This document shows positions 1-64,000 of a DNA stretch of 64,000 nucleotides, piece by piece. How positions within the stretch are numbered: the stretch's first letter is position 1; each line of letters begins with the position of its first letter. The notes below the pieces were generated by a model. That model did not search any database and was not told the DNA's origin. It saw only the letters and a list, made by a program, of their open reading frames with translations. Origin of the DNA: Deltaproteobacteria bacterium (GTDB lineage Bacteria; Desulfobacterota; Desulfobulbia; Desulfobulbales; Desulfurivibrionaceae); assembly GCA_013349295.1 (NCBI GenBank), contig DUZW01000017.1, positions 1 to 64,000 on the forward strand, read 5' to 3'. The translations under genes and the position numbers were made by a program.

Positions 1-1
1 A

Positions 2-484
2 GGGCGGGCTGCGCAGACAGGGGCGCTTTACTGTGAGGTGGCCGATGGCTTCAAGGCATACAAGGTTGGCGAGCATCGTCACACCCCTGAGATCGAGCAG
101 GAGCTGGGCGGGTTGTGCGGGAAACCGGTGACCGTATCGTTCACCCCGCATCTGGTGCCCATGTCGCGAGGTATTCTCAGCACGATTTACGCACATGCAG
201 GAAAATCGTTTTCCGCTTTGACGGAACTTTATCAGGATTTTTATCGGGACGAGGAATTTGTCCGGGTTTGTCCAGCGGGTCAGTATCCGGCGACCCAATA
301 TCTCCGGGGCAGCAATTACTGCGATATCGGTGCTAAGTTCGATCCGCGCACCGGTCGGGTTATCATCCTGTCCGCCATAGACAATGTGGTCAAGGGCGCC
401 TCCGGGCAAGCCGTGCAGAACATGAATCTCATGTGCGGTTTTCCTGAGAATACCGGACTTAGAATCGTTCCTCTTTTTCCGTAG
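2..484 (+). CDS. argC: N-acetyl-gamma-glutamyl-phosphate reductase, C-terminal part (5' end outside window)
   Basis: The frame is open from the window edge, so the true start lies upstream; 160 residues are visible. ArgC reduces N-acetylglutamyl phosphate to the semialdehyde with NADPH in arginine synthesis, in the cytoplasm. The visible part starts just after where the SGAGR motif would be ([13 protein letters not shown]) and carries the family block [15 protein letters not shown] with its conserved His. It ends with the typical [14 protein letters not shown] segment near the C terminus. The GTG at 38 is internal and not a real start. The stop is followed after only 6 nt by truA, so the two are probably cotranscribed. 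The identification follows from family motifs. Confidence 0.95.
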
Positions 485-490
485 TGCGCT

Positions 491-1252
491 GTGCGAAACA
501 TCAAGCTTGTTCTGGCCTATGATGGGTCAGGTTATGCCGGTTGGCAAAGGCAGCTAGGCCAGCTCAGCATCCAACAGCTCTTGGAAGAGGCGATTGTCCG
601 GCTGACCCGGGCTCCGGTCACTCTTCACGGAGCTGGGCGAACCGATGCCGGGGTGCATGCCGAGGGGATGGTTGCCAATTTTCAGACAGAGTCTGCTATC
701 CCGCTTTCCGGATTGGTTAAGGGGCTGAACAGCATGCTGCCTGAGTCTATTCGGGTGCTTAGTGCTGAAAAGGTTGCCAACGATTTTCATGCGCGCTATA
801 ACGCCACGGGCAAGGTGTATGAGTATGCCTTTATCGCCACGGAGATCATGCCGCCATGCGCGAGGTTGTATGCCGCTCAGGTCCGGGCGCCTTTCGCCGG
901 AGCTGCCGTGCGTCTCTGTCTGCCGATACTGGTTGGAACCCATGATTTCAGCAGCTTCGAGGCAGTCGGCTCTCGCGATTTATCCATCACTGGAGGGAAG
1001 GGCGCCGTGCGGACCATTTTTTCCGCCAGCCTTGCCGAAGATGGTCACGTCGGGCAGGTATATCGGTTGACCATCTCCGGCGATGGTTTTCTCCGGCATA
1101 TGGTGCGCAATATTGTCGGCACTCTCTTTGCCGTGGGGCGCGGACGATTGACGCCCCATGATTTTCAGGATATTCTTGCTGCCCGGGATCGGAGTCGGGC
1201 CGGAGCAACCGCTCCGGCCAAGGGCTTGACCTTGAAGACTGTTTTGTACTAA
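491..1252 (+). CDS. truA: tRNA pseudouridine synthase A
   Basis: A 253-residue protein of normal TruA length. TruA converts uridines 38-40 of the anticodon stem to pseudouridine in many tRNAs. The family signature GAGRTDAGVHA is present, with the catalytic Asp at about residue 52. The N-terminal YDGSGYAGWQRQ and C-terminal GFLRHMVRNIVGTL blocks are also typical. The start is a GTG 6 nt after the argC stop; no ATG fits better, and translation is probably coupled to argC. Nothing in the sequence looks broken. Confidence 0.96.
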   Translation: MRNIKLVLAYDGSGYAGWQRQLGQLSIQQLLEEAIVRLTRAPVTLHGAGRTDAGVHAEGMVANFQTESAIPLSGLVKGLNSMLPESIRVLSAEKVANDFHARYNATGKVYEYAFIATEIMPPCARLYAAQVRAPFAGAAVRLCLPILVGTHDFSSFEAVGSRDLSITGGKGAVRTIFSASLAEDGHVGQVYRLTISGDGFLRHMVRNIVGTLFAVGRGRLTPHDFQDILAARDRSRAGATAPAKGLTLKTVLY

Positions 1253-1319
1253 ATGTTGGGTTGGCTTCGTGGCGGTGACTGCCGGAGCTTTTTTGCAAAC
1301 GCCATTACAAGGAAAGAAA

Positions 1320-2528
1320 ATGGAAGCGGAAATTATTACTCTTGCGGAACGAGTCAAGCAGATCAAGCCTTCCCCCACCCTTGCCGTAAACGCCAAGGCC
1401 AAGGCCCTGAAGGCGGCCGGTGCTGACATTCTTAATTTCAGCGTGGGTGAGCCGGATTTTGATACCCCGCCCCATGTGTGCGCGGCCGGGAAAAAAGCGA
1501 TAGACGAAGGGTTTACCCGCTATACTGCGGTGCCCGGTATTCCTGAGCTTCGGGAAGCCATAGCCGGTAGAATTTCCCAGGACAAGGGCTGGAGTTATGA
1601 ACCCGATCAGATTCAGGTATGCTGCGGCGGCAAGCATGGGCTTTACAACATGGCACAGGCCCTGTTCGGGCCGGGCGATGAGGTCTTGATCCCGACCCCG
1701 TACTGGGTCTCATACCCGCCCATCGTTCTGTTGGCAGGCGCCACTCCGGTGGAGGTGCCGCTCTCCGAGGCAAACGATTTTGACCTGAGTGAAGAGTTGC
1801 TCACCCGGTATGCCACGCCAAAAACCAAGGCCATTATCCTGAACAGCCCTTCCAATCCCACCGGCGCCGTGTTTTCCGCCAAGGCTCTTGAAGCGGTGGC
1901 CAAATTGGCCTTGGCTAACAAATGGTTGATTATTTCCGACGATATCTACGACACCATTGTTTATGGTGATGGCAAGCTGCCGCATATCTTGGATGTGGAC
2001 AAACGTCTTGCCGCCCAGACTCTGGTGCTTAACGGTGTCTCCAAGTCCTTTGCCATGACCGGCTGGCGCATCGGTTACACCGCAGGGCCAAAGCATATTA
2101 TCGCGGCAATGAACAAGATTCAGAGCCAGAGCACTTCCAACCCGACCTCCATTTCCCAGAAGGCGGCTCTGGCGGCAGTAAGCGGCCCACAGGATTTCCC
2201 AACCATGATGCGGGACGCTTTTGTGCCGCGTCTTGATTTCATCATGGCTGCTCTTGGTAATATCCCCGGAGTGACCTGCGTGCGGCCCAAGGGCGCTTTC
2301 TACGTGTTTCCCAATATGTCCGTCTACTTCGGCCGGAGCTTCAAGGGCAAGGTAATGGCGAACTCGGTTGATCTGGCGGATTATCTGCTTGATGAGGCTC
2401 TGCTGGCCACGGTGCCGGGTGCGGCTTTCGGGGCGGATGCTTTTGTCCGTTTCTCCTTTGCCACGGCAATGAGCACCATAGAAGAAGGAATGAAGCGGCT
2501 GGCCGAGGCCCTGGGGAAACTCTCGTAG
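1320..2528 (+). CDS. pyridoxal-phosphate-dependent class I aminotransferase (aspartate aminotransferase type)
   Basis: 402 residues from the ATG at 1320, which has an AAGGAAAG ribosome binding site just upstream; an in-frame GTG at 1269 would add an unlikely 17-residue leader. The fold-type I motifs are clear: NSPSNPTGAVF, the cofactor-contacting DDIYD, and SKSFAMTGWRIGY with the Schiff-base Lys at about residue 242. The sequence resembles the AspB/aspartate transaminase branch (1-gamma) that transfers the amino group between aspartate and 2-oxoglutarate. Exact substrate range cannot be read from sequence, so no symbol is given. It lies 67 nt downstream of truA on the same strand. Confidence 0.9.
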   Translation: MEAEIITLAERVKQIKPSPTLAVNAKAKALKAAGADILNFSVGEPDFDTPPHVCAAGKKAIDEGFTRYTAVPGIPELREAIAGRISQDKGWSYEPDQIQVCCGGKHGLYNMAQALFGPGDEVLIPTPYWVSYPPIVLLAGATPVEVPLSEANDFDLSEELLTRYATPKTKAIILNSPSNPTGAVFSAKALEAVAKLALANKWLIISDDIYDTIVYGDGKLPHILDVDKRLAAQTLVLNGVSKSFAMTGWRIGYTAGPKHIIAAMNKIQSQSTSNPTSISQKAALAAVSGPQDFPTMMRDAFVPRLDFIMAALGNIPGVTCVRPKGAFYVFPNMSVYFGRSFKGKVMANSVDLADYLLDEALLATVPGAAFGADAFVRFSFATAMSTIEEGMKRLAEALGKLS

Positions 2529-2566
2529 GGATTCGGTTTTCAGTCTGCTCAGTGATCAGACATGAA

Positions 2567-2636
2567 TTTCAGGCGCAACACTTTGCCTGAAAACTGCAAG
2601 CGATTGCAGGGAGGGCGCAGATGCCGTCCCTCCCTG
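2567..2636 (+). terminator. two hairpins downstream of the aminotransferase
   Basis: Two inverted repeats follow the aminotransferase stop. The first pairs TTTCAGGC (2567-2574) with GCCTGAAA (2585-2592). The second pairs CAGGGAGGG (2607-2615) with CCCTCCCTG (2628-2636). Neither is followed by a good T run on the plus strand, so intrinsic termination is only a guess. They lie between convergent genes. Confidence 0.4.
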
Positions 2637-2651
2637 TTATCGATCGCTTAC

Positions 2652-2846
2652 TCATTCTTGGTCAAAATCTTTGGGTGCGGACTCGCTCAAGGCCCATGTC
2701 CAGCTATCCAGTGGGCGCTCTTTTGAGAGCGCCTTCTGGCCGTTTCGGGAGTAACACTGGTAGACCCACTCTCCTCCCTTGTTGAAAATCCTGATAAGTC
2801 CATGATTGGTGTGCGTAAACCAGCCTTCAGTATATGTGCCGTCCAT
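2652..2846 (-). CDS. small protein of unknown function (64 aa)
   Basis: The likely start is the ATG at 2846, preceded on the minus strand by AGGAG about 12 nt upstream; the frame is also open to an ATG at 2984, but that extension is low-complexity and less convincing. The 64-residue product is rich in aromatic residues (GWFTHTNHGLIRIF, WVYQCYSRNG, LDSWTWAL), has no signal peptide or membrane segment, and ends with an acidic tail. I do not recognise the family. The frame lies 22-160 nt downstream of the metal-dependent regulator on the same strand and may be cotranscribed with it. Confidence 0.5.
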   Translation of the reverse strand: MDGTYTEGWFTHTNHGLIRIFNKGGEWVYQCYSRNGQKALSKERPLDSWTWALSESAPKDFDQE

Positions 2847-3005
2847 GTGCCTGTATCTCTCCTGATGTTTGCGTCCTTGTAATCCGGCCTGCCATAGTAT
2901 TTTATTGTAATTGCAAAAGAAAGCCGCGATTATAACGCTTATTGCGCTGTAATTCTCCGATGCTGTGGTACGGATATGCGGCATTTTTCAATTTTTGTGA
3001 GCCCA

Positions 3006-3497
3006 TCATTTTTCCAGGCAGTGGGCGATACATTCCTTGCATTTCTGATCGGTTTTTTCGCTCTGGCAGTATTTGCTGAATCCTGAGATCAGATCGCTGC
3101 CCCCCCGTGGGCATTGTTCAATAAAGGTGACAAACTGGGTCAACCGTTCAATGATCTCCTTGGGGGCGGCATGTTCAATCTTGCAGGCCCCTTCTTCCGC
3201 GACTTTTTCCCCTACAGCCAGAACCTTGATAAAAAAATCCTTGAGCGCTCGATGGCGGAGGATGACATCCTTGGCCATTTCCTGGCCGGCAGGAGTTAGG
3301 GTAATGACTTCATAGGGTGCATAATTAATCAATCCCTTCTGGGCCAGAGAGCGAAAGGCTTCGGTAACGGAGGAGCGGCTGACCTTGAGGATGCTGGCGA
3401 TCTCCTTGGCTCGGGCCACCTGTTTTTCGGCAATGATGTGGAAGATGGTTTCCAGATAGTCTTCCAGGCTGGCGCTGAGTCGTTTCGGAGCTGTCAT
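3006..3497 (-). CDS. DtxR/MntR-family metal-dependent transcriptional regulator
   Basis: 163 residues from the ATG at 3497; a TTG at 3533 would add 12 residues and neither start has a strong ribosome binding site. The N-terminal winged helix (SLEDYLETIFHIIAEKQVARAKEIASILKVSRSSVTEAFRSL, cut here into its recognisable parts) matches the DtxR/MntR DNA-binding domain, followed by a dimerisation/metal-binding region with the typical RHRALKDFF and EEGACKIEHAAP blocks. Regulators of this family repress iron or manganese uptake genes when metal is bound. The C terminus carries four cysteines (CQSEKTDQKCKECIAHC), unusual compared with classical MntR. A strong promoter and an operator-like repeat lie upstream, suggesting autoregulation. 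Confidence 0.88.
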   Translation of the reverse strand: MTAPKRLSASLEDYLETIFHIIAEKQVARAKEIASILKVSRSSVTEAFRSLAQKGLINYAPYEVITLTPAGQEMAKDVILRHRALKDFFIKVLAVGEKVAEEGACKIEHAAPKEIIERLTQFVTFIEQCPRGGSDLISGFSKYCQSEKTDQKCKECIAHCLEK

Positions 3498-3595
3498 GGG
3501 CTTGGGCGAGGTATCCTCTGGGTGCAGGATCAAGAAAAACGGGGCAGCGTGTCAGGCAACAGGGATGCGCCTCTTTTCGTTATTGTGGAATATTC

Positions 3596-3610
3596 TTAGG
3601 TCTGACTAAC
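3596..3610 (-). promoter_or_regulatory. candidate metal-regulator operator
   Basis: TTAGGTCTGACTAAC on the plus strand is an imperfect palindrome with TTAGG/CTAA ends like DtxR-type iron boxes. It overlaps the -10 element of the regulator promoter, where bound repressor would block RNA polymerase. The assignment rests on position and partial match only. Confidence 0.4.
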
Positions 3611-3637
3611 AGTATTAAGGACTGAGCTGCTTGTCAA
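3609..3637 (-). promoter_or_regulatory. sigma-70 promoter of the DtxR-type regulator
   Basis: On the minus strand TTGACA (3637-3632) and TACTGT (3614-3609) are separated by exactly 17 nt. This is near consensus. The start point would fall at about 3602, roughly 105 nt before the ATG at 3497. Confidence 0.7.
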
Positions 3638-3790
3638 GTTTTATTGGCTGGAGCCGGGTGAGCTTGGGATAGATCCTGAAATAGTCTGGCGTAACAGCCG
3701 GCAGGTGTTTGGTAGGGCTTGAGCCATAGGACGGAATCTGACAAGTTCCTCTTATGGGGAAAAGGCTAAAAAAGGCAGGAAAACATAGTG

Positions 3791-4732
3791 TCAAAGAAGC
3801 CCGCGGGAGAAAGAGGAAATGATTTCCACCAGGTCGGCATAGGATGTCTGGTTGAAGATCTGTCGTCTGATTTCCGCTCCGCCAACCACCCCTTTGAAAT
3901 ACCGGCCCGCATGGTTTTTGATCTGGGATGGCGGGGTGTCGGGCTGGTGTTTTGCGATGAGGGCAAGATGGCGGTTGAGGGCCGCGATTCTGAAGGCAAG
4001 GGATGGGTTTTCCGGCGCATCGGCGGAGAAAATCCATGGAGCCCCCAGGGCAGCCCGACCGATCATTACCCCGTCGCAGCCGGTTTCTTCCATCATCCGT
4101 ACCCCATCGGCATGGGAGGTGATGTCGCCGTTGCCGATAACCGGGATGGAAACAGCCTGTTTGACCTGGCGGATGATCCCCCAATCCGCTGTGCCGCTGA
4201 AGCCGTCGCTCCAAGTCCGGGCGTGAATAGTGATTGCAGCGGCTCCGTTATCCTCGGCCATTTTGGCAAAGTCGCAGGCGGTGATGGCCTGGTGGTTCCA
4301 GCCGGAGCGGAATTTGACCGTCACCGGCACCGAAGCTCCTTTTACCACACTCCGAATGATCTTTGCTGCCAGAACGGGTTCTTTCATCAGGGCGCAGCCA
4401 GCCCCTTTTTTGATGACCTTTCTCGCCGGACAGCCCATATTGATGTCGATGAGATCAATTGGGTATTCCGAAATAATCTCCGCCGCCTCACCCATGATAT
4501 CCGGCTCACTGCCAAAGAGCTGCATGGCCACGGGGCGCTCAGCCGGGACGGTTCTGAGCAAATCAAGGGTGTTTTTTTGGCGAAAATGGAGGCCATGACA
4601 GCTGATCATTTCCGAAAAGCAGAGAGCGGCGCCGTACTCCCGGCACTGGAGACGGAAGGCGAGATCGCTGTAACCGGCCAGAGGGGCGAGGATAAAGGGG
4701 TTGTCGAAGCCAAGAGTGGTGATGGAAAACAT
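3791..4732 (-). CDS. dusB: tRNA-dihydrouridine synthase (DusB-like)
   Basis: A 313-residue FMN-dependent enzyme that reduces specific uridines in the tRNA D-loop to dihydrouridine using NADPH. Visible motifs are the N-terminal LAPLAGYSDLAFR, NMGCPARKV with the catalytic Cys, KKGAGCALMKEP, VKFRSGW, the HARTWSDGFSG block with the FMN-facing His, and GNGDI plus IGRAALGAPWIF at the end of the barrel. Length and motif order are normal for DusB/Dus bacterial families; the exact subfamily is less certain. It is on the same strand as, and downstream of, transketolase, separated from it by an inverted repeat. Confidence 0.9.
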   Translation of the reverse strand: MFSITTLGFDNPFILAPLAGYSDLAFRLQCREYGAALCFSEMISCHGLHFRQKNTLDLLRTVPAERPVAMQLFGSEPDIMGEAAEIISEYPIDLIDINMGCPARKVIKKGAGCALMKEPVLAAKIIRSVVKGASVPVTVKFRSGWNHQAITACDFAKMAEDNGAAAITIHARTWSDGFSGTADWGIIRQVKQAVSIPVIGNGDITSHADGVRMMEETGCDGVMIGRAALGAPWIFSADAPENPSLAFRIAALNRHLALIAKHQPDTPPSQIKNHAGRYFKGVVGGAEIRRQIFNQTSYADLVEIISSFSRGLL

Positions 4733-4782
4733 GGAAATGGAAGGCTCAAGGTAAAAAAAGAAAGGAAAAAGGCGTGAGGTGA

Positions 4783-4839
4783 AAGGAACCAGGTGAAGTG
4801 AGTAGGAAGTCTTGTCGTTATCCTTTCACCTGGTTCTTT
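4783..4839 (-). terminator. inverted repeat between transketolase and dusB
   Basis: AAGGAACCAGGTGAA (4783-4797) pairs with TTCACCTGGTTCTTT (4825-4839), a 15-bp stem with one G-U pair and a 27-nt loop. On the minus strand it lies directly after the transketolase stop, and a T-rich stretch follows further on. It could terminate or attenuate transcription before dusB; the long loop makes this uncertain. Confidence 0.45.
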
Positions 4840-4851
4840 TCCCGTAACAGG

Positions 4852-6846
4852 CTATAAAACTTCTTTGACCGCCTTTACTACATTTTCGGTGGTAAAGCCG
4901 AAGTAGGGGAACAGCTGCTCCGCCGGGGCGGATTCGCCGAAGCGGTCTATGCCGATGACCTTGCCCTTGGTGCCGACATAGCGATACCAACCGTCGGTGA
5001 CTCCGGCCTCAATGGCGACCCTGGCCTCGATCGTATCCGGCAGCACGGATTGCCGGTATTCCTTGCTCTGGCTCTCAAAGCAATCGGTGCTGGGCATGGA
5101 AACCACCCGGATTTTCTTACCTTGGGCGGTCAGTTCCTTGGCTGCCGCCACCGCAAGTTCGACTTCGGAGCCGGTGGCAATGAGGATGGCATCCGGGGTA
5201 GAGCAGCCGCAATCAAGCAGGATGTAGCCACCCTTGGCGATGTTGGTCAGCTGCTCGGCGGTACGGGGCTGGTGGGGCAGATTCTGCCGCGAGAGCAGCA
5301 GGCAGGTGGGGCCGGAGCTGCGCTCGATCGCAATCTTCCAGGCTATCGCCGTTTCTACGCCGTCGCAGGGGCGCCAAACACCCATGTTCGGGATCATGCG
5401 CAAGGTAGCGGCTTGCTCCACCGGCTGGTGGGTGGGGCCGTCCTCGCCCAGACCGATGGAGTCGTGGGTGAAGACATAGATAGAGCGCTGTTTCATCAAA
5501 GCCGCCATGCGCAGGGCGTTGCGGGCGTATTCGGAGAAGATCAAAAAAGTTGCAGTGTAGGGGATAAAGCCACCATGCAGGGCGATGCCGTTGGCAATCG
5601 CGCACATGCCGAACTCTCGGACCCCGTAATAGATATAGTTGCCGCCCGCATCCGTGTTGATCCCTTTGCTGCCGGCCCAGATAGTAAGGTTGCTGCCGGC
5701 CAGATCCGCCGAGCCGCCGAGGAACTCAGGCAGCAGCGGGCCATAGCCGTTAAGGCAGTTTTGCGAGGCTTTGCGGGTGGCGACTTTCTCCGCCTTGGCG
5801 TTGACAGCATCGACATAGGCCCCGGCCTTTGCCTGCCAATCTGCAGGGAGTTTGCCGGAAAACCGGCGTTCGAGTTCAGCGGCGAGTTCAGGATGCGCGG
5901 CTTTATAGGCGGCAAAACGGGTGTTCCATTCGCTTTCCTTGGCGGCACCCTTGTCTTTGGCGTTCCATCCGGCATAAATCTCCGCCGGGATTTCAAAGGC
6001 GGGGTGGGGCCAGCCGATGGTTTCGCGAACCAAAGCAATCTCGGCCTCACCCAAGGGTGCGCCATGACAGTCTTCCTTGCCCTGCTTGTTGGGGGAGCCC
6101 CAGCCGATCACGGTTTTGCAGCAGATGAGCGTAGGCTTATCCGTAACCCCTTTTGCTTCGGCAATGGCTTGCTTTACCGCTTCGCCATCATGGCCATTCA
6201 CGTCTTCAATGACATGCCAGCCATAGGAGCGAAAGCGCATGGGGGTGTTGTCGGTGAACCATCCCTCCACCTCGCCGTCGATGGAAATGCCGTTGTCATC
6301 ATACAGGGCGATGAGCTTGCCAAGACCCAAAGTGCCGGCCAGAGAGCAGGCTTCGTGGGAAATACCTTCCATCATGCAACCGTCACCCAGAAAAACGTAG
6401 GTGTGATGGTCAACAATCGCATGGTCCGGACGGTTGAACTGACCGGCCAAAGTTCTTTCGGCAATGGCCATGCCCACCGCGTTGGCAATGCCCTGGCCCA
6501 GGGGACCGGTGGTGGTTTCGATACCGGGGGCGTAGCCGTATTCCGGGTGGCCCGGGGTTTTGGCGTGGAGTTGGCGGAAATTTTTGATCTCCTCAACGGG
6601 CAGGTCGTAGCCGGTGAGGTGGAGCAGGGAATAGAGCAGCATGGAGCCGTGGCCGTTTGAAAGGACAAAACGGTCGCGGTTGGCCCAGTTAGGGTTGGCG
6701 GGATTATGGTTAAGAAAGTCATTCCACAATACTTCGGCAATGTCGGCCATGCCCATGGGGGCGCCGGGATGGCCTGATTTTGCTTTCTGGATGGCATCCA
6801 TGCTCAGGGCGCGGATGGCATTGGCAAGTTCTCTGCGAGATGGCAT
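4852..6846 (-). CDS. tkt: transketolase
   Basis: 664 residues, the normal length. Transketolase moves two-carbon units between sugar phosphates in the pentose phosphate pathway, using thiamine diphosphate and a divalent metal. Seen in order: the N-terminal [26 protein letters not shown], the cofactor-binding [12 protein letters not shown], the middle-domain [17 protein letters not shown], and the [17 protein letters not shown] block. The ATG at 6846 has GGAGG 6 nt upstream. The roughly 230 nt upstream of it contain no gene and probably its promoter. Confidence 0.97.
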
Positions 6847-7075
6847 GGGGACCTCCAGTTTCTGGTTCTGTCGTGATGTGATTATTGCGTAAATATTATT
6901 ACAAAATTTTCAAGAACTGTTACGGAATAAGCATGATTTTCTTGAGCATGGTCGTTGTCGCTGAGACTGTTGCCGCTCACTCAAGTTTACAGGGCATGAT
7001 TATTTTCTTACAGCGGCTTATATACCTTTCCTGGCGGGATAATGCTAATCATAAATTGCTGATGGCCGGCTGCGC

Positions 7076-7618
7076 TCAATTCCCTTGGGGGTTGTTTTTT
7101 TCATAGCGGGAGACAGCACTGTAGAGGCGGATGTATATCTTCTCGGCCAGATTGTTCACCAGAGTTTCCAGGGCCTGTTTTTTGTGGGCATCGGTCTGGA
7201 GAGAATAGGTTTCCGCGAGGGCGAAATTATCCTGCCATGCAGTTTTGCCGGTGCTGGTTTCTGTGACGGTGTAACCAACGTTCAGGGTGGCATTGAGCGC
7301 CAAGGCTCGGTCTTTGGCGTCATAGGATCGACCGGTATAACTCACCGAGTTAATCTTGCCGTTTAAAACGTAATCCGCTTCCCCTGCGTTGTTCACCAGA
7401 GTGAATTGTTTGCTCTGGCCGAGCCAGTCCTGCAGGGCATTGTGGATGTCTGAGGCGAGCCTGATTTCATTGGTCGGGTTCGGCCAGAGAGGGATATGCA
7501 GCTTGAAAATTCTGCCTTGTTTCTCCGGCGGCAGCATATTTGGATTGTGGTAACCGCACCCGGATACAATCATCAGGAGAAGGAGCAGGCTCAAGTTTTT
7601 CAGGGTAAAGATCTTCAT
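7076..7618 (-). CDS. lptE: LPS-assembly lipoprotein LptE
   Basis: 180 residues with a signal peptide (MKIFTLKNLSLLLLLMIV) ending in a lipobox SGC, so it is lipidated after cleavage. GYHNPNMLPP and the long beta-rich body match LptE, the plug lipoprotein that with LptD inserts lipopolysaccharide into the outer membrane. The position directly after leuS on the same strand (110 nt) is the usual arrangement in deltaproteobacteria. LptE sequences are weakly conserved, so the call rests on lipobox, length and context together. Confidence 0.82.
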   Translation of the reverse strand: MKIFTLKNLSLLLLLMIVSGCGYHNPNMLPPEKQGRIFKLHIPLWPNPTNEIRLASDIHNALQDWLGQSKQFTLVNNAGEADYVLNGKINSVSYTGRSYDAKDRALALNATLNVGYTVTETSTGKTAWQDNFALAETYSLQTDAHKKQALETLVNNLAEKIYIRLYSAVSRYEKNNPQGN

Positions 7619-7728
7619 GGTCTGATTCCGTGGGTGTCTGGCGTCAGGCTAAAATGGGCATGTATTTAGGCTGAAAGCTAGATACTGAAATAACCTTCAA
7701 CTTCGGTCCATCCACCTGACTTGTTACC

Positions 7729-10203
7729 CTAAATCACTATATTGATCAGCTTGTTTTGTACCACAATCACCTTGCGTACAGGTTTTCCTTCCAGGAATTT
7801 TTGCACCTTTTCATCGGCCAGCGCCATCTTTTCAAGGTCAGCATCGTTGGTCCCCGGCGCAACTTGGAGCTGGCTGCGCACCTTTCCCTTTACCTGAACA
7901 ACAATGGTGATCGTATCCTCCATGACCGCTTTGTCATCGTACTCCGGCCAAAGCACTTCGGCAAGGGGGGTGGGGTGTTTTGTCAATTCCCAGAGTTCGG
8001 CGCAAAGATGCGGAACCATGGGGGAGAGCAGGGCAAGCATCGCCTCGATGGCCTTGCGGACCACTGCGGGATCAGGTGCTTCGCCGGTCTCGTTTCCTGT
8101 GAGGCTATACAGGGTGTTGGTCAGCTCCATCACCGCGCTGATGGCGGTGTTGAAATGGAACTTTGCCTCAATATCGGCCCCGAATTTGCGGATGGTCTGA
8201 TGGGTTTTTCGGTGCAAGGCGGAACTTGCCGCATTCATCTCCTGCGGCAAGCCGGAGGCGGGCATCGCAAAGACACCTATGTTTTCATCGACCAGACGAT
8301 ATACCCGGTTTAAAAAACGATAAGCCCCTTCAACCCCCTGATCGCTCCATTCGAGATCCCGTTCCGGAGGGGCGGCAAACAGGCTGAAGAGACGGACCGT
8401 GTCAGCCCCGTATTTTTCCACCAATTCATTGGGGTCAACCACGTTGCCCTTGGATTTGGACATCTTGGTGCCGTCCTTGATGACCATGCCCTGGGTGAGC
8501 AGGTTGGTGAAAGGCTCATCAATGGTAAGGTAGCCGAGATCACGCAGGACCTTGGTGAAGAAACGGGAGTAGAGCAAGTGGAGGATAGCATGTTCCACCC
8601 CGCCGATGTATTGATCCACCGGCAGCCAGTAATTACCTTTTTCTTTATCCATGGGTCCGTCGGTAAAGCGGGGGGAGACGTATCGGGCAAAATACCAGGA
8701 GGACTCGACAAAGGTGTCCATGGTGTCTGTCTCGCGCCTTGCCGGGCCGTTGCAAAGAGGGCAGGTGGTTTGGTAAAAGCTTTCCAGGGTGTGAAGCGGA
8801 GATTTGCCGGATTTGTCGAATTGGACATCGGTGGGCAGGCTGATGGGCAGATCTTTTTCCGGCACCGGCACTACTCCGCAGTGCGCGCAGTGAAGCATGG
8901 GAATGGGGGCGCCCCAGTAACGCTGACGGGAAATACCCCAATCGCGTAAGCGAAAGGTGGTGCGCTGACAGCCGAAGCCGCCTTTTTCCGCCGCCGCAGT
9001 GATTGCACCCTTGGCCTGATCGGAAGGAAGGGTGGTGAATTCCCCGGAGTCAACCATGATGCCGGGACCTTCGTGGGCTTGGGTCATGGTGGCCGGGGCA
9101 AGAGACTCGCCTTCGGGTTGCACCACGACCTTGATTTCAATCCCGTATTTCCTGGCGAACTCAAAATCGCGCTGATCATGGGCAGGTACTGCCATCACCG
9201 CGCCGGTCCCGTACTCCATGAGCACGAAATTGGCGACATATACAGGCAGCCTTGTTCCGGTAAAGGGATTGAGGCAGTAACCTCCGGTGAATACCCCCTC
9301 CTTTTCCATCTCGTCTTCCGGTTTTTGTCTCTGTTTTTCGATTTTGATCCGGGCAACGAATTCCTTGACCGCGTCTTCCTGGGGGGTGCCTCCGCTTAAT
9401 TCAATGGCCAAGGGATGTTCCGGGGCAATGGACATAAAAGTCGCACCAAAGATCGTATCCGGGCGGGTGGTGAAGATGGTAAGCGTTTTTTCGGAGTTTT
9501 CGACCTTGAAATGCATCTCGGCGCCAACGCTCTTGCCTATCCAGTTGCGCTGCATGGTGAGCACTTTTTCCGGCCAGCCCGTAAGCTTGTCGCATCCGGC
9601 CAGCAATTCCTCGGCGTAATCGGTGATCTTGAAGAACCAGCTGTTCATCTCCCGCGGCAGCACGGCATTGTCACAACGCCAGCAAGTGCCGTCAATGACC
9701 TGCTCGTTGGCAAGCACCGTCTGGCAGGTTTCGCACCAGTTGACCGTGGTCACCTTCTGGTAGACCAACCCCTTTTCGTACATCTTGATAAAAAGGAGCT
9801 GTTCCCAGCGATAGTATTTATCGTTGCAGGTGGCTATTTCTCGATCCCAGTCGTAGCTGAATCCCATGCGCTGCAACTGTTTTTTCATGTAATCGATGTT
9901 TTCGTAGGTCCATTTGGCTGGATGGGTGTCGTGCTTGATCGCCGCATTTTCGGCAGGCAGGCCGAAAGCGTCCCAACCCATGGGATGAAGAACGTTAAAG
10001 CCCTTCATCCGCTTGTAGCGGGCCACCACGTCGCCGATGGTATAGTTGCGGACATGGCCCATGTGGATGCGGCCAGAAGGGTAGGGGAACATCTCTAGAA
10101 GATAGTATTTGGGCCGCGCAGGGTCTACGTTTGCCGTGTAAGTGTTGTTCGCCAGCCAGTGGCTGCGCCATTTTTCTTCGATGGCCTTAAAATCGTATTT
10201 CAT
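7729..10203 (-). CDS. leuS: leucyl-tRNA synthetase
   Basis: 824 residues. It charges tRNA-Leu in the cytoplasm. Class I signatures are present: the HIGH-type HMGH at residues 47-50 in [17 protein letters not shown] and the KMSKS loop in [14 protein letters not shown] near residue 580. The CP1 editing domain ([13 protein letters not shown]) and a zinc-ribbon-like Cys pair set (CETC, CWRC) are visible, as is the C-terminal anticodon-binding domain ending LINIVI. No defect is seen. It heads a leuS-lptE unit. Confidence 0.98.
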
Positions 10204-10253
10204 ATTCGTTGATCCGGTTTTTTGAAGTGCAGAGCCCTACGGGCTCATTTCGG

Positions 10254-11621
10254 TTATTCGGTTGATGGAAAATTATGCTGGGCAAGATTTTCAAAGGAGG
10301 TGAAGCGGTCAAGAAAGGCCAGCTCCACGGTGCCGGTTGGTCCATTACGCTGTTTGCCGATGATGACCTCGGCAATCCCCTTTCTTGGGTTATCTTCCGC
10401 CTTGTTATACACCTCATCCCGATAGATGAAGATGATCAGGTCGGCATCCTGCTCGATTGCACCCGATTCGCGCAGATCGGAAAGCTGTGGTCTTTTGTTG
10501 GGGCGGCTTTCCAGGCTGCGGTTCAGCTGGGAAAGAGCGATAACCGGAATGCTGAGCTCCTTGGCCATGGCCTTGAGGGAGCGGGAGATGTCACTGATTT
10601 CCTGTTCGCGGGACTGTGAGCTTGATTTGCCCCTCATCAATTGCAGGTAATCCACCACCACCATGCCGATGTTGTGTTCGGTTTTCAGGCGCCGGCACTT
10701 GGCCCGCATTTCCAGCACCGTGATGGCCGGGGTGTCGTCAATGTAGATGGGGGCTTCCGAAAGCATGCCCACAGCCCGGGTAAGCTTGGGCCAGTCCTGT
10801 TCCTTGAGAAAGCCGGTCCGTAAGCGTTGGGCGTCAACCCGACTGATGGAACAGAGCATACGCATGCCGAGCTGTTCCTTTGACATCTCAAGGCTGAAGA
10901 TCGCCACCGGAACTTTGTGGAGCAGGGCGGCGTTTTGGACCATGTTGACGGCCAGGGCTGTTTTGCCCATACTGGGACGGCCGGCCAGAATGATAAGGTC
11001 CGAGCGTTGCAAGCCTGCGGTCATCTTATCGAAATCGTGATATTCAGTGGGAACCCCGGTGATGTGTTCCTTGCGCTCGTAAAGCTGCTCGATGTATTTG
11101 AATGTGGTGGACATGACGGTCTTGAGCGAATGGTAGGACTGGCCGCTCTTGGCCCGGGAAATCTCAAAGACGGTTGTTTCAACGTCATCAAGGAGACCGT
11201 CGATATCATCTTGCTCCTCGTAGCAGCGACCGGCAATCTCGGTGCCGGTTTGGATCAGCCTGCGAAGGATGGCTTTTTCTCGGACTATTCTGGCGTAAAA
11301 GGCGATGTTCGCGGCAACCGGTACGATGTCGGTGAGGGTGGCAAGATAGGTGGGGCCGCCAATCGCCTCAAACCTGTTGTTGTCTTTCAGCAGGTTTGAA
11401 ACGGTGATGAGGTCAAGGGGTTCGCCACGGTCGAACAGGGTGATCATGGCGGAAAAAATGTGTTTATGTGCGTCGCGGTAAAAGTCTTCTTCGGTGAGAA
11501 TTTCTGCCGCCTTGGGCATGGCTCCCTGTTGCAGCATGATTGAGCCGAGAACGCATTGTTCGGCCTCAAGATTCTGCGGGGGCAGACGGTGGGTGGTGGA
11601 AGGGCCTGGTCCGGATTCCAT
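10254..11621 (-). CDS. dnaB: replicative DNA helicase
   Basis: 455 residues. DnaB is the hexameric 5'-3' helicase of the replisome. The N-terminal primase-interacting domain (PPQNLEAEQCVLGSIML) is followed by the RecA-like domain with Walker A GRPSMGKTA at residues 213-221, VVVDYLQLM (Walker B) and SQLNRSLESRPNKRPQLSDLRESGAIEQDAD. It is the last gene of the rpsF-rpsR-DUF2232-rplI-dnaB run. No strong ribosome binding site is seen before the ATG at 11621. There is no intein, although dnaB is a common intein host. Confidence 0.97.
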   Translation of the reverse strand: MESGPGPSTTHRLPPQNLEAEQCVLGSIMLQQGAMPKAAEILTEEDFYRDAHKHIFSAMITLFDRGEPLDLITVSNLLKDNNRFEAIGGPTYLATLTDIVPVAANIAFYARIVREKAILRRLIQTGTEIAGRCYEEQDDIDGLLDDVETTVFEISRAKSGQSYHSLKTVMSTTFKYIEQLYERKEHITGVPTEYHDFDKMTAGLQRSDLIILAGRPSMGKTALAVNMVQNAALLHKVPVAIFSLEMSKEQLGMRMLCSISRVDAQRLRTGFLKEQDWPKLTRAVGMLSEAPIYIDDTPAITVLEMRAKCRRLKTEHNIGMVVVDYLQLMRGKSSSQSREQEISDISRSLKAMAKELSIPVIALSQLNRSLESRPNKRPQLSDLRESGAIEQDADLIIFIYRDEVYNKAEDNPRKGIAEVIIGKQRNGPTGTVELAFLDRFTSFENLAQHNFPSTE

Positions 11622-11645
11622 GGATTATCGTTGGCTGTAATGGAG

Positions 11646-11665
11646 GGGGGCAGAGTTCTGCCCCC
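11646..11665 (-). repeat. perfect hairpin between rplI and dnaB
   Basis: GGGGGCAGA (11646-11654) and TCTGCCCCC (11657-11665) form a nine-base-pair GC-rich stem with almost no loop. There is no T run after it on the minus strand, so it is not an obvious terminator. It may adjust dnaB expression relative to the ribosomal protein genes, or protect the upstream message. Confidence 0.5.
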
Positions 11666-11764
11666 ATTCGTTTATCCTGCGTTCTTCCAAGGCCAAAGCA
11701 ATGGGATGGACGATGCGGCTAACGCGCCGTGGCCCAGATCTGTCTTCTGCTTGTGGACTAGGAA

Positions 11765-12217
11765 TTATTCCGCGGTCAGGGGAACGATTTCCACCGTGAT
11801 TTCCGCAGATATCTGGTAGCCGATCTTCACCGGCACCATGGTGACTCCCAGGGTCTTGATCGGCTCTTCAAGAACGATCTTTTTCTTGTCGATTTCAATG
11901 CCCAGTGCGGCCAGCTTTTCAGCAATGTCAGCGGAAGTGATGGAGCCATAAAGTTTATTGTCATCCCCGGAACGATGGGCAATGACCACCGTGGCTCCAG
12001 CCACTTTCTTGGCCAGGGATTCCGCTTCGTCACGCTGTTTTTTCTTCCTTGCCACAATGGCAGCCTTTTCCTTTTCCAGGGTGGTAAGGTTTGCCTTGGT
12101 GGCAGGCACGGCAAGAAGACGGGGAATCAGGAAGTTGCGGCCGTAGCCGTCCCTTACCTTAACAACATCGCCTTCCTCGCCAAGAGTATCAATGGTTTCT
12201 TTTAAAATGAGTTCCAT
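11765..12217 (-). CDS. rplI: 50S ribosomal protein L9
   Basis: 150 residues. The N-terminal MELILKETIDTLGEEGDVVKVRDGYGRNFLIPR is the L9 signature (given here only as recognisable blocks: KETIDTLGEEG, GYGRNFLIP). A long connecting helix rich in Lys/Glu (residues about 45-75) leads to the C-terminal rRNA-binding domain. The ATG at 12217 has GGAGG 7 nt upstream. It sits between the DUF2232 membrane protein and dnaB, the usual order in this group. Confidence 0.97.
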   Translation of the reverse strand: MELILKETIDTLGEEGDVVKVRDGYGRNFLIPRLLAVPATKANLTTLEKEKAAIVARKKKQRDEAESLAKKVAGATVVIAHRSGDDNKLYGSITSADIAEKLAALGIEIDKKKIVLEEPIKTLGVTMVPVKIGYQISAEITVEIVPLTAE

Positions 12218-12393
12218 GTTCTACCTCCGGTTGAACCCAGGCTTTGCCGGGATTCATTATTTCTGAAAAATGAAGACTCTGAAAAAGTCTCCAGTTTCAT
12301 TGTGTGTTTATTTGGAAGCCCTTTCTGTTGCTTTCGTCACCGTTAGCAACTGCTACGGCTCCTTATACCGTTCTGGTCATCCAGATGACGACA

Positions 12394-13368
12394 TTATATT
12401 GATGTGTCGTCCATATCATTTTTAAGCCGTGGCTTCCGGAAGTCAACCCAGACATCAGCCAGGCCAAGCGCGGCGACAAAACCGAGCCCGTAAACCTGCA
12501 AAAACAGCAGGGTGTATGTAATTGCCTTGATCGCCAGCGGCAGCGACCATTTTCGCATCATGCTCGAAACAACCGCCAACCCTTGCGAAAGATAAAGTAT
12601 CGCAAGGACCAAGCCTGCATTCAAGCCCAAGGTGTTGAGCTTTTCATTGGGTACAAGAAGTGCGAGGCCTGTCATTATTACCGGCCAGACCAGCACTTCC
12701 GGGATTCGCCAGTTTTTCAACTCTTCCCGGTTTGTCCGTGAGGGCTCTCTTTTCTGCAACAGCCATTGGCCGATAACGGTGTTCAGCCAGACAGTGCAGA
12801 TGATCGAGGAGAGAAGCAAGGCAGGGAAAAGCCTTACCACCTGTTCCCTGAGCTGTGAGATGAAGACCTTGATTTCTTCAAGATCAGCAGCCGGAAAATG
12901 ACCTGCATCACGGTACAGGGCAAATGTTGCCTCAAACCCTTTATCCAGACTCTGTTGCAACTCAAGATAAGGGTTAGTATGGGTTGCCATGCCGACCAGC
13001 CAACCCGTGACCAGCCAAACAAAAACAAGATATCCTACACTTGTTATCCCCGAGCGCTGTGTCGATTCATTTTCCCTGTATCCCCTGGCAAGGATAAGGC
13101 CAACAGGCAGGAGAGTCAGGGAGAAAAGCAAGCCGGGCAAGGTTCCGGTCCATAAAGTCATGCCAGCAGCAATGGCCAAGGCCCAAGCAATAATAATCGA
13201 GCCCTGGTTTCGGTCGTAAATGCTCAGGAAATAGTATACAGGCAAAGGTGTCAGGCAATGGAGCCATTCAAGGCCGGCCAAAATAGCCGGTATCGTAAAA
13301 ACGAGGGCCGTGACGGCGATAGCCCCAAATGTCTCTGTTTGCCTGCTTGATCCTGTGCGCAATAACAC
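12394..13368 (-). CDS. DUF2232 (YybS-like) multi-pass membrane protein
   Basis: 324 residues with about eight hydrophobic segments spread over the length, for example VTALVFTIPAILAGLEWL, LPVYYFLSIY, GLLFSLTLLPVGLIL, SVGYLVFVWLVTGWLVG and the C-terminal AITYTLLFLQVYGLGFVAAL. The family is found next to rpsR/rplI in many bacteria and its function is not established. The start is a GTG at 13368 with AGGA close upstream. It lies 21 nt after rpsR, so it belongs to the ribosomal protein operon. The family name is from general resemblance plus context. Confidence 0.82.
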   Translation of the reverse strand: MLLRTGSSRQTETFGAIAVTALVFTIPAILAGLEWLHCLTPLPVYYFLSIYDRNQGSIIIAWALAIAAGMTLWTGTLPGLLFSLTLLPVGLILARGYRENESTQRSGITSVGYLVFVWLVTGWLVGMATHTNPYLELQQSLDKGFEATFALYRDAGHFPAADLEEIKVFISQLREQVVRLFPALLLSSIICTVWLNTVIGQWLLQKREPSRTNREELKNWRIPEVLVWPVIMTGLALLVPNEKLNTLGLNAGLVLAILYLSQGLAVVSSMMRKWSLPLAIKAITYTLLFLQVYGLGFVAALGLADVWVDFRKPRLKNDMDDTSI

Positions 13369-13389
13369 GATTCCTGATTGGTTCCGATT

Positions 13390-13632
13390 CTACAGCTGGG
13401 TCTGTCCGGCATAAGGTAACAGGGCAATCTGGCGAGCACGCTTGATAGCTTCGGTGAGCTGCCTCTGGTGATGGGCACAGTTGCCATAGATGCGACGAGG
13501 TATGATCTTGCCGCGTTCCGTTACGAAATTGCGCAGGGTTTTGACATCCTTATAATCAATCATCAGACTCTTGTCCGTGCAGAAACGACAAACCTTGCGA
13601 CGGTTGAAAATCTTCTTTTTCTTGATAACCAT
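13390..13632 (-). CDS. rpsR: 30S ribosomal protein S18
   Basis: 80 residues from the ATG at 13632, which has GAGG 10 nt upstream; a longer in-frame start at 13674 would add an atypical leader. The typical S18 pattern is seen: basic N terminus [47 protein letters not shown]. The Cys residues of the RKVCRFC block mark the zinc-binding (C+) form of S18, completed by NCAHH. Part of the rpsF-rpsR operon. Confidence 0.96.
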
Positions 13633-13692
13633 GTTTTCTTTCCTCTCTGCTGGTTCGATATATGTACAGTTCAATCGCGATGGGCGAAAAAA

Positions 13693-14061
13693 CTATTCAG
13701 AGGCTTCGTCTGTAAGTGCAGGAGTGGCTTCCAGCTCTTCTGCATCTTCTGTTTTGGGCGCATCCGGGGTAAAGACATCCTGGGTTTTTACCGTCATAAA
13801 CTTCAGGACACGGTCATCAATCCGGATGAGGCGTTCCATTTCCTTGACACCATCAGGCAGCCCCGCATATTCGACATAGAGGAAATCGCCCTGGGTTTCC
13901 TTCTTGATGGGGTATGCCAATTTTTTCAGGCCCCATCTGTCAGTCCTCACGATGGATCCGTTAAAACCTTCGATTGTTCCGGTTACTTTGTCGGAAACCG
14001 CAGAAAATTCTGTATCTCCGGCCCCCGGTCTGACAATAACTATTGTCTCGTACCTGCGCAT
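13693..14061 (-). CDS. rpsF: 30S ribosomal protein S6
   Basis: 122 residues from the ATG at 14061, which has an excellent AAGGAGG site 6 nt upstream; the open frame continues upstream but that part is not S6-like. MRRYETIVIVRPG, the WGLKKLAYPIKKETQG block and YVEY are diagnostic. The C terminus has an acidic extension (EDAEELEATPALTDEASE) as in many bacteria. It is the first gene of rpsF-rpsR-DUF2232-rplI-dnaB and lies about 120 nt after mazG. Confidence 0.97.
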   Translation of the reverse strand: MRRYETIVIVRPGAGDTEFSAVSDKVTGTIEGFNGSIVRTDRWGLKKLAYPIKKETQGDFLYVEYAGLPDGVKEMERLIRIDDRVLKFMTVKTQDVFTPDAPKTEDAEELEATPALTDEASE

Positions 14062-14182
14062 TGCTTCCTCCTTGTGGTCATTTGGCCCTTGCTTTTTGCG
14101 TTTCATGCGAAGAGCAAGGAGGTATGTGGGAAAAAAATAGTAAAAAAACAATCGCGATTGATAGCAATTATCCTTTTGTTTG

Positions 14183-14992
14183 TCAATCGTTTTCTGGAGA
14201 TGATTCCCCTTGGGTTTTGGCCCGTTGCCAGATCGCCAGGAGGGTGTCGGAGTCAAGGTCAACAAGCTGCATTCCTTGTCCCGCTATGATTTTTTCAAGG
14301 GTTTGAAAACGGGTTGTGAACTTGCTCGTTGCATCATGCAGAGCGTCTTCCCCATCGATATCCGCTTTTCTCGCCACGACCGTAAGGGCAAAAAGGAGGT
14401 CGCCAAATTCTTCCCTGATGTGTTCGCGCGTTCCGTTGGCGAAGGCGTCCTGCAGTTCCTCGAATTCTTCCGCAAGTTTTCCCATGGCGCCGGAAAGATC
14501 CGGCCAGTCAAAGCCCTCCCTGGCGACCCGGTCTGCCACCCGTTGAGCCCTGCGCAGGGCAGGCAGGCTTTTGGGGATGGAGTCCAGAGGGTGTCGGGGT
14601 TGCCCTTTCTCTTTGTTTTCCTGGTTTTTTATTGTCTGCCACTGTTGGCGAAGTTCTTGCTCAGAGTCTATCGTTTCGCTGCCGAACACATGGGGATGGC
14701 GACGAATCATTTTGGTGGAAATGGCGTCGATTACATCACTTAGATTAAAGAGGTTTTTTTCCTGGTAGAGATTGTTGAGAAAAATTACCTGGAAAAGGAG
14801 ATCTCCAAGTTCCTCGCAGATGTGGCTTGGGTTGTTGTCGTTTATTGCTTCGAGCAGTTCGTGGGTTTCCTCTATAAGATACTGCTTGAAGGTCTGGGGG
14901 GTTTGCTTTTTGTCCCAAGGGCATCCGTCTGGAGCCCGGAGGCGGTTGATGATCTCAAGGAGAGCAAGGAATTTTTCCGCAGTGCGTGTCAT
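14183..14992 (-). CDS. mazG: nucleoside triphosphate pyrophosphohydrolase MazG
   Basis: 269 residues from the ATG at 14992, where similarity to MazG begins; no clear ribosome binding site precedes it. MazG hydrolyses NTPs and dNTPs to monophosphates and pyrophosphate. Two MazG domains are seen: the first with CPWDKKQTPQTFKQYLIEE, EETHELLEA and EELGDLLFQV metal-binding glutamates, the second with EEFEELQDAF and EEFGDLLFALTVVAR. The two-domain layout is the long E. coli-like form. Upstream lies a 500-nt stretch without genes. Confidence 0.94.
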   Translation of the reverse strand: MTRTAEKFLALLEIINRLRAPDGCPWDKKQTPQTFKQYLIEETHELLEAINDNNPSHICEELGDLLFQVIFLNNLYQEKNLFNLSDVIDAISTKMIRRHPHVFGSETIDSEQELRQQWQTIKNQENKEKGQPRHPLDSIPKSLPALRRAQRVADRVAREGFDWPDLSGAMGKLAEEFEELQDAFANGTREHIREEFGDLLFALTVVARKADIDGEDALHDATSKFTTRFQTLEKIIAGQGMQLVDLDSDTLLAIWQRAKTQGESSPEND

Positions 14993-15509
14993 GGGTCTGT
15001 CATCTTTGAAAATAAAATTAAGTGGGCGTGACGGCAAACGTGCCGGGCAGCGACCGCTGTCCACCGCACATTTCGTGATTGTGGAGTTCAGTCTGTTTGA
15101 TTGTATGTTATACCAGTTGCTCGCCCCAAAAAAGATCTTATATACCAGCTCCTGGTGAGAAAGAGAAGAAGTCTGCGGCATATAGGGCAGTATTTGAGAA
15201 TTTAAAAAAACGGTGCGGAGAAGATTGCAACTGTAGGTGTAACTATTAGGTAATATTGTGGTTTCTCGTTACGTGCCATGATTGCGTTAAATTTTTAAAA
15301 AACAGTTGCCTGCTACGACTTGCAAAAAGATCATTAATTGGATATAAATGAAAAGCTTCACTTTGAGAATCCCGTCGTTTCTTCGTTCTTATCAGTGCAT
15401 TGTGTTAAAAAAAAATGGTGTTTGGCGCAGGGGGGGGCCGTGTTGCCAACGAAATAGTTGGACATGGCATTTTATTGGTTGGTTTTGAACCTGTGCGAGG
15501 TGAGTGGTC
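14993..15509. other. gene-poor intergenic stretch
   Basis: About 500 nt between the divergently oriented mazG and AP2-like genes. It is AT-rich, with runs of A and one run of G near 15429. I see a candidate promoter for the AP2-like gene and nothing else that I can support: no tRNA, no convincing open frame and no repeat family. Confidence 0.6.
15320..15348 (+). promoter_or_regulatory. candidate sigma-70 promoter of the AP2-like gene
   Basis: TTGCAA (15320-15325) and TATAAA (15343-15348) are 17 nt apart. The predicted 5' leader of the AP2-like gene would be about 155 nt. Confidence 0.5.
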
Positions 15510-15938
15510 ATGGCAAAGAAAGTTATACTTGAAAAACACAAGGATGTTGCGCGGATTGATCAGGAAGACAAGCGGACACATGGTTGGTATGTCCGGGTTC
15601 GTTTTCAGGGGACAACGCATTCGAAGTTTTTTTCCGATGGCAAATGCGGCGGACGCTACTCAAGTCTGCTTGCAGCCCTTACTTGGCGCGATGCCATGGA
15701 AAAAAAGATAGGCAAGATTCGAACCGACAAGCATCTTGTCACGGTAAGCAATACCACCACCGGTGTTGTCGGTGTGCGATTTAACGAGAAGTTGAACCGC
15801 TATGAAGTGAGCTGGGTGAATCGTGTCGGCAAACAGGGTAAGACTTCTGTTTCCGTGAATAAAAATGGAAAGGAAAAGGCATTTCAGATTGCCTGTGAGA
15901 TCCGGAAAGTAAAAGAAGCGGAGCGGCTTAGCGCCTAA
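15510..15938 (+). CDS. protein with two AP2/ERF-like repeats
   Basis: 142 residues from the ATG at 15510, with GAGG 9 nt upstream. The protein consists of two similar basic modules. The first (about residues 24-69) has GWYVRVRFQGTTHSKFFSD, then SLLAALTWRDAMEK. The second (about 86-140) has GVVGVRFNEKLNRYEVSWV, KQGKTSVSVNKNGKEKA and AFQIACEIRK. Each has three beta strands followed by an Ala-rich helix with a conserved Arg, the pattern of bacterial AP2 domains that bind DNA and are often linked to homing endonucleases or mobile elements. A DNA-binding role is inference. It is monocistronic, with its own likely promoter. Confidence 0.6.
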   Translation: MAKKVILEKHKDVARIDQEDKRTHGWYVRVRFQGTTHSKFFSDGKCGGRYSSLLAALTWRDAMEKKIGKIRTDKHLVTVSNTTTGVVGVRFNEKLNRYEVSWVNRVGKQGKTSVSVNKNGKEKAFQIACEIRKVKEAERLSA

Positions 15939-16017
15939 CTGGGGGGTAAGCCTGCTTTTCGACTGCCAGTGCGCGTGTTTCGTTCCGGGCAGAGTTATTG
16001 CTCTGGTTTGGCGTGTG

Positions 16018-16689
16018 TTATGATGATTGTATGGGGTCCAGCAATGAACACAGTTCCATCGGCGCGGAAAGCAAGGCTTGGGCTCCATTTTTTTTCAGCT
16101 CGTCTGCGGTGCGAAAACCCCAAAGTGCCCCGATAGCAAACATCTGCGCAGCCCGTGCTGTTTGCATGTCGGTATTGGTGTCGCCTACATAGAGAAAATC
16201 CGTTGGTTCTCGATCCAGCAGGTTGGCGATGCGTAATGCCCCTGTAGGATCTGGTTTTTTGGCGATTGTTGCTCTTGCTCCTGCGACTGCTGCAAAATGC
16301 CAGTCCGGCAAAAGCGTCCTGACGACCTCTTGGGTTAACTCTTCTGCCTTGTTCGACAGGATTGCCATCTGTATTCCTCGGGTTGTAAGTGCATCGAGTA
16401 ATTGGGCAATGCCTGGATAAGGTCTTGTCGTGTCTGCCCAGTGCAAGGCGTATTCCTGCCGCATCTTGGTGACGCAGTCCTGAACCATCTCGTCTTGTTG
16501 ATTTTCGGCAGGCAGGGCTCGCTGGACCAGTCTGGTAATTCCATCTCCGACAAAATAACGGTAGGCTTGGACTGGGTGGGAAGGAAGTCCCTGCCTGATC
16601 AGGACACGATTCATCGAATCCGCCAGATCGGCGAGGCTGTCAACGAGAGTGCCGTCCAAATCAAAAAGCACGCATTTTTGGCGAGTCAT
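16018..16689 (-). CDS. gph: HAD-family phosphatase, phosphoglycolate phosphatase-like
   Basis: 223 residues from the ATG at 16689, 16 nt after the stop of the receiver gene. The HAD motifs are complete: FDLDGTLVDS with nucleophile Asp10 and acid/base Asp12, LSNKAEE (motif II), KKPDP (motif III Lys) and VGDTNTDMQTARAA (motif IV). The cap domain is the alpha-helical type of phosphoglycolate phosphatases, which remove the phosphate from 2-phosphoglycolate arising from DNA repair. Specificity among Gph, PpaX and beta-phosphoglucomutase-like enzymes is uncertain from sequence alone. Confidence 0.8.
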   Translation of the reverse strand: MTRQKCVLFDLDGTLVDSLADLADSMNRVLIRQGLPSHPVQAYRYFVGDGITRLVQRALPAENQQDEMVQDCVTKMRQEYALHWADTTRPYPGIAQLLDALTTRGIQMAILSNKAEELTQEVVRTLLPDWHFAAVAGARATIAKKPDPTGALRIANLLDREPTDFLYVGDTNTDMQTARAAQMFAIGALWGFRTADELKKNGAQALLSAPMELCSLLDPIQSS

Positions 16690-16705
16690 GGCGGCGAGGG
16701 TGCTC

Positions 16706-17167
16706 TTATTTGGCGGCACCGGCTTTGATCTCAGCCAGTAAAGCCAATATCCGCAGGCCAACGCCCAGCCTTGCCCGAAGCAGCGAGGGCTTGGCTGGTT
16801 TGATCAGGTAGTCGTCCGCCCCGCCTTCCAGGGCAAGGACTTGTTCTTCAATGGAGCTGCGGGCGCTGAAGATGACAGTGTATACATATGGCCCATTCGT
16901 GCGCATCCGTATGCGTTGGCAGACCTGCATGCCGCTGAGGCCCGGGATATTCCAGTCCAAGATGGCAAGAGTTATGCTTGGGTCGGTTTCAAGGGTGTTC
17001 CAAGCGGTGTCGCCATTGTCGGCTTCTATCGGTTCGTAGCCCCACTTTACCAGAAAATTATTCAAGCCTTTGCGCACCACGGGGTTGTCCTCCGCGACCA
17101 GGACTTTGTGGCGTTTGGCGGCCTTGGGGATTTTTGGCGCCTCTTCTGCGGTTTCTTTTTCTTTCAT
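16706..17167 (-). CDS. single-domain response regulator
   Basis: 153 residues: a short charged N-terminal tail rich in Lys, Glu and Pro, then one receiver domain. The acidic pocket is VAEDN (Glu26, Asp27), the phosphoacceptor is Asp71 in LAILDWNIPGLSG, and the conserved Lys is in DDYLIKPAKP. There is no output domain, so it probably works through protein contacts or as a phosphorelay partner. No kinase is adjacent. The HAD phosphatase follows after 16 nt on the same strand. Confidence 0.88.
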   Translation of the reverse strand: MKEKETAEEAPKIPKAAKRHKVLVAEDNPVVRKGLNNFLVKWGYEPIEADNGDTAWNTLETDPSITLAILDWNIPGLSGMQVCQRIRMRTNGPYVYTVIFSARSSIEEQVLALEGGADDYLIKPAKPSLLRARLGVGLRILALLAEIKAGAAK

Positions 17168-17364
17168 GGGATGCGCTCAACTGTTGATCAGTTTTTTTCC
17201 TTCAATGGAAATTAAGTCTTTTATGAATTGTTACATAAAAATGGGATGCGGAGCAAGACAAAACCGGGGAAGGGCCGTGTTCGTGAAACTTATTGTGTAA
17301 TATCAGTTTGTTGTGTCTCGGTGCGGCAAGTGGCATGATTGTCTTTGTCTGTGCGTCTTTCCTC

Positions 17365-17393
17365 TTGACTCTCTATCTTAATAGCACTATTCT
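17365..17393 (+). promoter_or_regulatory. sigma-70 promoter of ppaC
   Basis: TTGACT (17365-17370) and TATTCT (17388-17393) are separated by 17 nt. The leader to the start codon would be about 90 nt. It lies in the 324-nt gap between the divergent receiver gene and ppaC. Confidence 0.6.
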
Positions 17394-17491
17394 TTGCGAG
17401 TTTTAGTAGCCGTAAGGTATTGAGCATTCAGTAGGAAGTGAGCATATTTTTGATGTATTTGATTCATTAAAAAATTTTAAGGAGGATCACC

Positions 17492-18421
17492 ATGTCTGTT
17501 TGTGTTATTGGCCATTCAAATCCCGATACCGATTCCGTTGCTGCCGCCATTGCTTTTGCACATTATCTGACGGCAACCGGCACTGACGCCATTGCTTGCA
17601 TGCAGATTGAGGCGGATAAGCTGAACCCCGAGAGCACCACCGTTCTCAAAAAGTTCGGGGTTGCCGCTCCCCAGACCATGATGGACGCTGCCGGCAAGAA
17701 GGTTGCTTTGGTCGATTTCAGTGATATCGGGCAGGCTCCGGCAAATATCAAGGACGCCGAGATTGTCGCCATTGTTGATCATCACAAAATCGGTGACATC
17801 ACCACCAACAATCCGATTCTTTTCAATGCCCAGCCGGTTGGTTGTTCCTGCACCGTGCTGTACGAAATGTTCAAAAACAATAATGTTGCTCTGCCCAAGG
17901 ATATTGCCGGCATCATGCTTTCCGCTATCCTGAGCGACACCGTGAACTTCAAGTCTCCCACCTGCACCGCTCCCGACAAGGCTGCGGTTGCTGCCCTGAA
18001 AGATATTGCCGGAGTTGCTGACACCGATGCTCTTTTCATGGATATGCTGAAGGCCAAGTCTTCCATCGACGGAGTCCCCATGAAGGATCTCGTTTTCCGT
18101 GACTACAAAGATTTCGATATGAACGGAAAGAAGGTTGGTATCGGCCAGATTGAGCTCGCCACCCTTGAGCAGGTTGCCGGAATTCGTGCCGATCTGTATA
18201 AGGCTCTTGAAGACCTCAAGAAGGATGGACGTCACTCCGTGCTGTTCATGCTCACCGATGTTGTGAAAGAGGGCACCGATCTGTTGGTTGTTTCCGATGA
18301 GCCCGCAGTTATTGAGCAGGCTTTCGGCGGCAAGATTGCTGGTAACTCCATGTGGATTGACGGCATGATGAGCCGTAAGAAACAGACCGTTCCGCCGTTG
18401 CAGAAGGTTTTTGGCTGCTAA
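17492..18421 (+). CDS. ppaC: manganese-dependent inorganic pyrophosphatase (family II)
   Basis: 309 residues. It hydrolyses pyrophosphate to two phosphates, pulling biosynthesis forward; family II enzymes use Mn or Co and occur in many sulfate-reducing deltaproteobacteria. The DHH phosphoesterase motifs are present: GHSNPDTDS (His and two Asp ligands), VDFSD, and VDHHK. The C-terminal DHHA2 domain closes with the SRKKQ substrate-binding motif. No CBS domains are inserted, so it is the unregulated short form. The ATG has AAGGAGG 7 nt upstream, and a strong terminator follows. Confidence 0.96.
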   Translation: MSVCVIGHSNPDTDSVAAAIAFAHYLTATGTDAIACMQIEADKLNPESTTVLKKFGVAAPQTMMDAAGKKVALVDFSDIGQAPANIKDAEIVAIVDHHKIGDITTNNPILFNAQPVGCSCTVLYEMFKNNNVALPKDIAGIMLSAILSDTVNFKSPTCTAPDKAAVAALKDIAGVADTDALFMDMLKAKSSIDGVPMKDLVFRDYKDFDMNGKKVGIGQIELATLEQVAGIRADLYKALEDLKKDGRHSVLFMLTDVVKEGTDLLVVSDEPAVIEQAFGGKIAGNSMWIDGMMSRKKQTVPPLQKVFGC

Positions 18422-18450
18422 TACGCTGAATATCCAGGTGTTGTATTGAA

Positions 18451-18486
18451 AAAACCCCGAACGGTATTTCCGTTCGGGGTTTTTTT
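18451..18486 (+). terminator. intrinsic terminator of ppaC
   Basis: ACCCCGAACGG pairs with CCGTTCGGGGT around a TATTT loop, followed by a run of seven T. The A run before the left arm allows it to work on the opposite strand as well. Confidence 0.92.
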
Positions 18487-18525
18487 GTGGGGTATGGGGC
18501 GGTTGCCCGGCAAATAGCCCCATGG

Positions 18526-19380
18526 TTATTTCTTTTCTGTGCGTTTCTTTCTTGTGGCCTTGCTGGTTTGTGTTTTGCCTGGAGTGGTGGCCCTGGTATC
18601 CTGGGTGTCATCTTCCCGCGGCATCCGTTGGCCAACCAGACCGAGCAGTCGTTTGTCCAGTCGGACGAGATGGTGCATGTTCCGTAATCTTTCCTGGGAT
18701 GTCTCCCCGTTGATGTTGATGATGATCAGGCGATTGATTCCTTGTCCGTACTGATTGTTCAAGTCAATCACCGCCCCGATTACCACCAGTCTGCCGCTTT
18801 CTATTCTTTCCCCGTACCTTTTCACGGCTGTGGCCACTTGAAAATCAACATTTTTTTCTACAAGCATGGGCTCAGCCCTTGCTTCAATGCCAATCCTGGT
18901 TGTTTGCTCTCCCAAGGAAAGACGCAGGCCATTTAGATCCCGACGCAGGTCCGGTCCCAAGTGGCTGTATCCTTTTACGAAAAGACGGAGACTGTCGCTG
19001 TTGGTATTGCCGGTGATGAGGAGAACAGGGGTCAGGAGTTCGTTGACGCCGTAGTCGATAGCCCCGGCTGACAGCATAAGTTGATTGCCGGGATTTCTGA
19101 CCGCATAAATTGTGTCAACCGGGTCAGGATAGAACAGGGTTGCCTGCACCCGGGCATCGCAATCCGCCAGCCAGGTCATGTGCGGGGTGCCTGGTATTCG
19201 CAGCGGCTCGTCTGCGGGTTTGCTGGCCACAACCTGATCATTATGTCGGGCGATCTTCTCTGCTACGGCATAGGGAGGGAGTCCCGCTCGGAGTTTCTTG
19301 ATCGGGCGCAGGTCAGCGCTGCCGTCAGCCGGAAGAAGAGCGACAATCAATAAAAGGGAGAGAACCATTCTGAGGCGCAT
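18526..19380 (-). CDS. secreted beta-carbonic-anhydrase-like protein without zinc ligands
   Basis: 284 residues with a signal peptide (MRLRMVLSLLLIVALLPADGSA). The middle follows the beta-carbonic anhydrase pattern: WLADCDARV where active enzymes have WIGCSDSRV, AVRNPGNQL where they have VxRNxAN, a YGVNELL helix, and LLITGNTNSDSL where they have IICGHYGCGG. By this alignment the Cys, His and Cys zinc ligands are Asp, Asn and Ser, while the Asp-Arg dyad is kept. A later GRLVVIGAVIDLNNQYGQG block matches the C-terminal GxxxxxGAxYD strand. The tail (from about residue 255) is Lys/Arg/Thr-rich. It probably does not hydrate CO2; a binding role in the periplasm is inference. Confidence 0.7.
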   Translation of the reverse strand: MRLRMVLSLLLIVALLPADGSADLRPIKKLRAGLPPYAVAEKIARHNDQVVASKPADEPLRIPGTPHMTWLADCDARVQATLFYPDPVDTIYAVRNPGNQLMLSAGAIDYGVNELLTPVLLITGNTNSDSLRLFVKGYSHLGPDLRRDLNGLRLSLGEQTTRIGIEARAEPMLVEKNVDFQVATAVKRYGERIESGRLVVIGAVIDLNNQYGQGINRLIIININGETSQERLRNMHHLVRLDKRLLGLVGQRMPREDDTQDTRATTPGKTQTSKATRKKRTEKK

Positions 19381-19731
19381 TTGTATCGGCCCTGTTGTTT
19401 CAAAAATATTGGCGAGTGTCTGCTATTCTCATTATCGGTGAATTTGCGAATGTCTAAAGTTTTTTTCGTTCATGGAATAATTGCGAAGTCGGCTGCCGGG
19501 TGTGGTGTTGTCTCGTTAATGCGTAAAAACAGTTAGTTGCGGTAATATCTCTGTTTTTGATGTGACTTTTTTGACAATCGACAAATCCTGCCTGTTATCT
19601 TGACAATGAAAAAGAGCATACTTATTGTTGGACACAAACTTGAAATTACTTGAAAAAATTCAGTTATTGCAATGGGATACAGTTTGGGTCACACATCCCA
19701 ATGGTTTTTTCGTGCTTGAAAGGAGATACGA
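19381..19731. other. intergenic region upstream of grpE
   Basis: About 350 nt between divergent genes. It holds the strong grpE promoter described separately and a long leader of about 95 nt. I see no CIRCE operator (the TTAGCACTC/GAGTGCTAA repeat) and no convincing sigma-32 promoter, so the mode of heat control is not visible. Confidence 0.5.
19600..19628 (+). promoter_or_regulatory. sigma-70 promoter of grpE-dnaK
   Basis: TTGACA (19600-19605) and TATTGT (19623-19628) are separated by 17 nt, a near-consensus promoter. A second TTGACA at 19570-19575 has no matching -10. Confidence 0.7.
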
Positions 19732-20280
19732 GTGGCTGAGCAAGAAGAAAAGACAGATGCGGGCTTTGAGCCTGAGAGTTCAGGTGAAGACAATGGCAAG
19801 GTCGAGGTCGAAGATCTTTCCGTCCAGTTGGCAAACACCCAGGAAAGGAATCTTGAGCTGGAGGATAGGTTGCTGCGCATGGCTGCGGAACAGGATAATT
19901 TTAAAAAAAGAATGCAGCGTGAACGGGAAATTTCGCTCAAGTATGCGGAAGAAAACATCCTGCGGGAGCTTCTGCCTTCCCTTGACAATCTCGAACGCGC
20001 TGTTGAGCAGGGTCATTCTTCTCCTGATGCCGGGACTCTCCTCGCCGGAGTGGAAATGACCTTCAAGGGGCTGCTTAATACCTTTGAAAAGTTTGGAGTA
20101 AAACCCATGGCGGATGAGGGGCAAACCTTTGATCCGAATTTTCATGAAGCCGTGGCCATGGAAGCAAGTGCAGACGTGCCGGAAAATCAGATTCTACAGG
20201 TGTATCAGAAAGGATATATGTTTAAGGACAGACTTATCCGGGCGGCTAAGGTCGTCGTTTCAAAGGGTAATGTTGAATAA
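19732..20280 (+). CDS. grpE: nucleotide exchange factor GrpE
   Basis: 182 residues from a GTG at 19732 with AGGAG 6 nt upstream. GrpE releases ADP from DnaK. The acidic N terminus (residues 1-28) is followed by a long coiled coil (about 28-75, LANTQERNLELEDRLLRMAAEQDNFKKR in part), then the four-helix bundle and the C-terminal beta domain with the signature FDPNFHEAV and VYQKGYMFKDRLIRAAKVVVSK blocks. The next gene is dnaK, 40 nt away; hrcA and dnaJ are not adjacent here. Confidence 0.96.
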   Translation: MAEQEEKTDAGFEPESSGEDNGKVEVEDLSVQLANTQERNLELEDRLLRMAAEQDNFKKRMQREREISLKYAEENILRELLPSLDNLERAVEQGHSSPDAGTLLAGVEMTFKGLLNTFEKFGVKPMADEGQTFDPNFHEAVAMEASADVPENQILQVYQKGYMFKDRLIRAAKVVVSKGNVE

Positions 20281-20320
20281 TAACTAGGATGGTTCATCCC
20301 GTAGGTAAGGAGAATAAGAG

Positions 20321-22228
<1,908 letters not shown>

Positions 22229-22253
22229 CTTTCGCGTAGTGAATGGATTTTCG

Positions 22254-22287
22254 GCCAGGAGACAGTCATTGTCTCCTGGCTTTTTTT
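22254..22287 (+). terminator. intrinsic terminator of dnaK
   Basis: GCCAGGAGACA (22254-22264) pairs perfectly with TGTCTCCTGGC (22270-22280) around a five-base loop, followed by seven T. A group IIC intron relic begins 3 nt after the T run. Confidence 0.95.
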
Positions 22288-22289
22288 AT

Positions 22290-22443
22290 GTGCGCCCGGC
22301 AAGGGGAAGAGTTAGCCGAACGGCAAGGGTGTCGCTGCTCGATACAACGCGCCGACTCCAGAGTTTTCGATGAACCGCCGGATGCGGAAGCGCATGTCCG
22401 GTGGTGTGTGAGGACGGCAGGGCAACCCGATCTCCTCCCCGAT
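22290..22443 (+). mobile_element. relic of a group IIC intron (5' end, domain V and domain VI; no reverse transcriptase)
   Basis: The element begins with the group II 5' consensus GTGCG at 22290 and contains GAACGGCAAGGGTGTC-like domain I sequence (22318-22333). At 22372-22406 it has a hairpin (GAACCGCCG ... CGGTGGTG with a GAAG loop) matching domain V of group IIC introns. The following AGGA...TCCT hairpin resembles domain VI, and the likely 3' end is the AT at 22442-22443. At about 154 nt it lacks most of domains I-III and the maturase/reverse transcriptase. Group IIC introns insert just behind intrinsic terminators, which is exactly its position after the dnaK terminator. It should be unable to move by itself. 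Confidence 0.75.
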
Positions 22444-22452
22444 GTCCGCTGA

Positions 22453-24087
22453 TCAGTCGGAGCGGCAGCGAAGGCGGGAGAGAGCCTCGAAAAAGTTGAA
22501 TCTGTCATCATGGTCACCGCTGTGGCAACGCTGGCAGGTGGCCATGGTCGGTCGCTCAGCTTTGGCATCCGTCGGTTGCAGGATGTGGGCACGGCAGGGG
22601 CCATGGCAGGATTCACAGCCGACCTGACGCAGATCATGGGCAAGGGCGAGCATTTCTTGGCCGGTCTGGGCGGCGGGGCCGGTGACGTGGCAGGGAAGGC
22701 ATTGCACATTGAACTGCTGTCCCTTTGCCTCCAAGGTGTCGTAGGCCGTGGCATGTTGGGTGCCGCGCCATTTCGCAAACTGAGGGGCATGGCAGCTGGT
22801 GCAGGCGTTGCTCCCGGCGTAATTTTCCGAAATGCCTTCTTGGTTCTTGCCGCTACTGTCTGATATTCTTGCTTTTACCGCAGCCTTGCCGATTCGGTTC
22901 ACCTCGGTGGTGGTTGCATCGACAATGGCCCGAACCGCCGGGTTGTCGGGCAACTCTTTCCTCATGGTCTCAAAATGATGACTGTAGGATGAGAACTGTG
23001 TGCGGTTGGCATTTCGTGTATTTTGTTCTACCGTGAGGCGGGCTATTTCCTGGTTCAACCTTTCGTGTTGTCTCGCCATGCTTTCATATGCGGCAAGAAC
23101 ATCGGGTTTATCCTTGAAAACAAGCTTCGGGTCTCCAGTTTTAAGGTAACGGCCTATCTGCCAACCGAGTCGGTCCAGCTCGTTTTTTTTCTCAAGCAGC
23201 AGATTCTCAGCGCCGGCATCTTCCCATTTTTTTGTCTGTTTGTTCCACCGCACCTCAAGAATGCCGATGGATTTCCCCTGCTGCTCGACTTGGGTGATCA
23301 GCGTGTTGTTAATCCGTTCCGGCACTAGATTGCCGGAGGTACTTCCGCCTTGCAGGATGAGATGTATTTCCGGATGTGTTTCGGCAATTTTTTTGTTTGT
23401 TGATGAGGGAAGGTTGGAAAGTAGGATCAGCAGGTCAACCCGTCCCTTCAGCTGGGAAATCTCCTTGGGGAGGACATCTTCCCAGGGAAGAATAACGGCG
23501 TTATCCTTTTCAGGCAGGAGAGATTCCGGGCCTTGGCCGGTGAGACCGATAACGCCTATGTTCACCCCGGCCATGCTGAGCAGGGTGTGTGGCTTGAAAT
23601 ATGGCTTGCCGTGGGTGCGGTTGACAAGGTTGGCACTCAGCCAGGGGAAATCCGATTTATGCTGGAGGGAAAGGAGGAAGGGCAGACCTGCGGCGAGGTC
23701 CTGTCTGGCAACGCCGACCGCGGCAAAAGACATCCTGTTGTAAGCCGAGACAATGCCCTGCGCCGTTGCGGTGAGCTGTTGGATTTGGTCGGGTTGTATT
23801 TTCTCCTCTTTAAAAAGCAAGGCGCCGCTGTCCAAGGCAAGCACCCCGTTTTTTTTCTTCCGCAAGTTTTCCAGTTGCTGTGCTTTTTTGGGCAGACCGC
23901 CCAACTGATTGCTTTTTCAGCCGCAAGGTTCGATTTCCCCCCGGACATCATTGGAGAAAAATATAGTTATATCGTGCGACCCCTTTGGCGGATTGCTTTC
24001 AGCCGATTTTTTTTCATCGGCCTCCGTGGTAATGGTAAGCGTGATGGAGACAAGAAGAGTAAGCAGCAAAAAAAATAATTTGTTCAT
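22453..24087 (-). CDS. selenocysteine-containing tetraheme cytochrome with 5'-nucleotidase (UshA-like) domain
   Basis: 544 residues when the TGA at 23917-23919 is read as selenocysteine (residue 57). The ATG at 24087 opens a signal peptide (MNKLFFLLLTLLVSITLTITT), so it is exported. Residues about 38-280 resemble the metallophosphatase/5'-nucleotidase fold; the block SNDVRGEIEPCGU is the EPCGC motif of this subfamily with U for the second Cys. Four CxxCH haem motifs follow: CTSCH (429), CLPCH (463), CESCH (491), CQRCH (518). A GGUCU-loop hairpin sits 12 nt after the UGA. Classic metal motifs (DxH, GNHE) are altered, so nucleotidase activity is doubtful; a redox role is inferred. rarA lies 27 nt upstream on the same strand. 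A TTG start at 23904 would lose the signal peptide and the motif. Confidence 0.85.
23888..23919 (-). promoter_or_regulatory. UGA selenocysteine codon with bacterial SECIS hairpin
   Basis: On the minus strand the TGA occupies 23919-23917. After 12 nt, TTGGGC (23904-23899) pairs with GCCCAA (23893-23888) around the loop GGTCT. Spacing and the GGU-containing loop match the SelB-binding hairpin of E. coli fdhF. The hairpin lies within coding sequence, as bacterial SECIS elements do. Confidence 0.82.
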
Positions 24088-24114
24088 GGGTGTCGTGCGC
24101 CTCGGTGGTAAAGT

Positions 24115-25434
24115 TTATTTTTTTCTGTCTCGCAGCAGCTGTCGCCATTTTCCCAGCCGGTCACGAATCACCGCTTCATAGCCTCGGTTGGCGGGCTGAT
24201 AATAGACCTTTCCTTCAAGCTGGGTCGGTAAATGATACTGATCCACAAGGGCATGGGGGTCATCGTGGGCATACTGGTAACCCTGGCCATAGCCAAGATC
24301 CTTCATCAGCGAGGTTGGTGCGTTGCGGAGATGGAGCGGCACCGGCAGGCTGCCGGTGCGTTTGATGTCGTGCATCACCGTGTTGTAGGCTGCATAAACG
24401 GCGTTGCTCTTAGGGGCGGTGGCAAGATAGGTAACGGCTTGGGCCAGGGCCAGCTCTCCCTCCGGGCTGCCCAGGGTTTGATACGAGTTTCTGGCATTCA
24501 GGGCAACCATGAGGGCCTGGGGGTCGGCATTGCCTATGTCTTCCGAAGCGAAACGGATAAGGCGACGGGCCACGTACAAGGGTTCCTCCCCGGAGGCGAG
24601 CATCCGGCACAGCCAATACAGGGCTCCGTCAGGATCGCTGTCCCTGAGGCTTTTATGCAGGGCCGAGATCAGATTGTAATGCTCCTCGCCGTCCGCATCA
24701 TAGCGCAGGCTTTTGCGTTGGATGGCTTCTTCCACCGTGGTCAAGGTTATCTGTCGCTTGCCAGCGGCATCCGGTTCAGCGAGATTTGCGGCGATTTCCA
24801 GACTGTTCAGCAGGCTGCGGGCATCGCCGTCCGCAACCCTGATCAGGTGTGCGGCAGCTTCAGGCTCAAGGGATATCTGCCAGGAGCCCAGCCCTTGCTC
24901 CTTGTCCGTGATGCCACGCTGGAGAATGGTCTGTAGATCATCCGAGCCTAATGGTTCAAGGACCAAAACCCTGCAGCGGGACAGGAGGGGTGCGATAACG
25001 TGGAAAGAAGGGTTTTCGGTGGTTGCGCCGATCAGGGTCAACAGGCCGCTTTCCACATGGGGGAGGAAGGCATCCTGCTGGCTTTTGTTGAAACGATGGA
25101 TTTCGTCCACGAAAACAATGGTGGCGGTGTTGCGCTCATCCTTGGCGCTTTGGGCCTGAACCACTATTTCACGGATCTCCTTGACCCCGGACAGCACTGC
25201 GGAAAAGAAGGCAAAATCAGCTCCGGTTGTTTGGGAAAGGATTCGGGCCAAGGTGGTTTTACCTGTGCCGGGCGGACCCCAGAGCAGCAGGGAAGGCAGG
25301 TACCTCTGGCGGATGAGGCCCCGGAGAAGCTTGTCCTCGCCCAGCAGCTGTTTTTGTCCGACAAAGTCATCTATTGTTCGCGGACGCAGTCGTTCTGCCA
25401 GGGGGGCGATATGTGGGGCAGGGTGTCGGGCCAT
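24115..25434 (-). CDS. rarA: replication-associated recombination protein A (AAA+ ATPase)
   Basis: 439 residues. RarA (MgsA) is a clamp-loader-like AAA+ ATPase acting at stalled replication forks. Visible are PLAERLRPRTIDDFVGQ, Walker A WGPPGTGKTTLA, Walker B VFVDEIHRFNKSQQDAFLPH, sensor 1 GATTENPSF, and the C-terminal tetramerisation region with YLATAPKSNAVYAAY and HLRNAPTSLMKDLGYGQGY. All are diagnostic for the family. The start is the ATG at 25434. The exported cytochrome gene follows at once on the same strand. Confidence 0.95.
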   Translation of the reverse strand: MARHPAPHIAPLAERLRPRTIDDFVGQKQLLGEDKLLRGLIRQRYLPSLLLWGPPGTGKTTLARILSQTTGADFAFFSAVLSGVKEIREIVVQAQSAKDERNTATIVFVDEIHRFNKSQQDAFLPHVESGLLTLIGATTENPSFHVIAPLLSRCRVLVLEPLGSDDLQTILQRGITDKEQGLGSWQISLEPEAAAHLIRVADGDARSLLNSLEIAANLAEPDAAGKRQITLTTVEEAIQRKSLRYDADGEEHYNLISALHKSLRDSDPDGALYWLCRMLASGEEPLYVARRLIRFASEDIGNADPQALMVALNARNSYQTLGSPEGELALAQAVTYLATAPKSNAVYAAYNTVMHDIKRTGSLPVPLHLRNAPTSLMKDLGYGQGYQYAHDDPHALVDQYHLPTQLEGKVYYQPANRGYEAVIRDRLGKWRQLLRDRKK

Positions 25435-25561
25435 GGTTCTTTAGCCGGCTATTGGAAGGTATGATCTTTTGATTTCAAAAAAGGCAGTATGACAGGAATT
25501 GGCCCGAATGTCATTAGATGATGACGAGATGAACGTTCAGGAGGCCAACCTTTCCGGTTGC

Positions 25562-26362
25562 TTATGCCAGTAATACGGCAAGGCGGTCTGCCAGACGTTC
25601 CGCTGAAAAGATCAGGGATTCCAGGTCGAGAAAATCCAGAACCTGTCGGTCGAAAAGAATTTTGACCTTCGCGGGAAATCCATCTTCTGGTTCTGCCTCC
25701 CAGTAGATAAGATATTGCGGAATCTTGGGCAGGACCGGGATGATGCACCCGAGTGTGGCCGATGGCGAGGGGTGAGCAACGCCTCCCAGGCGAGCGCATG
25801 CCGCCATGATTGTTTCTACGGGAAGATGGCTGAAAAGTTCCGCTAATCTGTTTTCGCAGTAGGTGGCAAGGGTTCTTACCTTGGAAATCGAGTTCGGCAG
25901 GGTTTCCAGCCCGAGCCAGTCCCAAGCAGGATCTGTTCCCCCCTGGGAGTGGATGTAGTTGTAGATCAGAATTTGGTCCCTGGGATCATCCGGGGTATGA
26001 CCGTCGAGAAGAATCCCCTGTCGATTCAGGAGTACCTGCTGGTCCAGAAACAAAAAAGACAACGTCTGGTTGTTCTCGCCACAGAGAGTGGCGCCCAAGG
26101 GGGCGGCGATCAGGGCGAAGTCCAGGGCGGAAATCTTGTCTTTCAGGTGTTCGACCAGGGCAAGGTCGCGTTGGCTGGAAAGCTCCTCCAGGGCTGGTCC
26201 TTGATTTTGCAATTCATTCAGGCCGGTGGTGTCAAGATAAGGACATTTGTCAAAGGATTCGCCACTTTTGGCAACAGCTGCGGAAAAGGCAAGGCAGCTT
26301 GGGTAGCCGCATTGCCTGCAATTGTTCTTTGGGGTTCGTTGGACAATCTCGAAGGGAGTCAT
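25562..26362 (-). CDS. Fe-S domain protein with DUF3786
   Basis: 266 residues. The N terminus has NNCRQCGYPSCLAF and a fourth Cys in FDKCPYL, spaced C-x2-C-x4-C-x16-C, the 4Fe-4S pattern (PF04060 type) also found in the corrinoid/iron-sulfur protein of the acetyl-CoA pathway and in RnfB-like proteins. The rest (about residues 65-260) matches DUF3786, an uncharacterised domain common in anaerobes; features are YNYIHSQGG and YLIYWEAEPEDGFPAKVKILFD. It starts 7 nt after the XXXCH-type gene, so it is the last gene of the FHA-kinase-phosphatase operon. A redox role is likely; the substrate is unknown. Confidence 0.82.
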   Translation of the reverse strand: MTPFEIVQRTPKNNCRQCGYPSCLAFSAAVAKSGESFDKCPYLDTTGLNELQNQGPALEELSSQRDLALVEHLKDKISALDFALIAAPLGATLCGENNQTLSFLFLDQQVLLNRQGILLDGHTPDDPRDQILIYNYIHSQGGTDPAWDWLGLETLPNSISKVRTLATYCENRLAELFSHLPVETIMAACARLGGVAHPSPSATLGCIIPVLPKIPQYLIYWEAEPEDGFPAKVKILFDRQVLDFLDLESLIFSAERLADRLAVLLA

Positions 26363-26369
26363 GGGCAGG

Positions 26370-26954
26370 CTACTTATGTTTTTTGTGGCAGACCTTGGTG
26401 AGACGGTTCACTTCGGCGGCATGTTCCAGAGCGGTGGACATATCTCCCCTGCGGGCACAACCCAAGGTTTCCCTGAGGATCGTGAAGCAGGCAAGCCACT
26501 CTTCATGCCAGGCCGGTTCTGAAAAAAGCGTATATTTTTCAAAGGCGGAAATAAGGGATTTTTCTTCGGCAGGGGTGGGGACCTGCCCCTGTTCAAGCTG
26601 TTTGCAAACGGTTTTCCAGAGGCGGCTGATCTCTTTCTTTATTTTTTTCCCCTCCGGTGGGCGTCCCTGCATGCGCACTTCTTTGTCGCGCCATTCTTCG
26701 GGGGGACTCCCCGAAGAATGCTTTTGCTTGTCAGTCGACTCCTTGTCCGAATTCTGCAAGGGGACTTGAAAGGAAAGGGTGAAATATGCGGTGTCGCCCG
26801 TGATTTTTTGTTTTGTTTTGATGAACAGAGGGTTGCCGATAGCGACAAGCTGGTTGCCGACCCGGAGTTTGCCCTGGGCAAGATCGCCGGCCAGAGCCGT
26901 AAGCGTTGCGGCGATATTTTCGAGGGTGTTCGGGGCATTATCCTGGACAGACAT
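26370..26954 (-). CDS. XXXCH-domain protein with amphi-Trp-like N terminus
   Basis: 194 residues. The first 65 (LAGDLAQGKLRVGNQLVAIG, then GDTAYFTLSFQVPL) resemble the small amphi-Trp domain. A charged linker is followed by a helical C-terminal region (about 110-194) with CARRGDMSTALEHAAEVNRL ending in VCHKKHK, the hallmark of the XXXCH domain. That domain was defined by comparative genomics in the deltaproteobacterial GAK system, but the GAK ATP-grasp and CofD-like genes are not in this window. The single CH could bind haem or metal only with a partner; function is unknown. AAGGGAG precedes the ATG by 5-6 nt. Confidence 0.55.
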   Translation of the reverse strand: MSVQDNAPNTLENIAATLTALAGDLAQGKLRVGNQLVAIGNPLFIKTKQKITGDTAYFTLSFQVPLQNSDKESTDKQKHSSGSPPEEWRDKEVRMQGRPPEGKKIKKEISRLWKTVCKQLEQGQVPTPAEEKSLISAFEKYTLFSEPAWHEEWLACFTILRETLGCARRGDMSTALEHAAEVNRLTKVCHKKHK

Positions 26955-26989
26955 TGTGTCTCCCTTGCAAGCTTGTTGATGGCAAGCTT

Positions 26990-27754
26990 TTAATAAAAAA
27001 TTACCAAGGCGGTGATATTGTCGCGTCCACCTTGCTCATTGGCTGCCGTTACCAGAGTTTCGCTGGCTTTTTCCGGGGAGGAGGAATTGAGGAGGATTTG
27101 TTCAATCCTGGTGTTGTCAACCATGTTCCATAAGCCATCGGAACAGAGAAGCACCCTGTTTCCCGGGCGCAAAATGTTTTTGTGGTATTCCGGACCCTCA
27201 TGGGAGTGAAAGCCTATGGCCCTTGTAACCACATTGCGAGGGATCTGGATTTCCTTGTTGTTTGCATCGGTTTTATGGATGTACGTCACAGAGGTATGAT
27301 CGGTTGTGATTTGTTTCAGGCTGCCCTTTTCAAAGAGATAACAGCGAGCATCCCCGACGTGGCAAGTGTGGAGACGGTTTTCGTCAAGAAGGCAGGCAAC
27401 CATGGTGCAACCCATGCCCTGCATTGTCTTGTCGGCGGCGGCTTTGCTTATTACTGCCTGATTGGCATGATTGAAGGCGTCCAGCATGCTTTGATGGATT
27501 GCCTGGTCGTTGCCTCGGATTGTACGGATTTTTTCTTCCGAGAGGAATTCGAGCAGGGATTCTATGGCCAGCTGGCTGGCGACTTCGCCAGCATTATGAC
27601 CGCCCATGCCATCGGCTACCACGAAAAGATGCCGGTTGCGAAGTGTGCAAAAGCTGTCTTCGTTATGGCTGCGAACCATTCCGGTGTCCGTGCGTCCATA
27701 AAACGTAATGTTTCTGGGGGTGCTTTTGTAGATTTTTTTTAAAAAACTGAACAT
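26990..27754 (-). CDS. PP2C-family serine/threonine protein phosphatase
   Basis: 254 residues. The PP2C (PPM) motifs are complete: [27 protein letters not shown] with metal-binding Asp, [31 protein letters not shown] and [13 protein letters not shown]. Such bacterial enzymes (Stp/PrpC) dephosphorylate Ser/Thr residues and counteract Hanks-type kinases. It follows the kinase gene by 33 nt on the same strand, so kinase and phosphatase are very likely a functional pair. The N terminus ([15 protein letters not shown]) is basic; no membrane segment is present. Confidence 0.93.
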
Positions 27755-27787
27755 TGTGAACGTCCCGTTGTATTCCCGCTCGGGAAA

Positions 27788-30226
27788 TTACTCAAAATGG
27801 AGTTGGTAAATGACCATCCAGAAAATAATGGCTCCATCTTTTCGTCCGGCAAGAAAGGTGTGGGGCTTTGGCCCGTGGGCAAGGCTGTAAATGCCGTCGC
27901 CTCTGCCGTCGAGAATGGCGAGGCATTCCGCGCTGTTGCTGTCCCAGAGCTTGATGATGTCATCTTCGCAACCGGAGATCAGGGTCTGGTTGTCCTGTAA
28001 AAATAATGCGGAAGAAATGGTTTCGTCGTGGGCTTTGATCGTTTTGAGGCAGCGTCCGGTGTGGTGTTCCCATACTTTCATGTGACGGTCGGTGCTGGCC
28101 GAGACAAAGCGCTGGCCGTCAGGCGAATTTGCCAGAGAGATAACCGGCATGGCATGGGCTTCGATGATTCTCGTGCATTCTTTTCCATTGGAGTCCCAGA
28201 AGCGGATAGAGCCGTCTTCGCTGCCTGTTACCAGATTCAAACCGTTAGTGGTAAAAGTGATGGCGCGGATAGCGCCGCCTTCCTTGATGGAGGTGGTCAT
28301 TTCCGGACCGGTTGCAAGTTTGCGTATTTTCATGATGCCGTCTGCCCCGCCGGAGGCCAGGTAACGACTATCTTCGTTGAAGGCAAGGGCATGTACCGGA
28401 CCGTTGTGGGCTGATTCGCTTGATTCCTGGGTGCCGGTCTTTGTGGAAAAGAGGCAGACGGATCCATCTTGGGCGCCTACGGCCAAATGTTTGCCCTTGG
28501 GGCAGATAGCCATCGCTGCTATGGAACTGCCGCCTTTTCCTAAAACAATGCCCTGCTGTGTGGAGGCGCCGAGGTCGTGAAGGATGATTTTCCCTCCGGG
28601 TCCGGCGGCAACAAATTTTTTCGTGTTCGGGATATGGGCAAGATGGGTTGTTGGTCCTTCTTCACCTTTCAGGGTCAGAAAACGTTGGACCCCAAGCACT
28701 TTCTTTTTTGTCCCGACCCGGAGCAGTCTATCGTAGACCATATTGAAAATTTTGTCTTTTTTGTAGCTGCTGTTTTTCCAGGCCGTCATCAGTATGTCAT
28801 GGCAGGGTCCATAGCGTTTGTTTTCCAGATGATCAAGGATATTGCGCTGCACTGAGAGGTGGAGCTGTCCTTCTCGAAAAATTTCCAGGGAGTTCTTTGG
28901 CAGACACAGCCGGAATTCGGGAAATTGCTGTTTTTCGAGCACGATCTTGTCGTCCACCATACTTCGTTTTACCGCCGTCTCCATCTCGGTAAGCCAAGGC
29001 GATGTGGCGCCTCGTTTTTTTGCCGTTTCAATCTGTCGGATAATTTTTCCTGTTTTTGTCCCTGAGCGCCAGTTGAGGAGAATCATATTGTAGACGGCTT
29101 CGGGAAGCATCTCGTTTATTTCAAGCGTCTTGTTCAGGCAAGCGGCAGCCTCTCTGCTTTCTCCCAGCTCAAAAAGGGAGACGGCTCTGTTGTTGAGGCT
29201 GTCCGCCCTGAGATCGATATTACTGAGTTCCGCATAGGGGCAGGCGGTGTTAAAGGCGGCGGTGTAAGCTTCGTTTAAGGCCGCCCGCATCTCGGCAAAA
29301 TTCTGATAGCGGTCATCTGGATCATAGGCAACGCTTTTGCGTAAAACATCTTTGAGTACAGCGGGGAATTTGACATCCGGCGCAGCGGGAGTCGGGGTGG
29401 GTATTTTATGCTTAACCGCATTATTGACAAATGGCTTTTTGCCGCAGAGCATGACCCAGAGGCAGAGGCCGAATGAAAAAATATCCGTTCGCAGGTCAAC
29501 GGTGTGGGCGTTGCGCAGTTGTTCCGGGGAGGCATAGCCGATGGTTCCCCGAAAACCGATGGTTGCCTCATGATCTGCTGTGTCGATATTAGGAACCTGA
29601 CCATCGCCTTTTTCCTTGTCCCCATTGGCAAGAAGGATGCCGAAATCGGTTATTTTCAGCAAGGAATTTTTGGTGATCATGATGTTCTGGGGTTTGATGT
29701 CGCGATGGATAATGCCACGTTGGTGGGTAAATTCCATGCCGTGACAGAATTGTATGGCAAGAGACAGGGCCGTGCGGAGATTTCTGCAACGACCGGCATT
29801 GATCCAGTCGGAAAGATTTCCTCCATCGATAAATTCAATGAAGAGATGGGGGATCTTGTTGATGCCAAGAACATAAAAACAGGAGGCGACATTGGGGTGC
29901 ATGCCCATTCGGACCCAACTGTTGGCTTCTTTCAGTATCCGGCGCATGCCCTCACGGTCCGCAAGGACTTCAGGCCTGGGAGCTTTGATCGCGACCTTGA
30001 TTTTCCAGCCGAGATGTTCAGAAATGTAAACGTTCCCCATGGACCCAGACATTACATGTTCGATATGGTAACGGTTGAGAATGGTATCGCCAGGGGACCA
30101 GACAGGAACTTGGGGGATTCCAGGGCAAGGCTGGGGTTGTAAAGCTTCAGCGGATGGCTCACCTGGGATGCCGGGTGAGACGCCTTTCTTCCACTTGTTT
30201 ATTTGGTCAAAGAGTCTGGAAAGCAT
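27788..30226 (-). CDS. Hanks-type serine/threonine kinase fused to a seven-bladed WD40 propeller
   Basis: 812 residues from the ATG at 30226, 8 nt after the FHA gene stop; the frame is open further upstream but there it overlaps the FHA gene. The kinase domain (about 50-330) has VAIK (Lys81), HRDIKPQN (Asp176) and DFG (Asp194-Gly196); the glycine loop is MSGSMGNVY. A helical, TPR-like region follows (about 335-470). The last 270 residues hold seven WD40 repeats, for example HLAVGAQDGSVCLFS, RYLASGGADGIMKIR, NLVTGSEDGSIRFWD and TLISGCEDDIIKLWD, enough for one closed propeller. No transmembrane segment is seen, so it is a soluble kinase. Targets are unknown; the FHA protein next door is a natural candidate. 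Confidence 0.9.
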   Translation of the reverse strand: MLSRLFDQINKWKKGVSPGIPGEPSAEALQPQPCPGIPQVPVWSPGDTILNRYHIEHVMSGSMGNVYISEHLGWKIKVAIKAPRPEVLADREGMRRILKEANSWVRMGMHPNVASCFYVLGINKIPHLFIEFIDGGNLSDWINAGRCRNLRTALSLAIQFCHGMEFTHQRGIIHRDIKPQNIMITKNSLLKITDFGILLANGDKEKGDGQVPNIDTADHEATIGFRGTIGYASPEQLRNAHTVDLRTDIFSFGLCLWVMLCGKKPFVNNAVKHKIPTPTPAAPDVKFPAVLKDVLRKSVAYDPDDRYQNFAEMRAALNEAYTAAFNTACPYAELSNIDLRADSLNNRAVSLFELGESREAAACLNKTLEINEMLPEAVYNMILLNWRSGTKTGKIIRQIETAKKRGATSPWLTEMETAVKRSMVDDKIVLEKQQFPEFRLCLPKNSLEIFREGQLHLSVQRNILDHLENKRYGPCHDILMTAWKNSSYKKDKIFNMVYDRLLRVGTKKKVLGVQRFLTLKGEEGPTTHLAHIPNTKKFVAAGPGGKIILHDLGASTQQGIVLGKGGSSIAAMAICPKGKHLAVGAQDGSVCLFSTKTGTQESSESAHNGPVHALAFNEDSRYLASGGADGIMKIRKLATGPEMTTSIKEGGAIRAITFTTNGLNLVTGSEDGSIRFWDSNGKECTRIIEAHAMPVISLANSPDGQRFVSASTDRHMKVWEHHTGRCLKTIKAHDETISSALFLQDNQTLISGCEDDIIKLWDSNSAECLAILDGRGDGIYSLAHGPKPHTFLAGRKDGAIIFWMVIYQLHFE

Positions 30227-30234
30227 CCGATAGA

Positions 30235-30984
30235 TTAACTGAACCTGATTTTCACACTCTTGATTTGAATTATGTCGCCTTTGCGTAAAAGACGTTCTTC
30301 TTTGATGATCACATCGTTGAGTTTGGTGTTTGCCCACGAACGTTGGGGCACGAGGTAATATTTGTCTTTCTTGCTCACCACGTAGCACTGGGTCTTGCTG
30401 ACAAGCCAGCCCGGAATGATCATGTCGCAGGCAGGGTCTTTGCCGATTTTCACACTGCTTTTCCCGTCAAGGGAGAGCGTGTTTGGCGCGGCTGCGCCTT
30501 CAATTACCGTGAGTCTGTAAACCTCGTTTGCGGAAGGTGCCGCAGACTGAATGGACTGGGAGGCTGCCTGTTGCCGGGGGGAACTGACAAAAACAGTTGC
30601 TTCGTCATCAATATCCATGGCCGTGGCGTAGGATGATGAAGCATGCTGTTCATCTGCCGTCGACTGGATCAAACGAAATTTCCCAATAAAAATAACATCT
30701 TTTTCTGTTATCGGCACTTTTGATGCAATCTTTTTTCCATTTACGGTGGTGCCGTTGGTGCTTTTTAAGTCTGCAAGATAATGGCGGCCATCGCGGAGTT
30801 CGAGGGAGGAATGGTGTCTGGATATGGCCGTGTTGTCGATGACCACATCCGCATCGGGGCTGCGCCCGATAATGAGTTTGTTCCCTTCATGGGTGGTGAA
30901 ACTGGTGATCACCCGGTCATTGAGCATAATGGTCCAATCTGATTTGGTGTAATCTTCAAGATTGATCGTTCCGTCTTGCATCAT
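30235..30984 (-). CDS. protein with two FHA domains
   Basis: 249 residues. The first FHA domain (about 35-110) is intact: LIIGRSPDADVVIDN, SRHHSSLE, NGTTVNGKKI. The second (about 165-249) keeps VKIGKDPACDMIIPG and NTKLNDVII but has SKTQCYV where FHA domains have SRxHxxI, so its phosphothreonine pocket may be altered. The linker (about 115-160) is rich in Ser, Ala and Thr, a possible kinase target. FHA domains bind phosphothreonine. The gene is first in the minus-strand run FHA, kinase, phosphatase, XXXCH, Fe-S/DUF3786. Two ATG codons occur at the start; either may be used. Confidence 0.9.
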   Translation of the reverse strand: MMQDGTINLEDYTKSDWTIMLNDRVITSFTTHEGNKLIIGRSPDADVVIDNTAISRHHSSLELRDGRHYLADLKSTNGTTVNGKKIASKVPITEKDVIFIGKFRLIQSTADEQHASSSYATAMDIDDEATVFVSSPRQQAASQSIQSAAPSANEVYRLTVIEGAAAPNTLSLDGKSSVKIGKDPACDMIIPGWLVSKTQCYVVSKKDKYYLVPQRSWANTKLNDVIIKEERLLRKGDIIQIKSVKIRFS

Positions 30985-31291
30985 CGTTTTTTTCCAAGGG
31001 ACTTCATTTTGATGTCAGTCGTTTCCATGAATCTGCGTGAACATTAATATGACAAAAAGATGCTCTCTGAGTTCGGGAAGCATCTGGAAAAAATATTTAT
31101 CATACTATATCAGAAAGTTGCATGAAATTAACTTGCCTGATATGACCGTATCATATATCACTAAAGGGTGTAATAAAAAAACGTTACCGATTTAGATTTT
31201 TTTTATGAATATTGTATAATTATAGTGGTAAGTTAGAAGCGTTAATTGTTTGTTTTCGGGTTATCTGAATTTTTGGTGGTTACAGGATAAT
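30985..31291. other. intergenic region between divergent FHA and HDOD genes
   Basis: About 300 nt, AT-rich. A TATAAT at 31215-31220 is a plausible -10 element for the HDOD gene, with only a weak -35 (TTAGAT at 31192). It should also contain the promoter of the FHA-kinase operon on the other strand, which I cannot place with confidence. Confidence 0.4.
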
Positions 31292-32863
31292 ATGACTGAG
31301 ACTTCACCGCAGCCAAGCGGGAAACTTGCTGAAATATTTGCAAAAATGAACATGGGCGAGCTCCCGGCCATGTCCCATAATGTTCAGGAGTTGATTGCTC
31401 TGACCCACAGCAGTCATAGTGCCGGTTACGAGCTTTCCAAGGTTATCCTGAAAGATTATTCCCTCACCAATAAAGTGCTGCAGGTGGTCAATTCGGCCTA
31501 TTACTCCCTTGGTCGTCCGGTCAATTCCATCTCCAGGGCGGTGACCATTATCGGCTTTGACGCGATCCGTGATCTTGCTACGGGTATTGCCCTTTTTGAA
31601 GATTTTGTAAAAAACGGCGTTGAAAAAGAGGGGATCAGCAAGCTTCTCACCCGCTCCTTTTTGAGCGCCCTGTATGCCAGGGATCTGGCTGTTGAAAAAA
31701 ATCTCAATATTGTGCCTGAAGAAGCGTTCATTTGCGCTCTGCTCCATAATCTCGGGAAGATCATTGTCTGTCTCTACCTGCCGGAAATTTCCCGGGAAAT
31801 CGAACAACATATCGCGGGAGGCATGTCCGAGGATGCCGCCACCCGACAAGTTCTCGAAGGCCTGACCTTTCACCAGATAGGGGTTGAAGTTGCAACCTTT
31901 TGGAATTTGTCCGACAAGGTCTGTGCTTCCATGGAGCCCAATCCCTCTTTCCCCCAGAATACATACGATACCCTGGGCTTTCTGAAGAATGTCGCAAATT
32001 TCTCCAATAAACTCATGGAGTGTGTCTGTGATGAAAGGGATATCGGCGGGCTTCTCGGTCAGTACGGCGATATGTTGTCTGTAAACAGGGAAGAGGCCTT
32101 GGAAAGGGTCAACAAGACTGTCGATGCTTCGGAGGATATCTCCGAGTCCATTCGTTATGGTCTTTCCAAGCTGAAAATGCGCAGCCGTCTCAGGGGGCTT
32201 GAGGAAGCCAGTAAGGAGCCGGCAAAGGCGGCTCGAAAGAAAAAGGTGAAAAGTGAGGAAGTGGAGGCCCGGGAGGATGCCGCTCGAGGTGAAGGGGTGG
32301 GATCAGAAGAAGCAGGCATCCAGGAGCTGGATGAGCTGCCGATTAGTCCGGATAAGTCAGTCAATGATTTTATCCGGGATCTCACGGAAACACTCATGGG
32401 GCCATTCAATCTCAACGATTTTTACATCAACTTGCTGGAAGCGCTCTACCGGGGGATTGGTTTTGATCGGGTTCTGCTCGCCGTGATCAGCGTGCAACCA
32501 ACCCGCAGGGTTCTGGTCGGACGGTTTGGCCTGGGCGATATTGATCCGGCCGGGATTGCAAGGTTTGAGCACGATCTCGCCCCGAGCGGATATGTTATTC
32601 CTAAGGCTCTTAAGGCGTGCAAGGACATGGCTATCCCCTCCAACACTCCAGACGCCTTTCCAGAGAGCCTTAAGTTCTTCGTTAAAGACCGGACGGTGTA
32701 TCTTTTTCCAATATGTATCGATGATAAGCCCATCGGCTTGATCTATCTTGACAGGAAAAATGGCAGGCCCAAACTTGATTCAGTCCGGATCAAGGGAACC
32801 AGGCTATTCCGTGATTTTGCGGTGATGGCGATTCGTAAACTCCGCAGCCGCAGCAAGCAATAA
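31292..32863 (+). CDS. HDOD-domain protein with C-terminal GAF-like region
   Basis: 523 residues from the ATG at 31292, with AGGA 7 nt upstream. The N-terminal HDOD domain (about 10-215) shows LPAMSHNVQELIAL, NSAYYSLGRPVNSISRAVTIIGF and ALLHNLGKIIV; HDOD is a non-enzymatic relative of HD domains, used in signalling and motility control. A highly charged linker (about 295-345, KAARKKKVKSEEVEAREDA in part) leads to a C-terminal segment (about 370-520) with DRVLLAVISVQ and YLFPICIDDKPIGLIYLDR, typical of GAF domains. Monocistronic. Its signal is unknown. Confidence 0.85.
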   Translation: MTETSPQPSGKLAEIFAKMNMGELPAMSHNVQELIALTHSSHSAGYELSKVILKDYSLTNKVLQVVNSAYYSLGRPVNSISRAVTIIGFDAIRDLATGIALFEDFVKNGVEKEGISKLLTRSFLSALYARDLAVEKNLNIVPEEAFICALLHNLGKIIVCLYLPEISREIEQHIAGGMSEDAATRQVLEGLTFHQIGVEVATFWNLSDKVCASMEPNPSFPQNTYDTLGFLKNVANFSNKLMECVCDERDIGGLLGQYGDMLSVNREEALERVNKTVDASEDISESIRYGLSKLKMRSRLRGLEEASKEPAKAARKKKVKSEEVEAREDAARGEGVGSEEAGIQELDELPISPDKSVNDFIRDLTETLMGPFNLNDFYINLLEALYRGIGFDRVLLAVISVQPTRRVLVGRFGLGDIDPAGIARFEHDLAPSGYVIPKALKACKDMAIPSNTPDAFPESLKFFVKDRTVYLFPICIDDKPIGLIYLDRKNGRPKLDSVRIKGTRLFRDFAVMAIRKLRSRSKQ

Positions 32864-32920
32864 TATCGCGCCGTTCCCGTCGTTGCCCGCGTCAAATCAA
32901 ACAGCTCTGTTCGCCGGTTT

Positions 32921-34348
32921 TCACATTTTATCGATTCGGTCGATTTTATTTTTCAGCTCTTTTATCTTGGGAAAGAGCGGGCTCTTCTCGGAGAGGCCTT
33001 TGGTTGCCTGTTCCAAATGGTAACGGGCCGAGAGGCTTGATCCTTCATAATAATGATACAGGGCGAGATTGTAATGTCCGAGGGCGGTGTCGCCAAGCGA
33101 GGCTCTGATTTTTCCGATCTCCTGATAGAGCTTTGCGTAGGTCGGCAGACGTTCGCTCAGGGATTCGTAGAGGAGAACCGCCTGCGCTGCCTTTCCGGCC
33201 TGTTGCAATGCCTTGGCCAGGTAATAGGTGTTGTATGCACCTTCTGGATCCACTCTGTTTATTTCCTGGAAGATTTCCAGGGCGCTTTTCGTTTCTCCCG
33301 CCTCAAGTTTAATTCTGCCGAGATCTGTCTTGAGGATCTGCTTGTCTGGGTAACGAGTTATGACTTTCAGAAGGGTTTCTTCTGCTTTGGGGTAATCGCG
33401 ATTTGCCAGATAGGCTTGGGACAGACCGAAGAAAATCATGGGGTCATTGCGCAGGGCACCCGGTTCTTCCGCCTTGTTTTTCAGGATCGGCAGGATTGAT
33501 TGCGTGTCTCGGGTGAGGGCTTGTGTGCGATATTTAAACCTTTGATAGGCAAATTCGTCCGGGGTTTGTATTTTTTTCTGCGGGTCCTGCAGGATAATAT
33601 CTTCAATATAGCCGATTCGGTTTTCCGGCTCAGGATGGGTGAGGAGATAGGTGGGAACCTGTTTTCGGTGATAACGGCTGACCCTGCGCATTTTTTTGAG
33701 CATGTTTACTATGTCCGCGGGGTCGCGGTTTTCTTCTAGCATCCATTTATAGGCCAAGCGATCTGCTTCTTCTTCGTCTTCGCGGCTGAATTTAAGGTTT
33801 GCGGTGAGGCCGCCCGCCATGGAGCCGGTAACAAGGGCTTGGGAAAGAGCGCCCTGGCCGAGGAGCAGGCCTGCAAGCATCAGGGCCGTGGTGGTGGCGT
33901 TGAGTTTGCCGGATTTGTTGATTCGGTCTGCGATATGACGGCTGGCGGCATGACCGATTTCGTGGGCCAGAACGCTGACCAGTTCTCCTTCGGTATCGCA
34001 AAGGTCAATAAGTCCTGAATGGAAAAAAATCAGGCCTGAAGGGGCGGCGAAGGCATTGAATTCCTTGTTGTCGATGATGAAAAAATGATAATTGAAGAAT
34101 TGCGGTCCGGCGAGCTGCAGGGTCTGTCGCCCGAGATTCGTTACATATTCGGTAAGGTCTGGATCATCAAGCAGGGTAAATTCTTTGCGGATGATGGACA
34201 GGAGTTTTTCGCCAACCTCCCGTTCCTCGCCAATGCTGAATGCCTGGGCCGGCGGTGGGGAGAAACCCGTCAAGGGCACATTGCCGAGTAAAAAAACAGT
34301 GCAGAGGATGGTTGCGGTGAGGCGTTGGAAGGTTTTGTTGTGATTCAT
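32921..34348 (-). CDS. bepA: M48-family periplasmic metalloprotease with TPR repeats (BepA-like)
   Basis: 475 residues with a signal peptide (about 1-36, ending PPPAQA). The M48 protease domain has LAHEIGHAASRH with zinc ligands His129 and His133 and catalytic Glu130; the third ligand is the Glu of EEEADRLAYKWM. The C-terminal half (about 300-470) is built of tetratricopeptide repeats such as GLSQAYLANRDYPKAEETL. This layout is that of BepA/YfgC, which assists or degrades LptD and other outer membrane proteins. The presence of lptE and LPS genes in the window fits. The orthology to BepA is likely, not proven. Confidence 0.85.
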   Translation of the reverse strand: MNHNKTFQRLTATILCTVFLLGNVPLTGFSPPPAQAFSIGEEREVGEKLLSIIRKEFTLLDDPDLTEYVTNLGRQTLQLAGPQFFNYHFFIIDNKEFNAFAAPSGLIFFHSGLIDLCDTEGELVSVLAHEIGHAASRHIADRINKSGKLNATTTALMLAGLLLGQGALSQALVTGSMAGGLTANLKFSREDEEEADRLAYKWMLEENRDPADIVNMLKKMRRVSRYHRKQVPTYLLTHPEPENRIGYIEDIILQDPQKKIQTPDEFAYQRFKYRTQALTRDTQSILPILKNKAEEPGALRNDPMIFFGLSQAYLANRDYPKAEETLLKVITRYPDKQILKTDLGRIKLEAGETKSALEIFQEINRVDPEGAYNTYYLAKALQQAGKAAQAVLLYESLSERLPTYAKLYQEIGKIRASLGDTALGHYNLALYHYYEGSSLSARYHLEQATKGLSEKSPLFPKIKELKNKIDRIDKM

Positions 34349-34512
34349 GTGAAATATTCAGATAACCATCGAGAAGGAACTTGATTGATTCCATTTCTGC
34401 TTTGTAAGTTACTATAATGATGATCGCTTACTTGCGCCAGCATTTGTTCCGTTTTCTCGTGCTGAGCAGCTCAACCTTTTCAATCTCCGGATAATCCTGT
34501 ATAGAGTGCTTT

Positions 34513-36195
34513 ATGCTGAAGGAACTCATCATCACCAATCTTGCTTTGATCGAGAAACTGCATGTTTCTTTCGCCGAAGGGCTCACGGTTCTTACCGGAG
34601 AGACCGGGGCCGGCAAATCCATCATCTTGCAGGCCATTCACCTGCTGGAAGGCGGAAAGGCTGCGACTACCTGGATTAGAAGCGGGGCGGAGACGGCAAC
34701 GGTCGAGGCCCTTTTCGAACTTAATCCTCGGCATGGGGTTATCCTGGAAAAACTGGCGGAAATGGGGTGCGAGCCCGAGGCCGAGTTGGTGGTAAAGCGG
34801 GTTATCGCCCTGAAGGGTTCCAGCCGTTATTTCATGAACGGCAGTCTGGCTACAGCCAAGGCAGTGGGCGAGGTGATGGAAAATCTGCTCAGCGTTGCCA
34901 GTCAGCATGATCACCAGCAACTCTTGCAGCCCCGCAGCCATCTCGACTGTATTGACTCGGTCGGCGGGCTCTGGCCGCAACGGCTCAGCGTTGCCCAGTA
35001 CTATGATAAATGGATGGAGGTCAGTGGGTTATATCAGAAGCTCCTTTCCAAGGAGAGGGACAAGGATCAGCGGCGAGATTTTCTCACCTTTCAGGTCAGG
35101 GAGATCGAGGATGCGGCGGTCAGTCCCGGCGAAGATGCAGCCTTGATTCTTGAGCGGGATAAATTGCGGGCCTCCGATGATCTGATCGCTCTCGGTAAAA
35201 AAAGCTGGCATCTTTTGGCGGAGGTGGTCAATACCCCGCTTTCGGTGGTGCGTAAAAACCTGGCGCAAATGGTCGCTTTTGATCAGAGCCTTTCCGGGCT
35301 TGCCGAAGATGTGGCTGGAAATTGTTTTCAATTGGAAGATCATGTTCAGTCAATTCGCAACTATGTTGAGACCCTTGCCAGTGACCCGGCGCGTCTCGAT
35401 GTGGTGACGGCCCGCTTAGATCTGTTGCAGCAGCTCAAAAGAAAATATGGTGGGGGGCTGGAGCTTGACGCGGTAATCGCTTTCGGCAGGGATGCGAAGC
35501 AGGAGCTCGCGGAAATCGAGGCCCTGGATGATCGGCTGGCTTCTCTTGAGAAAGAGATGCGGCAGAACGAAGCCGCTTTGAGGGAGGCCGCGTCATTGCT
35601 TTCCAAGGCTCGTCAGGCTGCGGCTCATGAGTTGGCCGACAAGATTCGTATATCTTTGGCTTCGCTCTGTTTTGAGCAGGCGGTTTTCGAGATTTGTTTT
35701 AAGGGGGAGCAGGATCAAGAAATAGGGACTATCTCCAGACTTGGTTGGGATCGTCCGGAATTCATGTTTTCCGCCAATCAGGGTGAGGAGCCTAAGCCCC
35801 TGGCCAAGGTCGCCTCGGGCGGCGAGCTGTCACGGCTAATGTTGGCCTTGAAGACGCTTTTGGCTCAGCAGGATCAGGTTGAAACGGTTATCTTCGATGA
35901 GATCGATGCCGGAATCAGCGGCAAGGCGGCTGAGGCGGTTGCCAGGAAGATCAGGGAGCTTGCCGGGCATCATCAGGTTTTTTGCATTACCCATCTCCCG
36001 CAGATTGCCTCTCTGGCTGATGAGCATTTCCTGGTGCAAAAATCCGTGGTCGATGCACGTACTCAAACCTCAATTGTTCCGCTGTCCGTTGAAGAACGTG
36101 AGCATGAACTTGCCAGAATGCTTGATGGAGATTCGGTCAGCGTACAAACTTTGGCCTATGTGCGCACGCTCATGGAAAGGAAGGTAGCCTTATGA
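34513..36195 (+). CDS. recN: DNA repair protein RecN
   Basis: 560 residues. RecN is an SMC-like ATPase that tethers broken DNA ends. It has Walker A TGETGAGKSI near residue 35, a coiled-coil middle (about 150-370), the ABC signature ASGGELSRLMLALK and Walker B VIFDEIDAGISG, and ends with ITHLPQIASLADEHF. These are diagnostic. The ATG at 34513 lacks an obvious Shine-Dalgarno site. Its stop overlaps the next start by 4 nt (ATGA), so the two are translationally coupled. Confidence 0.96.
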   Translation: MLKELIITNLALIEKLHVSFAEGLTVLTGETGAGKSIILQAIHLLEGGKAATTWIRSGAETATVEALFELNPRHGVILEKLAEMGCEPEAELVVKRVIALKGSSRYFMNGSLATAKAVGEVMENLLSVASQHDHQQLLQPRSHLDCIDSVGGLWPQRLSVAQYYDKWMEVSGLYQKLLSKERDKDQRRDFLTFQVREIEDAAVSPGEDAALILERDKLRASDDLIALGKKSWHLLAEVVNTPLSVVRKNLAQMVAFDQSLSGLAEDVAGNCFQLEDHVQSIRNYVETLASDPARLDVVTARLDLLQQLKRKYGGGLELDAVIAFGRDAKQELAEIEALDDRLASLEKEMRQNEAALREAASLLSKARQAAAHELADKIRISLASLCFEQAVFEICFKGEQDQEIGTISRLGWDRPEFMFSANQGEEPKPLAKVASGGELSRLMLALKTLLAQQDQVETVIFDEIDAGISGKAAEAVARKIRELAGHHQVFCITHLPQIASLADEHFLVQKSVVDARTQTSIVPLSVEEREHELARMLDGDSVSVQTLAYVRTLMERKVAL

Positions 36196-37193
36196 CCCGC
36201 GCTCTTGCTCTTTTTTCCGGTGGGCTGGACAGCCTTCTTGCCTGTCGGGTGCTGGCGGCTCAGGGGATCTCGGTGCAGGCGGTCAAGTTTGTCACTCCAT
36301 TTTTTGGCTATGAACTTCTGGCCAGGGAGCGGGAATATGCCCAGATGGTGAGGGATCGCTATGGTATTGATGTTGTCCTTCGGGATGTGAGCGAGTCTTA
36401 CTTTACGATGCTGCGCAACCCTCCCCATGGATACGGTAAGAATTTCAATCCCTGTATCGATTGTAAAATCCTCCTGCTCCGGGAGGCAAAAAGGCTGATG
36501 CCTGAATTTTCGGCTTCTTTTTTGATTACCGGCGAGGTTATCGGTCAACGACCCATGTCCCAGCGCCGTGATACCCTGCGGGTGATTGAGCGGGATAGCG
36601 GGTGCACGGGGATTCTCCTGCGGCCGTTGTGTGCCAAAACACAGGAGCCGACCCTGCCGGAGCTTGAGGGACTGGTGGATCGGGAGCTTCTTCTTGATTT
36701 CAGCGGCAGGGGACGGCAGCCGCAAATACAACTGGCCCAACAGTTTGGTATCACTGATTATCCCCGTCCTGCCGGGGGCTGTGTCCTTACCGAGAAGGAG
36801 CAGGCAAAACGAATTGCCTGGTATTATGCCCGTTATCCCGAGGTCAGGCTGAATGATATCCGCCTGCTCCTTTTTGGCCGACATTTCCACCTGCCCCATG
36901 GCAGTTGGCTTGTCCTGGGGCGTGATGAAGCCGAGAATGTTCGGCTTGAGGCGCTCCATGATCCGACCGATTTTCTGGTGCATATGCCGGAGCGTCCTGG
37001 GCCGATGGGGGTTTTGCACGGGGCGGTCCACCCTGAGGATTTTGCCGCGGCAGCTGGACTTGTGGTTCGCTTCGGGAAAAAAATAATCGGCGAATCAGGG
37101 GTGGCAACGGTGCTGTTCGCTTCTGGGGGAGAAAAGTGGTGCCTGGAGGCTGAGCCCCTTGCCGATCAACTCTTTCAGGGGTGGTCTCTATAG
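36192..37193 (+). CDS. PP-loop ATPase, ThiI/MnmA-like, with NFACT-R-like C terminus; candidate tRNA sulfurtransferase
   Basis: 333 residues, overlapping recN by ATGA. The N-terminal PP-loop FSGGLDSLLA (about 8-17) activates a substrate with ATP. FNPCIDCKILLLREAKRLM carries a CxxC pair, and EVIGQRPMSQRRDTL is typical of the ThiI/MnmA superfamily. The region from about 225 (RLLLFGRHFHLPHGSWLVLGR and later LVHMPERPGPMGVLHG) resembles the NFACT-R RNA-binding domain known to be fused to such PP-loop enzymes. This points to tRNA thiolation, possibly 4-thiouridine at position 8 without the THUMP and rhodanese domains of E. coli ThiI. The exact product is inferred. Confidence 0.72.
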   Translation: MTRALALFSGGLDSLLACRVLAAQGISVQAVKFVTPFFGYELLAREREYAQMVRDRYGIDVVLRDVSESYFTMLRNPPHGYGKNFNPCIDCKILLLREAKRLMPEFSASFLITGEVIGQRPMSQRRDTLRVIERDSGCTGILLRPLCAKTQEPTLPELEGLVDRELLLDFSGRGRQPQIQLAQQFGITDYPRPAGGCVLTEKEQAKRIAWYYARYPEVRLNDIRLLLFGRHFHLPHGSWLVLGRDEAENVRLEALHDPTDFLVHMPERPGPMGVLHGAVHPEDFAAAAGLVVRFGKKIIGESGVATVLFASGGEKWCLEAEPLADQLFQGWSL

Positions 37194-37204
37194 GCTGATG
37201 GTCT

Positions 37205-38575
37205 TCAGGTCAGGCCATACTTGTGCATCTTGCTGAGCAGGGTTTTACGGGTGATGTTCAGACGGCGGGATGCTTCGCTTTTGTTGCCGTCCGTTTCCGT
37301 CAGAATGTTTTTGATGACAAGCCGTTCCGCCTCTTCCAGTGAGCCGGGGGACGCAGTAACCGAGGAAAATGACGCCTCGTTTTTCATGGCGAAACGCCGC
37401 ACCGGAATGGGCATGTTCTCCTCGTCAAGGTAGTCGCCGCGCATGAGGATAATGCCCCGTTCAATGGCATTTTCAAGTTCACGCACGTTTCCCGGCCAGG
37501 GGTAGTTGATAAGCAGAGCCATGCAGCGTGGGGTAATGCCAGAAACCTGTCGGTTGTTTTTCTTGGCAAATTTTTCCATAAAGTATTCGGCTAAAGCCGG
37601 AATATCCTCTCGACGCTCTTTGAGTGTGGGAACGTGCAGGGGCACCACGTTAAGTCTGTAGTACAAATCCTCCCGGAAAGCGCCTCGCGCTACCTCTTCC
37701 TCAAGTTTACGGTTGCTTGCCGCCAGAACGCGCACGTCAACAGCAAGAGTTTCTTGCCCACCAACCCGTTGGATTTCGTGTTCCTGTAAGACGCGAAGCA
37801 ATTTTGCCTGCATGCCCGGGGAGGTTTCGCTTATTTCATCAAGGAAAATGGTGCCGCCATTGGCCTGGGCGAATTTCCCCTCCCGCCGACGGTCGGCGCC
37901 GGTAAAGGCGCCTTTTTCGTGACCGAACAGTTCCGATTCTAAAAGAGTTTCAACAAGGGCCGCACAGTTGACCTTGACGAAAGGGCCATTTTTGCGGGCG
38001 CTGTTGTGGTGCAGTGCTGCGGCGATTAATTCCTTGCCCGTGCCTGATTCTCCCGAAATGAGAACGGTTGCCTCGGTTGGCGCGACGTAGGAAAGCATTT
38101 CCATAAGTTCCTGCATCGGTGCTGAGTTGCCGATGATTCCCCCTGCTTCCATGGCCTGGGGTCTTTTGTTGCAAAAAGAATCCTTTTTTTCTTGAATCTG
38201 GCGATGGTCCAGGGCTCGGGCCATGGTGAGTTTGAGCCGGTCAAAATCGAGGGGTTTGGTCAGGTAGTCATGGGCTCCGATCTTGATGGCCTCAACGGCG
38301 GCATCCACCGAAGAGTAGGCAGTCATCATAACCACGGGAATGGCGGGATTATATGCATGGATGCGCCGCAGAGCTTCCATGCCATCAAGCCTGGTCATGC
38401 GGACATCCATGAGGATTGCATCAAAAGGGGTGGTTTGGACAGCCTCAATGGCGGTTGTTCCATCATCCGCCTCTTCTGTCTGCCACCCCCATTGCTTCAG
38501 CATGGTTTTCAGCATGATACGATGTGTTTTGTCGTCATCTACTACGAGAATGGAGACCGGGCGGTTTTTTTTCAT
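37205..38575 (-). CDS. NtrC-type sigma-54-dependent response regulator
   Basis: 456 residues from the ATG at 38575, where receiver similarity begins; the frame remains open to 38707 but that stretch is not conserved-looking. Receiver domain 8-120 with VVDDD and phosphoacceptor Asp57 (ILMDVRM). The AAA+ domain has ISGESGTGKELIA, the sigma-54-contacting GAFTGA loop and GGTIFLDEI. The C-terminal Fis-type helix-turn-helix is NKSEASRRLNITRKTLLSKM. It activates sigma-54 promoters when phosphorylated. No histidine kinase is adjacent; it is convergent with the PP-loop gene 11 nt away. Confidence 0.93.
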   Translation of the reverse strand: MKKNRPVSILVVDDDKTHRIMLKTMLKQWGWQTEEADDGTTAIEAVQTTPFDAILMDVRMTRLDGMEALRRIHAYNPAIPVVMMTAYSSVDAAVEAIKIGAHDYLTKPLDFDRLKLTMARALDHRQIQEKKDSFCNKRPQAMEAGGIIGNSAPMQELMEMLSYVAPTEATVLISGESGTGKELIAAALHHNSARKNGPFVKVNCAALVETLLESELFGHEKGAFTGADRRREGKFAQANGGTIFLDEISETSPGMQAKLLRVLQEHEIQRVGGQETLAVDVRVLAASNRKLEEEVARGAFREDLYYRLNVVPLHVPTLKERREDIPALAEYFMEKFAKKNNRQVSGITPRCMALLINYPWPGNVRELENAIERGIILMRGDYLDEENMPIPVRRFAMKNEASFSSVTASPGSLEEAERLVIKNILTETDGNKSEASRRLNITRKTLLSKMHKYGLT

Positions 38576-38635
38576 TGCTGCCAGCAGGCCTTGGGGAATC
38601 TTTAAGTTTTTTGCTGCTTTGTAGAGGGGAAGGAC

Positions 38636-38664
38636 TTGACACTTTCGAGTAAAGTTGATAGATG
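38636..38664 (+). promoter_or_regulatory. candidate promoter of tRNA-Thr
   Basis: A perfect TTGACA (38636-38641) is followed after 17 nt by TAGATG (38659-38664), a weak -10. The start point would be about 45 nt before the tRNA. Confidence 0.45.
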
Positions 38665-38715
38665 CTGATTTGAATTTAAGAATACGAAAGATATCATTAT
38701 TCTGCAAGACATAAC

Positions 38716-38791
<76 letters not shown>

Positions 38792-38800
38792 GTACAGTAA

Positions 38801-38832
38801 GGGTTTCCGGTTAATCTCGGAAACCCTTTTTT
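38801..38832 (+). terminator. intrinsic terminator after tRNA-Thr
   Basis: GGGTTTCCG (38801-38809) pairs with CGGAAACCC (38818-38826) and is followed by six T. Confidence 0.92.
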
Positions 38833-39169
38833 ATTGAAAAATTTCCATTGAGTGTCTACGCTTTTCCTGCTTGGGTTTGCTTTTCGCATCCGGGGCTTAT
38901 CCTTTTCCTCATGAAATATCGAGGTGCTTGAGGATGTGGGCGAGATTTTTTTCTGATTTTCAGTACGCCCAGTACTATTTGAAGAAGAATAGGTGGAGTG
39001 CATTAATATGTTACAATACAAAGGTGGCAGGAGAGAGCCGGGGCTCTCTCCTGTGTAACCTTCGCACTGTGTACGAATAACAATTTGTTTCGTGAACCTT
39101 TTGTTTTTCACTAGTTCCTGTCACCCTCATTTTTTTGAGGGGCTTTTTTGAAAAATCCATGAGCAGCCA
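38833..39169. other. intergenic region upstream of the PAS-LuxR gene
   Basis: About 340 nt without a gene. Its notable content is the strong hairpin at 39010-39059, described separately. No other structure or open frame is convincing. Confidence 0.5.
39010..39059 (+). repeat. large stable hairpin upstream of the PAS-LuxR gene
   Basis: CAGGAGAGAGCC (39028-39039) pairs perfectly with GGCTCTCTCCTG (39042-39053), and GTTACA (39010-39015) can pair with TGTAAC (39054-39059) outside it. No T run follows, so it is not a terminator. It lies 110 nt before the start codon and may be a leader structure or a protein-binding palindrome. Confidence 0.6.
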
Positions 39170-40993
39170 ATGCGAAAAATAATGACGAGTTCAAGCAAGA
39201 CAAAGAGCCAACTCATCAAGGAATTAGCCGAGGCAAACCAGCGCATCGACGAATTAACAAGTTCTTTGCCTGGGCATGTATGGCCGAGTTTTCCTTCGTC
39301 TCAATGCGAAGAGAGATATCGTTTTCTCTTTAACCATATGCGCAGTGGCGCAATCATTTATAGGGCCGTGGACGAGGGGCGGGATTTTGTGATAGTCGAC
39401 TTTAATGTGGCAGCGGAAAAGATTGAAAAGATCAGCCGGAGTCATGTTGTTGGAATGAGAGTCACCAGTGTATTTCCCGGCATAAAAGACTTTGGTCTTC
39501 TTGAAATGTTCCAGCGTGTTTGGGCCACGGGGAAAGCCGAACATCATCCTGTCTCCCAATACCGGGATAATCGTATTCTGGGCTGGAGGGAAAACTATGT
39601 CTTCAGGCTTACCAGCGGCGAGGTCGTCGCTATTTACGATGATGTTACAGCTCAAAGGCAAATGGAAGAAGAACTGCGCCGGAACCAAGCATTGCTGGAA
39701 ACCATTATCAATAATATCCCTGATATTATCTGTCTTAAGGATGATCAAGGGCGCTGGTTACTTGCAAATGACTACGATCTGCATCTGTTTCAGCTTGATG
39801 ACGTGGACTACAAAGGCAAGACTGATGCGGAGCTCGCTCCTTACAGTGCGTTTTATGAGGATGCGTTTCGTGGCTGCATGGATACGGACAATGTGGCATG
39901 GTCCTTGGCTCAGCCGTCTCGGGGAGAAGAGGTTATTCCTAGGCCCGATGGAACCTCGAAGGTATTTGATGTTGTAAAGATCCCGCTTTTTAATCCGGAT
40001 GGAAGCCGTCACGCACTGGTGGTGGCAGGTAGGGATATTACGGAACTTCGGAGGGCTCAAAGGAAAAACGAGGAAAACGAGAAGCGCTTTCGTCTTTTGT
40101 TTCAAAATGCACCCATGCCCTACCAATCATTGGATGGGGCAGGACGACTCATTGATGTTAATAGAAAGTGGCTGCATATTTTAGGTTATTCCAGGTCTGA
40201 GGTGCTTGGTAGGTCTTTTGTTGATTTTATGGCTCCTTTGTCAAGGAAACATTTTGAGGCTTCTTTTGCCAAATTGAAAAAACATGGTTTTCTGCAAAAT
40301 GTTGAGTTTGAGATGCTCAAAAAGGATGGTTCAAGTTTTTTGGTTGCATTTAACGGGGAAGTGTTGTCCGACGGAAAGGGTAGCCCCGTTCATACCTTAT
40401 GTGTTTTTCGGGACATAACAGAACAAAAAGAACTTGAAGAAATGTTGCACCATTCCCATGCAAAGCTTGAAGAGCAAGTACAAAAAAGAACCTGGGAGCT
40501 TGTGCGAAAAAGTAAGGAGCAGCAGGAAACCTTGTTGACACTGCAAAAGAAATCTCAGGATTTGCATGATGCAAATATTGCGCTTAAGGTTTTCCTGGAA
40601 CAAGGGAGCAAGGCAAGAGAGGAGTTGGAAGGGCAAATCCTGGCCAACATAAAGGATCTCGTTTTTCCTTACCTGGATGAACTGGATTTGGAACTTGTAG
40701 ATCGGACCTGCCGTGTATATGTAGATATAATCCGGAAGAAAATTGAAGAAGTTGCGTCGCCATTTGCCAAGCAACTTACTTCGAAGCTCGTCGGCCTGAC
40801 TCCCAGGGAGCTACAGGTTGCCGAGTTGGTCAAACAGGGGCGAAGCAATAAGGAGATCGCCCGCCTGCTCCACATATCCCTTGGGACAGCGGATGTCTAT
40901 CGGAACAAAATCCGGAAAAAACTTGGGTTGCAAAATAAAAAGATCAACCTTCGTGTGTATCTCCTTACCCAACACGAAAAACCTCTTTTGTAG
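39170..40993 (+). CDS. triple-PAS regulator with LuxR-type helix-turn-helix
   Basis: 607 residues, no membrane segment. After a short coiled coil (about 12-30) come three PAS domains: about 45-165 (FNHMRSGAIIY to VVAIYDDVT), 170-293 (ETIINNIPDIICLKDDQGR to VVAGRDITE) and 303-418 (FRLLFQNAPMPYQSLDGAG to CVFRDITEQ). A coiled coil (418-480) leads to a LuxR-type DNA-binding domain (541-600: LTPRELQVAELVKQGRSNKEIARLL in part, then VYRNKIRKKLGL). There is no receiver or kinase, so it is a one-component cytosolic sensor. An ATG at 39182 is an alternative start. Confidence 0.9.
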   Translation: MRKIMTSSSKTKSQLIKELAEANQRIDELTSSLPGHVWPSFPSSQCEERYRFLFNHMRSGAIIYRAVDEGRDFVIVDFNVAAEKIEKISRSHVVGMRVTSVFPGIKDFGLLEMFQRVWATGKAEHHPVSQYRDNRILGWRENYVFRLTSGEVVAIYDDVTAQRQMEEELRRNQALLETIINNIPDIICLKDDQGRWLLANDYDLHLFQLDDVDYKGKTDAELAPYSAFYEDAFRGCMDTDNVAWSLAQPSRGEEVIPRPDGTSKVFDVVKIPLFNPDGSRHALVVAGRDITELRRAQRKNEENEKRFRLLFQNAPMPYQSLDGAGRLIDVNRKWLHILGYSRSEVLGRSFVDFMAPLSRKHFEASFAKLKKHGFLQNVEFEMLKKDGSSFLVAFNGEVLSDGKGSPVHTLCVFRDITEQKELEEMLHHSHAKLEEQVQKRTWELVRKSKEQQETLLTLQKKSQDLHDANIALKVFLEQGSKAREELEGQILANIKDLVFPYLDELDLELVDRTCRVYVDIIRKKIEEVASPFAKQLTSKLVGLTPRELQVAELVKQGRSNKEIARLLHISLGTADVYRNKIRKKLGLQNKKINLRVYLLTQHEKPLL

Positions 40994-41630
40994 TAGTATT
41001 GCCTTAACGATCTGACAGATAACTCTCCATGGCGCATGGTAAGTCTGTCTCTGCTTGATTTCTTGGTAAAATGCAGTCTGCGGTAAGTTTTCACAGGATG
41101 CATCTCTCTGGTATTGCTTCACATAGTAATATTTTTCACGTCTCTCCCCTTGTGTGAATTAGCAAAAACCTATATGTCTGATATAGGTTTTTGCTAATTA
41201 TATTTTAATTGTAGCAAGCAACCAGCCTCAAGTAAGTTAAAAAAGTTATAGGCAGGTTGTATCTTGTCTTGGCTGTTTGATCATGCACTACATGTAAAGC
41301 GGTAGAGGTTTGTCCCATATCCTTTTGGGGCATATTTTTAATAGCCGCGATACTTGCTGGTCTGCGGTGATTGGCTTGCACCGTCTGTTGCCGAGTAGTT
41401 GATCTGTTGGGGGACGCTCCTGCTGTTTGCTGGTTTTGCGGGGTGAGTCCGTTGATATCTTGCGGGCTGTATAGGTGCATCACGGTGTTACTGTGCCGTG
41501 CTTGGTTCTCTTGCCGCTTTTTTGTGGGCATTGATGGTCGCCGAGAAAACTTGTCTTACGAGTATAGCGGAGCTGAATTTCTTTTGGAGTGCCGCCAGGC
41601 GTTACCGAGCAGTAAACGGATTTTTTATCC
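40994..41630. other. intergenic region before the hybrid kinase
   Basis: About 640 nt. It holds the 19-bp palindrome at 41157-41199. Short open frames exist on both strands from 41205 to 41655, but they are rich in rare residue runs, lack ribosome binding sites and resemble no family I know, so I do not call a gene. Confidence 0.5.
41157..41199 (+). terminator. perfect 19-bp palindrome, probable terminator of the PAS-LuxR gene
   Basis: AATTAGCAAAAACCTATAT and its exact complement flank the loop GTCTG. The right arm contains GGTTTTTGCT and is followed by a T-rich stretch. It ends about 200 nt after the PAS-LuxR stop. It could act in either direction; a protein-binding role is an alternative. 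Confidence 0.55.
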
Positions 41631-44600
41631 ATGGATGGAGAAAAGCAGGGCATGATTTTTTCCCGTACCAACATTGATGGTTCTCGTCCCTCTCCCTGGC
41701 TTCGGCGCTTGGCGGTCGCGCTTATCCTGTTTGCCATAGTAGCCTTTAATTTTCTAAACATCTTCCTCACGGTCAGGTTGACCTCCTGTCACAACCAACA
41801 GCTGCAGGCCATCAACAATATCAGCATCAGTGTCAGCGCCGCCCATGGTGCGTACGACAAGATTTTTACCGGGGATCGTTCCTTGGAATCAAGTGAGGTT
41901 GGCGTGCTTCTACAGCAGGCGCGAAAGCAGGCGGTGTTGATGCGTGAGCTTGGCGAGGAGAGGTTGCTGCACCGTGTGTTTTCTCTGTCTGAGTTCAAAG
42001 GTTCGCTTGAGGATGTTGTGAAACAACTCGACGTATTGATCCTCTCGAGTCGCGACACCCTGCGGGCTGTTGCGGCAGGGGGAGACCGTCTCGTTTTCGG
42101 CGTGGCGGCCAACGGAGAATTCAACCGGACGAACGAGTCGATAAAAAAAAGCAATACCCTTCTGTGGCAGGCTATTACAAGGGAGCAGGGCTTCTTGTTC
42201 AAGGTTCAGATCTTCCTTACCCTCTTGTCCATCACCATGGCTCTGTTTACAATTTACTATCTGTATCGTTACAATCAGGCACGCAAGCGTAGCCTTGAGA
42301 CGAAGGCCGAGCAAAGGAGTCAGGAGCAATTTCTTGTTCAATTCTCTCGATTTTGCCGTGATACCGTTGCCATTGAACCGGTTTATGAGTTGGTCACTTC
42401 CTGGCTTTCCGGACATCTTGGGATTGATCGGGTATCCATCTGGCGTTTCGGCGAGGGCGGCGCCACGCTTTCATGTTGTTGTCTGTATGAACTCGGCTCT
42501 AAGCAATTTCTTTCCGTGGGCAATGAGCTCTCTTGCGGGGCGATACCTCATTACAGCGCCGCCCTCCGTCGGGACGAACCAATAGTCGCCGAGGATGCCC
42601 AAACCCATCCAGCCACTGGGGAACTCACTGAGCTTTATCTCCTTCCGCACGATATTCGGTCCATACTGGACATCCCTCTCAAACTGAATGGTGAGATTGA
42701 CGGGGTTCTTTGCCTGGAAGTGCGGGAAAAGAAGCGTAAGTGGGAGCCGCAGGAAATTGCTCTGTGCAGTGGGGTGGCTGATCAGATTTCCTTGGCCATG
42801 GGACGGACCTGGGAAAGGGAAAACCGGGAAAAAGAACAGGCCGCTAACGCTGCCAGGCTGGAATATGAGGTAAGGGAGCGCACCACGGCGCTTGCGGCAG
42901 CCAACGAATCCCTGCGGGAAAATGAGGCACAGCTGCAGCTTATATTCAGTAAGGCGCCTTTCGGGGCAGCCTTGGTCGACCTGTATGGTCATTTTGTCAA
43001 GGTCAACGAGGAGTTCCTTCGTTTCACCGGCTATACCGAGGCGGAGTTGGCCACGGTCAATTTCCTTCGGATTGTCCATGCCGAGGGCAAGGAGCACTAC
43101 GAAGAAAATTTCAGTTTTCTTCTGTCCGGCAGTATCTCAAAATTTAAAATTGACACTCTTTATCGGCAAAAGAACGGAGAGTCCATCTGGGGGAGGACGA
43201 CTATCCGGATACTCAGGGGGGAATCCGGTAATCCACTTTATTTTTTAGTTCTGGTGGAAGATCTTTCCGAGCGGAAAAGTTCCGAGGATCAACTTGGAAA
43301 ACTCTATAAGGCCATCGAGCAGAGTCCTCTCTCCATCGTCATCACCGATGCTTCCGGCAACATAGAGTATGCCAATCCATTTTTCTGTTCCGTTACCGGT
43401 TATGAACTTGCCGAGGTAGTTGGGAAAAACCCCAGGGTGCTGAAGTCGGATACCCATGATCCAGCCTTTTATCAAAATCTCTGGCAAACCGTCAACGCAG
43501 GAAAGACATGGCAGGGTGAGATCTGCAACCGGAAAAAGGATGGGAGCCTGTTCTGGGAGCATGCCTTTATCGCCCCGGTTACCGACAAGGATGGGAAGAT
43601 CGTTAGTATCATCGCGGTTAAAGAAGATATCAGCGAAAGGAAGCAGCTGACCGATGAACTGCGGGAGCGCTCCGAGATGATAGCGAGCATAGCCACCGCA
43701 GCTTTAAGCGCCATTATCATGATCGACAACCGTGGTCTTATATCTTTCTGGAACAAGGCCGCCGAGAAAATTTTCGGCTGGTCTCGGGATGAAGTTCTTG
43801 GCGTTGATCTGCATCAACTCATTGTCAGTGATGACGACCAGAAAAAGTTTCTCGCCAACTTTGACCATTTCCGGCAAAGCGGCACTGGTCCTGTGGTTGG
43901 CCGGCAGGTGGAGTTGACTGCGATTCGTAGAAACAGCGAGGAGTTCCCGGTTGAGATCTCCCTCTCGGCTATCCGAATCAAGGGGGAATGGCATGCCGTT
44001 GGAATTGTGAACGACATTTCCGAGAGAAAGGATGCCCAAAAAAATATCCTGATCGCCCGGGATGAAGCCGAAGCGGCAAACCAGGCAAAAAGCGATTTTC
44101 TGGCCCGCATGAGCCATGAGATCAGAACTCCCATGAATGCAATCATCGGACTCAGTGATCTTGCCCTGGAAATGGAATTATCGCCAAAATTGCAGGATTA
44201 TCTCGGCAAGATATCCTCTTCCGGTAAAAATCTTCTGTACATTATCAATGATATTTTGGATTTTTCAAAGATTGAGGCGAAAAAACTGGAGATAGAGTCC
44301 CATTCTTTTTCCCTGGAAAAAATTCTGGCCGATCTTGCAGGCGTTACCACTCTCAAGGCTGAGGAAAAGGGGATAGAGTTCATGTTCTCCGTGGCGCCTG
44401 ATGTGCCGGACAGACTTATCGGCGATTCCTTGCGGCTGGGACAGGTCCTCATCAATCTTACCTCCAACGCTATCAAATTTACGCAAAAAGGAGAAGTAAT
44501 CCTTTATATCGCCATGGTGGATCGCAGCCCGGAAAGATTGACCTTGCGGTTTTCCGTGCGGGATACGGGGATGGGGCTCACCGAAGATCAGATCGGGAAT

Positions 44601-46304
44601 CTTTTTACACCGTTCAGCCAGGCGGATGGTTCCATCAGCAGGAACTACGGTGGTACGGGGTTGGGGCTTGCCATCTGCAAACGGCTTGTTGATCTGATGG
44701 GAGGAGGATTCGAGGTGCAGAGTCGTCCCGGTCAGGGGAGCACTTTTTCTTTTACAGCAGTATTTGCCTCGCATCCGAATGCCTTGGAGTCGCATTCTTT
44801 TCCTGTCGAGCTGCAGGGATTGCGGGTGCTTGTGGTTGAGGATAATCCCGCTACTCGTGAAATATTGCATAAGGCGCTGGATTCGTATTCTTTTTTGACC
44901 ACTGTTGTTGAGAGTGGAGAAAAAGGGATTGAGGAATTCCGCCGGGCAGCGAGGGCGGAGACCCCCTTCGATTTTCTCCTTCTGGATTACCTGCTGCCCG
45001 GAATTAACGGGGATGGCGTGGCGCGTGCCGTAAGGGAGATGCAAGAGGATGTCAAGCAGCCGAAAATTCTTGTGCTCACCTCGGTGGGCGCCGCAAAAAT
45101 TGTTGAAACCTGTATTGACGCAGGTTGCGATGCTGTTATCGACAAGCCGGTGAGCCGATCCGGGTTGTTCAATGCAATTATACGACTCTACGGCCAAGAG
45201 AATTCTGCCGGGGCCACAGGCTCCGCCGAGTCCGAGAAAAACGATGTCCTTCGCATGCTTGCCGGAACAAAAATTCTTGTGGTGGAGGACAACCAGATCA
45301 ACCAGGAGGTGGCCAGGGAGGTTCTGCAACGTGCAGGAGTTTTGGTCGATATTGCCAATACCGGCGAAGAAGCTTTGGGGTTGGTTGTTAAAAACGAGTA
45401 TGACCTGGTTCTTATGGACATTCAGATGCCGGGTATGGATGGTCTTGAGACAACCGGAAAGATCCGGGCCAGCGGTATAAAACGTCTGGCTGCCTTGCCC
45501 ATTGTGGCAATGACCGCGCATGCCATCAAGGGAGATGCGGAATTGAGCCTTGCTGCCGGCATGAATGACCACATCACCAAACCCATCAATCCAAAGGTGC
45601 TCTTTGCCACCATAGGGAAATGGCTCGCTCCTGATTCGCGACCGACGGTATTATCCCCGCCCCAAGAGGCGTTGCCCATGCTCTCCAGCGATGCGGAGCT
45701 TTCCGGGCAGGTTTCTGGTCTCGACCAGCGGCTTGCCTTGGAGCGTCTTGGCAGTGTTGACCTTTACAAGTCGGTCCTTTTTCAATTTTGTGAAAATTAT
45801 AGTGCCGCGGCTGATACCATCATCGATGAGATGCGGAGCCGGCATTGGGAAGAGGCACGTTTGAGGCTCCATAGTCTGAAAGGGGTTGTGGGGACAATTT
45901 GCGCCAAGGAGTTATACGATATCACTGTTTATTTGGAAAAAAACTGTAAGGAGCAGCAGCTTCACCCGGAACGGCTTTTGGCATTCAAGGAGCTGTATGA
46001 TAAACTCATTAATGAATTGCAGTCGTTCTTCTCATCAGCCTCTACTCTTGCCCCGCAGGCAGAGGAGGAAGTTGACCGGGAACGGTTGCTGGAAATTTTC
46101 ACTGTCATGTTGTCTGATATTCAGGCCCATCGGCCGGTGCATTGTGCCGGGCATGTCGAAAATCTAAAAAAACTCAACTGGCCTGCGGTAATAACGGCTG
46201 AGATGCAAAGCTTGGTGAGCGCCGTGGAGAGTTATCAATTCAAGCAGGCCGGAAAACTTGTGCAAAAAGTTTGTCAGATTCTAGAGGTTGAAGGACAATC
46301 ATGA
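41631..46304 (+). CDS. hybrid sensor histidine kinase with GAF, three PAS, two receivers and Hpt
   Basis: 1557 residues. Order: transmembrane helix (about 26-48), periplasmic segment to about 190, second helix (about 193-212), GAF (about 235-395), PAS (430-550), PAS (555-675), PAS (683-800), HisKA with His829 in MSHEIRTPMNAI, HATPase (N-box LINLTSNAIKF, VRDTGMGL, GGTGLGLAI), receiver 1 (Asp1119 in LLLDYLLPG), receiver 2 (Asp1263 in LMDIQMPGMDG) and a C-terminal Hpt with His1414 in LRLHSLKGVVG. The complete phosphorelay set suggests transfer onward to the HD-GYP regulator, whose ATG overlaps this stop by 4 nt. An in-frame ATG at 41652 is an alternative start. The signal is unknown. Confidence 0.94.
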   Translation: MDGEKQGMIFSRTNIDGSRPSPWLRRLAVALILFAIVAFNFLNIFLTVRLTSCHNQQLQAINNISISVSAAHGAYDKIFTGDRSLESSEVGVLLQQARKQAVLMRELGEERLLHRVFSLSEFKGSLEDVVKQLDVLILSSRDTLRAVAAGGDRLVFGVAANGEFNRTNESIKKSNTLLWQAITREQGFLFKVQIFLTLLSITMALFTIYYLYRYNQARKRSLETKAEQRSQEQFLVQFSRFCRDTVAIEPVYELVTSWLSGHLGIDRVSIWRFGEGGATLSCCCLYELGSKQFLSVGNELSCGAIPHYSAALRRDEPIVAEDAQTHPATGELTELYLLPHDIRSILDIPLKLNGEIDGVLCLEVREKKRKWEPQEIALCSGVADQISLAMGRTWERENREKEQAANAARLEYEVRERTTALAAANESLRENEAQLQLIFSKAPFGAALVDLYGHFVKVNEEFLRFTGYTEAELATVNFLRIVHAEGKEHYEENFSFLLSGSISKFKIDTLYRQKNGESIWGRTTIRILRGESGNPLYFLVLVEDLSERKSSEDQLGKLYKAIEQSPLSIVITDASGNIEYANPFFCSVTGYELAEVVGKNPRVLKSDTHDPAFYQNLWQTVNAGKTWQGEICNRKKDGSLFWEHAFIAPVTDKDGKIVSIIAVKEDISERKQLTDELRERSEMIASIATAALSAIIMIDNRGLISFWNKAAEKIFGWSRDEVLGVDLHQLIVSDDDQKKFLANFDHFRQSGTGPVVGRQVELTAIRRNSEEFPVEISLSAIRIKGEWHAVGIVNDISERKDAQKNILIARDEAEAANQAKSDFLARMSHEIRTPMNAIIGLSDLALEMELSPKLQDYLGKISSSGKNLLYIINDILDFSKIEAKKLEIESHSFSLEKILADLAGVTTLKAEEKGIEFMFSVAPDVPDRLIGDSLRLGQVLINLTSNAIKFTQKGEVILYIAMVDRSPERLTLRFSVRDTGMGLTEDQIGNLFTPFSQADGSISRNYGGTGLGLAICKRLVDLMGGGFEVQSRPGQGSTFSFTAVFASHPNALESHSFPVELQGLRVLVVEDNPATREILHKALDSYSFLTTVVESGEKGIEEFRRAARAETPFDFLLLDYLLPGINGDGVARAVREMQEDVKQPKILVLTSVGAAKIVETCIDAGCDAVIDKPVSRSGLFNAIIRLYGQENSAGATGSAESEKNDVLRMLAGTKILVVEDNQINQEVAREVLQRAGVLVDIANTGEEALGLVVKNEYDLVLMDIQMPGMDGLETTGKIRASGIKRLAALPIVAMTAHAIKGDAELSLAAGMNDHITKPINPKVLFATIGKWLAPDSRPTVLSPPQEALPMLSSDAELSGQVSGLDQRLALERLGSVDLYKSVLFQFCENYSAAADTIIDEMRSRHWEEARLRLHSLKGVVGTICAKELYDITVYLEKNCKEQQLHPERLLAFKELYDKLINELQSFFSSASTLAPQAEEEVDRERLLEIFTVMLSDIQAHRPVHCAGHVENLKKLNWPAVITAEMQSLVSAVESYQFKQAGKLVQKVCQILEVEGQS

Positions 46305-47425
46305 AAGAGATTTCTCAATGCACAGTGTTGCTTGTTGACGACACCATAGAAAATATCGACATTTTGGTTGGCGCCATGACAGGCTCCTATGAGATGATTG
46401 TGGCCATGGATGGCCAGACCGCCTTGGATATCTCGCAAAGCAGCGTCCCGGATCTGATCCTCCTGGATATCATGATGCCCGGGATAGATGGGTTCGAGGT
46501 CTGTCGCAGGTTGAAAAGTTCCGCGGTTACGAAAGATATTCCAGTTATTTTCCTTACCGCTCTCAGCGAGATTTCCAGCAAAACAAAGGGCTTTCAGCTA
46601 GGTGCTGTGGATTACATCACCAAGCCCTTTGATGTGGAGGAGGTCCGAGCCAGGGTGAAGACACACCTCTCCCTGCGCTTGGTCCAGATGGAACTGGCTC
46701 GGCAGAATGAACTTTTGGAGGAGCGCGTTTGGGAACGGACCAGGGAACTGGCCCTGACCCAGGAGGTCACTATTGATTGCATGGCCGGGCTGGCCGAATA
46801 CCGTGATCCGGAGACCGGCGGCCATATCATGCGTACCAAGCACTACATCCTGTTGTTGGCTACCCATCTAAGGCATTCACCCAGATTCGGTCGGTTGCTC
46901 GACGACACCACCATCGACCTGTTGCACAAGTCGGCTCCGCTTCACGATATTGGCAAGGTTGGGGTTTTGGACAGTATTTTGCTTAAGCCCGGTAAGTTGA
47001 CCGAAGAGGAATTCCAGGAGATGACTCGGCATACCCTCTATGGTCGCGATGCAATTGCTTCTGCGGAACGTAAGCTCGGCGGCAATTCTTTTCTCCGGAT
47101 TGCCGGAGAATACGCCTATACCCATCATGAGAAGTGGGACGGTTCCGGGTATCCCGAGGGGTTGAAAGGGGAGGAGATCCCCTTGGCTGGGCGGTTGATG
47201 GCTTTGGCGGATGTCTATGATGCCTTGATCAGTAAACGAGTGTACAAGCCGCCATTTCCGCATGAGAAGGCGGTGAAAATCATTACCGAGGGGGACGGTC
47301 GTACTATGCCGCATAATTTCGACCCGGATATCCTGGCGGCTTTCGTTGAGCTACAGGAAGAATTTCGTACGGTTGCCTTGCGTTATGCAGATTGCGACGA
47401 AGAGCGCCAGGCGCTTCAGATTTAG
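46301..47425 (+). CDS. HD-GYP response regulator (cyclic-di-GMP phosphodiesterase)
   Basis: 374 residues, overlapping the kinase gene by ATGA. The receiver domain (about 7-122) has LVDDT and phosphoacceptor Asp56 (LLDIMMPG), with Lys in ITKPF. A helical linker (about 125-155) leads to an HD-GYP domain: LAEYRDPETGGHI, LHDIGKVGV (His215-Asp216), THHEKWDGSGYP (GYP motif at 283-285) and LADVYDALISKR. Such enzymes hydrolyse cyclic-di-GMP, favouring motility over attachment. The usual HFDP near the end is NFDP here, preceded by GDGRTMPH. Phosphorylation by the adjacent hybrid kinase is very likely. Confidence 0.93.
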   Translation: MKEISQCTVLLVDDTIENIDILVGAMTGSYEMIVAMDGQTALDISQSSVPDLILLDIMMPGIDGFEVCRRLKSSAVTKDIPVIFLTALSEISSKTKGFQLGAVDYITKPFDVEEVRARVKTHLSLRLVQMELARQNELLEERVWERTRELALTQEVTIDCMAGLAEYRDPETGGHIMRTKHYILLLATHLRHSPRFGRLLDDTTIDLLHKSAPLHDIGKVGVLDSILLKPGKLTEEEFQEMTRHTLYGRDAIASAERKLGGNSFLRIAGEYAYTHHEKWDGSGYPEGLKGEEIPLAGRLMALADVYDALISKRVYKPPFPHEKAVKIITEGDGRTMPHNFDPDILAAFVELQEEFRTVALRYADCDEERQALQI

Positions 47426-47502
47426 GAGATAGAGGCAAATATCTGCGGTCAAGAATTGCCGGGTTGTTTGGCTCGATGCATCTACCTTGAGGTCGATTCC
47501 AA

Positions 47503-47550
47503 TAAAAAAGTGGCTTGCGGAGTTATCCGTAAGCCACTTTTTTATTTTTT
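47503..47550 (+). terminator. intrinsic terminator of the HD-GYP gene
   Basis: AAAAAGTGGCTT pairs with AAGCCACTTTTT, extended inward by CGGA/TCCG with a single mismatched pair, and followed by T-rich sequence. Confidence 0.88.
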
Positions 47551-47556
47551 TCACAC

Positions 47557-47586
47557 AAAAAAAAGGCCCTGCCGAAGCAGGGCCTT
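47557..47586 (-). terminator. intrinsic terminator of the downstream cold-shock gene
   Basis: On the minus strand AAGGCCCTGC, a TTCG loop and GCAGGGCCTT form a very stable hairpin, followed by a run of T (A run 47557-47562 on the plus strand). Confidence 0.92.
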
Positions 47587-47606
47587 AAAATATCATTCAA
47601 CAGGTT

Positions 47607-47807
47607 TTAGAGTTGAACGACATTGGCCGCAGAAGGACCCTTGGGACCATCGACAACGTCGAAGGTTACCCGTGCGCCTTCCTGCAAAGATTTGAAACCC
47701 TGGGCCTGAATTGCGGAATGATGTACGAATACATCCTTGCCGCCATCCTGCTCAATAAAACCAAAACCCTTTGAATCATTAAACCATTTAACTGTGCCTT
47801 CTGCCAT
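47607..47807 (-). CDS. cold-shock protein, copy 2 (downstream)
   Basis: 66 residues, one cold-shock domain. RNP1 (KGFGFI) and RNP2 (VFVHHS) are intact, so it should bind single-stranded RNA or DNA and act as an RNA chaperone. It differs from copy 1 only at residue 50 (Asp for Glu) and the last residue (Leu for Gln). The ATG at 47807 has GGAG about 9 nt upstream. The leader (47808-47908) is almost identical to that of copy 1. It ends at a strong terminator. Confidence 0.95.
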
Positions 47808-47908
47808 CTTGTACTACTCCTTTAAACTCGGTTCCACGTAAGAACCACTTTGTTATAAAGCCGAATTATCGTTTGATATTCCGACTGGAGGTTTGGTTAC
47901 CCAAACCT
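47808..47908 (-). repeat. duplicated cold-shock leader, copy 2
   Basis: Nearly identical to 48116-48217. Read on the minus strand it holds a hairpin AGGTTTGG/CCAAACCT (47889-47908), a TATAAC box, a GGTTC/GAACC hairpin in the leader, and the AAAGGAG ribosome binding site. The shared order suggests that promoter and cold-responsive leader were copied with the gene. Confidence 0.75.
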
Positions 47909-47914
47909 GGGGTT

Positions 47915-48115
47915 TTACTGTTGAACGACATTTGCCGCTGAGGGACCTTTCGGGCCATCAACAACTTCGAAGGTTACCCGTGCGCCTTCCTGCAAAGATT
48001 TGAAACCCTGAGCCTGAATTGCGGAATGATGTACGAATACATCCTTGCCGCCGTCCTGCTCAATAAAACCAAATCCCTTCGAATCATTAAACCATTTAAC
48101 TGTGCCTTCTGCCAT
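47915..48115 (-). CDS. cold-shock protein, copy 1 (upstream)
   Basis: 66 residues, cold-shock domain with RNP1 KGFGFI and RNP2 VFVHHS. Start and stop lie exactly 308 nt from those of copy 2. It has the same ribosome binding site (AAAGGAG-like, GGAG 9 nt upstream of ATG) and follows the RhlE-like helicase gene by about 100 nt on the same strand. Helicase and cold-shock protein both unwind RNA structure at low temperature, so the grouping is functional. Confidence 0.95.
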
Positions 48116-48217
48116 CTTGTACTACTCCTTTGAACTCGGTTCCACGTAGGAACCACTTTGTTATAAAGCCGAACTATCGTTTGATATCCCGGCCGAAGGT
48201 TTGGTTGCCCAAACCGG
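48116..48217 (-). repeat. duplicated cold-shock leader, copy 1
   Basis: Counterpart of 47808-47908, with the same hairpin (CGGTTTGG-like stem around 48198-48215), TATAAC box, leader hairpin and ribosome binding site. The two differ at only a handful of positions. Confidence 0.75.
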
Positions 48218-48218
48218 T

Positions 48219-49478
48219 TTACTGTCGTTGAGCGGGAACCGGGATGCCAAAATCAAAGGACGAGGCCCGGGTGCGCTTGCTTCTGCCTGATCCGGCAGGA
48301 ACATGTTTCTTTCGTATCGGCATTTCGCCGCGTGACTTGAGTGGTTCATGATCGTGGGTGTCTGCGACAAAACCAGTGACCTTTCTAAGGATCATTTTTT
48401 TGCCCAGAGTGCGTTCAATGGCCTGGATCATTTTGCCGTCTTCGCCGGCGGCCAAGGTAAGGGCTTCGCCTGTCCGGGTAGCCCGTCCAGTGCGTCCTGT
48501 TCTGTGAGTATATGCTTCGACCGTGTCCGGGACATCATAGTTGATAACATGCGAAATTCCGGAGACATCAATCCCGCGTGCGGCAATGTCTGTGGCAACC
48601 AGAATCTTGAATGTCCCATTCTTGAAGCCATCCAAGGCCTGTTGGCGTTTTTGTTGGGACAGATTGCCTTGAAGAGAGGTTGCGCTGTAGCCGGATTTTT
48701 CCAGGGTCAGGGCAAGGCTTTTAGCCTTGTGTTTTGTCTTGGTGAAGATGAGAGTGGTTTTCATCTCTTCCTGGGCCATGATGCTTTTCAATAAGGAAGT
48801 TTTGTTTTCTTTAGTAACCTGAAAAAGCACATGGGAAATGGTTGTTACGGCCTGGGTGTGATTGATCTGCACCGTAGCCGGGTCATTCAGAATTTCTTCC
48901 GCCAGGTGACGGATTTCCGCAGGCATGGTGGCGGAAAAAACGAGGTTCTGACGTTTGTTCGGCAGATGTTTCATTATCCGTCGAATGTCCGGCAAAAAAC
49001 CTTTGTCAAACATATGGTCGGCTTCATCGAGCACCAAGACCTCAACTTCGCGGAGGTTGATGGCTTTGTCGTTCAGGTGATCAAGCAAGCGTCCTGGGCA
49101 GGCAACGATGATTTCCGCGCCTTCTCTGATTTTTTTGATCTGGCCGGGCTTGCCGACTCCGCCATACACAACAACGCTGCGCAATTTGGTCTGTCCGGCC
49201 ATTGTGCCGATATTCTCATGAATCTGTTCGGCAAGCTCTCTGGTAGGAGCAACGATAAGCGCCCGTACCTTTTTGCGAGGTCCGGCCTGGAGGCGTTGGA
49301 GAAGCGGAAGAACAAAGGCTGCGGTTTTACCGGTGCCTGTCTGGGCGAGGCCAAGAATGTCACGGCCGGCGAGAATGGGAGGCATGGCCTCACGTTGAAT
49401 TGGGGTTGGGGAAGTATAACCGCAGGCTTTTATGCCGGCAATTATCTGGGGGTGAAACTGAAACTCTTCAAAACTCAT
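48219..49478 (-). CDS. rhlE: DEAD-box ATP-dependent RNA helicase (RhlE-like)
   Basis: 419 residues with all DEAD-box motifs: Q motif (GYTSPTPIQREAMP), Walker A AQTGTGKTAA, PTRELAEQI, VLDEADHMFDKG, FSATMP, then in the second domain LIFTKTKHKAK, ATDIAARGIDV and HRTGRTGRATR. The C-terminal tail (about 375-419) is basic (KKHVPAGSGRSKRTR), as in RhlE/CsdA helicases that act on ribosome assembly or mRNA decay. The ATG at 49478 has AAGGAG 6 nt upstream. Two cold-shock genes follow. RhlE versus another subfamily is uncertain. Confidence 0.9.
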   Translation of the reverse strand: MSFEEFQFHPQIIAGIKACGYTSPTPIQREAMPPILAGRDILGLAQTGTGKTAAFVLPLLQRLQAGPRKKVRALIVAPTRELAEQIHENIGTMAGQTKLRSVVVYGGVGKPGQIKKIREGAEIIVACPGRLLDHLNDKAINLREVEVLVLDEADHMFDKGFLPDIRRIMKHLPNKRQNLVFSATMPAEIRHLAEEILNDPATVQINHTQAVTTISHVLFQVTKENKTSLLKSIMAQEEMKTTLIFTKTKHKAKSLALTLEKSGYSATSLQGNLSQQKRQQALDGFKNGTFKILVATDIAARGIDVSGISHVINYDVPDTVEAYTHRTGRTGRATRTGEALTLAAGEDGKMIQAIERTLGKKMILRKVTGFVADTHDHEPLKSRGEMPIRKKHVPAGSGRSKRTRASSFDFGIPVPAQRQ

Positions 49479-50211
49479 TAGAACTCCTTGGTTCAGGTAG
49501 CGATGCGGCTGGATAGGGAAACTGTAGCTTTATCGCGTAAAGCGGTGTCTTTTTCAAGAGCACCAAGATTTTTTTTGTCATTTAGGTGGGGAGTGCCGGA
49601 AGGTGTCGGGGGGTAGACGCTTGGTGCGCCAAGGGGTAATGTCGACAATGTGTCAGTCCGGGGATGTTCCACTTTTAATGACTATATTTTTTTTGTAGTT
49701 GTGGTCGGCAGAAACGTTGAGGAGACTGACGAATCAGGGGGAAATAACACGGCTGGATGGATATCATGAAGAGGTATTACTTCTATTTAAAATTATTTAA
49801 TAAAGCTACATTACCCGGTCTCGTTTTGTTGTGCAACATAAAAAATGCCTAATGGGTAAAAATAAAGTGAAACGCACATCAAACGTGCCAGGCAAAGACA
49901 GGTTCGTCTTTTCCCTTTGGTGGGTCTTTTCGTTTGAATGGACCGTAAACGTTCTAAGAGGAGCAACCAGTGTCTTGCTTCTGTTGAGTCATTAATCGTC
50001 TGTCACAGGGGGGATTGATAGTTGAAGAGAAATAAAGGTCTGGGCATGGTTGTCGTCTTTAGGTATAAGCGATGTTATGTTGATGCTTTTTTGTTTGTAG
50101 TCCTTCCAAAGAGTTGCGGCGGGAGGTTCTTGCCGGGGGGGCGGTCCATGATTGCTGGTATATTTAAGAACACAGGGCTCGGATTATTCTGGTCGCCATG
50201 CTTAATTCAAG
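49479..50211. other. long intergenic region
   Basis: About 730 nt between the divergent helicase and BON genes. A 74-codon frame at 50022-50246 lacks a ribosome binding site and family features, so I do not call it. I looked for riboswitch consensus (cyclic-di-GMP, cobalamin), SRP RNA and tRNA, and see none. Short hairpins such as CTTGG/CCAAG near 49620 are unremarkable. Confidence 0.45.
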
Positions 50212-50322
50212 ATGAACAGCGATTTTCGCCTAGGAAGTTTGAGTAATATCGGCTCCAAGTATTATTTCGGTCGGTGGATGGGCAAGGATAAAAAAAGCAA
50301 GAAAAGTAAAAAAGGGGATTGA
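50212..50322 (+). CDS. possible basic small protein (36 aa)
   Basis: ATG at 50212 to TGA at 50320-50322. The product has a neutral first half (GSKYYFGRWMG) and a very basic tail (KDKKSKKSKKGD). It ends 8 nt before the BON lipoprotein start, which would allow translational coupling. No clear ribosome binding site precedes it and no family is recognised; it may be chance. Confidence 0.3.
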   Translation: MNSDFRLGSLSNIGSKYYFGRWMGKDKKSKKSKKGD

Positions 50323-50330
50323 TCGACGCT

Positions 50331-50909
50331 ATGAAAATATTAAGCAACTTTGTTGGACTGCTTTGTTGCACTTGTATGCTGACTTGTCTGGGTTGTGCGG
50401 CTGCCGTAGTTGGTGGAGGTGCGGCTGGTGGTTACGCGGTGGGCACGGATGAACGGTCTGCCGGAACAATGCTTGACGATGCGGCGATCACCGCCAAGGT
50501 GAAAACCGCGCTTGTCAGCGAAAAAAATGTCAAGGCCCGCAATATTGATGTTGATACGGTAGCCGGAGTAGTGGTTCTTTCCGGTTATGTCGATTCGCAA
50601 CAGGAGGTGAGCAGGGCAGGTTCTCTTGCCAAATCGGTGTCAGGGGTTGTTCGGGTAAAAAACGAACTCCAGGTTGGTTCCCGTACCATGGGGCAGGGTT
50701 TCGATGATAAGGTTCTCGGTGCGAAGATTAAAGCGAGGCTCATGGAGGAGCCCGGCATTAGATCGCTCAATATCGATGTGGATGTCTATTCGGGCACAGC
50801 CAATGTCACCGGCACTGTTGCGAGCCAGGAACAGAAGAAAAATATTTTTAATTTGATTCGTTCGGTGCAGGGTGTCAAGGGGATCGTTGATAACCTGCAG
50901 ATCCACTGA
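50331..50909 (+). CDS. periplasmic lipoprotein with two BON domains
   Basis: 192 residues from the ATG at 50331; a TTG at 50319 is less likely. The N terminus is a lipoprotein-type signal (FVGLLCCTCMLTCLGCAAA) with possible lipidation Cys at about residues 20-23, followed by a glycine-rich stretch (VVGGGAAGGYAVG). Two BON domains follow: about 45-115 (ITAKVKTALVSEKNV, VVVLSGYVDSQQE) and 125-192 (GAKIKARLMEEPGI, TANVTGTVASQEQK). The layout is that of OsmY/DolP-like envelope-stress proteins, which bind anionic phospholipid. Its role here is inferred from that. Confidence 0.87.
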   Translation: MKILSNFVGLLCCTCMLTCLGCAAAVVGGGAAGGYAVGTDERSAGTMLDDAAITAKVKTALVSEKNVKARNIDVDTVAGVVVLSGYVDSQQEVSRAGSLAKSVSGVVRVKNELQVGSRTMGQGFDDKVLGAKIKARLMEEPGIRSLNIDVDVYSGTANVTGTVASQEQKKNIFNLIRSVQGVKGIVDNLQIH

Positions 50910-50988
50910 ATTTCGGCTGACTTTCCCGGGCCGATGCCGTTTTTCCGAAAAAAGAATATTCTTATGTATGTTGAAGGGGCTCCCATTC

Positions 50989-51729
50989 ATGTCTCTGTCT
51001 TGTGATAATCTCTGTGTCGTCTTGGTCGAGCCCAAAGGGGCTGGAAATATAGGATCCGTTGCCCGGGTCATGAAAAATTTCGGTTTTGGCGAGTTGCGTC
51101 TGGTGCAGCCTCGGGCAAGTCACTTGGGGGCCGAAGCCCGCAATATGGCGGTCTCCGCCATTGACCTTCTTGAACGTGCCAGGGTGTATGAAAATCTGGC
51201 TCTTGCTCTGTCCGACAGGAACCTTGCCTTGGGTACGACCCGTCGATTCGGCAAATATCGTGAGGAGCTGCTCTATCCGGCAGAGGCGGCGACAACAGTT
51301 GCGGGTCTGGCCAAAACCGCCAAGGCGGCAATCGTTTTCGGTCCTGAGGATACGGGGCTTAAAACAGAAGATCTGGATCTCTGTCAATACTGTGTGACCA
51401 TCCCCACCCATTCTGACCTGCCTTCCATGAATCTGGCCCAGGCTGTGGCGGTCTGTCTGTATGAGGCATCTTTAAAATTTTCTTCTCCTGCCGAGGACAA
51501 GACGCGGGGAAAGCGTCCGGCCTTGGGAAAGAATCTGGAAGCCATGTTTGCGCAGATGCGTCAGGTGCTTCTGGAGGTGGGATTTCTCAATCCGCAGAAT
51601 CCGGAACATCTGATCCGTGCTTTTCGACGGATGCTTGCCCGTCAGGGTTTGACCGAACATGAGGTGCAGATACTTCGCGGCCTGTGGGATAAGATTTCTT
51701 GGTTGCATCGGGGAAAAGGTACACCCTGA
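50989..51729 (+). CDS. trmJ: tRNA (cytidine/uridine-2'-O-)-methyltransferase TrmJ-like
   Basis: 246 residues from the ATG at 50989 (AAGGGG about 12 nt upstream); an in-frame ATG at 50968 is an alternative. The SPOUT methyltransferase motifs are VVLVEPKGAGNIGSVARVMKNFG (in parts), ARNMA, IVFGPEDTGL and the knot CVTIPTHSDLPSMNLAQAVAVCLYE (in parts). These match TrmJ, which methylates the ribose at position 32 of tRNAs. The C-terminal helical extension (about 175-246) is the TrmJ type. Related TrmL-like enzymes are shorter. Confidence 0.9.
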   Translation: MSLSCDNLCVVLVEPKGAGNIGSVARVMKNFGFGELRLVQPRASHLGAEARNMAVSAIDLLERARVYENLALALSDRNLALGTTRRFGKYREELLYPAEAATTVAGLAKTAKAAIVFGPEDTGLKTEDLDLCQYCVTIPTHSDLPSMNLAQAVAVCLYEASLKFSSPAEDKTRGKRPALGKNLEAMFAQMRQVLLEVGFLNPQNPEHLIRAFRRMLARQGLTEHEVQILRGLWDKISWLHRGKGTP

Positions 51730-51798
51730 GAGGGTAGGAGACTTCCTTGTCTCGAGCCATCGGCATCACTTCGGTTCTCTGAGGGGGCGGTGGGACAA

Positions 51799-51832
51799 TA
51801 AAAAAAGGGTTTCGCAATGATGCGAAACCCTT
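51799..51832 (-). terminator. intrinsic terminator of tRNA-His
   Basis: On the minus strand AAGGGTTTCGCA pairs with TGCGAAACCCTT around TCAT, followed by T. The 12-bp stem is perfect. Confidence 0.92.
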
Positions 51833-51842
51833 GTCTTTTTCC

Positions 51843-51920
51843 TGGGGTGAGCGATGGGACTTGAACCCACGACCTCCGAGGCCACAACCCGGTGCTACCA
51901 CCAGCTGAGCTACGCTCACC
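51843..51920 (-). tRNA. tRNA-His (anticodon GTG), CCA encoded
   Basis: On the minus strand the cloverleaf shows acceptor stem GTGAGCG/CGCTCAC with the extra G(-1) opposite C73 that marks tRNA-His, anticodon stem CCGGG/CTCGG around TTGTGGC (anticodon GTG), T arm GTGGG with TTCAAGT loop, and encoded CCA. Confidence 0.96.
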
Positions 51921-52013
51921 ATATGCGCGGGGGATGTTTTCCCCAGAAGCAACGCCCCCTTATATAATCAATCGTTTTCTGTTTCGCAAGGGCAAAGTCG
52001 GGGATGCCGAGGC

Positions 52014-52667
52014 TTATAAATCTTTGCTGCAGTGCTTGCACATCTTGGCTTGGGACTTGATGATCTCCATGCAGTAAGGGCATTCCTTCCTGTGGTTGTT
52101 TTCCAGAAGCTGTTGTATGGACAGGTTGGCCTGCATTTCGATTTCGCCATGGATGAACTTATGGTTGCGGATGGGATCGATGCAGTCGAGATTGTTCAGG
52201 TCTATTAAGATTTCGCAGGCCCGTTTGCGCGCCGCGAGGTCCGCGCAGTTGTCAAGAACAAGCGCGAGGGCCGGGATGAGATTGTTTTCCGCCACACAGG
52301 TTTCCAGGTCATCAGTGTGTGTTTTTTCGTGAGTGTGGCGTTCGTTCTGCTTCTTGATGGCCGCAACATCAATTATCGATCCGGTAAAGGCATCGGCGCC
52401 GCCCACCATCATGGTCATGCCTTTTTCCTCCCCAGGAAGCAGCATGTAGCGGCAGGAAGCCTTGTGGCCATAGCGTTCCTCGAATTGCTCCCAGCTTTTT
52501 GCGAACAGGGAGCACTCGTTGTTGAGGCAGATGAACAGGATGTCGGTTCCCCATCCCAGTCCATCGCCAATGTGAAAAGGCGGGGCCTCGCAGCAGGAAA
52601 GGCGCTCCTTGCAATAGGGGCAGTAATGTTCTTCGCTGGCAAGCCTGATGCATCGTTCTATGTCCAT
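52014..52667 (-). CDS. zinc-ribbon protein of unknown function
   Basis: 217 residues; ATG with GGAGG about 7 nt upstream. The N terminus has CPYC, a CC pair and CLNNEC within 37 residues, forming a likely zinc site. The middle is alpha-helical and Ala/Leu-rich (ALALVLDNCADLAARKRACEIL in parts), resembling a HEAT-like stretch. The C terminus has a second ribbon ECPYCMEIIKSQAKMCKHC. The two-ribbon layout suggests nucleic-acid or protein binding. I do not recognise a characterised homologue. Confidence 0.75.
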   Translation of the reverse strand: MDIERCIRLASEEHYCPYCKERLSCCEAPPFHIGDGLGWGTDILFICLNNECSLFAKSWEQFEERYGHKASCRYMLLPGEEKGMTMMVGGADAFTGSIIDVAAIKKQNERHTHEKTHTDDLETCVAENNLIPALALVLDNCADLAARKRACEILIDLNNLDCIDPIRNHKFIHGEIEMQANLSIQQLLENNHRKECPYCMEIIKSQAKMCKHCSKDL

Positions 52668-53286
52668 GGTGATATCCTCCGTAAGCGCATGGCTTTTGGT
52701 GTCGGTGAGGGGGAGTCTTTACCGATTTACTGGCGCTCCGACTTGGCGGCGCTATTGCTTTTGCCGGCTCACGAAGCTGGGGACGCGTTTTTAATGTGAA
52801 GATGTAAAAAGCACACGCCAAGGAGCAGCAGGGATACAATAAGAGAAGCTCGGTATTTCATTAAAAACTTCATCAGCGTAGAATAATGCACAATGTGATG
52901 GAGGTCAACTGTGCAAGTTGTTTTTCGTGACAATCTGGTTTGGGAGTGGGGGGGATGTCATGGCAATTCTTATATTGATGATGAAATGCGCTTGAGTTTA
53001 TCCCGCTGAACAGAGTACACTTTCACAACAAGAAGAAGGGGGACGCAGGTGATGATCATTTTGTTCGTTAATTGCGCAACCCTTGTGTTCTCAATGGGTT
53101 ACCGGAAAATTGGTTGACTTTTACGGGTATGGCAATTAAAGATGGTCTCGTAAAAATAAGAAGAATCAGGGCCATTGGCCGCATGCCGATATTTATCGAG
53201 ATAGTAACACGAACGTACAGCACGGATTTTTCATTCGTTGCTTCTTTTTTTGGAAGATTGAGAATTTGGGGTTATTGAAGACGATT
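52668..53286. other. intergenic region upstream of purM
   Basis: About 620 nt between divergent genes. The 120 nt next to the zinc-ribbon gene are GC-rich and could form a structured leader, but match no riboswitch I know. A TTGACT at 53114 with TAAAGA 17 nt later is a weak purM promoter candidate. A 68-codon frame at 53072-53278 is not convincing. Confidence 0.4.
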
Positions 53287-54336
53287 ATGGCTAAAAAAGA
53301 GATCTCTCGTTACGCGGAAGCAGGGGTTGATATCGATAAAGGCAACGCCTTTATCGATGCAATCAAGCCTATCGTCTCCTCTACTTTCCGTCCCGGTGTG
53401 CTTACCGGCATCGGTGGGTTTGGTGGGCTGTTTGCCTTGGGCAGCGGCAAGTTCCAGGATCCGGTTCTGGTATCGTCAACCGATGGGGTCGGCACCAAGC
53501 TGAAGATCGCCGACATGTGCAACAAGCATGATACCATTGGTATCGATCTGGTGGCCATGTGCGTGAACGACATTATCGTGTGTGGAGCGACGCCTCTTTT
53601 CTTTCTGGATTATTTCGCCACCGGCGGTCTTGATCTCGGGGTTGCCACGGATGTGGTCAAGGGCATAGCCAAGGGCTGCGAGATTGCCAAATGCTCATTG
53701 ATCGGCGGTGAGACGGCCGAAATGCCCGGCATGTATCAAGCAGGTGACTATGACATCGCCGGCTTCGTGGTCGGGATCTGTGAGCGCGACAAGCTGATTG
53801 ATGGCTCCGAGATCAGTGTCGGCGATAAATTGATCGGCCTTGCCTCAAGCGGGGTGCATAGCAACGGCTTTTCCTTGGTGCGCAAGATTTGTTTTGAGGA
53901 AATGGGGCTCAGCGTCAATGACCGAATCGATGAGTTCGGCTGTACCCTCGGTGAGGAATTGTTGCGACCGACCAGGATTTACACCGAGACTCTGTTGAAT
54001 CTAGTGAAAAATTTCAAGGTGAAAGGGCTGGTTCATATAACCGGCGGTGGCATTATCGATAATATCCCGCGGATCTTGCCCAATGGCTGCAAGGCGGTGA
54101 TTGACAAGAAAGGCTGGAATGTTCTTCCTGTTTTTGATTTTCTGCAGAAAAACGGAAAAATTTCAGACCATGAGATGTATCGCACATTTAACTGCGGAAT
54201 TGGCATGGTTGTGGTTGTTGATGCAAAACAAGTGGATGACTGTATGCAGCAACTGATCGCCCTGGGTGAAACCCCGTATCTCATCGGGGAAATTGACGCC
54301 ATGAAGAAAAAAGATACCATGGCCGTTGAGATTTAA
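53287..54336 (+). CDS. purM: phosphoribosylformylglycinamidine cyclo-ligase (AIR synthetase)
   Basis: 349 residues from the ATG at 53287; an ATG at 53266 would add 7 residues. PurM closes the imidazole ring, making AIR from FGAM with ATP, in purine synthesis. Seen are YAEAGVDIDKGNAFI, GIGGFGGLFAL, STDGVGTKLKIA, MCVNDIIVCGATPLFFLDY, GGETAEMPGMY and ITGGGIIDNIPRILP, all typical. The length is normal. A strong terminator follows. No other pur gene is nearby. Confidence 0.97.
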   Translation: MAKKEISRYAEAGVDIDKGNAFIDAIKPIVSSTFRPGVLTGIGGFGGLFALGSGKFQDPVLVSSTDGVGTKLKIADMCNKHDTIGIDLVAMCVNDIIVCGATPLFFLDYFATGGLDLGVATDVVKGIAKGCEIAKCSLIGGETAEMPGMYQAGDYDIAGFVVGICERDKLIDGSEISVGDKLIGLASSGVHSNGFSLVRKICFEEMGLSVNDRIDEFGCTLGEELLRPTRIYTETLLNLVKNFKVKGLVHITGGGIIDNIPRILPNGCKAVIDKKGWNVLPVFDFLQKNGKISDHEMYRTFNCGIGMVVVVDAKQVDDCMQQLIALGETPYLIGEIDAMKKKDTMAVEI

Positions 54337-54371
54337 TGCCGCTGATTATCTAGTTGTGTAGTTTTCTACCC

Positions 54372-54406
54372 AAGGCCCACGAGTTTTCCCCGTGGGCCTT
54401 TTTTTT
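54372..54406 (+). terminator. intrinsic terminator of purM
   Basis: AAGGCCCACG (54372-54381) pairs with CGTGGGCCTT (54391-54400), followed by eight T. It may serve both purM and the convergent mog gene. Confidence 0.92.
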
Positions 54407-54414
54407 CTGTAAAT

Positions 54415-54909
54415 TCAGCTTCCGCAGTCTTTGGTTCCACCCTTGATCTTGTAAATGGCATGCTGCAGGGCAGGAAGCACTGCTTCCAGATTTTCCCGGG
54501 CAGCCTTTTTGCTGCCCGGAAGGTTGATGATCAGACTCTGTTTTCGGGTGCCGGCGATTCCTCGAGAAAGGATGGCATTGGGGGTTTTTTGCAGGCTTGC
54601 CTGACGCATGGCTTCGCCGATGCCCGGGATTTCCCGGTCAAGAACTGCTCGGGTCGCCTCGGGGGTCAGGTCGCTGGGGGAAACGCCGGTGCCGCCGGTG
54701 CTCAAGATCAGGTCGATTTTTTCTTCATCCGCCCAAGCCCGGAGAGTCTCCTGTATTATGGCGATTTCGTCCGGGACTATTGCGTAGGCCACCACGGAAA
54801 ATCCCTGTTCGCTGAGCATGGCTTGCAGTTGCGGGCCGCTGGTGTCTTCCCGTTCTCCGCGTGAACCCTTGTCGCTGATGGTCAGTATGCCGCCGGTGTA
54901 TGATGTCAT
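54415..54909 (-). CDS. mog: molybdopterin adenylyltransferase/MogA-MoaB family protein
   Basis: 164 residues from the ATG at 54909, with AAGGAG 8 nt upstream. The fold signature is GGILTISDKGSRGEREDTSG, LILSTGGTGVSPSDLTPEA and IINLPGSKKAARENLEAVLPAL (in parts), with the conserved TGGTG loop. The family activates molybdopterin with ATP before molybdenum or tungsten insertion, cofactors used by formate dehydrogenases and other oxidoreductases. The conserved DxxTPEAT motif argues for an active Mog/MoaB. Convergent with purM. Confidence 0.9.
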   Translation of the reverse strand: MTSYTGGILTISDKGSRGEREDTSGPQLQAMLSEQGFSVVAYAIVPDEIAIIQETLRAWADEEKIDLILSTGGTGVSPSDLTPEATRAVLDREIPGIGEAMRQASLQKTPNAILSRGIAGTRKQSLIINLPGSKKAARENLEAVLPALQHAIYKIKGGTKDCGS

Positions 54910-55111
54910 GCGCTGTCTCCTTCTGGCAGGTGGTGCCTGATGCATAGTAGTAAGAAAAATCCAATGAAGTCAAGCAGCTAATCGGAATGTCTGTTGTCTT
55001 CTTCAGGGCAACCTGCTATTTTGGTGGCTAACTTAAAGTCCCACCTGCAAGATCGTTTGTCGGTTGGATGGCATGGCTGGATGTTACTCCTCTGTTTTTT
55101 TGGACATTTTC

Positions 55112-56710
55112 ATGAAAAAACCCGCACAGGATACAGGGAAAATAGCCAGGTCGGCAGGAACTGTCGGGATTGCCGTGATGTGCAGTCGTATCCTGGGGCT
55201 GGTTCGGGAGCAGGTTTTCGCTACTTTTTTTGGCGCAGGCTTTGCCTTCGATGCATTTGTCGTGGCCTTCCGCATCCCTAACCTGCTGCGTGATCTCTTT
55301 GGCGAAGGTGCCTTGAGCGCTGCTTTTGTTGCGGTTTTTTCCGATTATGAAGCCAACAAAGGAGAAAAGGCGACCTGGGCTCTGGCCGGAAATGTTCTGG
55401 TGGTTGTTGGGATTCTGCTCAGTTGTCTTACCCTGTTGGGCGTGATCTTTTCAGATCAGATCGTTGGGTTCATGGTTGATGCCGAGTTTGAGTCAATTCC
55501 CGGGAAAGTGGCGCTCACCTCGCTTCTTTCGATGATCATGTTCCCTTTTCTTATTTTTATCTCTCTTTCTTCGGTGGTGATGGGGATTTTGAACACCAGG
55601 GGGCGTTTTTTCGTCCCGGCTCTGGCCTCGGGTTTTTTCAATCTCGGTTCGATCGTCGGCGGCGTGGGGTTTGCCTTGCTCATGCCCAGGTTTGGCCAAC
55701 CGCCCATTGTCGGCATGGCCATCGGCACCCTGATCGGTGGTCTGCTGCAGCTTGCCTGTCAATTGCCCACCCTGTTCAAGGCAGGATTCATCTTTTTGCC
55801 GCAGCTTGATCTCCGCCATCCCGGCCTGCGTCGCATCATGAAACTCATGGCCCCCGCGGTGATCGGGCTTGCGCCCTTACAGATCAATGTGCTGATTAAT
55901 ACCTATTTTGCTTCTTCCCTGGCCGAGGGGAGTCTTTCCTGGCTCAGCTACGCCTTTCGCCTGTTCTGGTTGCCGGTGGGTCTTTTCGGGGTTGCCTTGT
56001 CCACCGCTACCTTGCCGCTGATTGCCCGGTATGCGGCGCTTCGGGATATGGACAGCTTGCGGGAAACCTATGCCTCCTCGCTAACCCTGGCCTTCTCTCT
56101 GACCATTCCCGCGTCTGTAGGCCTGATGCTGTTGGGGGAGCCCATCACCAGAGTCATTTTTCAGCATGGCAGTTTCGATGCCCTGGCCACCGCGAAAACC
56201 GCCGAAGCGCTATCCTGCTATGCCGTGGGGCTGTTTGCCTATTCTTCGGTCAAGATCATGGTGCCGGTGTTTTATGCCCTGGATGAAACCCGCTATCCGG
56301 TGCTGGGCAGCTTTCTGACCATGGCGGTCAACGTACTCCTGGTCTGGTTTACCATCGGCTTTTTGCAGCACAAGGCCCTTGCTTTGGCCATTTCTTGCGC
56401 CATGATTCTGAATTTTCTTTTCCTGAGCACGGTCTTGTACAGAAAACTGGCCGGGTATTCGCTGCGCTATCTTTTCGCCGGGTTGGGCAGGGTTCTTTGC
56501 GCCTCGCTGGCCATGGCCCTCTGGCTTTCCGGGGTGCAATACCTTCTTGCGCCTTTCGCTCTGGCTGGTTTCCTGGGAAGCGTGGTCGCGCTCGTGGTGG
56601 CGGTTGCAACGGGGGGCGCAGTCTACGGTGTGACGCTCTATGCGTTGGGCTTCAAGGAATTGACGATGCTGGTGGGGCGGGTCCGCCAGCGTTTTGGCTG
56701 GGGAGGATGA
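55112..56710 (+). CDS. murJ: lipid II flippase MurJ
   Basis: 532 residues from the ATG at 55112 (an in-frame ATG at 55064 is upstream but not conserved-looking). About fourteen transmembrane helices are spread over the protein. The MVF/MATE-like signatures are SRILGLVREQVFATFFGAG, FVVAFRIPNLLRDLFGEGALSAAFV (in parts), ALSTATLPLIARYAA and YAVGLFAYSSVKIMVPVFYAL (in parts). MurJ exports lipid-linked peptidoglycan precursor. The Shine-Dalgarno sequence is weak. It is followed by the convergent rsmE. Confidence 0.95.
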   Translation: MKKPAQDTGKIARSAGTVGIAVMCSRILGLVREQVFATFFGAGFAFDAFVVAFRIPNLLRDLFGEGALSAAFVAVFSDYEANKGEKATWALAGNVLVVVGILLSCLTLLGVIFSDQIVGFMVDAEFESIPGKVALTSLLSMIMFPFLIFISLSSVVMGILNTRGRFFVPALASGFFNLGSIVGGVGFALLMPRFGQPPIVGMAIGTLIGGLLQLACQLPTLFKAGFIFLPQLDLRHPGLRRIMKLMAPAVIGLAPLQINVLINTYFASSLAEGSLSWLSYAFRLFWLPVGLFGVALSTATLPLIARYAALRDMDSLRETYASSLTLAFSLTIPASVGLMLLGEPITRVIFQHGSFDALATAKTAEALSCYAVGLFAYSSVKIMVPVFYALDETRYPVLGSFLTMAVNVLLVWFTIGFLQHKALALAISCAMILNFLFLSTVLYRKLAGYSLRYLFAGLGRVLCASLAMALWLSGVQYLLAPFALAGFLGSVVALVVAVATGGAVYGVTLYALGFKELTMLVGRVRQRFGWGG

Positions 56711-56723
56711 TGATTTCGGGTGT

Positions 56724-57473
56724 CTAAGGCGTAGGGGCTGTAATCTGGCGAAGCAGGCTGAGTTGGGCGAGCAGGGCCGGCACTGCGGTATCGACCCGAA
56801 GGATGCGGGCGCCGAGGCTGAATGGCACAAAGCCCTGCTCCTTGAATCGTTGCACTTCAAAATCAACCCAGCCCCCTTCCGGCCCGATGGCAAGGATTGC
56901 ACGTTGCTCAAGCAACCTTCCGGCTGCCTGGGCAATGGTCTGGTCGCCTTCCGGGTGGGCGAGGAGCCGAATCGGGCAATCGGCCAATAGCTCGGGCAGC
57001 AAGTCTTCCACGAATGGCCGGAAGCGGGGATGGACGGAGATTTCCGGCATCCTGGTGTCAATGGCCTGCTCAAGACCAAGGAGTAACGGTTCGGCAAAGG
57101 CGTTGTTTTGGATGAGGGTGGAACTGAAAAAACTTTTTTCAACCCGGTTGGCATTTATCAGGAATATCCGGTCCACCCCCATGGAGACAGCTTGGGCCAA
57201 GACCCGTTTCAGCATGATGGGGCGGGGCACGGCCAGGATTAGATCGGTGGGGGGAAAGACGGGCGGTGCGGTGGTGAGATTCACCTGGAGCCCAACGGTG
57301 TTTTCGCTCATCTCCCGGATGCAGCCGGTGCCGATCAGGCCGTTCAGCATGCCGACCCGGACGTTGTCTCCGATTGCGGCCCGGAGGATCTTGCTGATAT
57401 GTTCGGCGCGGCGTCCGGTCAGGGTAACATGGTGATCGGTCACTTCTTGCGGATGGAGTAAGATCAGGTTCAT
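56724..57473 (-). CDS. rsmE: 16S rRNA (uracil1498-N3)-methyltransferase RsmE
   Basis: 249 residues. RsmE methylates N3 of U1498 in 16S rRNA. The N-terminal PUA-like domain (HHVTLTGRRAEHISKILRA in part, and VGMLNGLIGTG) is followed by the SPOUT domain with LAVPRPIMLKRVLAQAVSMGV (in parts), LAIGPEGGWVDFEVQRF and LGARILRVDTAVPALLAQL (in parts). The IGPEGGW and LRVDTA motifs are diagnostic. It is transcribed away from waaA, whose start lies 7 nt upstream on the other strand, so the two share a tiny divergent promoter region. Confidence 0.95.
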   Translation of the reverse strand: MNLILLHPQEVTDHHVTLTGRRAEHISKILRAAIGDNVRVGMLNGLIGTGCIREMSENTVGLQVNLTTAPPVFPPTDLILAVPRPIMLKRVLAQAVSMGVDRIFLINANRVEKSFFSSTLIQNNAFAEPLLLGLEQAIDTRMPEISVHPRFRPFVEDLLPELLADCPIRLLAHPEGDQTIAQAAGRLLEQRAILAIGPEGGWVDFEVQRFKEQGFVPFSLGARILRVDTAVPALLAQLSLLRQITAPTP

Positions 57474-57480
57474 AACGGAT

Positions 57481-58782
57481 ATGGTATCAATATTTTTTTA
57501 TAATCTGTTCTTGACGGTGGGGGTGATTGTATTCGCTCCGCTACTTTTCGTCAAAGTTATACTGACGGCCAAGTACCGCAGCCGTTCCGGCAAGCGGCTT
57601 GGATTCGCTCTTGGGGAAAGACCCGGCGGTTCCGAATCGGGGTGGCCCCGCATCTGGGTGCATGCCTTGTCCGTCGGCGAGGTTGCTTCCTCCCGGAATC
57701 TGGTGCAGGAGCTGCGGCAGAGCTATCCTTGGGGGGTCATTATTTTTTCCTCGGCCACCCGGGCTGGTGACTCTTTTTCCCGGAGCATTCTTCGGGAACA
57801 TGTCGATTGTTTCGTACCCTTTCCTTTTGATCTGCTCTGGAGCGTAAAACGCCTGATTTCCTGGGTGAAGCCTGATCTTTTTGTCCTGGTGGAGACGGAT
57901 TTTTGGCCGAATTTCCTGACGGAGCTCAAACGACGGGGTATTCCCTGCCTGCTGGTCAATGGCCGGGTCTCGGAAGAATCGCTGCTCAGGTACCGCAAGT
58001 TTCGCTGGTTTTTCAGGCAGCTGTTTAATTGCTTTCAATCCCTTGCCATGCAGACGGAGCAGGATGCCGACAGCATGCGTCGGCTGGGTGTTGACCCAGA
58101 GCGTCTGGTTGTGCTGGGCAATCTCAAATACGACGCTGCCCTGTCTGGAAGTTGTGTCACGGAGGGGCTTGATCGTGCCGCGTTGCAGATTCCCGAGCAG
58201 GCATTGGTCTGGGTGGCGGGCAGCACCCACCCGGGAGAGGAAGAGATTATTTTCAATGTGTTTCAGCAGCTGGTCCAAACCGTTGTAAATCTGTTTTTGG
58301 TCGTGGCGCCGCGGAATGTGGAACGGGGCGCCGAGCTTGCAGCCATGGCGGATCGGCGTGGTCTTTCGGCTTTTCTTCGTTCGCACGGCGGGGCGGGGAA
58401 GGGATCGGTTTTGATCCTTGATACCCTTGGGGAATTATCAGCGGTATATGGCCTGTGCGATGTGGCCTTCATCGGCGGCAGCCTGGTGCCGGAACGGGGC
58501 CACAACCCGCTTGAACCAGCAGTTCATGGGAAACCGGTATTGTTCGGGCCGTGCATGGAGGATTTTGCTGAAATCAGCCGTGATCTCCTCGCGGTCGGAG
58601 GGGCCAGGCAGGTTCATGGTGAAGAGGAGCTTTGCGGGGAACTTTCTCTTCTTTTTGCCGATTCTGCGATGAGGGAGCGGGCAGGGCGGCAGGCGCGGCA
58701 ATTGATTGCCGCCAAGCGTGGAGTCACCGAGGCACATGTCGCGCTGATTCGTGGCATGTTGGCGCGGGGGGAGAGAGGATGA
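57481..58782 (+). CDS. waaA: 3-deoxy-D-manno-octulosonic acid (Kdo) transferase
   Basis: 433 residues. WaaA adds Kdo to lipid IV-A at the inner membrane. The N-terminal membrane anchor (FLTVGVIVFAPLLFVKVIL) precedes the GT-B fold with the catalytic Glu67 in VHALSVGEVAS, VETDFWPNF, LLVNGRVSEESLLRYRKF (in parts), GNLKYD and GGSLVPERGHNPLEPAVHGKPVLFGP (in parts). All are typical. Its stop overlaps the lpxK start (ATGA), so the two are translationally coupled. The spacing to divergent rsmE is only 7 nt. Confidence 0.95.
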   Translation: MVSIFFYNLFLTVGVIVFAPLLFVKVILTAKYRSRSGKRLGFALGERPGGSESGWPRIWVHALSVGEVASSRNLVQELRQSYPWGVIIFSSATRAGDSFSRSILREHVDCFVPFPFDLLWSVKRLISWVKPDLFVLVETDFWPNFLTELKRRGIPCLLVNGRVSEESLLRYRKFRWFFRQLFNCFQSLAMQTEQDADSMRRLGVDPERLVVLGNLKYDAALSGSCVTEGLDRAALQIPEQALVWVAGSTHPGEEEIIFNVFQQLVQTVVNLFLVVAPRNVERGAELAAMADRRGLSAFLRSHGGAGKGSVLILDTLGELSAVYGLCDVAFIGGSLVPERGHNPLEPAVHGKPVLFGPCMEDFAEISRDLLAVGGARQVHGEEELCGELSLLFADSAMRERAGRQARQLIAAKRGVTEAHVALIRGMLARGERG

Positions 58783-59840
58783 AGCAACTGCTGGGCATTC
58801 TGTTTGTGGTCGGGCGCCTTTTTTCACCGGCTTACAGCCTGGTTATGATGCTGCGAGCGTATCTGTATCGGAACAGTATCTTTTTAAAATCCCAGCAGAT
58901 GTCGGTGCCGGTTATCAGTGTCGGTAATCTCACCTTGGGAGGCACCGGAAAAACCCCCATGGTGCGCTATGTGATCCGCTTGCTGTTGGGCAGGGGACTG
59001 CGGCCCGCCATTGTCAGCCGTGGCTATGGGGGAAAGGCCACCGGTCAGGTGAATATCGTTTCCGATGGGACCACGATACTGCTCGCGCCGGATATGGCCG
59101 GAGATGAGCCTTTTATGCTGGCCGAAGCGCTGCCGGGGGTTCCGGTCTTGACCGGTCCGAAAAGAGCACAGGTTGCAAGGCATGCCATCCGGGAGTTTGG
59201 GGTAAACCTCATCGTTATGGATGATGGCTTCCAGCATCTCGCGGTAAGGCGTGATCTTGACCTGGTTTTGTTCAGCGCCGGGACGCTTCTTGGTAATGGT
59301 CGGGTTTTCCCTGGCGGTGAATTGCGGGAGCCGTTTGCCGCCCTGGACCGAGCCCATGCCTTTGTTGTTACCGGGGTTGACAACGACAATCGTTCCAGGG
59401 TGGAGGAGTTTCAACGCTTATTCCAAGCTGCCTTTCCGGCAAAGCCCATGTTTGCCGGGGAGTATTCGCCTGCCGGGATTTGGCACAGCAGACAGGATAA
59501 GGAATGTACCCTTGCCGAAGCCCGGGAAATCCCCGTGTTTGCCTTTGCCGGGATCGCAAACCCGGATTCCTTCCGCCAAACCTTGCGGCAGGAGGGATTT
59601 TTTGTTGCCGGATTCAGGGAGTTCAGGGATCATCATTGTTATACGGCGCAAGATGTTACGGCTCTTGTTGCTGCAGCCTTGGCACACGGAGCCCGGGCGC
59701 TTATCACCACGGAAAAGGATTTCGTCAAGCTCCATCCTTTTTTTGGGGATTTCCCCATTCTGGCTTTGACCATCGAACTTCGTATGGAGCAGGGCTTTGA
59801 TCGCTTCATGGCTGATCGACTCTGCGAGCAGTCCTTGTAA
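58779..59840 (+). CDS. lpxK: tetraacyldisaccharide 4'-kinase LpxK
   Basis: 353 residues from the ATG at 58779, overlapping the waaA stop by 4 nt, with GAGAGAGG directly before it. LpxK phosphorylates the 4' position of the lipid A disaccharide, the step before Kdo transfer by WaaA. The N-terminal hydrophobic helix (LLGILFVVGRLFSPAYSLVM) is followed by Walker A GGTGKTP (54-60), SRGYGG, GDEP, DDGFQHLAVRRDLDLVLF (in parts) and TTEKDFVKL. All are characteristic. Confidence 0.95.
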   Translation: MKQLLGILFVVGRLFSPAYSLVMMLRAYLYRNSIFLKSQQMSVPVISVGNLTLGGTGKTPMVRYVIRLLLGRGLRPAIVSRGYGGKATGQVNIVSDGTTILLAPDMAGDEPFMLAEALPGVPVLTGPKRAQVARHAIREFGVNLIVMDDGFQHLAVRRDLDLVLFSAGTLLGNGRVFPGGELREPFAALDRAHAFVVTGVDNDNRSRVEEFQRLFQAAFPAKPMFAGEYSPAGIWHSRQDKECTLAEAREIPVFAFAGIANPDSFRQTLRQEGFFVAGFREFRDHHCYTAQDVTALVAAALAHGARALITTEKDFVKLHPFFGDFPILALTIELRMEQGFDRFMADRLCEQSL

Positions 59841-60081
59841 TTGCAGTTACGGAAACACAGGCCCGGGGAAGGTGGGTATTCGTGGGTGTGTGTTTTTTGC
59901 CACAGTCTGTTTTATCCCTGTTGCGTCCCCATCGTGATCTTTCAGTATAACATTATGAAATTAAATGGTTTTATTATTTTATTGTTCGGATCGCCTGTGG
60001 TGGTCTGCTTTTTGCATTTACTAGATTACGGTTTCTTAATTGTTGTGAAATACACACAGTTCATAAAAGAGTGTTTATCAT

Positions 60082-61065
60082 ATGGATTCATTACAGCACA
60101 CCATCAAAAGGCCGGTAAGCTTCGCGGGTATCGGCCTTCATTCAGGCAAGGTCGCTACCCTCTCCATTCTGCCCGGCGAGGAGAACAGCGGGATTCGCTT
60201 TGTCCGCAGCGATTTACCGCAGGCTGCGCCGACCCCTGCCTTCATGGACCGGATCATTGACACCAGGCTCGCCACGACCATTTCCACCGAGGATGAGGCG
60301 CTGATTTCCACCACGGAACATTTGTTGGCCGCGCTTTTCGGCATGGGTATCGACAATGCGGTGGTAGAGCTGGACGGCCCGGAGGTGCCCATCATGGATG
60401 GCAGCGCCGGCCCTTTTGTTCATGTTCTTAAAAGGGTGGGGCGTCGTCGGCAGAATGCCTGCAAATGGATGCTCAAGGTCAATAAGGAAATTTCCTATTC
60501 CGAGGGTGATTCCTTTGTGAAGATCCTGCCCTATAATGGGTTTAAGGTCACCTGCGAGATTGAGTTCAACCATCACCTGATCAGGAAGCAGATTTTTTCC
60601 AGTGAGCTGACCCCCCAGAAATTTGCCAAAGAGGTTGCCGCCGCCAGAACCTTTGGCTTTCTGGATCAGGTTGAAAAGCTCAGGCAGAGTGGACTTGCCT
60701 TGGGCGGCTCTCTTGAAAACGCCGTGGTTATCGATGATGATGGCATAGTCAATGCCGAGGGTTTGCGTTTTGCCAATGAATTCGCCCGACATAAGACCCT
60801 TGACGTGATCGGCGATCTGGCTCTGCTGGGCTTTCCCCTGCTTGGTCACGTTGTGACCAGGAAATCCGGGCATGGGCATCATTTTTCCTTGATGAAGCAG
60901 CTTGCCGCCCAACCTGAGCGGTGGGACCTGATTGCCTATGAGAAGGAAGGGGAGGATCGGGTGCTTGAAAAGGTGGTCCTGAGCACCAAGGAGGCTGGTG
61001 ACAAGTTGTTGTCCTATCTGCTGCCGCCCAGTATCGCCCTTGCGGGGCAACCCTGCTTTGCCTGA
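60082..61065 (+). CDS. lpxC: UDP-3-O-acyl-N-acetylglucosamine deacetylase LpxC
   Basis: 327 residues. LpxC is the zinc enzyme that commits precursors to lipid A. TIKRPVSFAGIGLHSG, STTEHLLAAL (Glu79 and zinc ligand His80), the MDGSAGPFV block, and the EFARHKTLDVIGDLALLG segment with the other zinc ligands His and Asp are present, as is the GHGHHFSL catalytic His. The length is slightly above E. coli's 305. The start ATG at 60082 has only a weak Shine-Dalgarno. The 240 nt upstream after lpxK contain no gene; a terminator follows. Confidence 0.96.
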   Translation: MDSLQHTIKRPVSFAGIGLHSGKVATLSILPGEENSGIRFVRSDLPQAAPTPAFMDRIIDTRLATTISTEDEALISTTEHLLAALFGMGIDNAVVELDGPEVPIMDGSAGPFVHVLKRVGRRRQNACKWMLKVNKEISYSEGDSFVKILPYNGFKVTCEIEFNHHLIRKQIFSSELTPQKFAKEVAAARTFGFLDQVEKLRQSGLALGGSLENAVVIDDDGIVNAEGLRFANEFARHKTLDVIGDLALLGFPLLGHVVTRKSGHGHHFSLMKQLAAQPERWDLIAYEKEGEDRVLEKVVLSTKEAGDKLLSYLLPPSIALAGQPCFA

Positions 61066-61092
61066 ACAAGGCAGCCTCTTCTGAGAGGAACG

Positions 61093-61127
61093 ACCCGCGG
61101 ATGTTGCAAAACTTCGCGGGTTTTTTT
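61093..61127 (+). terminator. intrinsic terminator of lpxC
   Basis: ACCCGCG (61093-61099) pairs with CGCGGGT (61115-61121), followed by seven T. The loop of 15 nt is longer than usual. Confidence 0.8.
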
Positions 61128-61407
61128 ACGTCCGGTGCTTTTGGACCCTTTTTCGTCCGCGCCGCATCTGCCGCAGGTTTGCGCTAATCCTGCTTGCAAT
61201 GCCGGGTGAAATTGGTAAGTTGCAGCATTGTCGGCGATGTCAGTATTGTTGATCCGCCATGGTCGAGTTTTTTTAGTCCCGGCCTGGTTAACCCGTCGTA
61301 ATAACATGATGCCGTCATCCGGATGCACAAAACGGCATGAAGAGTCGTAACGAAATGATCAGGAAAGCACTTGGTTCGTAACGGCTCTTAACTATAAGGA
61401 GCAGGGA
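61128..61407. other. intergenic region between lpxC and proC
   Basis: About 280 nt. A loose inverted repeat (ATGCCGT ... ACGGCAT around 61308-61340) is present. No gene or convincing promoter is seen. Confidence 0.4.
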
Positions 61408-62247
61408 ATGGGTTTTTCAGGAAAACTTGGCTTTGTCGGCGGGGGGTTGATGGCCGAAGCCTTGATCAAGGGCATTACAGGAGCCGGACTCGTCGAGGCC
61501 GGACAGATTCTGGTCGCAGATCCCAGCGATGCCCGGCAGGCGGTGTTGCAAAAGGAATATAATGTTGCCGCGGTTTCGGAGGCCACTGCTGTCTGGGCGG
61601 AGTGCAAGGTTGTAATTCTTGCGGTCAAGCCGCAGGTGATAGGTGCGGTTCTCCGCGATTTTAAGGAGAAGATACATGCGGATCACCTGATTATCTCCAT
61701 AGCTGCTGGTATCCCGCTGGCCGTGCTGGAAGGCGCGGTTTCCGGGTGTGGTTGTCGGATTATCCGGGTAATGCCCAACACCCCGGCCATCGTGCTCAAG
61801 GGCGCTTCCGCCTTAAGTCCTGGTAAGGGCGTGAGTCCCGAGGATTTGGCCGTGGCGAGCAGTATTTTCGATGCGGTCGGTGTAAGTTTTGTGCTGGACG
61901 AGGCCTATCTCGACGCAGTTACAGGATTGAGCGGCAGCGGCCCTGCCTATGTGTTCACCTTTATCGAAGCCTTGATCGATGCCGGGGTCAAGGTGGGCCT
62001 GGCTCGGCCCGTGGCGCAGACCCTTGCCCTGCAAACGGTGCTTGGTTCCGTTCTGCTGGCGTTGGATGGGGCCAAGCATCCCGCCGAATTACGGGCCATG
62101 GTGACTTCTCCCGGCGGCACAACCATTGCGGGTTTGCATGAACTTGAAAAGGGGGCCTTTCGGGCTCTCGTCACGAACGCGGTTGAAGCAGCCACCAACC
62201 GCTCCTGTGAACTTGGACGGCTTGTGGTTTCCGGTACCGGCAAGTAG
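61408..62247 (+). CDS. proC: pyrroline-5-carboxylate reductase
   Basis: 279 residues. ProC makes proline from pyrroline-5-carboxylate with NAD(P)H. The Rossmann motif GFVGGGLMAEALIKG, VILAVKPQ, RVMPNTPAIVLKGASAL (in parts) and the C-terminal family signature VTGLSGSGPAYVF plus MVTSPGGTTIAGLHELE are all present. The ATG at 61408 has AAGGAG upstream (about 6-8 nt). Followed by nadK on the same strand 122 nt away. Confidence 0.97.
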   Translation: MGFSGKLGFVGGGLMAEALIKGITGAGLVEAGQILVADPSDARQAVLQKEYNVAAVSEATAVWAECKVVILAVKPQVIGAVLRDFKEKIHADHLIISIAAGIPLAVLEGAVSGCGCRIIRVMPNTPAIVLKGASALSPGKGVSPEDLAVASSIFDAVGVSFVLDEAYLDAVTGLSGSGPAYVFTFIEALIDAGVKVGLARPVAQTLALQTVLGSVLLALDGAKHPAELRAMVTSPGGTTIAGLHELEKGAFRALVTNAVEAATNRSCELGRLVVSGTGK

Positions 62248-62369
62248 CTTGGCGTTTAACCGTGCCGCATCCGCTTTGCAGTCTCGCTACGCTGCGCAAC
62301 GTGTACATTTCAGGGATTGAGTCATGTCTTTTCGTTTTTGGCTCACGATTACCATAGATTGGGGTAGTA

Positions 62370-63209
62370 ATGGAAATCCGTAAGGTTGGGATCATCTGTA
62401 AAAAGGATTCGCCCGCTGCATTGGGAATGAGCAAAGAACTGCTTCCCTGGCTGGCGGGGCGGGGTATTTCAGCCGAGGTAGATACCATTGCCGATGATAT
62501 GGACCTGCTTATCATTTTGGGCGGGGACGGCACCCTGCTCCATGTCGCAGATCAGGCAAGCCGTCTGCAAGTGCCGGTGGTCGGCGTGAATCTCGGCGAT
62601 CTTGGCTTCCTGACCGAAGTGGCGGTCGGCGAGCGCTATGAGGTTTTGGAAAGTATTTTGGCCGGGCAGGTGGTTGTTGAGGAAAGGCTGATGCTCAAGG
62701 CCAGGGTTCATCGCAACGGCGAAACGGCTGCCTGGCGCTATGCCCTGAATGATGTCGTGGTCAGCAAGGGCAGCGCTGACCGGCTTGCCCAGTTAAGCAC
62801 TTGGGCCGATCAGGAGTACATCACAACCTATCGGGCGGATGGCCTGATCTTTTCCTCCCCCACCGGTTCCACGGCCTACAATCTTTCCGCCGGCGGACCC
62901 ATCGTCAACCCGGCCATGGAATCCATTCTGGTTACGCCGATCTGTCCGTTCATGCTGGAAAGCCGTCCCGTGCTTCTCCCCGCAGCGGTTTGCCTTACGA
63001 CCAGACTTGCCGAGCAGGCAAACGAGGTGAATGTCATTGTCGATGGTCAGCCTGCCTGGGAAATGTCGGCCGGCGATACCCTGGAGGTGATGGCTTCGGA
63101 AAGGAAGCTGCGGCTCTTCTGCTCTCCCCAAAAGGATTATTTTGAAATCCTGCGCAGCAAGCTGAATTGGGGGGGGAGGGCAGGCGGGGCAGGAAAAAAC
63201 AAATATTGA
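62370..63209 (+). CDS. nadK: NAD kinase
   Basis: 279 residues. NadK makes NADP from NAD with ATP. The GGDGT motif (51-55), VVGVNLGDLGFLTEV, the NDVVVSKG block, DGLIFSSPTGSTAYNLSAGGPI (in parts) and PICPFML are diagnostic. The C-terminal tail GGRAGGAGKNKY is unusual but harmless. The ATG at 62370 lacks a good Shine-Dalgarno. A bidirectional terminator follows. Confidence 0.96.
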   Translation: MEIRKVGIICKKDSPAALGMSKELLPWLAGRGISAEVDTIADDMDLLIILGGDGTLLHVADQASRLQVPVVGVNLGDLGFLTEVAVGERYEVLESILAGQVVVEERLMLKARVHRNGETAAWRYALNDVVVSKGSADRLAQLSTWADQEYITTYRADGLIFSSPTGSTAYNLSAGGPIVNPAMESILVTPICPFMLESRPVLLPAAVCLTTRLAEQANEVNVIVDGQPAWEMSAGDTLEVMASERKLRLFCSPQKDYFEILRSKLNWGGRAGGAGKNKY

Positions 63210-63233
63210 TGGAGCATGTCTACAAGTGCTAAA

Positions 63234-63271
63234 AAAAGCGGAAGCCTCTCTGTTATGAGGCTTCCGCTTTT
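63234..63271 (+). terminator. bidirectional intrinsic terminator between nadK and the YtxH gene
   Basis: AAAAGCGGAAGCCTC (63234-63248) pairs perfectly with GAGGCTTCCGCTTTT (63257-63271) around an 8-nt loop; the A and T flanks allow it to work on both strands. Confidence 0.92.
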
Positions 63272-63298
63272 GTATTGTAACGCTCTTCTTAATTGAGG

Positions 63299-63685
63299 CT
63301 ATTCTTTGTCCAGCTTGTGGGAGAGCGCTTCCCGTTCTTCCTGCATGGCGATTTTCCCGGCCTCGATGGCTTCGCTGAGGGTTCTTTTCTTCTCGTCGAG
63401 AAATTCCTTCCCTTGCGCGGCAAGGTCCGTGCCTCTGTTGATGAGTTCCTTGCCCCTGGCGATCATGTCCTTGCTCCGCTCAAGGGCGGTTTCTTTGTAT
63501 TCCTTGAAATCGTCGGGGAAGGTCTTGGCTTTTTCCTTCAGATCGGCGCCGTAATCGGCCAGCAATTCCCTGGTCTCCTGTCCGGTTTTCGGGGCGGTTA
63601 ACAGGGCGATGGCAGCGCCGACAACCGTGCCGGCCAAAAAAGCCAATACTGCTGTGCTGGAATTGTCGCAATTGTCTCTGCTCAT
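63299..63685 (-). CDS. YtxH-domain membrane protein
   Basis: 128 residues. A Ser/Asn/Asp-rich start is followed by a single membrane segment (AVLAFLAGTVVGAAIALLTAP, in parts), then a long amphipathic, highly charged helical region with heptad-like spacing (LKEKAKTFPDDFKEYKETA, LINRGTDLAAQGKEFLDEKK). The G-x-x-x-G-A-x-A-LLTAPKTG pattern is the YtxH (gas-vesicle-like) signature of small envelope proteins often linked to stress; function is not established. It begins just after the DUF948-like gene on the same strand. Confidence 0.87.
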   Translation of the reverse strand: MSRDNCDNSSTAVLAFLAGTVVGAAIALLTAPKTGQETRELLADYGADLKEKAKTFPDDFKEYKETALERSKDMIARGKELINRGTDLAAQGKEFLDEKKRTLSEAIEAGKIAMQEEREALSHKLDKE

Positions 63686-63686
63686 A

Positions 63687-64000
63687 TCAATCTCCTTTTT
63701 TGGTGTTTTTCCGTGATCGGTTGAGGAAATGAGAGAAGGCCATGATCCCGGCGCTGAACCCGCCTATCTTGGTGATAAACGGGCGCACCGTATCCTTGAG
63801 CATGGTGGTGGTAGTGAGCAAGGTGTCCGCCGATTTTTGCGCGGTATAGATGATCGAATCGGTTTTCTCCAGCTTGTCGCTCAGGGAAAGAGCGAGTACC
63901 TGTATTTCGTCTGCCGCCTCGGTCAGTGACTGGCAGAGCGGGTCCACATTCGTGTTCAATGCTTCAATGAGAATTTCGGCTTTCTGCAAGGTGCGCCGGA
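63687..64000 (-). CDS. DUF948-like protein, 3' part (5' end outside window)
   Basis: The frame is open to the window edge, so the start is missing; a TTG at 63989 is internal. About 104 residues are visible: a helical region (LQKAEILIEALNTNVDPL, LSLSDKLEKTDSIIYTAQK) then LKDTVRPFITKIGGFSAGIMAFSHFLNRSRKN (in parts). The KAExLIEALNxxVDPL pattern fits DUF948, small proteins with an N-terminal membrane anchor and coiled coil, frequently encoded next to YtxH proteins, as here. Function unknown. Confidence 0.65.
   Translation of the reverse strand, partial: RRTLQKAEILIEALNTNVDPLCQSLTEAADEIQVLALSLSDKLEKTDSIIYTAQKSADTLLTTTTMLKDTVRPFITKIGGFSAGIMAFSHFLNRSRKNTKKGD

Follow-up and report, generated by a model that had tools for sequence, protein, structure and literature searches.

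The main question raised by this locus is whether an UshA-like gene interrupted by an in-frame UGA encodes a full-length selenoprotein and, if so, what such a protein could do. In the window (i.e., the whole 64,000 nt stretch of DNA analyzed here), the gene is located on the minus strand, where a frame of 544 residues starts with the ATG at 24087 and ends with a TGA at 22455-22453. Codon 57, a TGA at 23919-23917, is the single in-frame stop before the terminal one. The product shows a hydrophobic N-terminus followed by SNDVRGEIEPCG-U-KSNQLGGLPKKA, and a long domain separates this stretch from the four CxxCH motifs. In the standard ORF list the gene starts only at TTG 23904, yielding a protein of 483 aa in which the signal peptide and the CGU motif are lost. 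Both the long frame (its start, the TGA at codon 57, the length and the four CxxCH motifs) and this truncation by automatic callers had been proposed in an earlier sequence-only reading, and both were found as described. The features of the locus are as follows.

22453..24087, minus strand: UshA-like gene of the NF041198 family, 544 aa, with a predicted selenocysteine at residue 57 (frame; 657 bits, profile positions 5-518 of 519)
24019..24087, minus strand: putative N-terminal export signal, residues ~1-23, MNKLFFLLLTLLVSITLTITTEA (read by eye)
23917..23925, minus strand: Cys55-Gly56-Sec57 motif, TGC GGC TGA (sequence; C-G-[U/C] in 55/55 rows of the alignment A3, which were selected by motif)
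23888..23904, minus strand: bSECIS-like hairpin, 6 bp stem, GGUCU loop, 12 nt past the UGA (tracks UGA among relatives)
23242..23976, minus strand: metallophosphatase-fold domain, residues ~38-282, metal ligands lost (AlphaFold2 model, Foldseek, ligand check)
22498..22815, minus strand: tetraheme cytochrome c554-like domain, residues ~425-530 (PF13435, 53.9 bits, cut-off 20.8)
22789..22803, minus strand: haem motif 1, CTSCH (invariant in A3)
22687..22701, minus strand: haem motif 2, CLPCH (invariant in A3)
22603..22617, minus strand: haem motif 3, CESCH (invariant in A3)
22522..22536, minus strand: haem motif 4, CQRCH (invariant in A3)
24115..25434, minus strand: RarA/MgsA-like ATPase gene, upstream, 27 nt before ATG 24087 (identity by eye; recurrent in relatives)

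The codon found at position 57 in relatives bears directly on how this UGA is read. Among 395 genomes of the phylum, 69 had a match over the cut-off of the NCBIfam model NF041198, and of the 30 loci returned from this search, which include the window's own and one under the cut-off, 28 carried exactly one internal TGA, one carried none and one carried two. An alignment of the window protein with 41 hits from 40 loci showed UGA at codon 57 in 39 of the 42 rows (38 CGU and one CPTU), Cys in two and Arg in one, and since 39 rows share it, the UGA is not a chance occurrence. Four other assemblies, 70-73% identical to the window gene (L091, L092, L093 and L095), have TGA rather than TGC or TGT at the same codon, so that a sequencing error is unlikely and was rejected. 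The alternative that the UGA is a real stop, with the gene either decaying or expressed as a shorter protein from TTG 23904 that has neither signal peptide nor CGU, would agree with the TTG-started ORF that a mechanical ORF finder yields, but this TTG coincides with the first bases of the hairpin, haem attachment requires export, and all but two of the 30 returned loci have the one internal TGA. Moreover, distant relatives keep UGA at the same codon with frame and hairpin intact, and because of this conservation a real stop or pseudogene was rejected; we regard it as the least probable of the readings considered here.

A contig search for more distant relatives, with seed patterns that favour NDV[RH]GE and VGCE.CHG, revealed the exchange that is expected of a selenocysteine site. 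Among the best 80 of at least 283 relatives, 28 loci carry UGA and 51 carry Cys, while one is missing the N-terminal domain or motif. On a tree of 87 rows built by a quick method (the window, 75 of these 80 loci and 11 of the 41 earlier hits), the UGA and Cys states change six times, and five of the changes are forced by well-supported branches. A UGA form titled Bifidobacterium breve (L117) looks mislabelled or contaminated and was left out of the tree; the same appearance is given by a record titled Comamonas sp. (L126), which was placed inside the Myxococcus clade. One genome, MAG MM_PC_MetaG.mb.92, has copies of both kinds, L098 with Cys and L139 with UGA. L098 retains a GGTCT loop and a 7-bp stem, and thus looks like a recent Sec-to-Cys change that left a fossil SECIS. 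Further variants include L128, which keeps EPCGC without both glycines of the Gly-Gly pair, and L067, a haem-bearing member in which Ser-Gly-Arg replaces Cys-Gly-Sec and which represents a natural variant without the redox pair. L090 contains a tandem (6937-8136 and 10927-12315) in which a haem-less CPTU form adjoins a haem-bearing CGU form. The CPTU copy does not reach the cut-off of NF041198 (221.8 of 275) or that of NF049981, the model for a second UshA-like family (78.1 of 140), and the two copies are possibly a working pair.

The hairpin TTGGGC-GGTCT-GCCCAA begins 12 nt past the TGA (23904-23888) and consists of a 6 bp stem and a 5-nt loop, as the sequence-only reading had described. A script that anchored every row on the codons of its first Gly-Gly pair found a stem of at least 5 bp at this fixed place in 59 of 64 distinct UGA sequences vs 6 of 52 Cys sequences, and a GGTCT loop in 49/64 vs 3/52. 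The hairpin therefore goes with the UGA forms and not with the Cys forms, although the associated p of 1.4e-15 overstates independence, since the stem model was picked after the window hairpin had been seen and the rows are related to one another. The failures include two UGA rows, L072 and the CGU copy of L090, whose anchoring was wrong; L067 (Arg), L128 and L169 (no match to the motif pattern) and three duplicate UGA sequences were part of neither this test nor the energy comparison below. Where Gly-Gly is in its usual position (63 UGA sequences), the inner two pairs close in 61, with 38 in the register of a 5-nt loop and 23 in that of a 6-nt loop; the outer pair 12-28 of the former 38 is C-G in 15, U-A in 13, U-G in one and unpaired in nine. 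When folding energies were compared over 48 nt, the UGA forms had no advantage (mean -11.5 kcal/mol vs -14.8 kcal/mol for the GC-richer Cys forms; z against synonymous recoding -0.74 and -1.18, respectively), in a comparison where two Cys rows, L157 and L160, were read from the wrong Cys codon.

All four selenocysteine genes that would be expected to accompany such a gene were found over cut-off in the window genome (2.9 Mb, 66 contigs, 88% complete). These are selC, encoding a tRNA-Sec with anticodon TCA (69.2 bits; controls over cut-off 5/14), selB (359 bits; controls 2/14), selA (619 bits; controls 1/14) and selD (378 bits, G000:C1:204965-205888; controls 2/14). The selD gene contains an in-frame TGA itself, and SelD is therefore probably a selenoprotein in this organism. 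We also examined the 41 genomes of 42 loci chosen from the best 80 of at least 283 relatives for selA and selB. One or both were over cut-off in 21/21 genomes with a UGA form (selA in 18, being missing in L103, L125 and L132; selB in 20, being missing in L112) and in 8/20 genomes where only a Cys form was found. Two cable bacteria of Candidatus Electronema (L101 and L104) have a Cys form and neither selA nor selB over cut-off. Taking into consideration the UGA/Cys exchange, the hairpin that follows the UGA and the presence of the sel genes, the selenocysteine reading first made from the sequence gains strong support, and codon 57 is almost certainly decoded as selenocysteine. Six other UGA sites in the window pass a loose Sec filter with Cys nearby; their translations, by eye, resemble non-coding frames.

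With residue 57 assigned in this way, the N-terminal domain can be considered. An AlphaFold2 model built from 55 sequences (pLDDT 87.9, pTM 0.83) was compared with known structures by Foldseek, and the 50 matches listed include UshA, CD73, 3ivd and YunD, with E from 8e-19 to 7e-16 and TM-scores by query length of 0.37-0.47; the best UshA-type structures are at E of about 1e-18. The alignment A3, which contains the window protein and 54 of the 80 loci (best 80 of at least 283) picked by motif pattern, was used to follow the metal site. L128 (EPCGC, second Gly missing), L164 (PCGC) and L169 (no N-terminal domain) were left out of it on purpose. D47, H49, D89 and N128, which with the help of the 3ivd alignment we take to be the dinuclear metal ligands, occur in 30, 6, 14 and 0 of the 55 rows, respectively; all four occur together in 0/55, and the window protein keeps D47 only. 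The ligands are thus not conserved and the phosphatase centre is gone, in agreement with the earlier description of the metal motifs as altered. This bears on the reading that a haem-tailed protein has stayed a phosphoesterase, whether a 5'-nucleotidase or another kind, for which the shared UshA/CD73 fold and weak profile matches to UshA (PRK09558, 39.7 bits) and SoxB (36.4 bits) could be cited. These scores are far from the cut-offs of 600 and 550 bits, respectively, and N128 was found in none of the sequences. An active nucleotidase was rejected on the metal ligands, and phosphoesterase activity of any kind appears very unlikely.

While the metal ligands have been lost, the loop that follows strand one still carries the Cys-Gly-Sec/Cys pair. 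C55, G56, C/U57, G63 and G64 are the invariant N-terminal residues in the 55 rows of A3, although part of this invariance is by choice, since rows were picked with the motif pattern. From its position in this loop, the pair may sit in the old metal cleft. A pair fixed in all 55 aligned sequences also fits a ligand pair, and it could hold a metal such as Cu, Ni or another heavy one in the empty phosphatase cleft, in which case the protein would be a metal sensor, trafficker or reductase and not a thiol/selenol enzyme; residue 130 is Asp in 43/55 and Glu in 12/55, and residue 86 is Asp in 43/55. However, no third invariant His, Cys or Met was found in the N-terminal domain in A3, and selenocysteine-for-cysteine exchange is typical of redox sites. 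We therefore regard metal binding by the pair as improbable, and a redox role as the preferred reading of Cys55-Sec57.

The invariant residues of the C-terminal tail in the 55 rows are G425, the four CxxCH motifs, H445, L452, V489, E492, G496 and H501. The four CxxCH motifs together with H445 and H501 are compatible with covalently bound bis-His haems. Nine of the 41 hits in 40 loci are without CxxCH, and eight of these nine carry UGA, including the CPTU form of L090. The CGU domain can therefore stand without haems, and haems are not needed everywhere for the role of the N-terminal domain. These same forms bear on a further alternative, namely that the haems carry current between cytochromes while the CGU domain only docks or regulates. 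A convergent neighbour that adjoins the gene in 8/41 maps (cluster 5), a multihaem cytochrome-b-like membrane protein by eye, would suit such a relay, but a CGU found in relatives without a haem domain must have a role of its own. A pure relay role is in our judgement rather unlikely; it and metal binding by the pair are the main rivals of the selenol/thiol redox reading.

Among other neighbouring genes, one encoding a RarA-like ATPase (by eye) is located upstream in 11/41 maps, including that of the window (cluster 2), and the window copy matches a gene in 19/80 named loci (best 80 of at least 283). A DUF1573 gene is located upstream in 11/80 of these named loci (best 80 of at least 283), all of them Cys forms (L135, L146, L151, L152, L157, L158, L159, L160, L165, L166 and L170, which represent planctomycete, anammox and armatimonad records and two unclassified ones). 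The DUF1573 gene overlaps by 4 nt in three loci, and one small ORF lies between the two genes in L165. All 11 DUF1573 proteins score above cut-off with PF07610 (27.4 to 117.5 vs 26.1 bits) and contain a C-x-C motif, which is CGC in 10. DUF1573 as a universal partner is unsupported, since none was found in the window genome (88% complete). The recurrent neighbours name no substrate. Elsewhere on the minus strand of the window, PP2C phosphatase-, WD-repeat Ser/Thr kinase- and FHA-domain-like genes (by eye) lie side by side at 26990-30984 and likely represent a phosphosignalling cluster; a protein encoded at 25562-26362 has an N-terminal CRQCGYPSC cluster motif (by eye) and is perhaps iron-sulfur or corrinoid related.

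Computational evidence supports the decoding of the UGA, the fold, the lost metal site and the haem motifs, and from these we infer a redox cycle, its direction and the type of substrate. The SelB/bSECIS pathway would decode the UGA at codon 57, and the complete 544-residue member of the NF041198 family would be exported. Its N-terminal UshA/CD73 fold would be without a metal centre and would present Cys-Gly-Sec (Cys-Gly-Cys in other lineages) after the first strand, while the C-terminal domain would bind four c-type haems. The CGU pair may then cycle between the selenol/thiol and the Cys55-Sec57 selenenylsulfide states, exchanging two electrons with a sulfur, selenium or disulfide substrate in the periplasm, and the haems may deliver these electrons to, or receive them from, further cytochromes of the periplasm or membrane, one by one. 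The potentials of C-G-C pairs lie close to those of protein disulfide isomerases and in the range covered by haems of this type. With regard to direction, we are inclined towards a reductive one, with an oxidised sulfur, selenium or disulfide compound as the substrate. Taken as a whole, from the decoding of Sec57 to the redox enzyme, the proposal of a periplasmic oxidoreductase that couples a selenol/thiol pair to haems on a former metallophosphatase scaffold is one that we consider reasonably probable, its function being deduced from the parts described above.

A broader suggestion, which we put forward tentatively and with rather less than even confidence, is that the PCG[U/C]-tetraheme proteins may represent one undescribed enzyme class, in which a metallophosphatase fold without metals was turned into a periplasmic selenol/thiol-haem oxidoreductase. 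Sec forms of this class would be found chiefly among anaerobes of the Desulfobulbales type, and Cys forms among Myxococcota, Planctomycetota (anammox bacteria included), Verrucomicrobiota and Armatimonadota; in the planctomycete type the partner could be the DUF1573 protein, exchanging electrons via its own C-x-C. The interest of the family lies in its unexplained and widespread design, in which a CGU/CGC pair and four haems accompany a dead phosphatase domain, and the combination of a dead fold with Cys-Gly-Sec/Cys beside four haems makes for a concrete and testable functional proposal. Moreover, the Cys forms, including those of named Myxococcus and Corallococcus strains, should be expressible without selenium machinery.

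Comparison with known systems showed that the selenoprotein family itself is already known. UshA-like CxU selenoproteins are tabulated in PMC2398784 (2008), PMC9312934 (2022) and PMC13188914 (2026), the last of which names NF041198; in the first, the row for UshA-like proteins reads 76, 20, 92 in the part available. The window gene adds a member to an existing selenoprotein family rather than founding one, because NF041198 and the accessible parts of PMC9312934 and PMC13188914 already list the family, which also answers the question left by the sequence-only reading as to whether it had been listed. Neither haems nor the domain architecture of the UshA-like family are mentioned in the accessible parts of PMC2398784, PMC9312934 and PMC13188914; the word cytochrome is absent from the main text of PMC2398784, and the accessible main text of PMC12013277 contains neither UshA nor cytochrome. 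No literature on a haem-bearing UshA-like selenoprotein was suggested beyond the papers named here, within a search to which subscription journals were mostly external, and no statement of a function for the widespread NF041198-type family was found in the accessible portions of the literature searched.

The closest known system is NF041198 itself, the "UshA-like (seleno)protein" model (UshA_like_PCGU), against which the window protein scores 657.2 bits (cut-off 275). The model calls for PCG followed by Sec or Cys, and the window protein has EPCGU, with TGA at codon 57; the profile spans the haem region too and nothing excludes membership. Among four Cys forms, those of a cable bacterium (635.6 bits) and Scalindua (283.1 bits) are over the cut-off, and those of Myxococcus (228.1 bits) and of a Verrucomicrobiota record (246 bits) are under it; since Myxococcus xanthus L129 and Verrucomicrobiota L147 fall below, the wider family extends past the reach of the model. 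NF049981 (UshA-like (seleno)protein family 2), whose motif is given as CxxU in the table available from PMC13188914, shows a weak likeness over residues 40-289 (44.6 bits), but the window protein is under its cut-off of 140 (37.1 bits in the genome scan). The UshA/CD73 5'-nucleotidases (1ush, 3ivd) share the fold, whereas their metal ligands are not conserved in the window family. The SoxB thiosulfohydrolases (TIGR04486), which are periplasmic, are distant profile relatives; membership was rejected on score, and the metal site is missing in the window protein. Finally, the C-terminal tetraheme domain belongs with the cytochrome c554 family, with a PF13435 score over the gathering cut-off (53.9 vs 20.8 bits), but the window domain is fused to a pseudo-phosphatase and reaches just 38.6 bits against the CycA equivalog, with its cut-off of 400.
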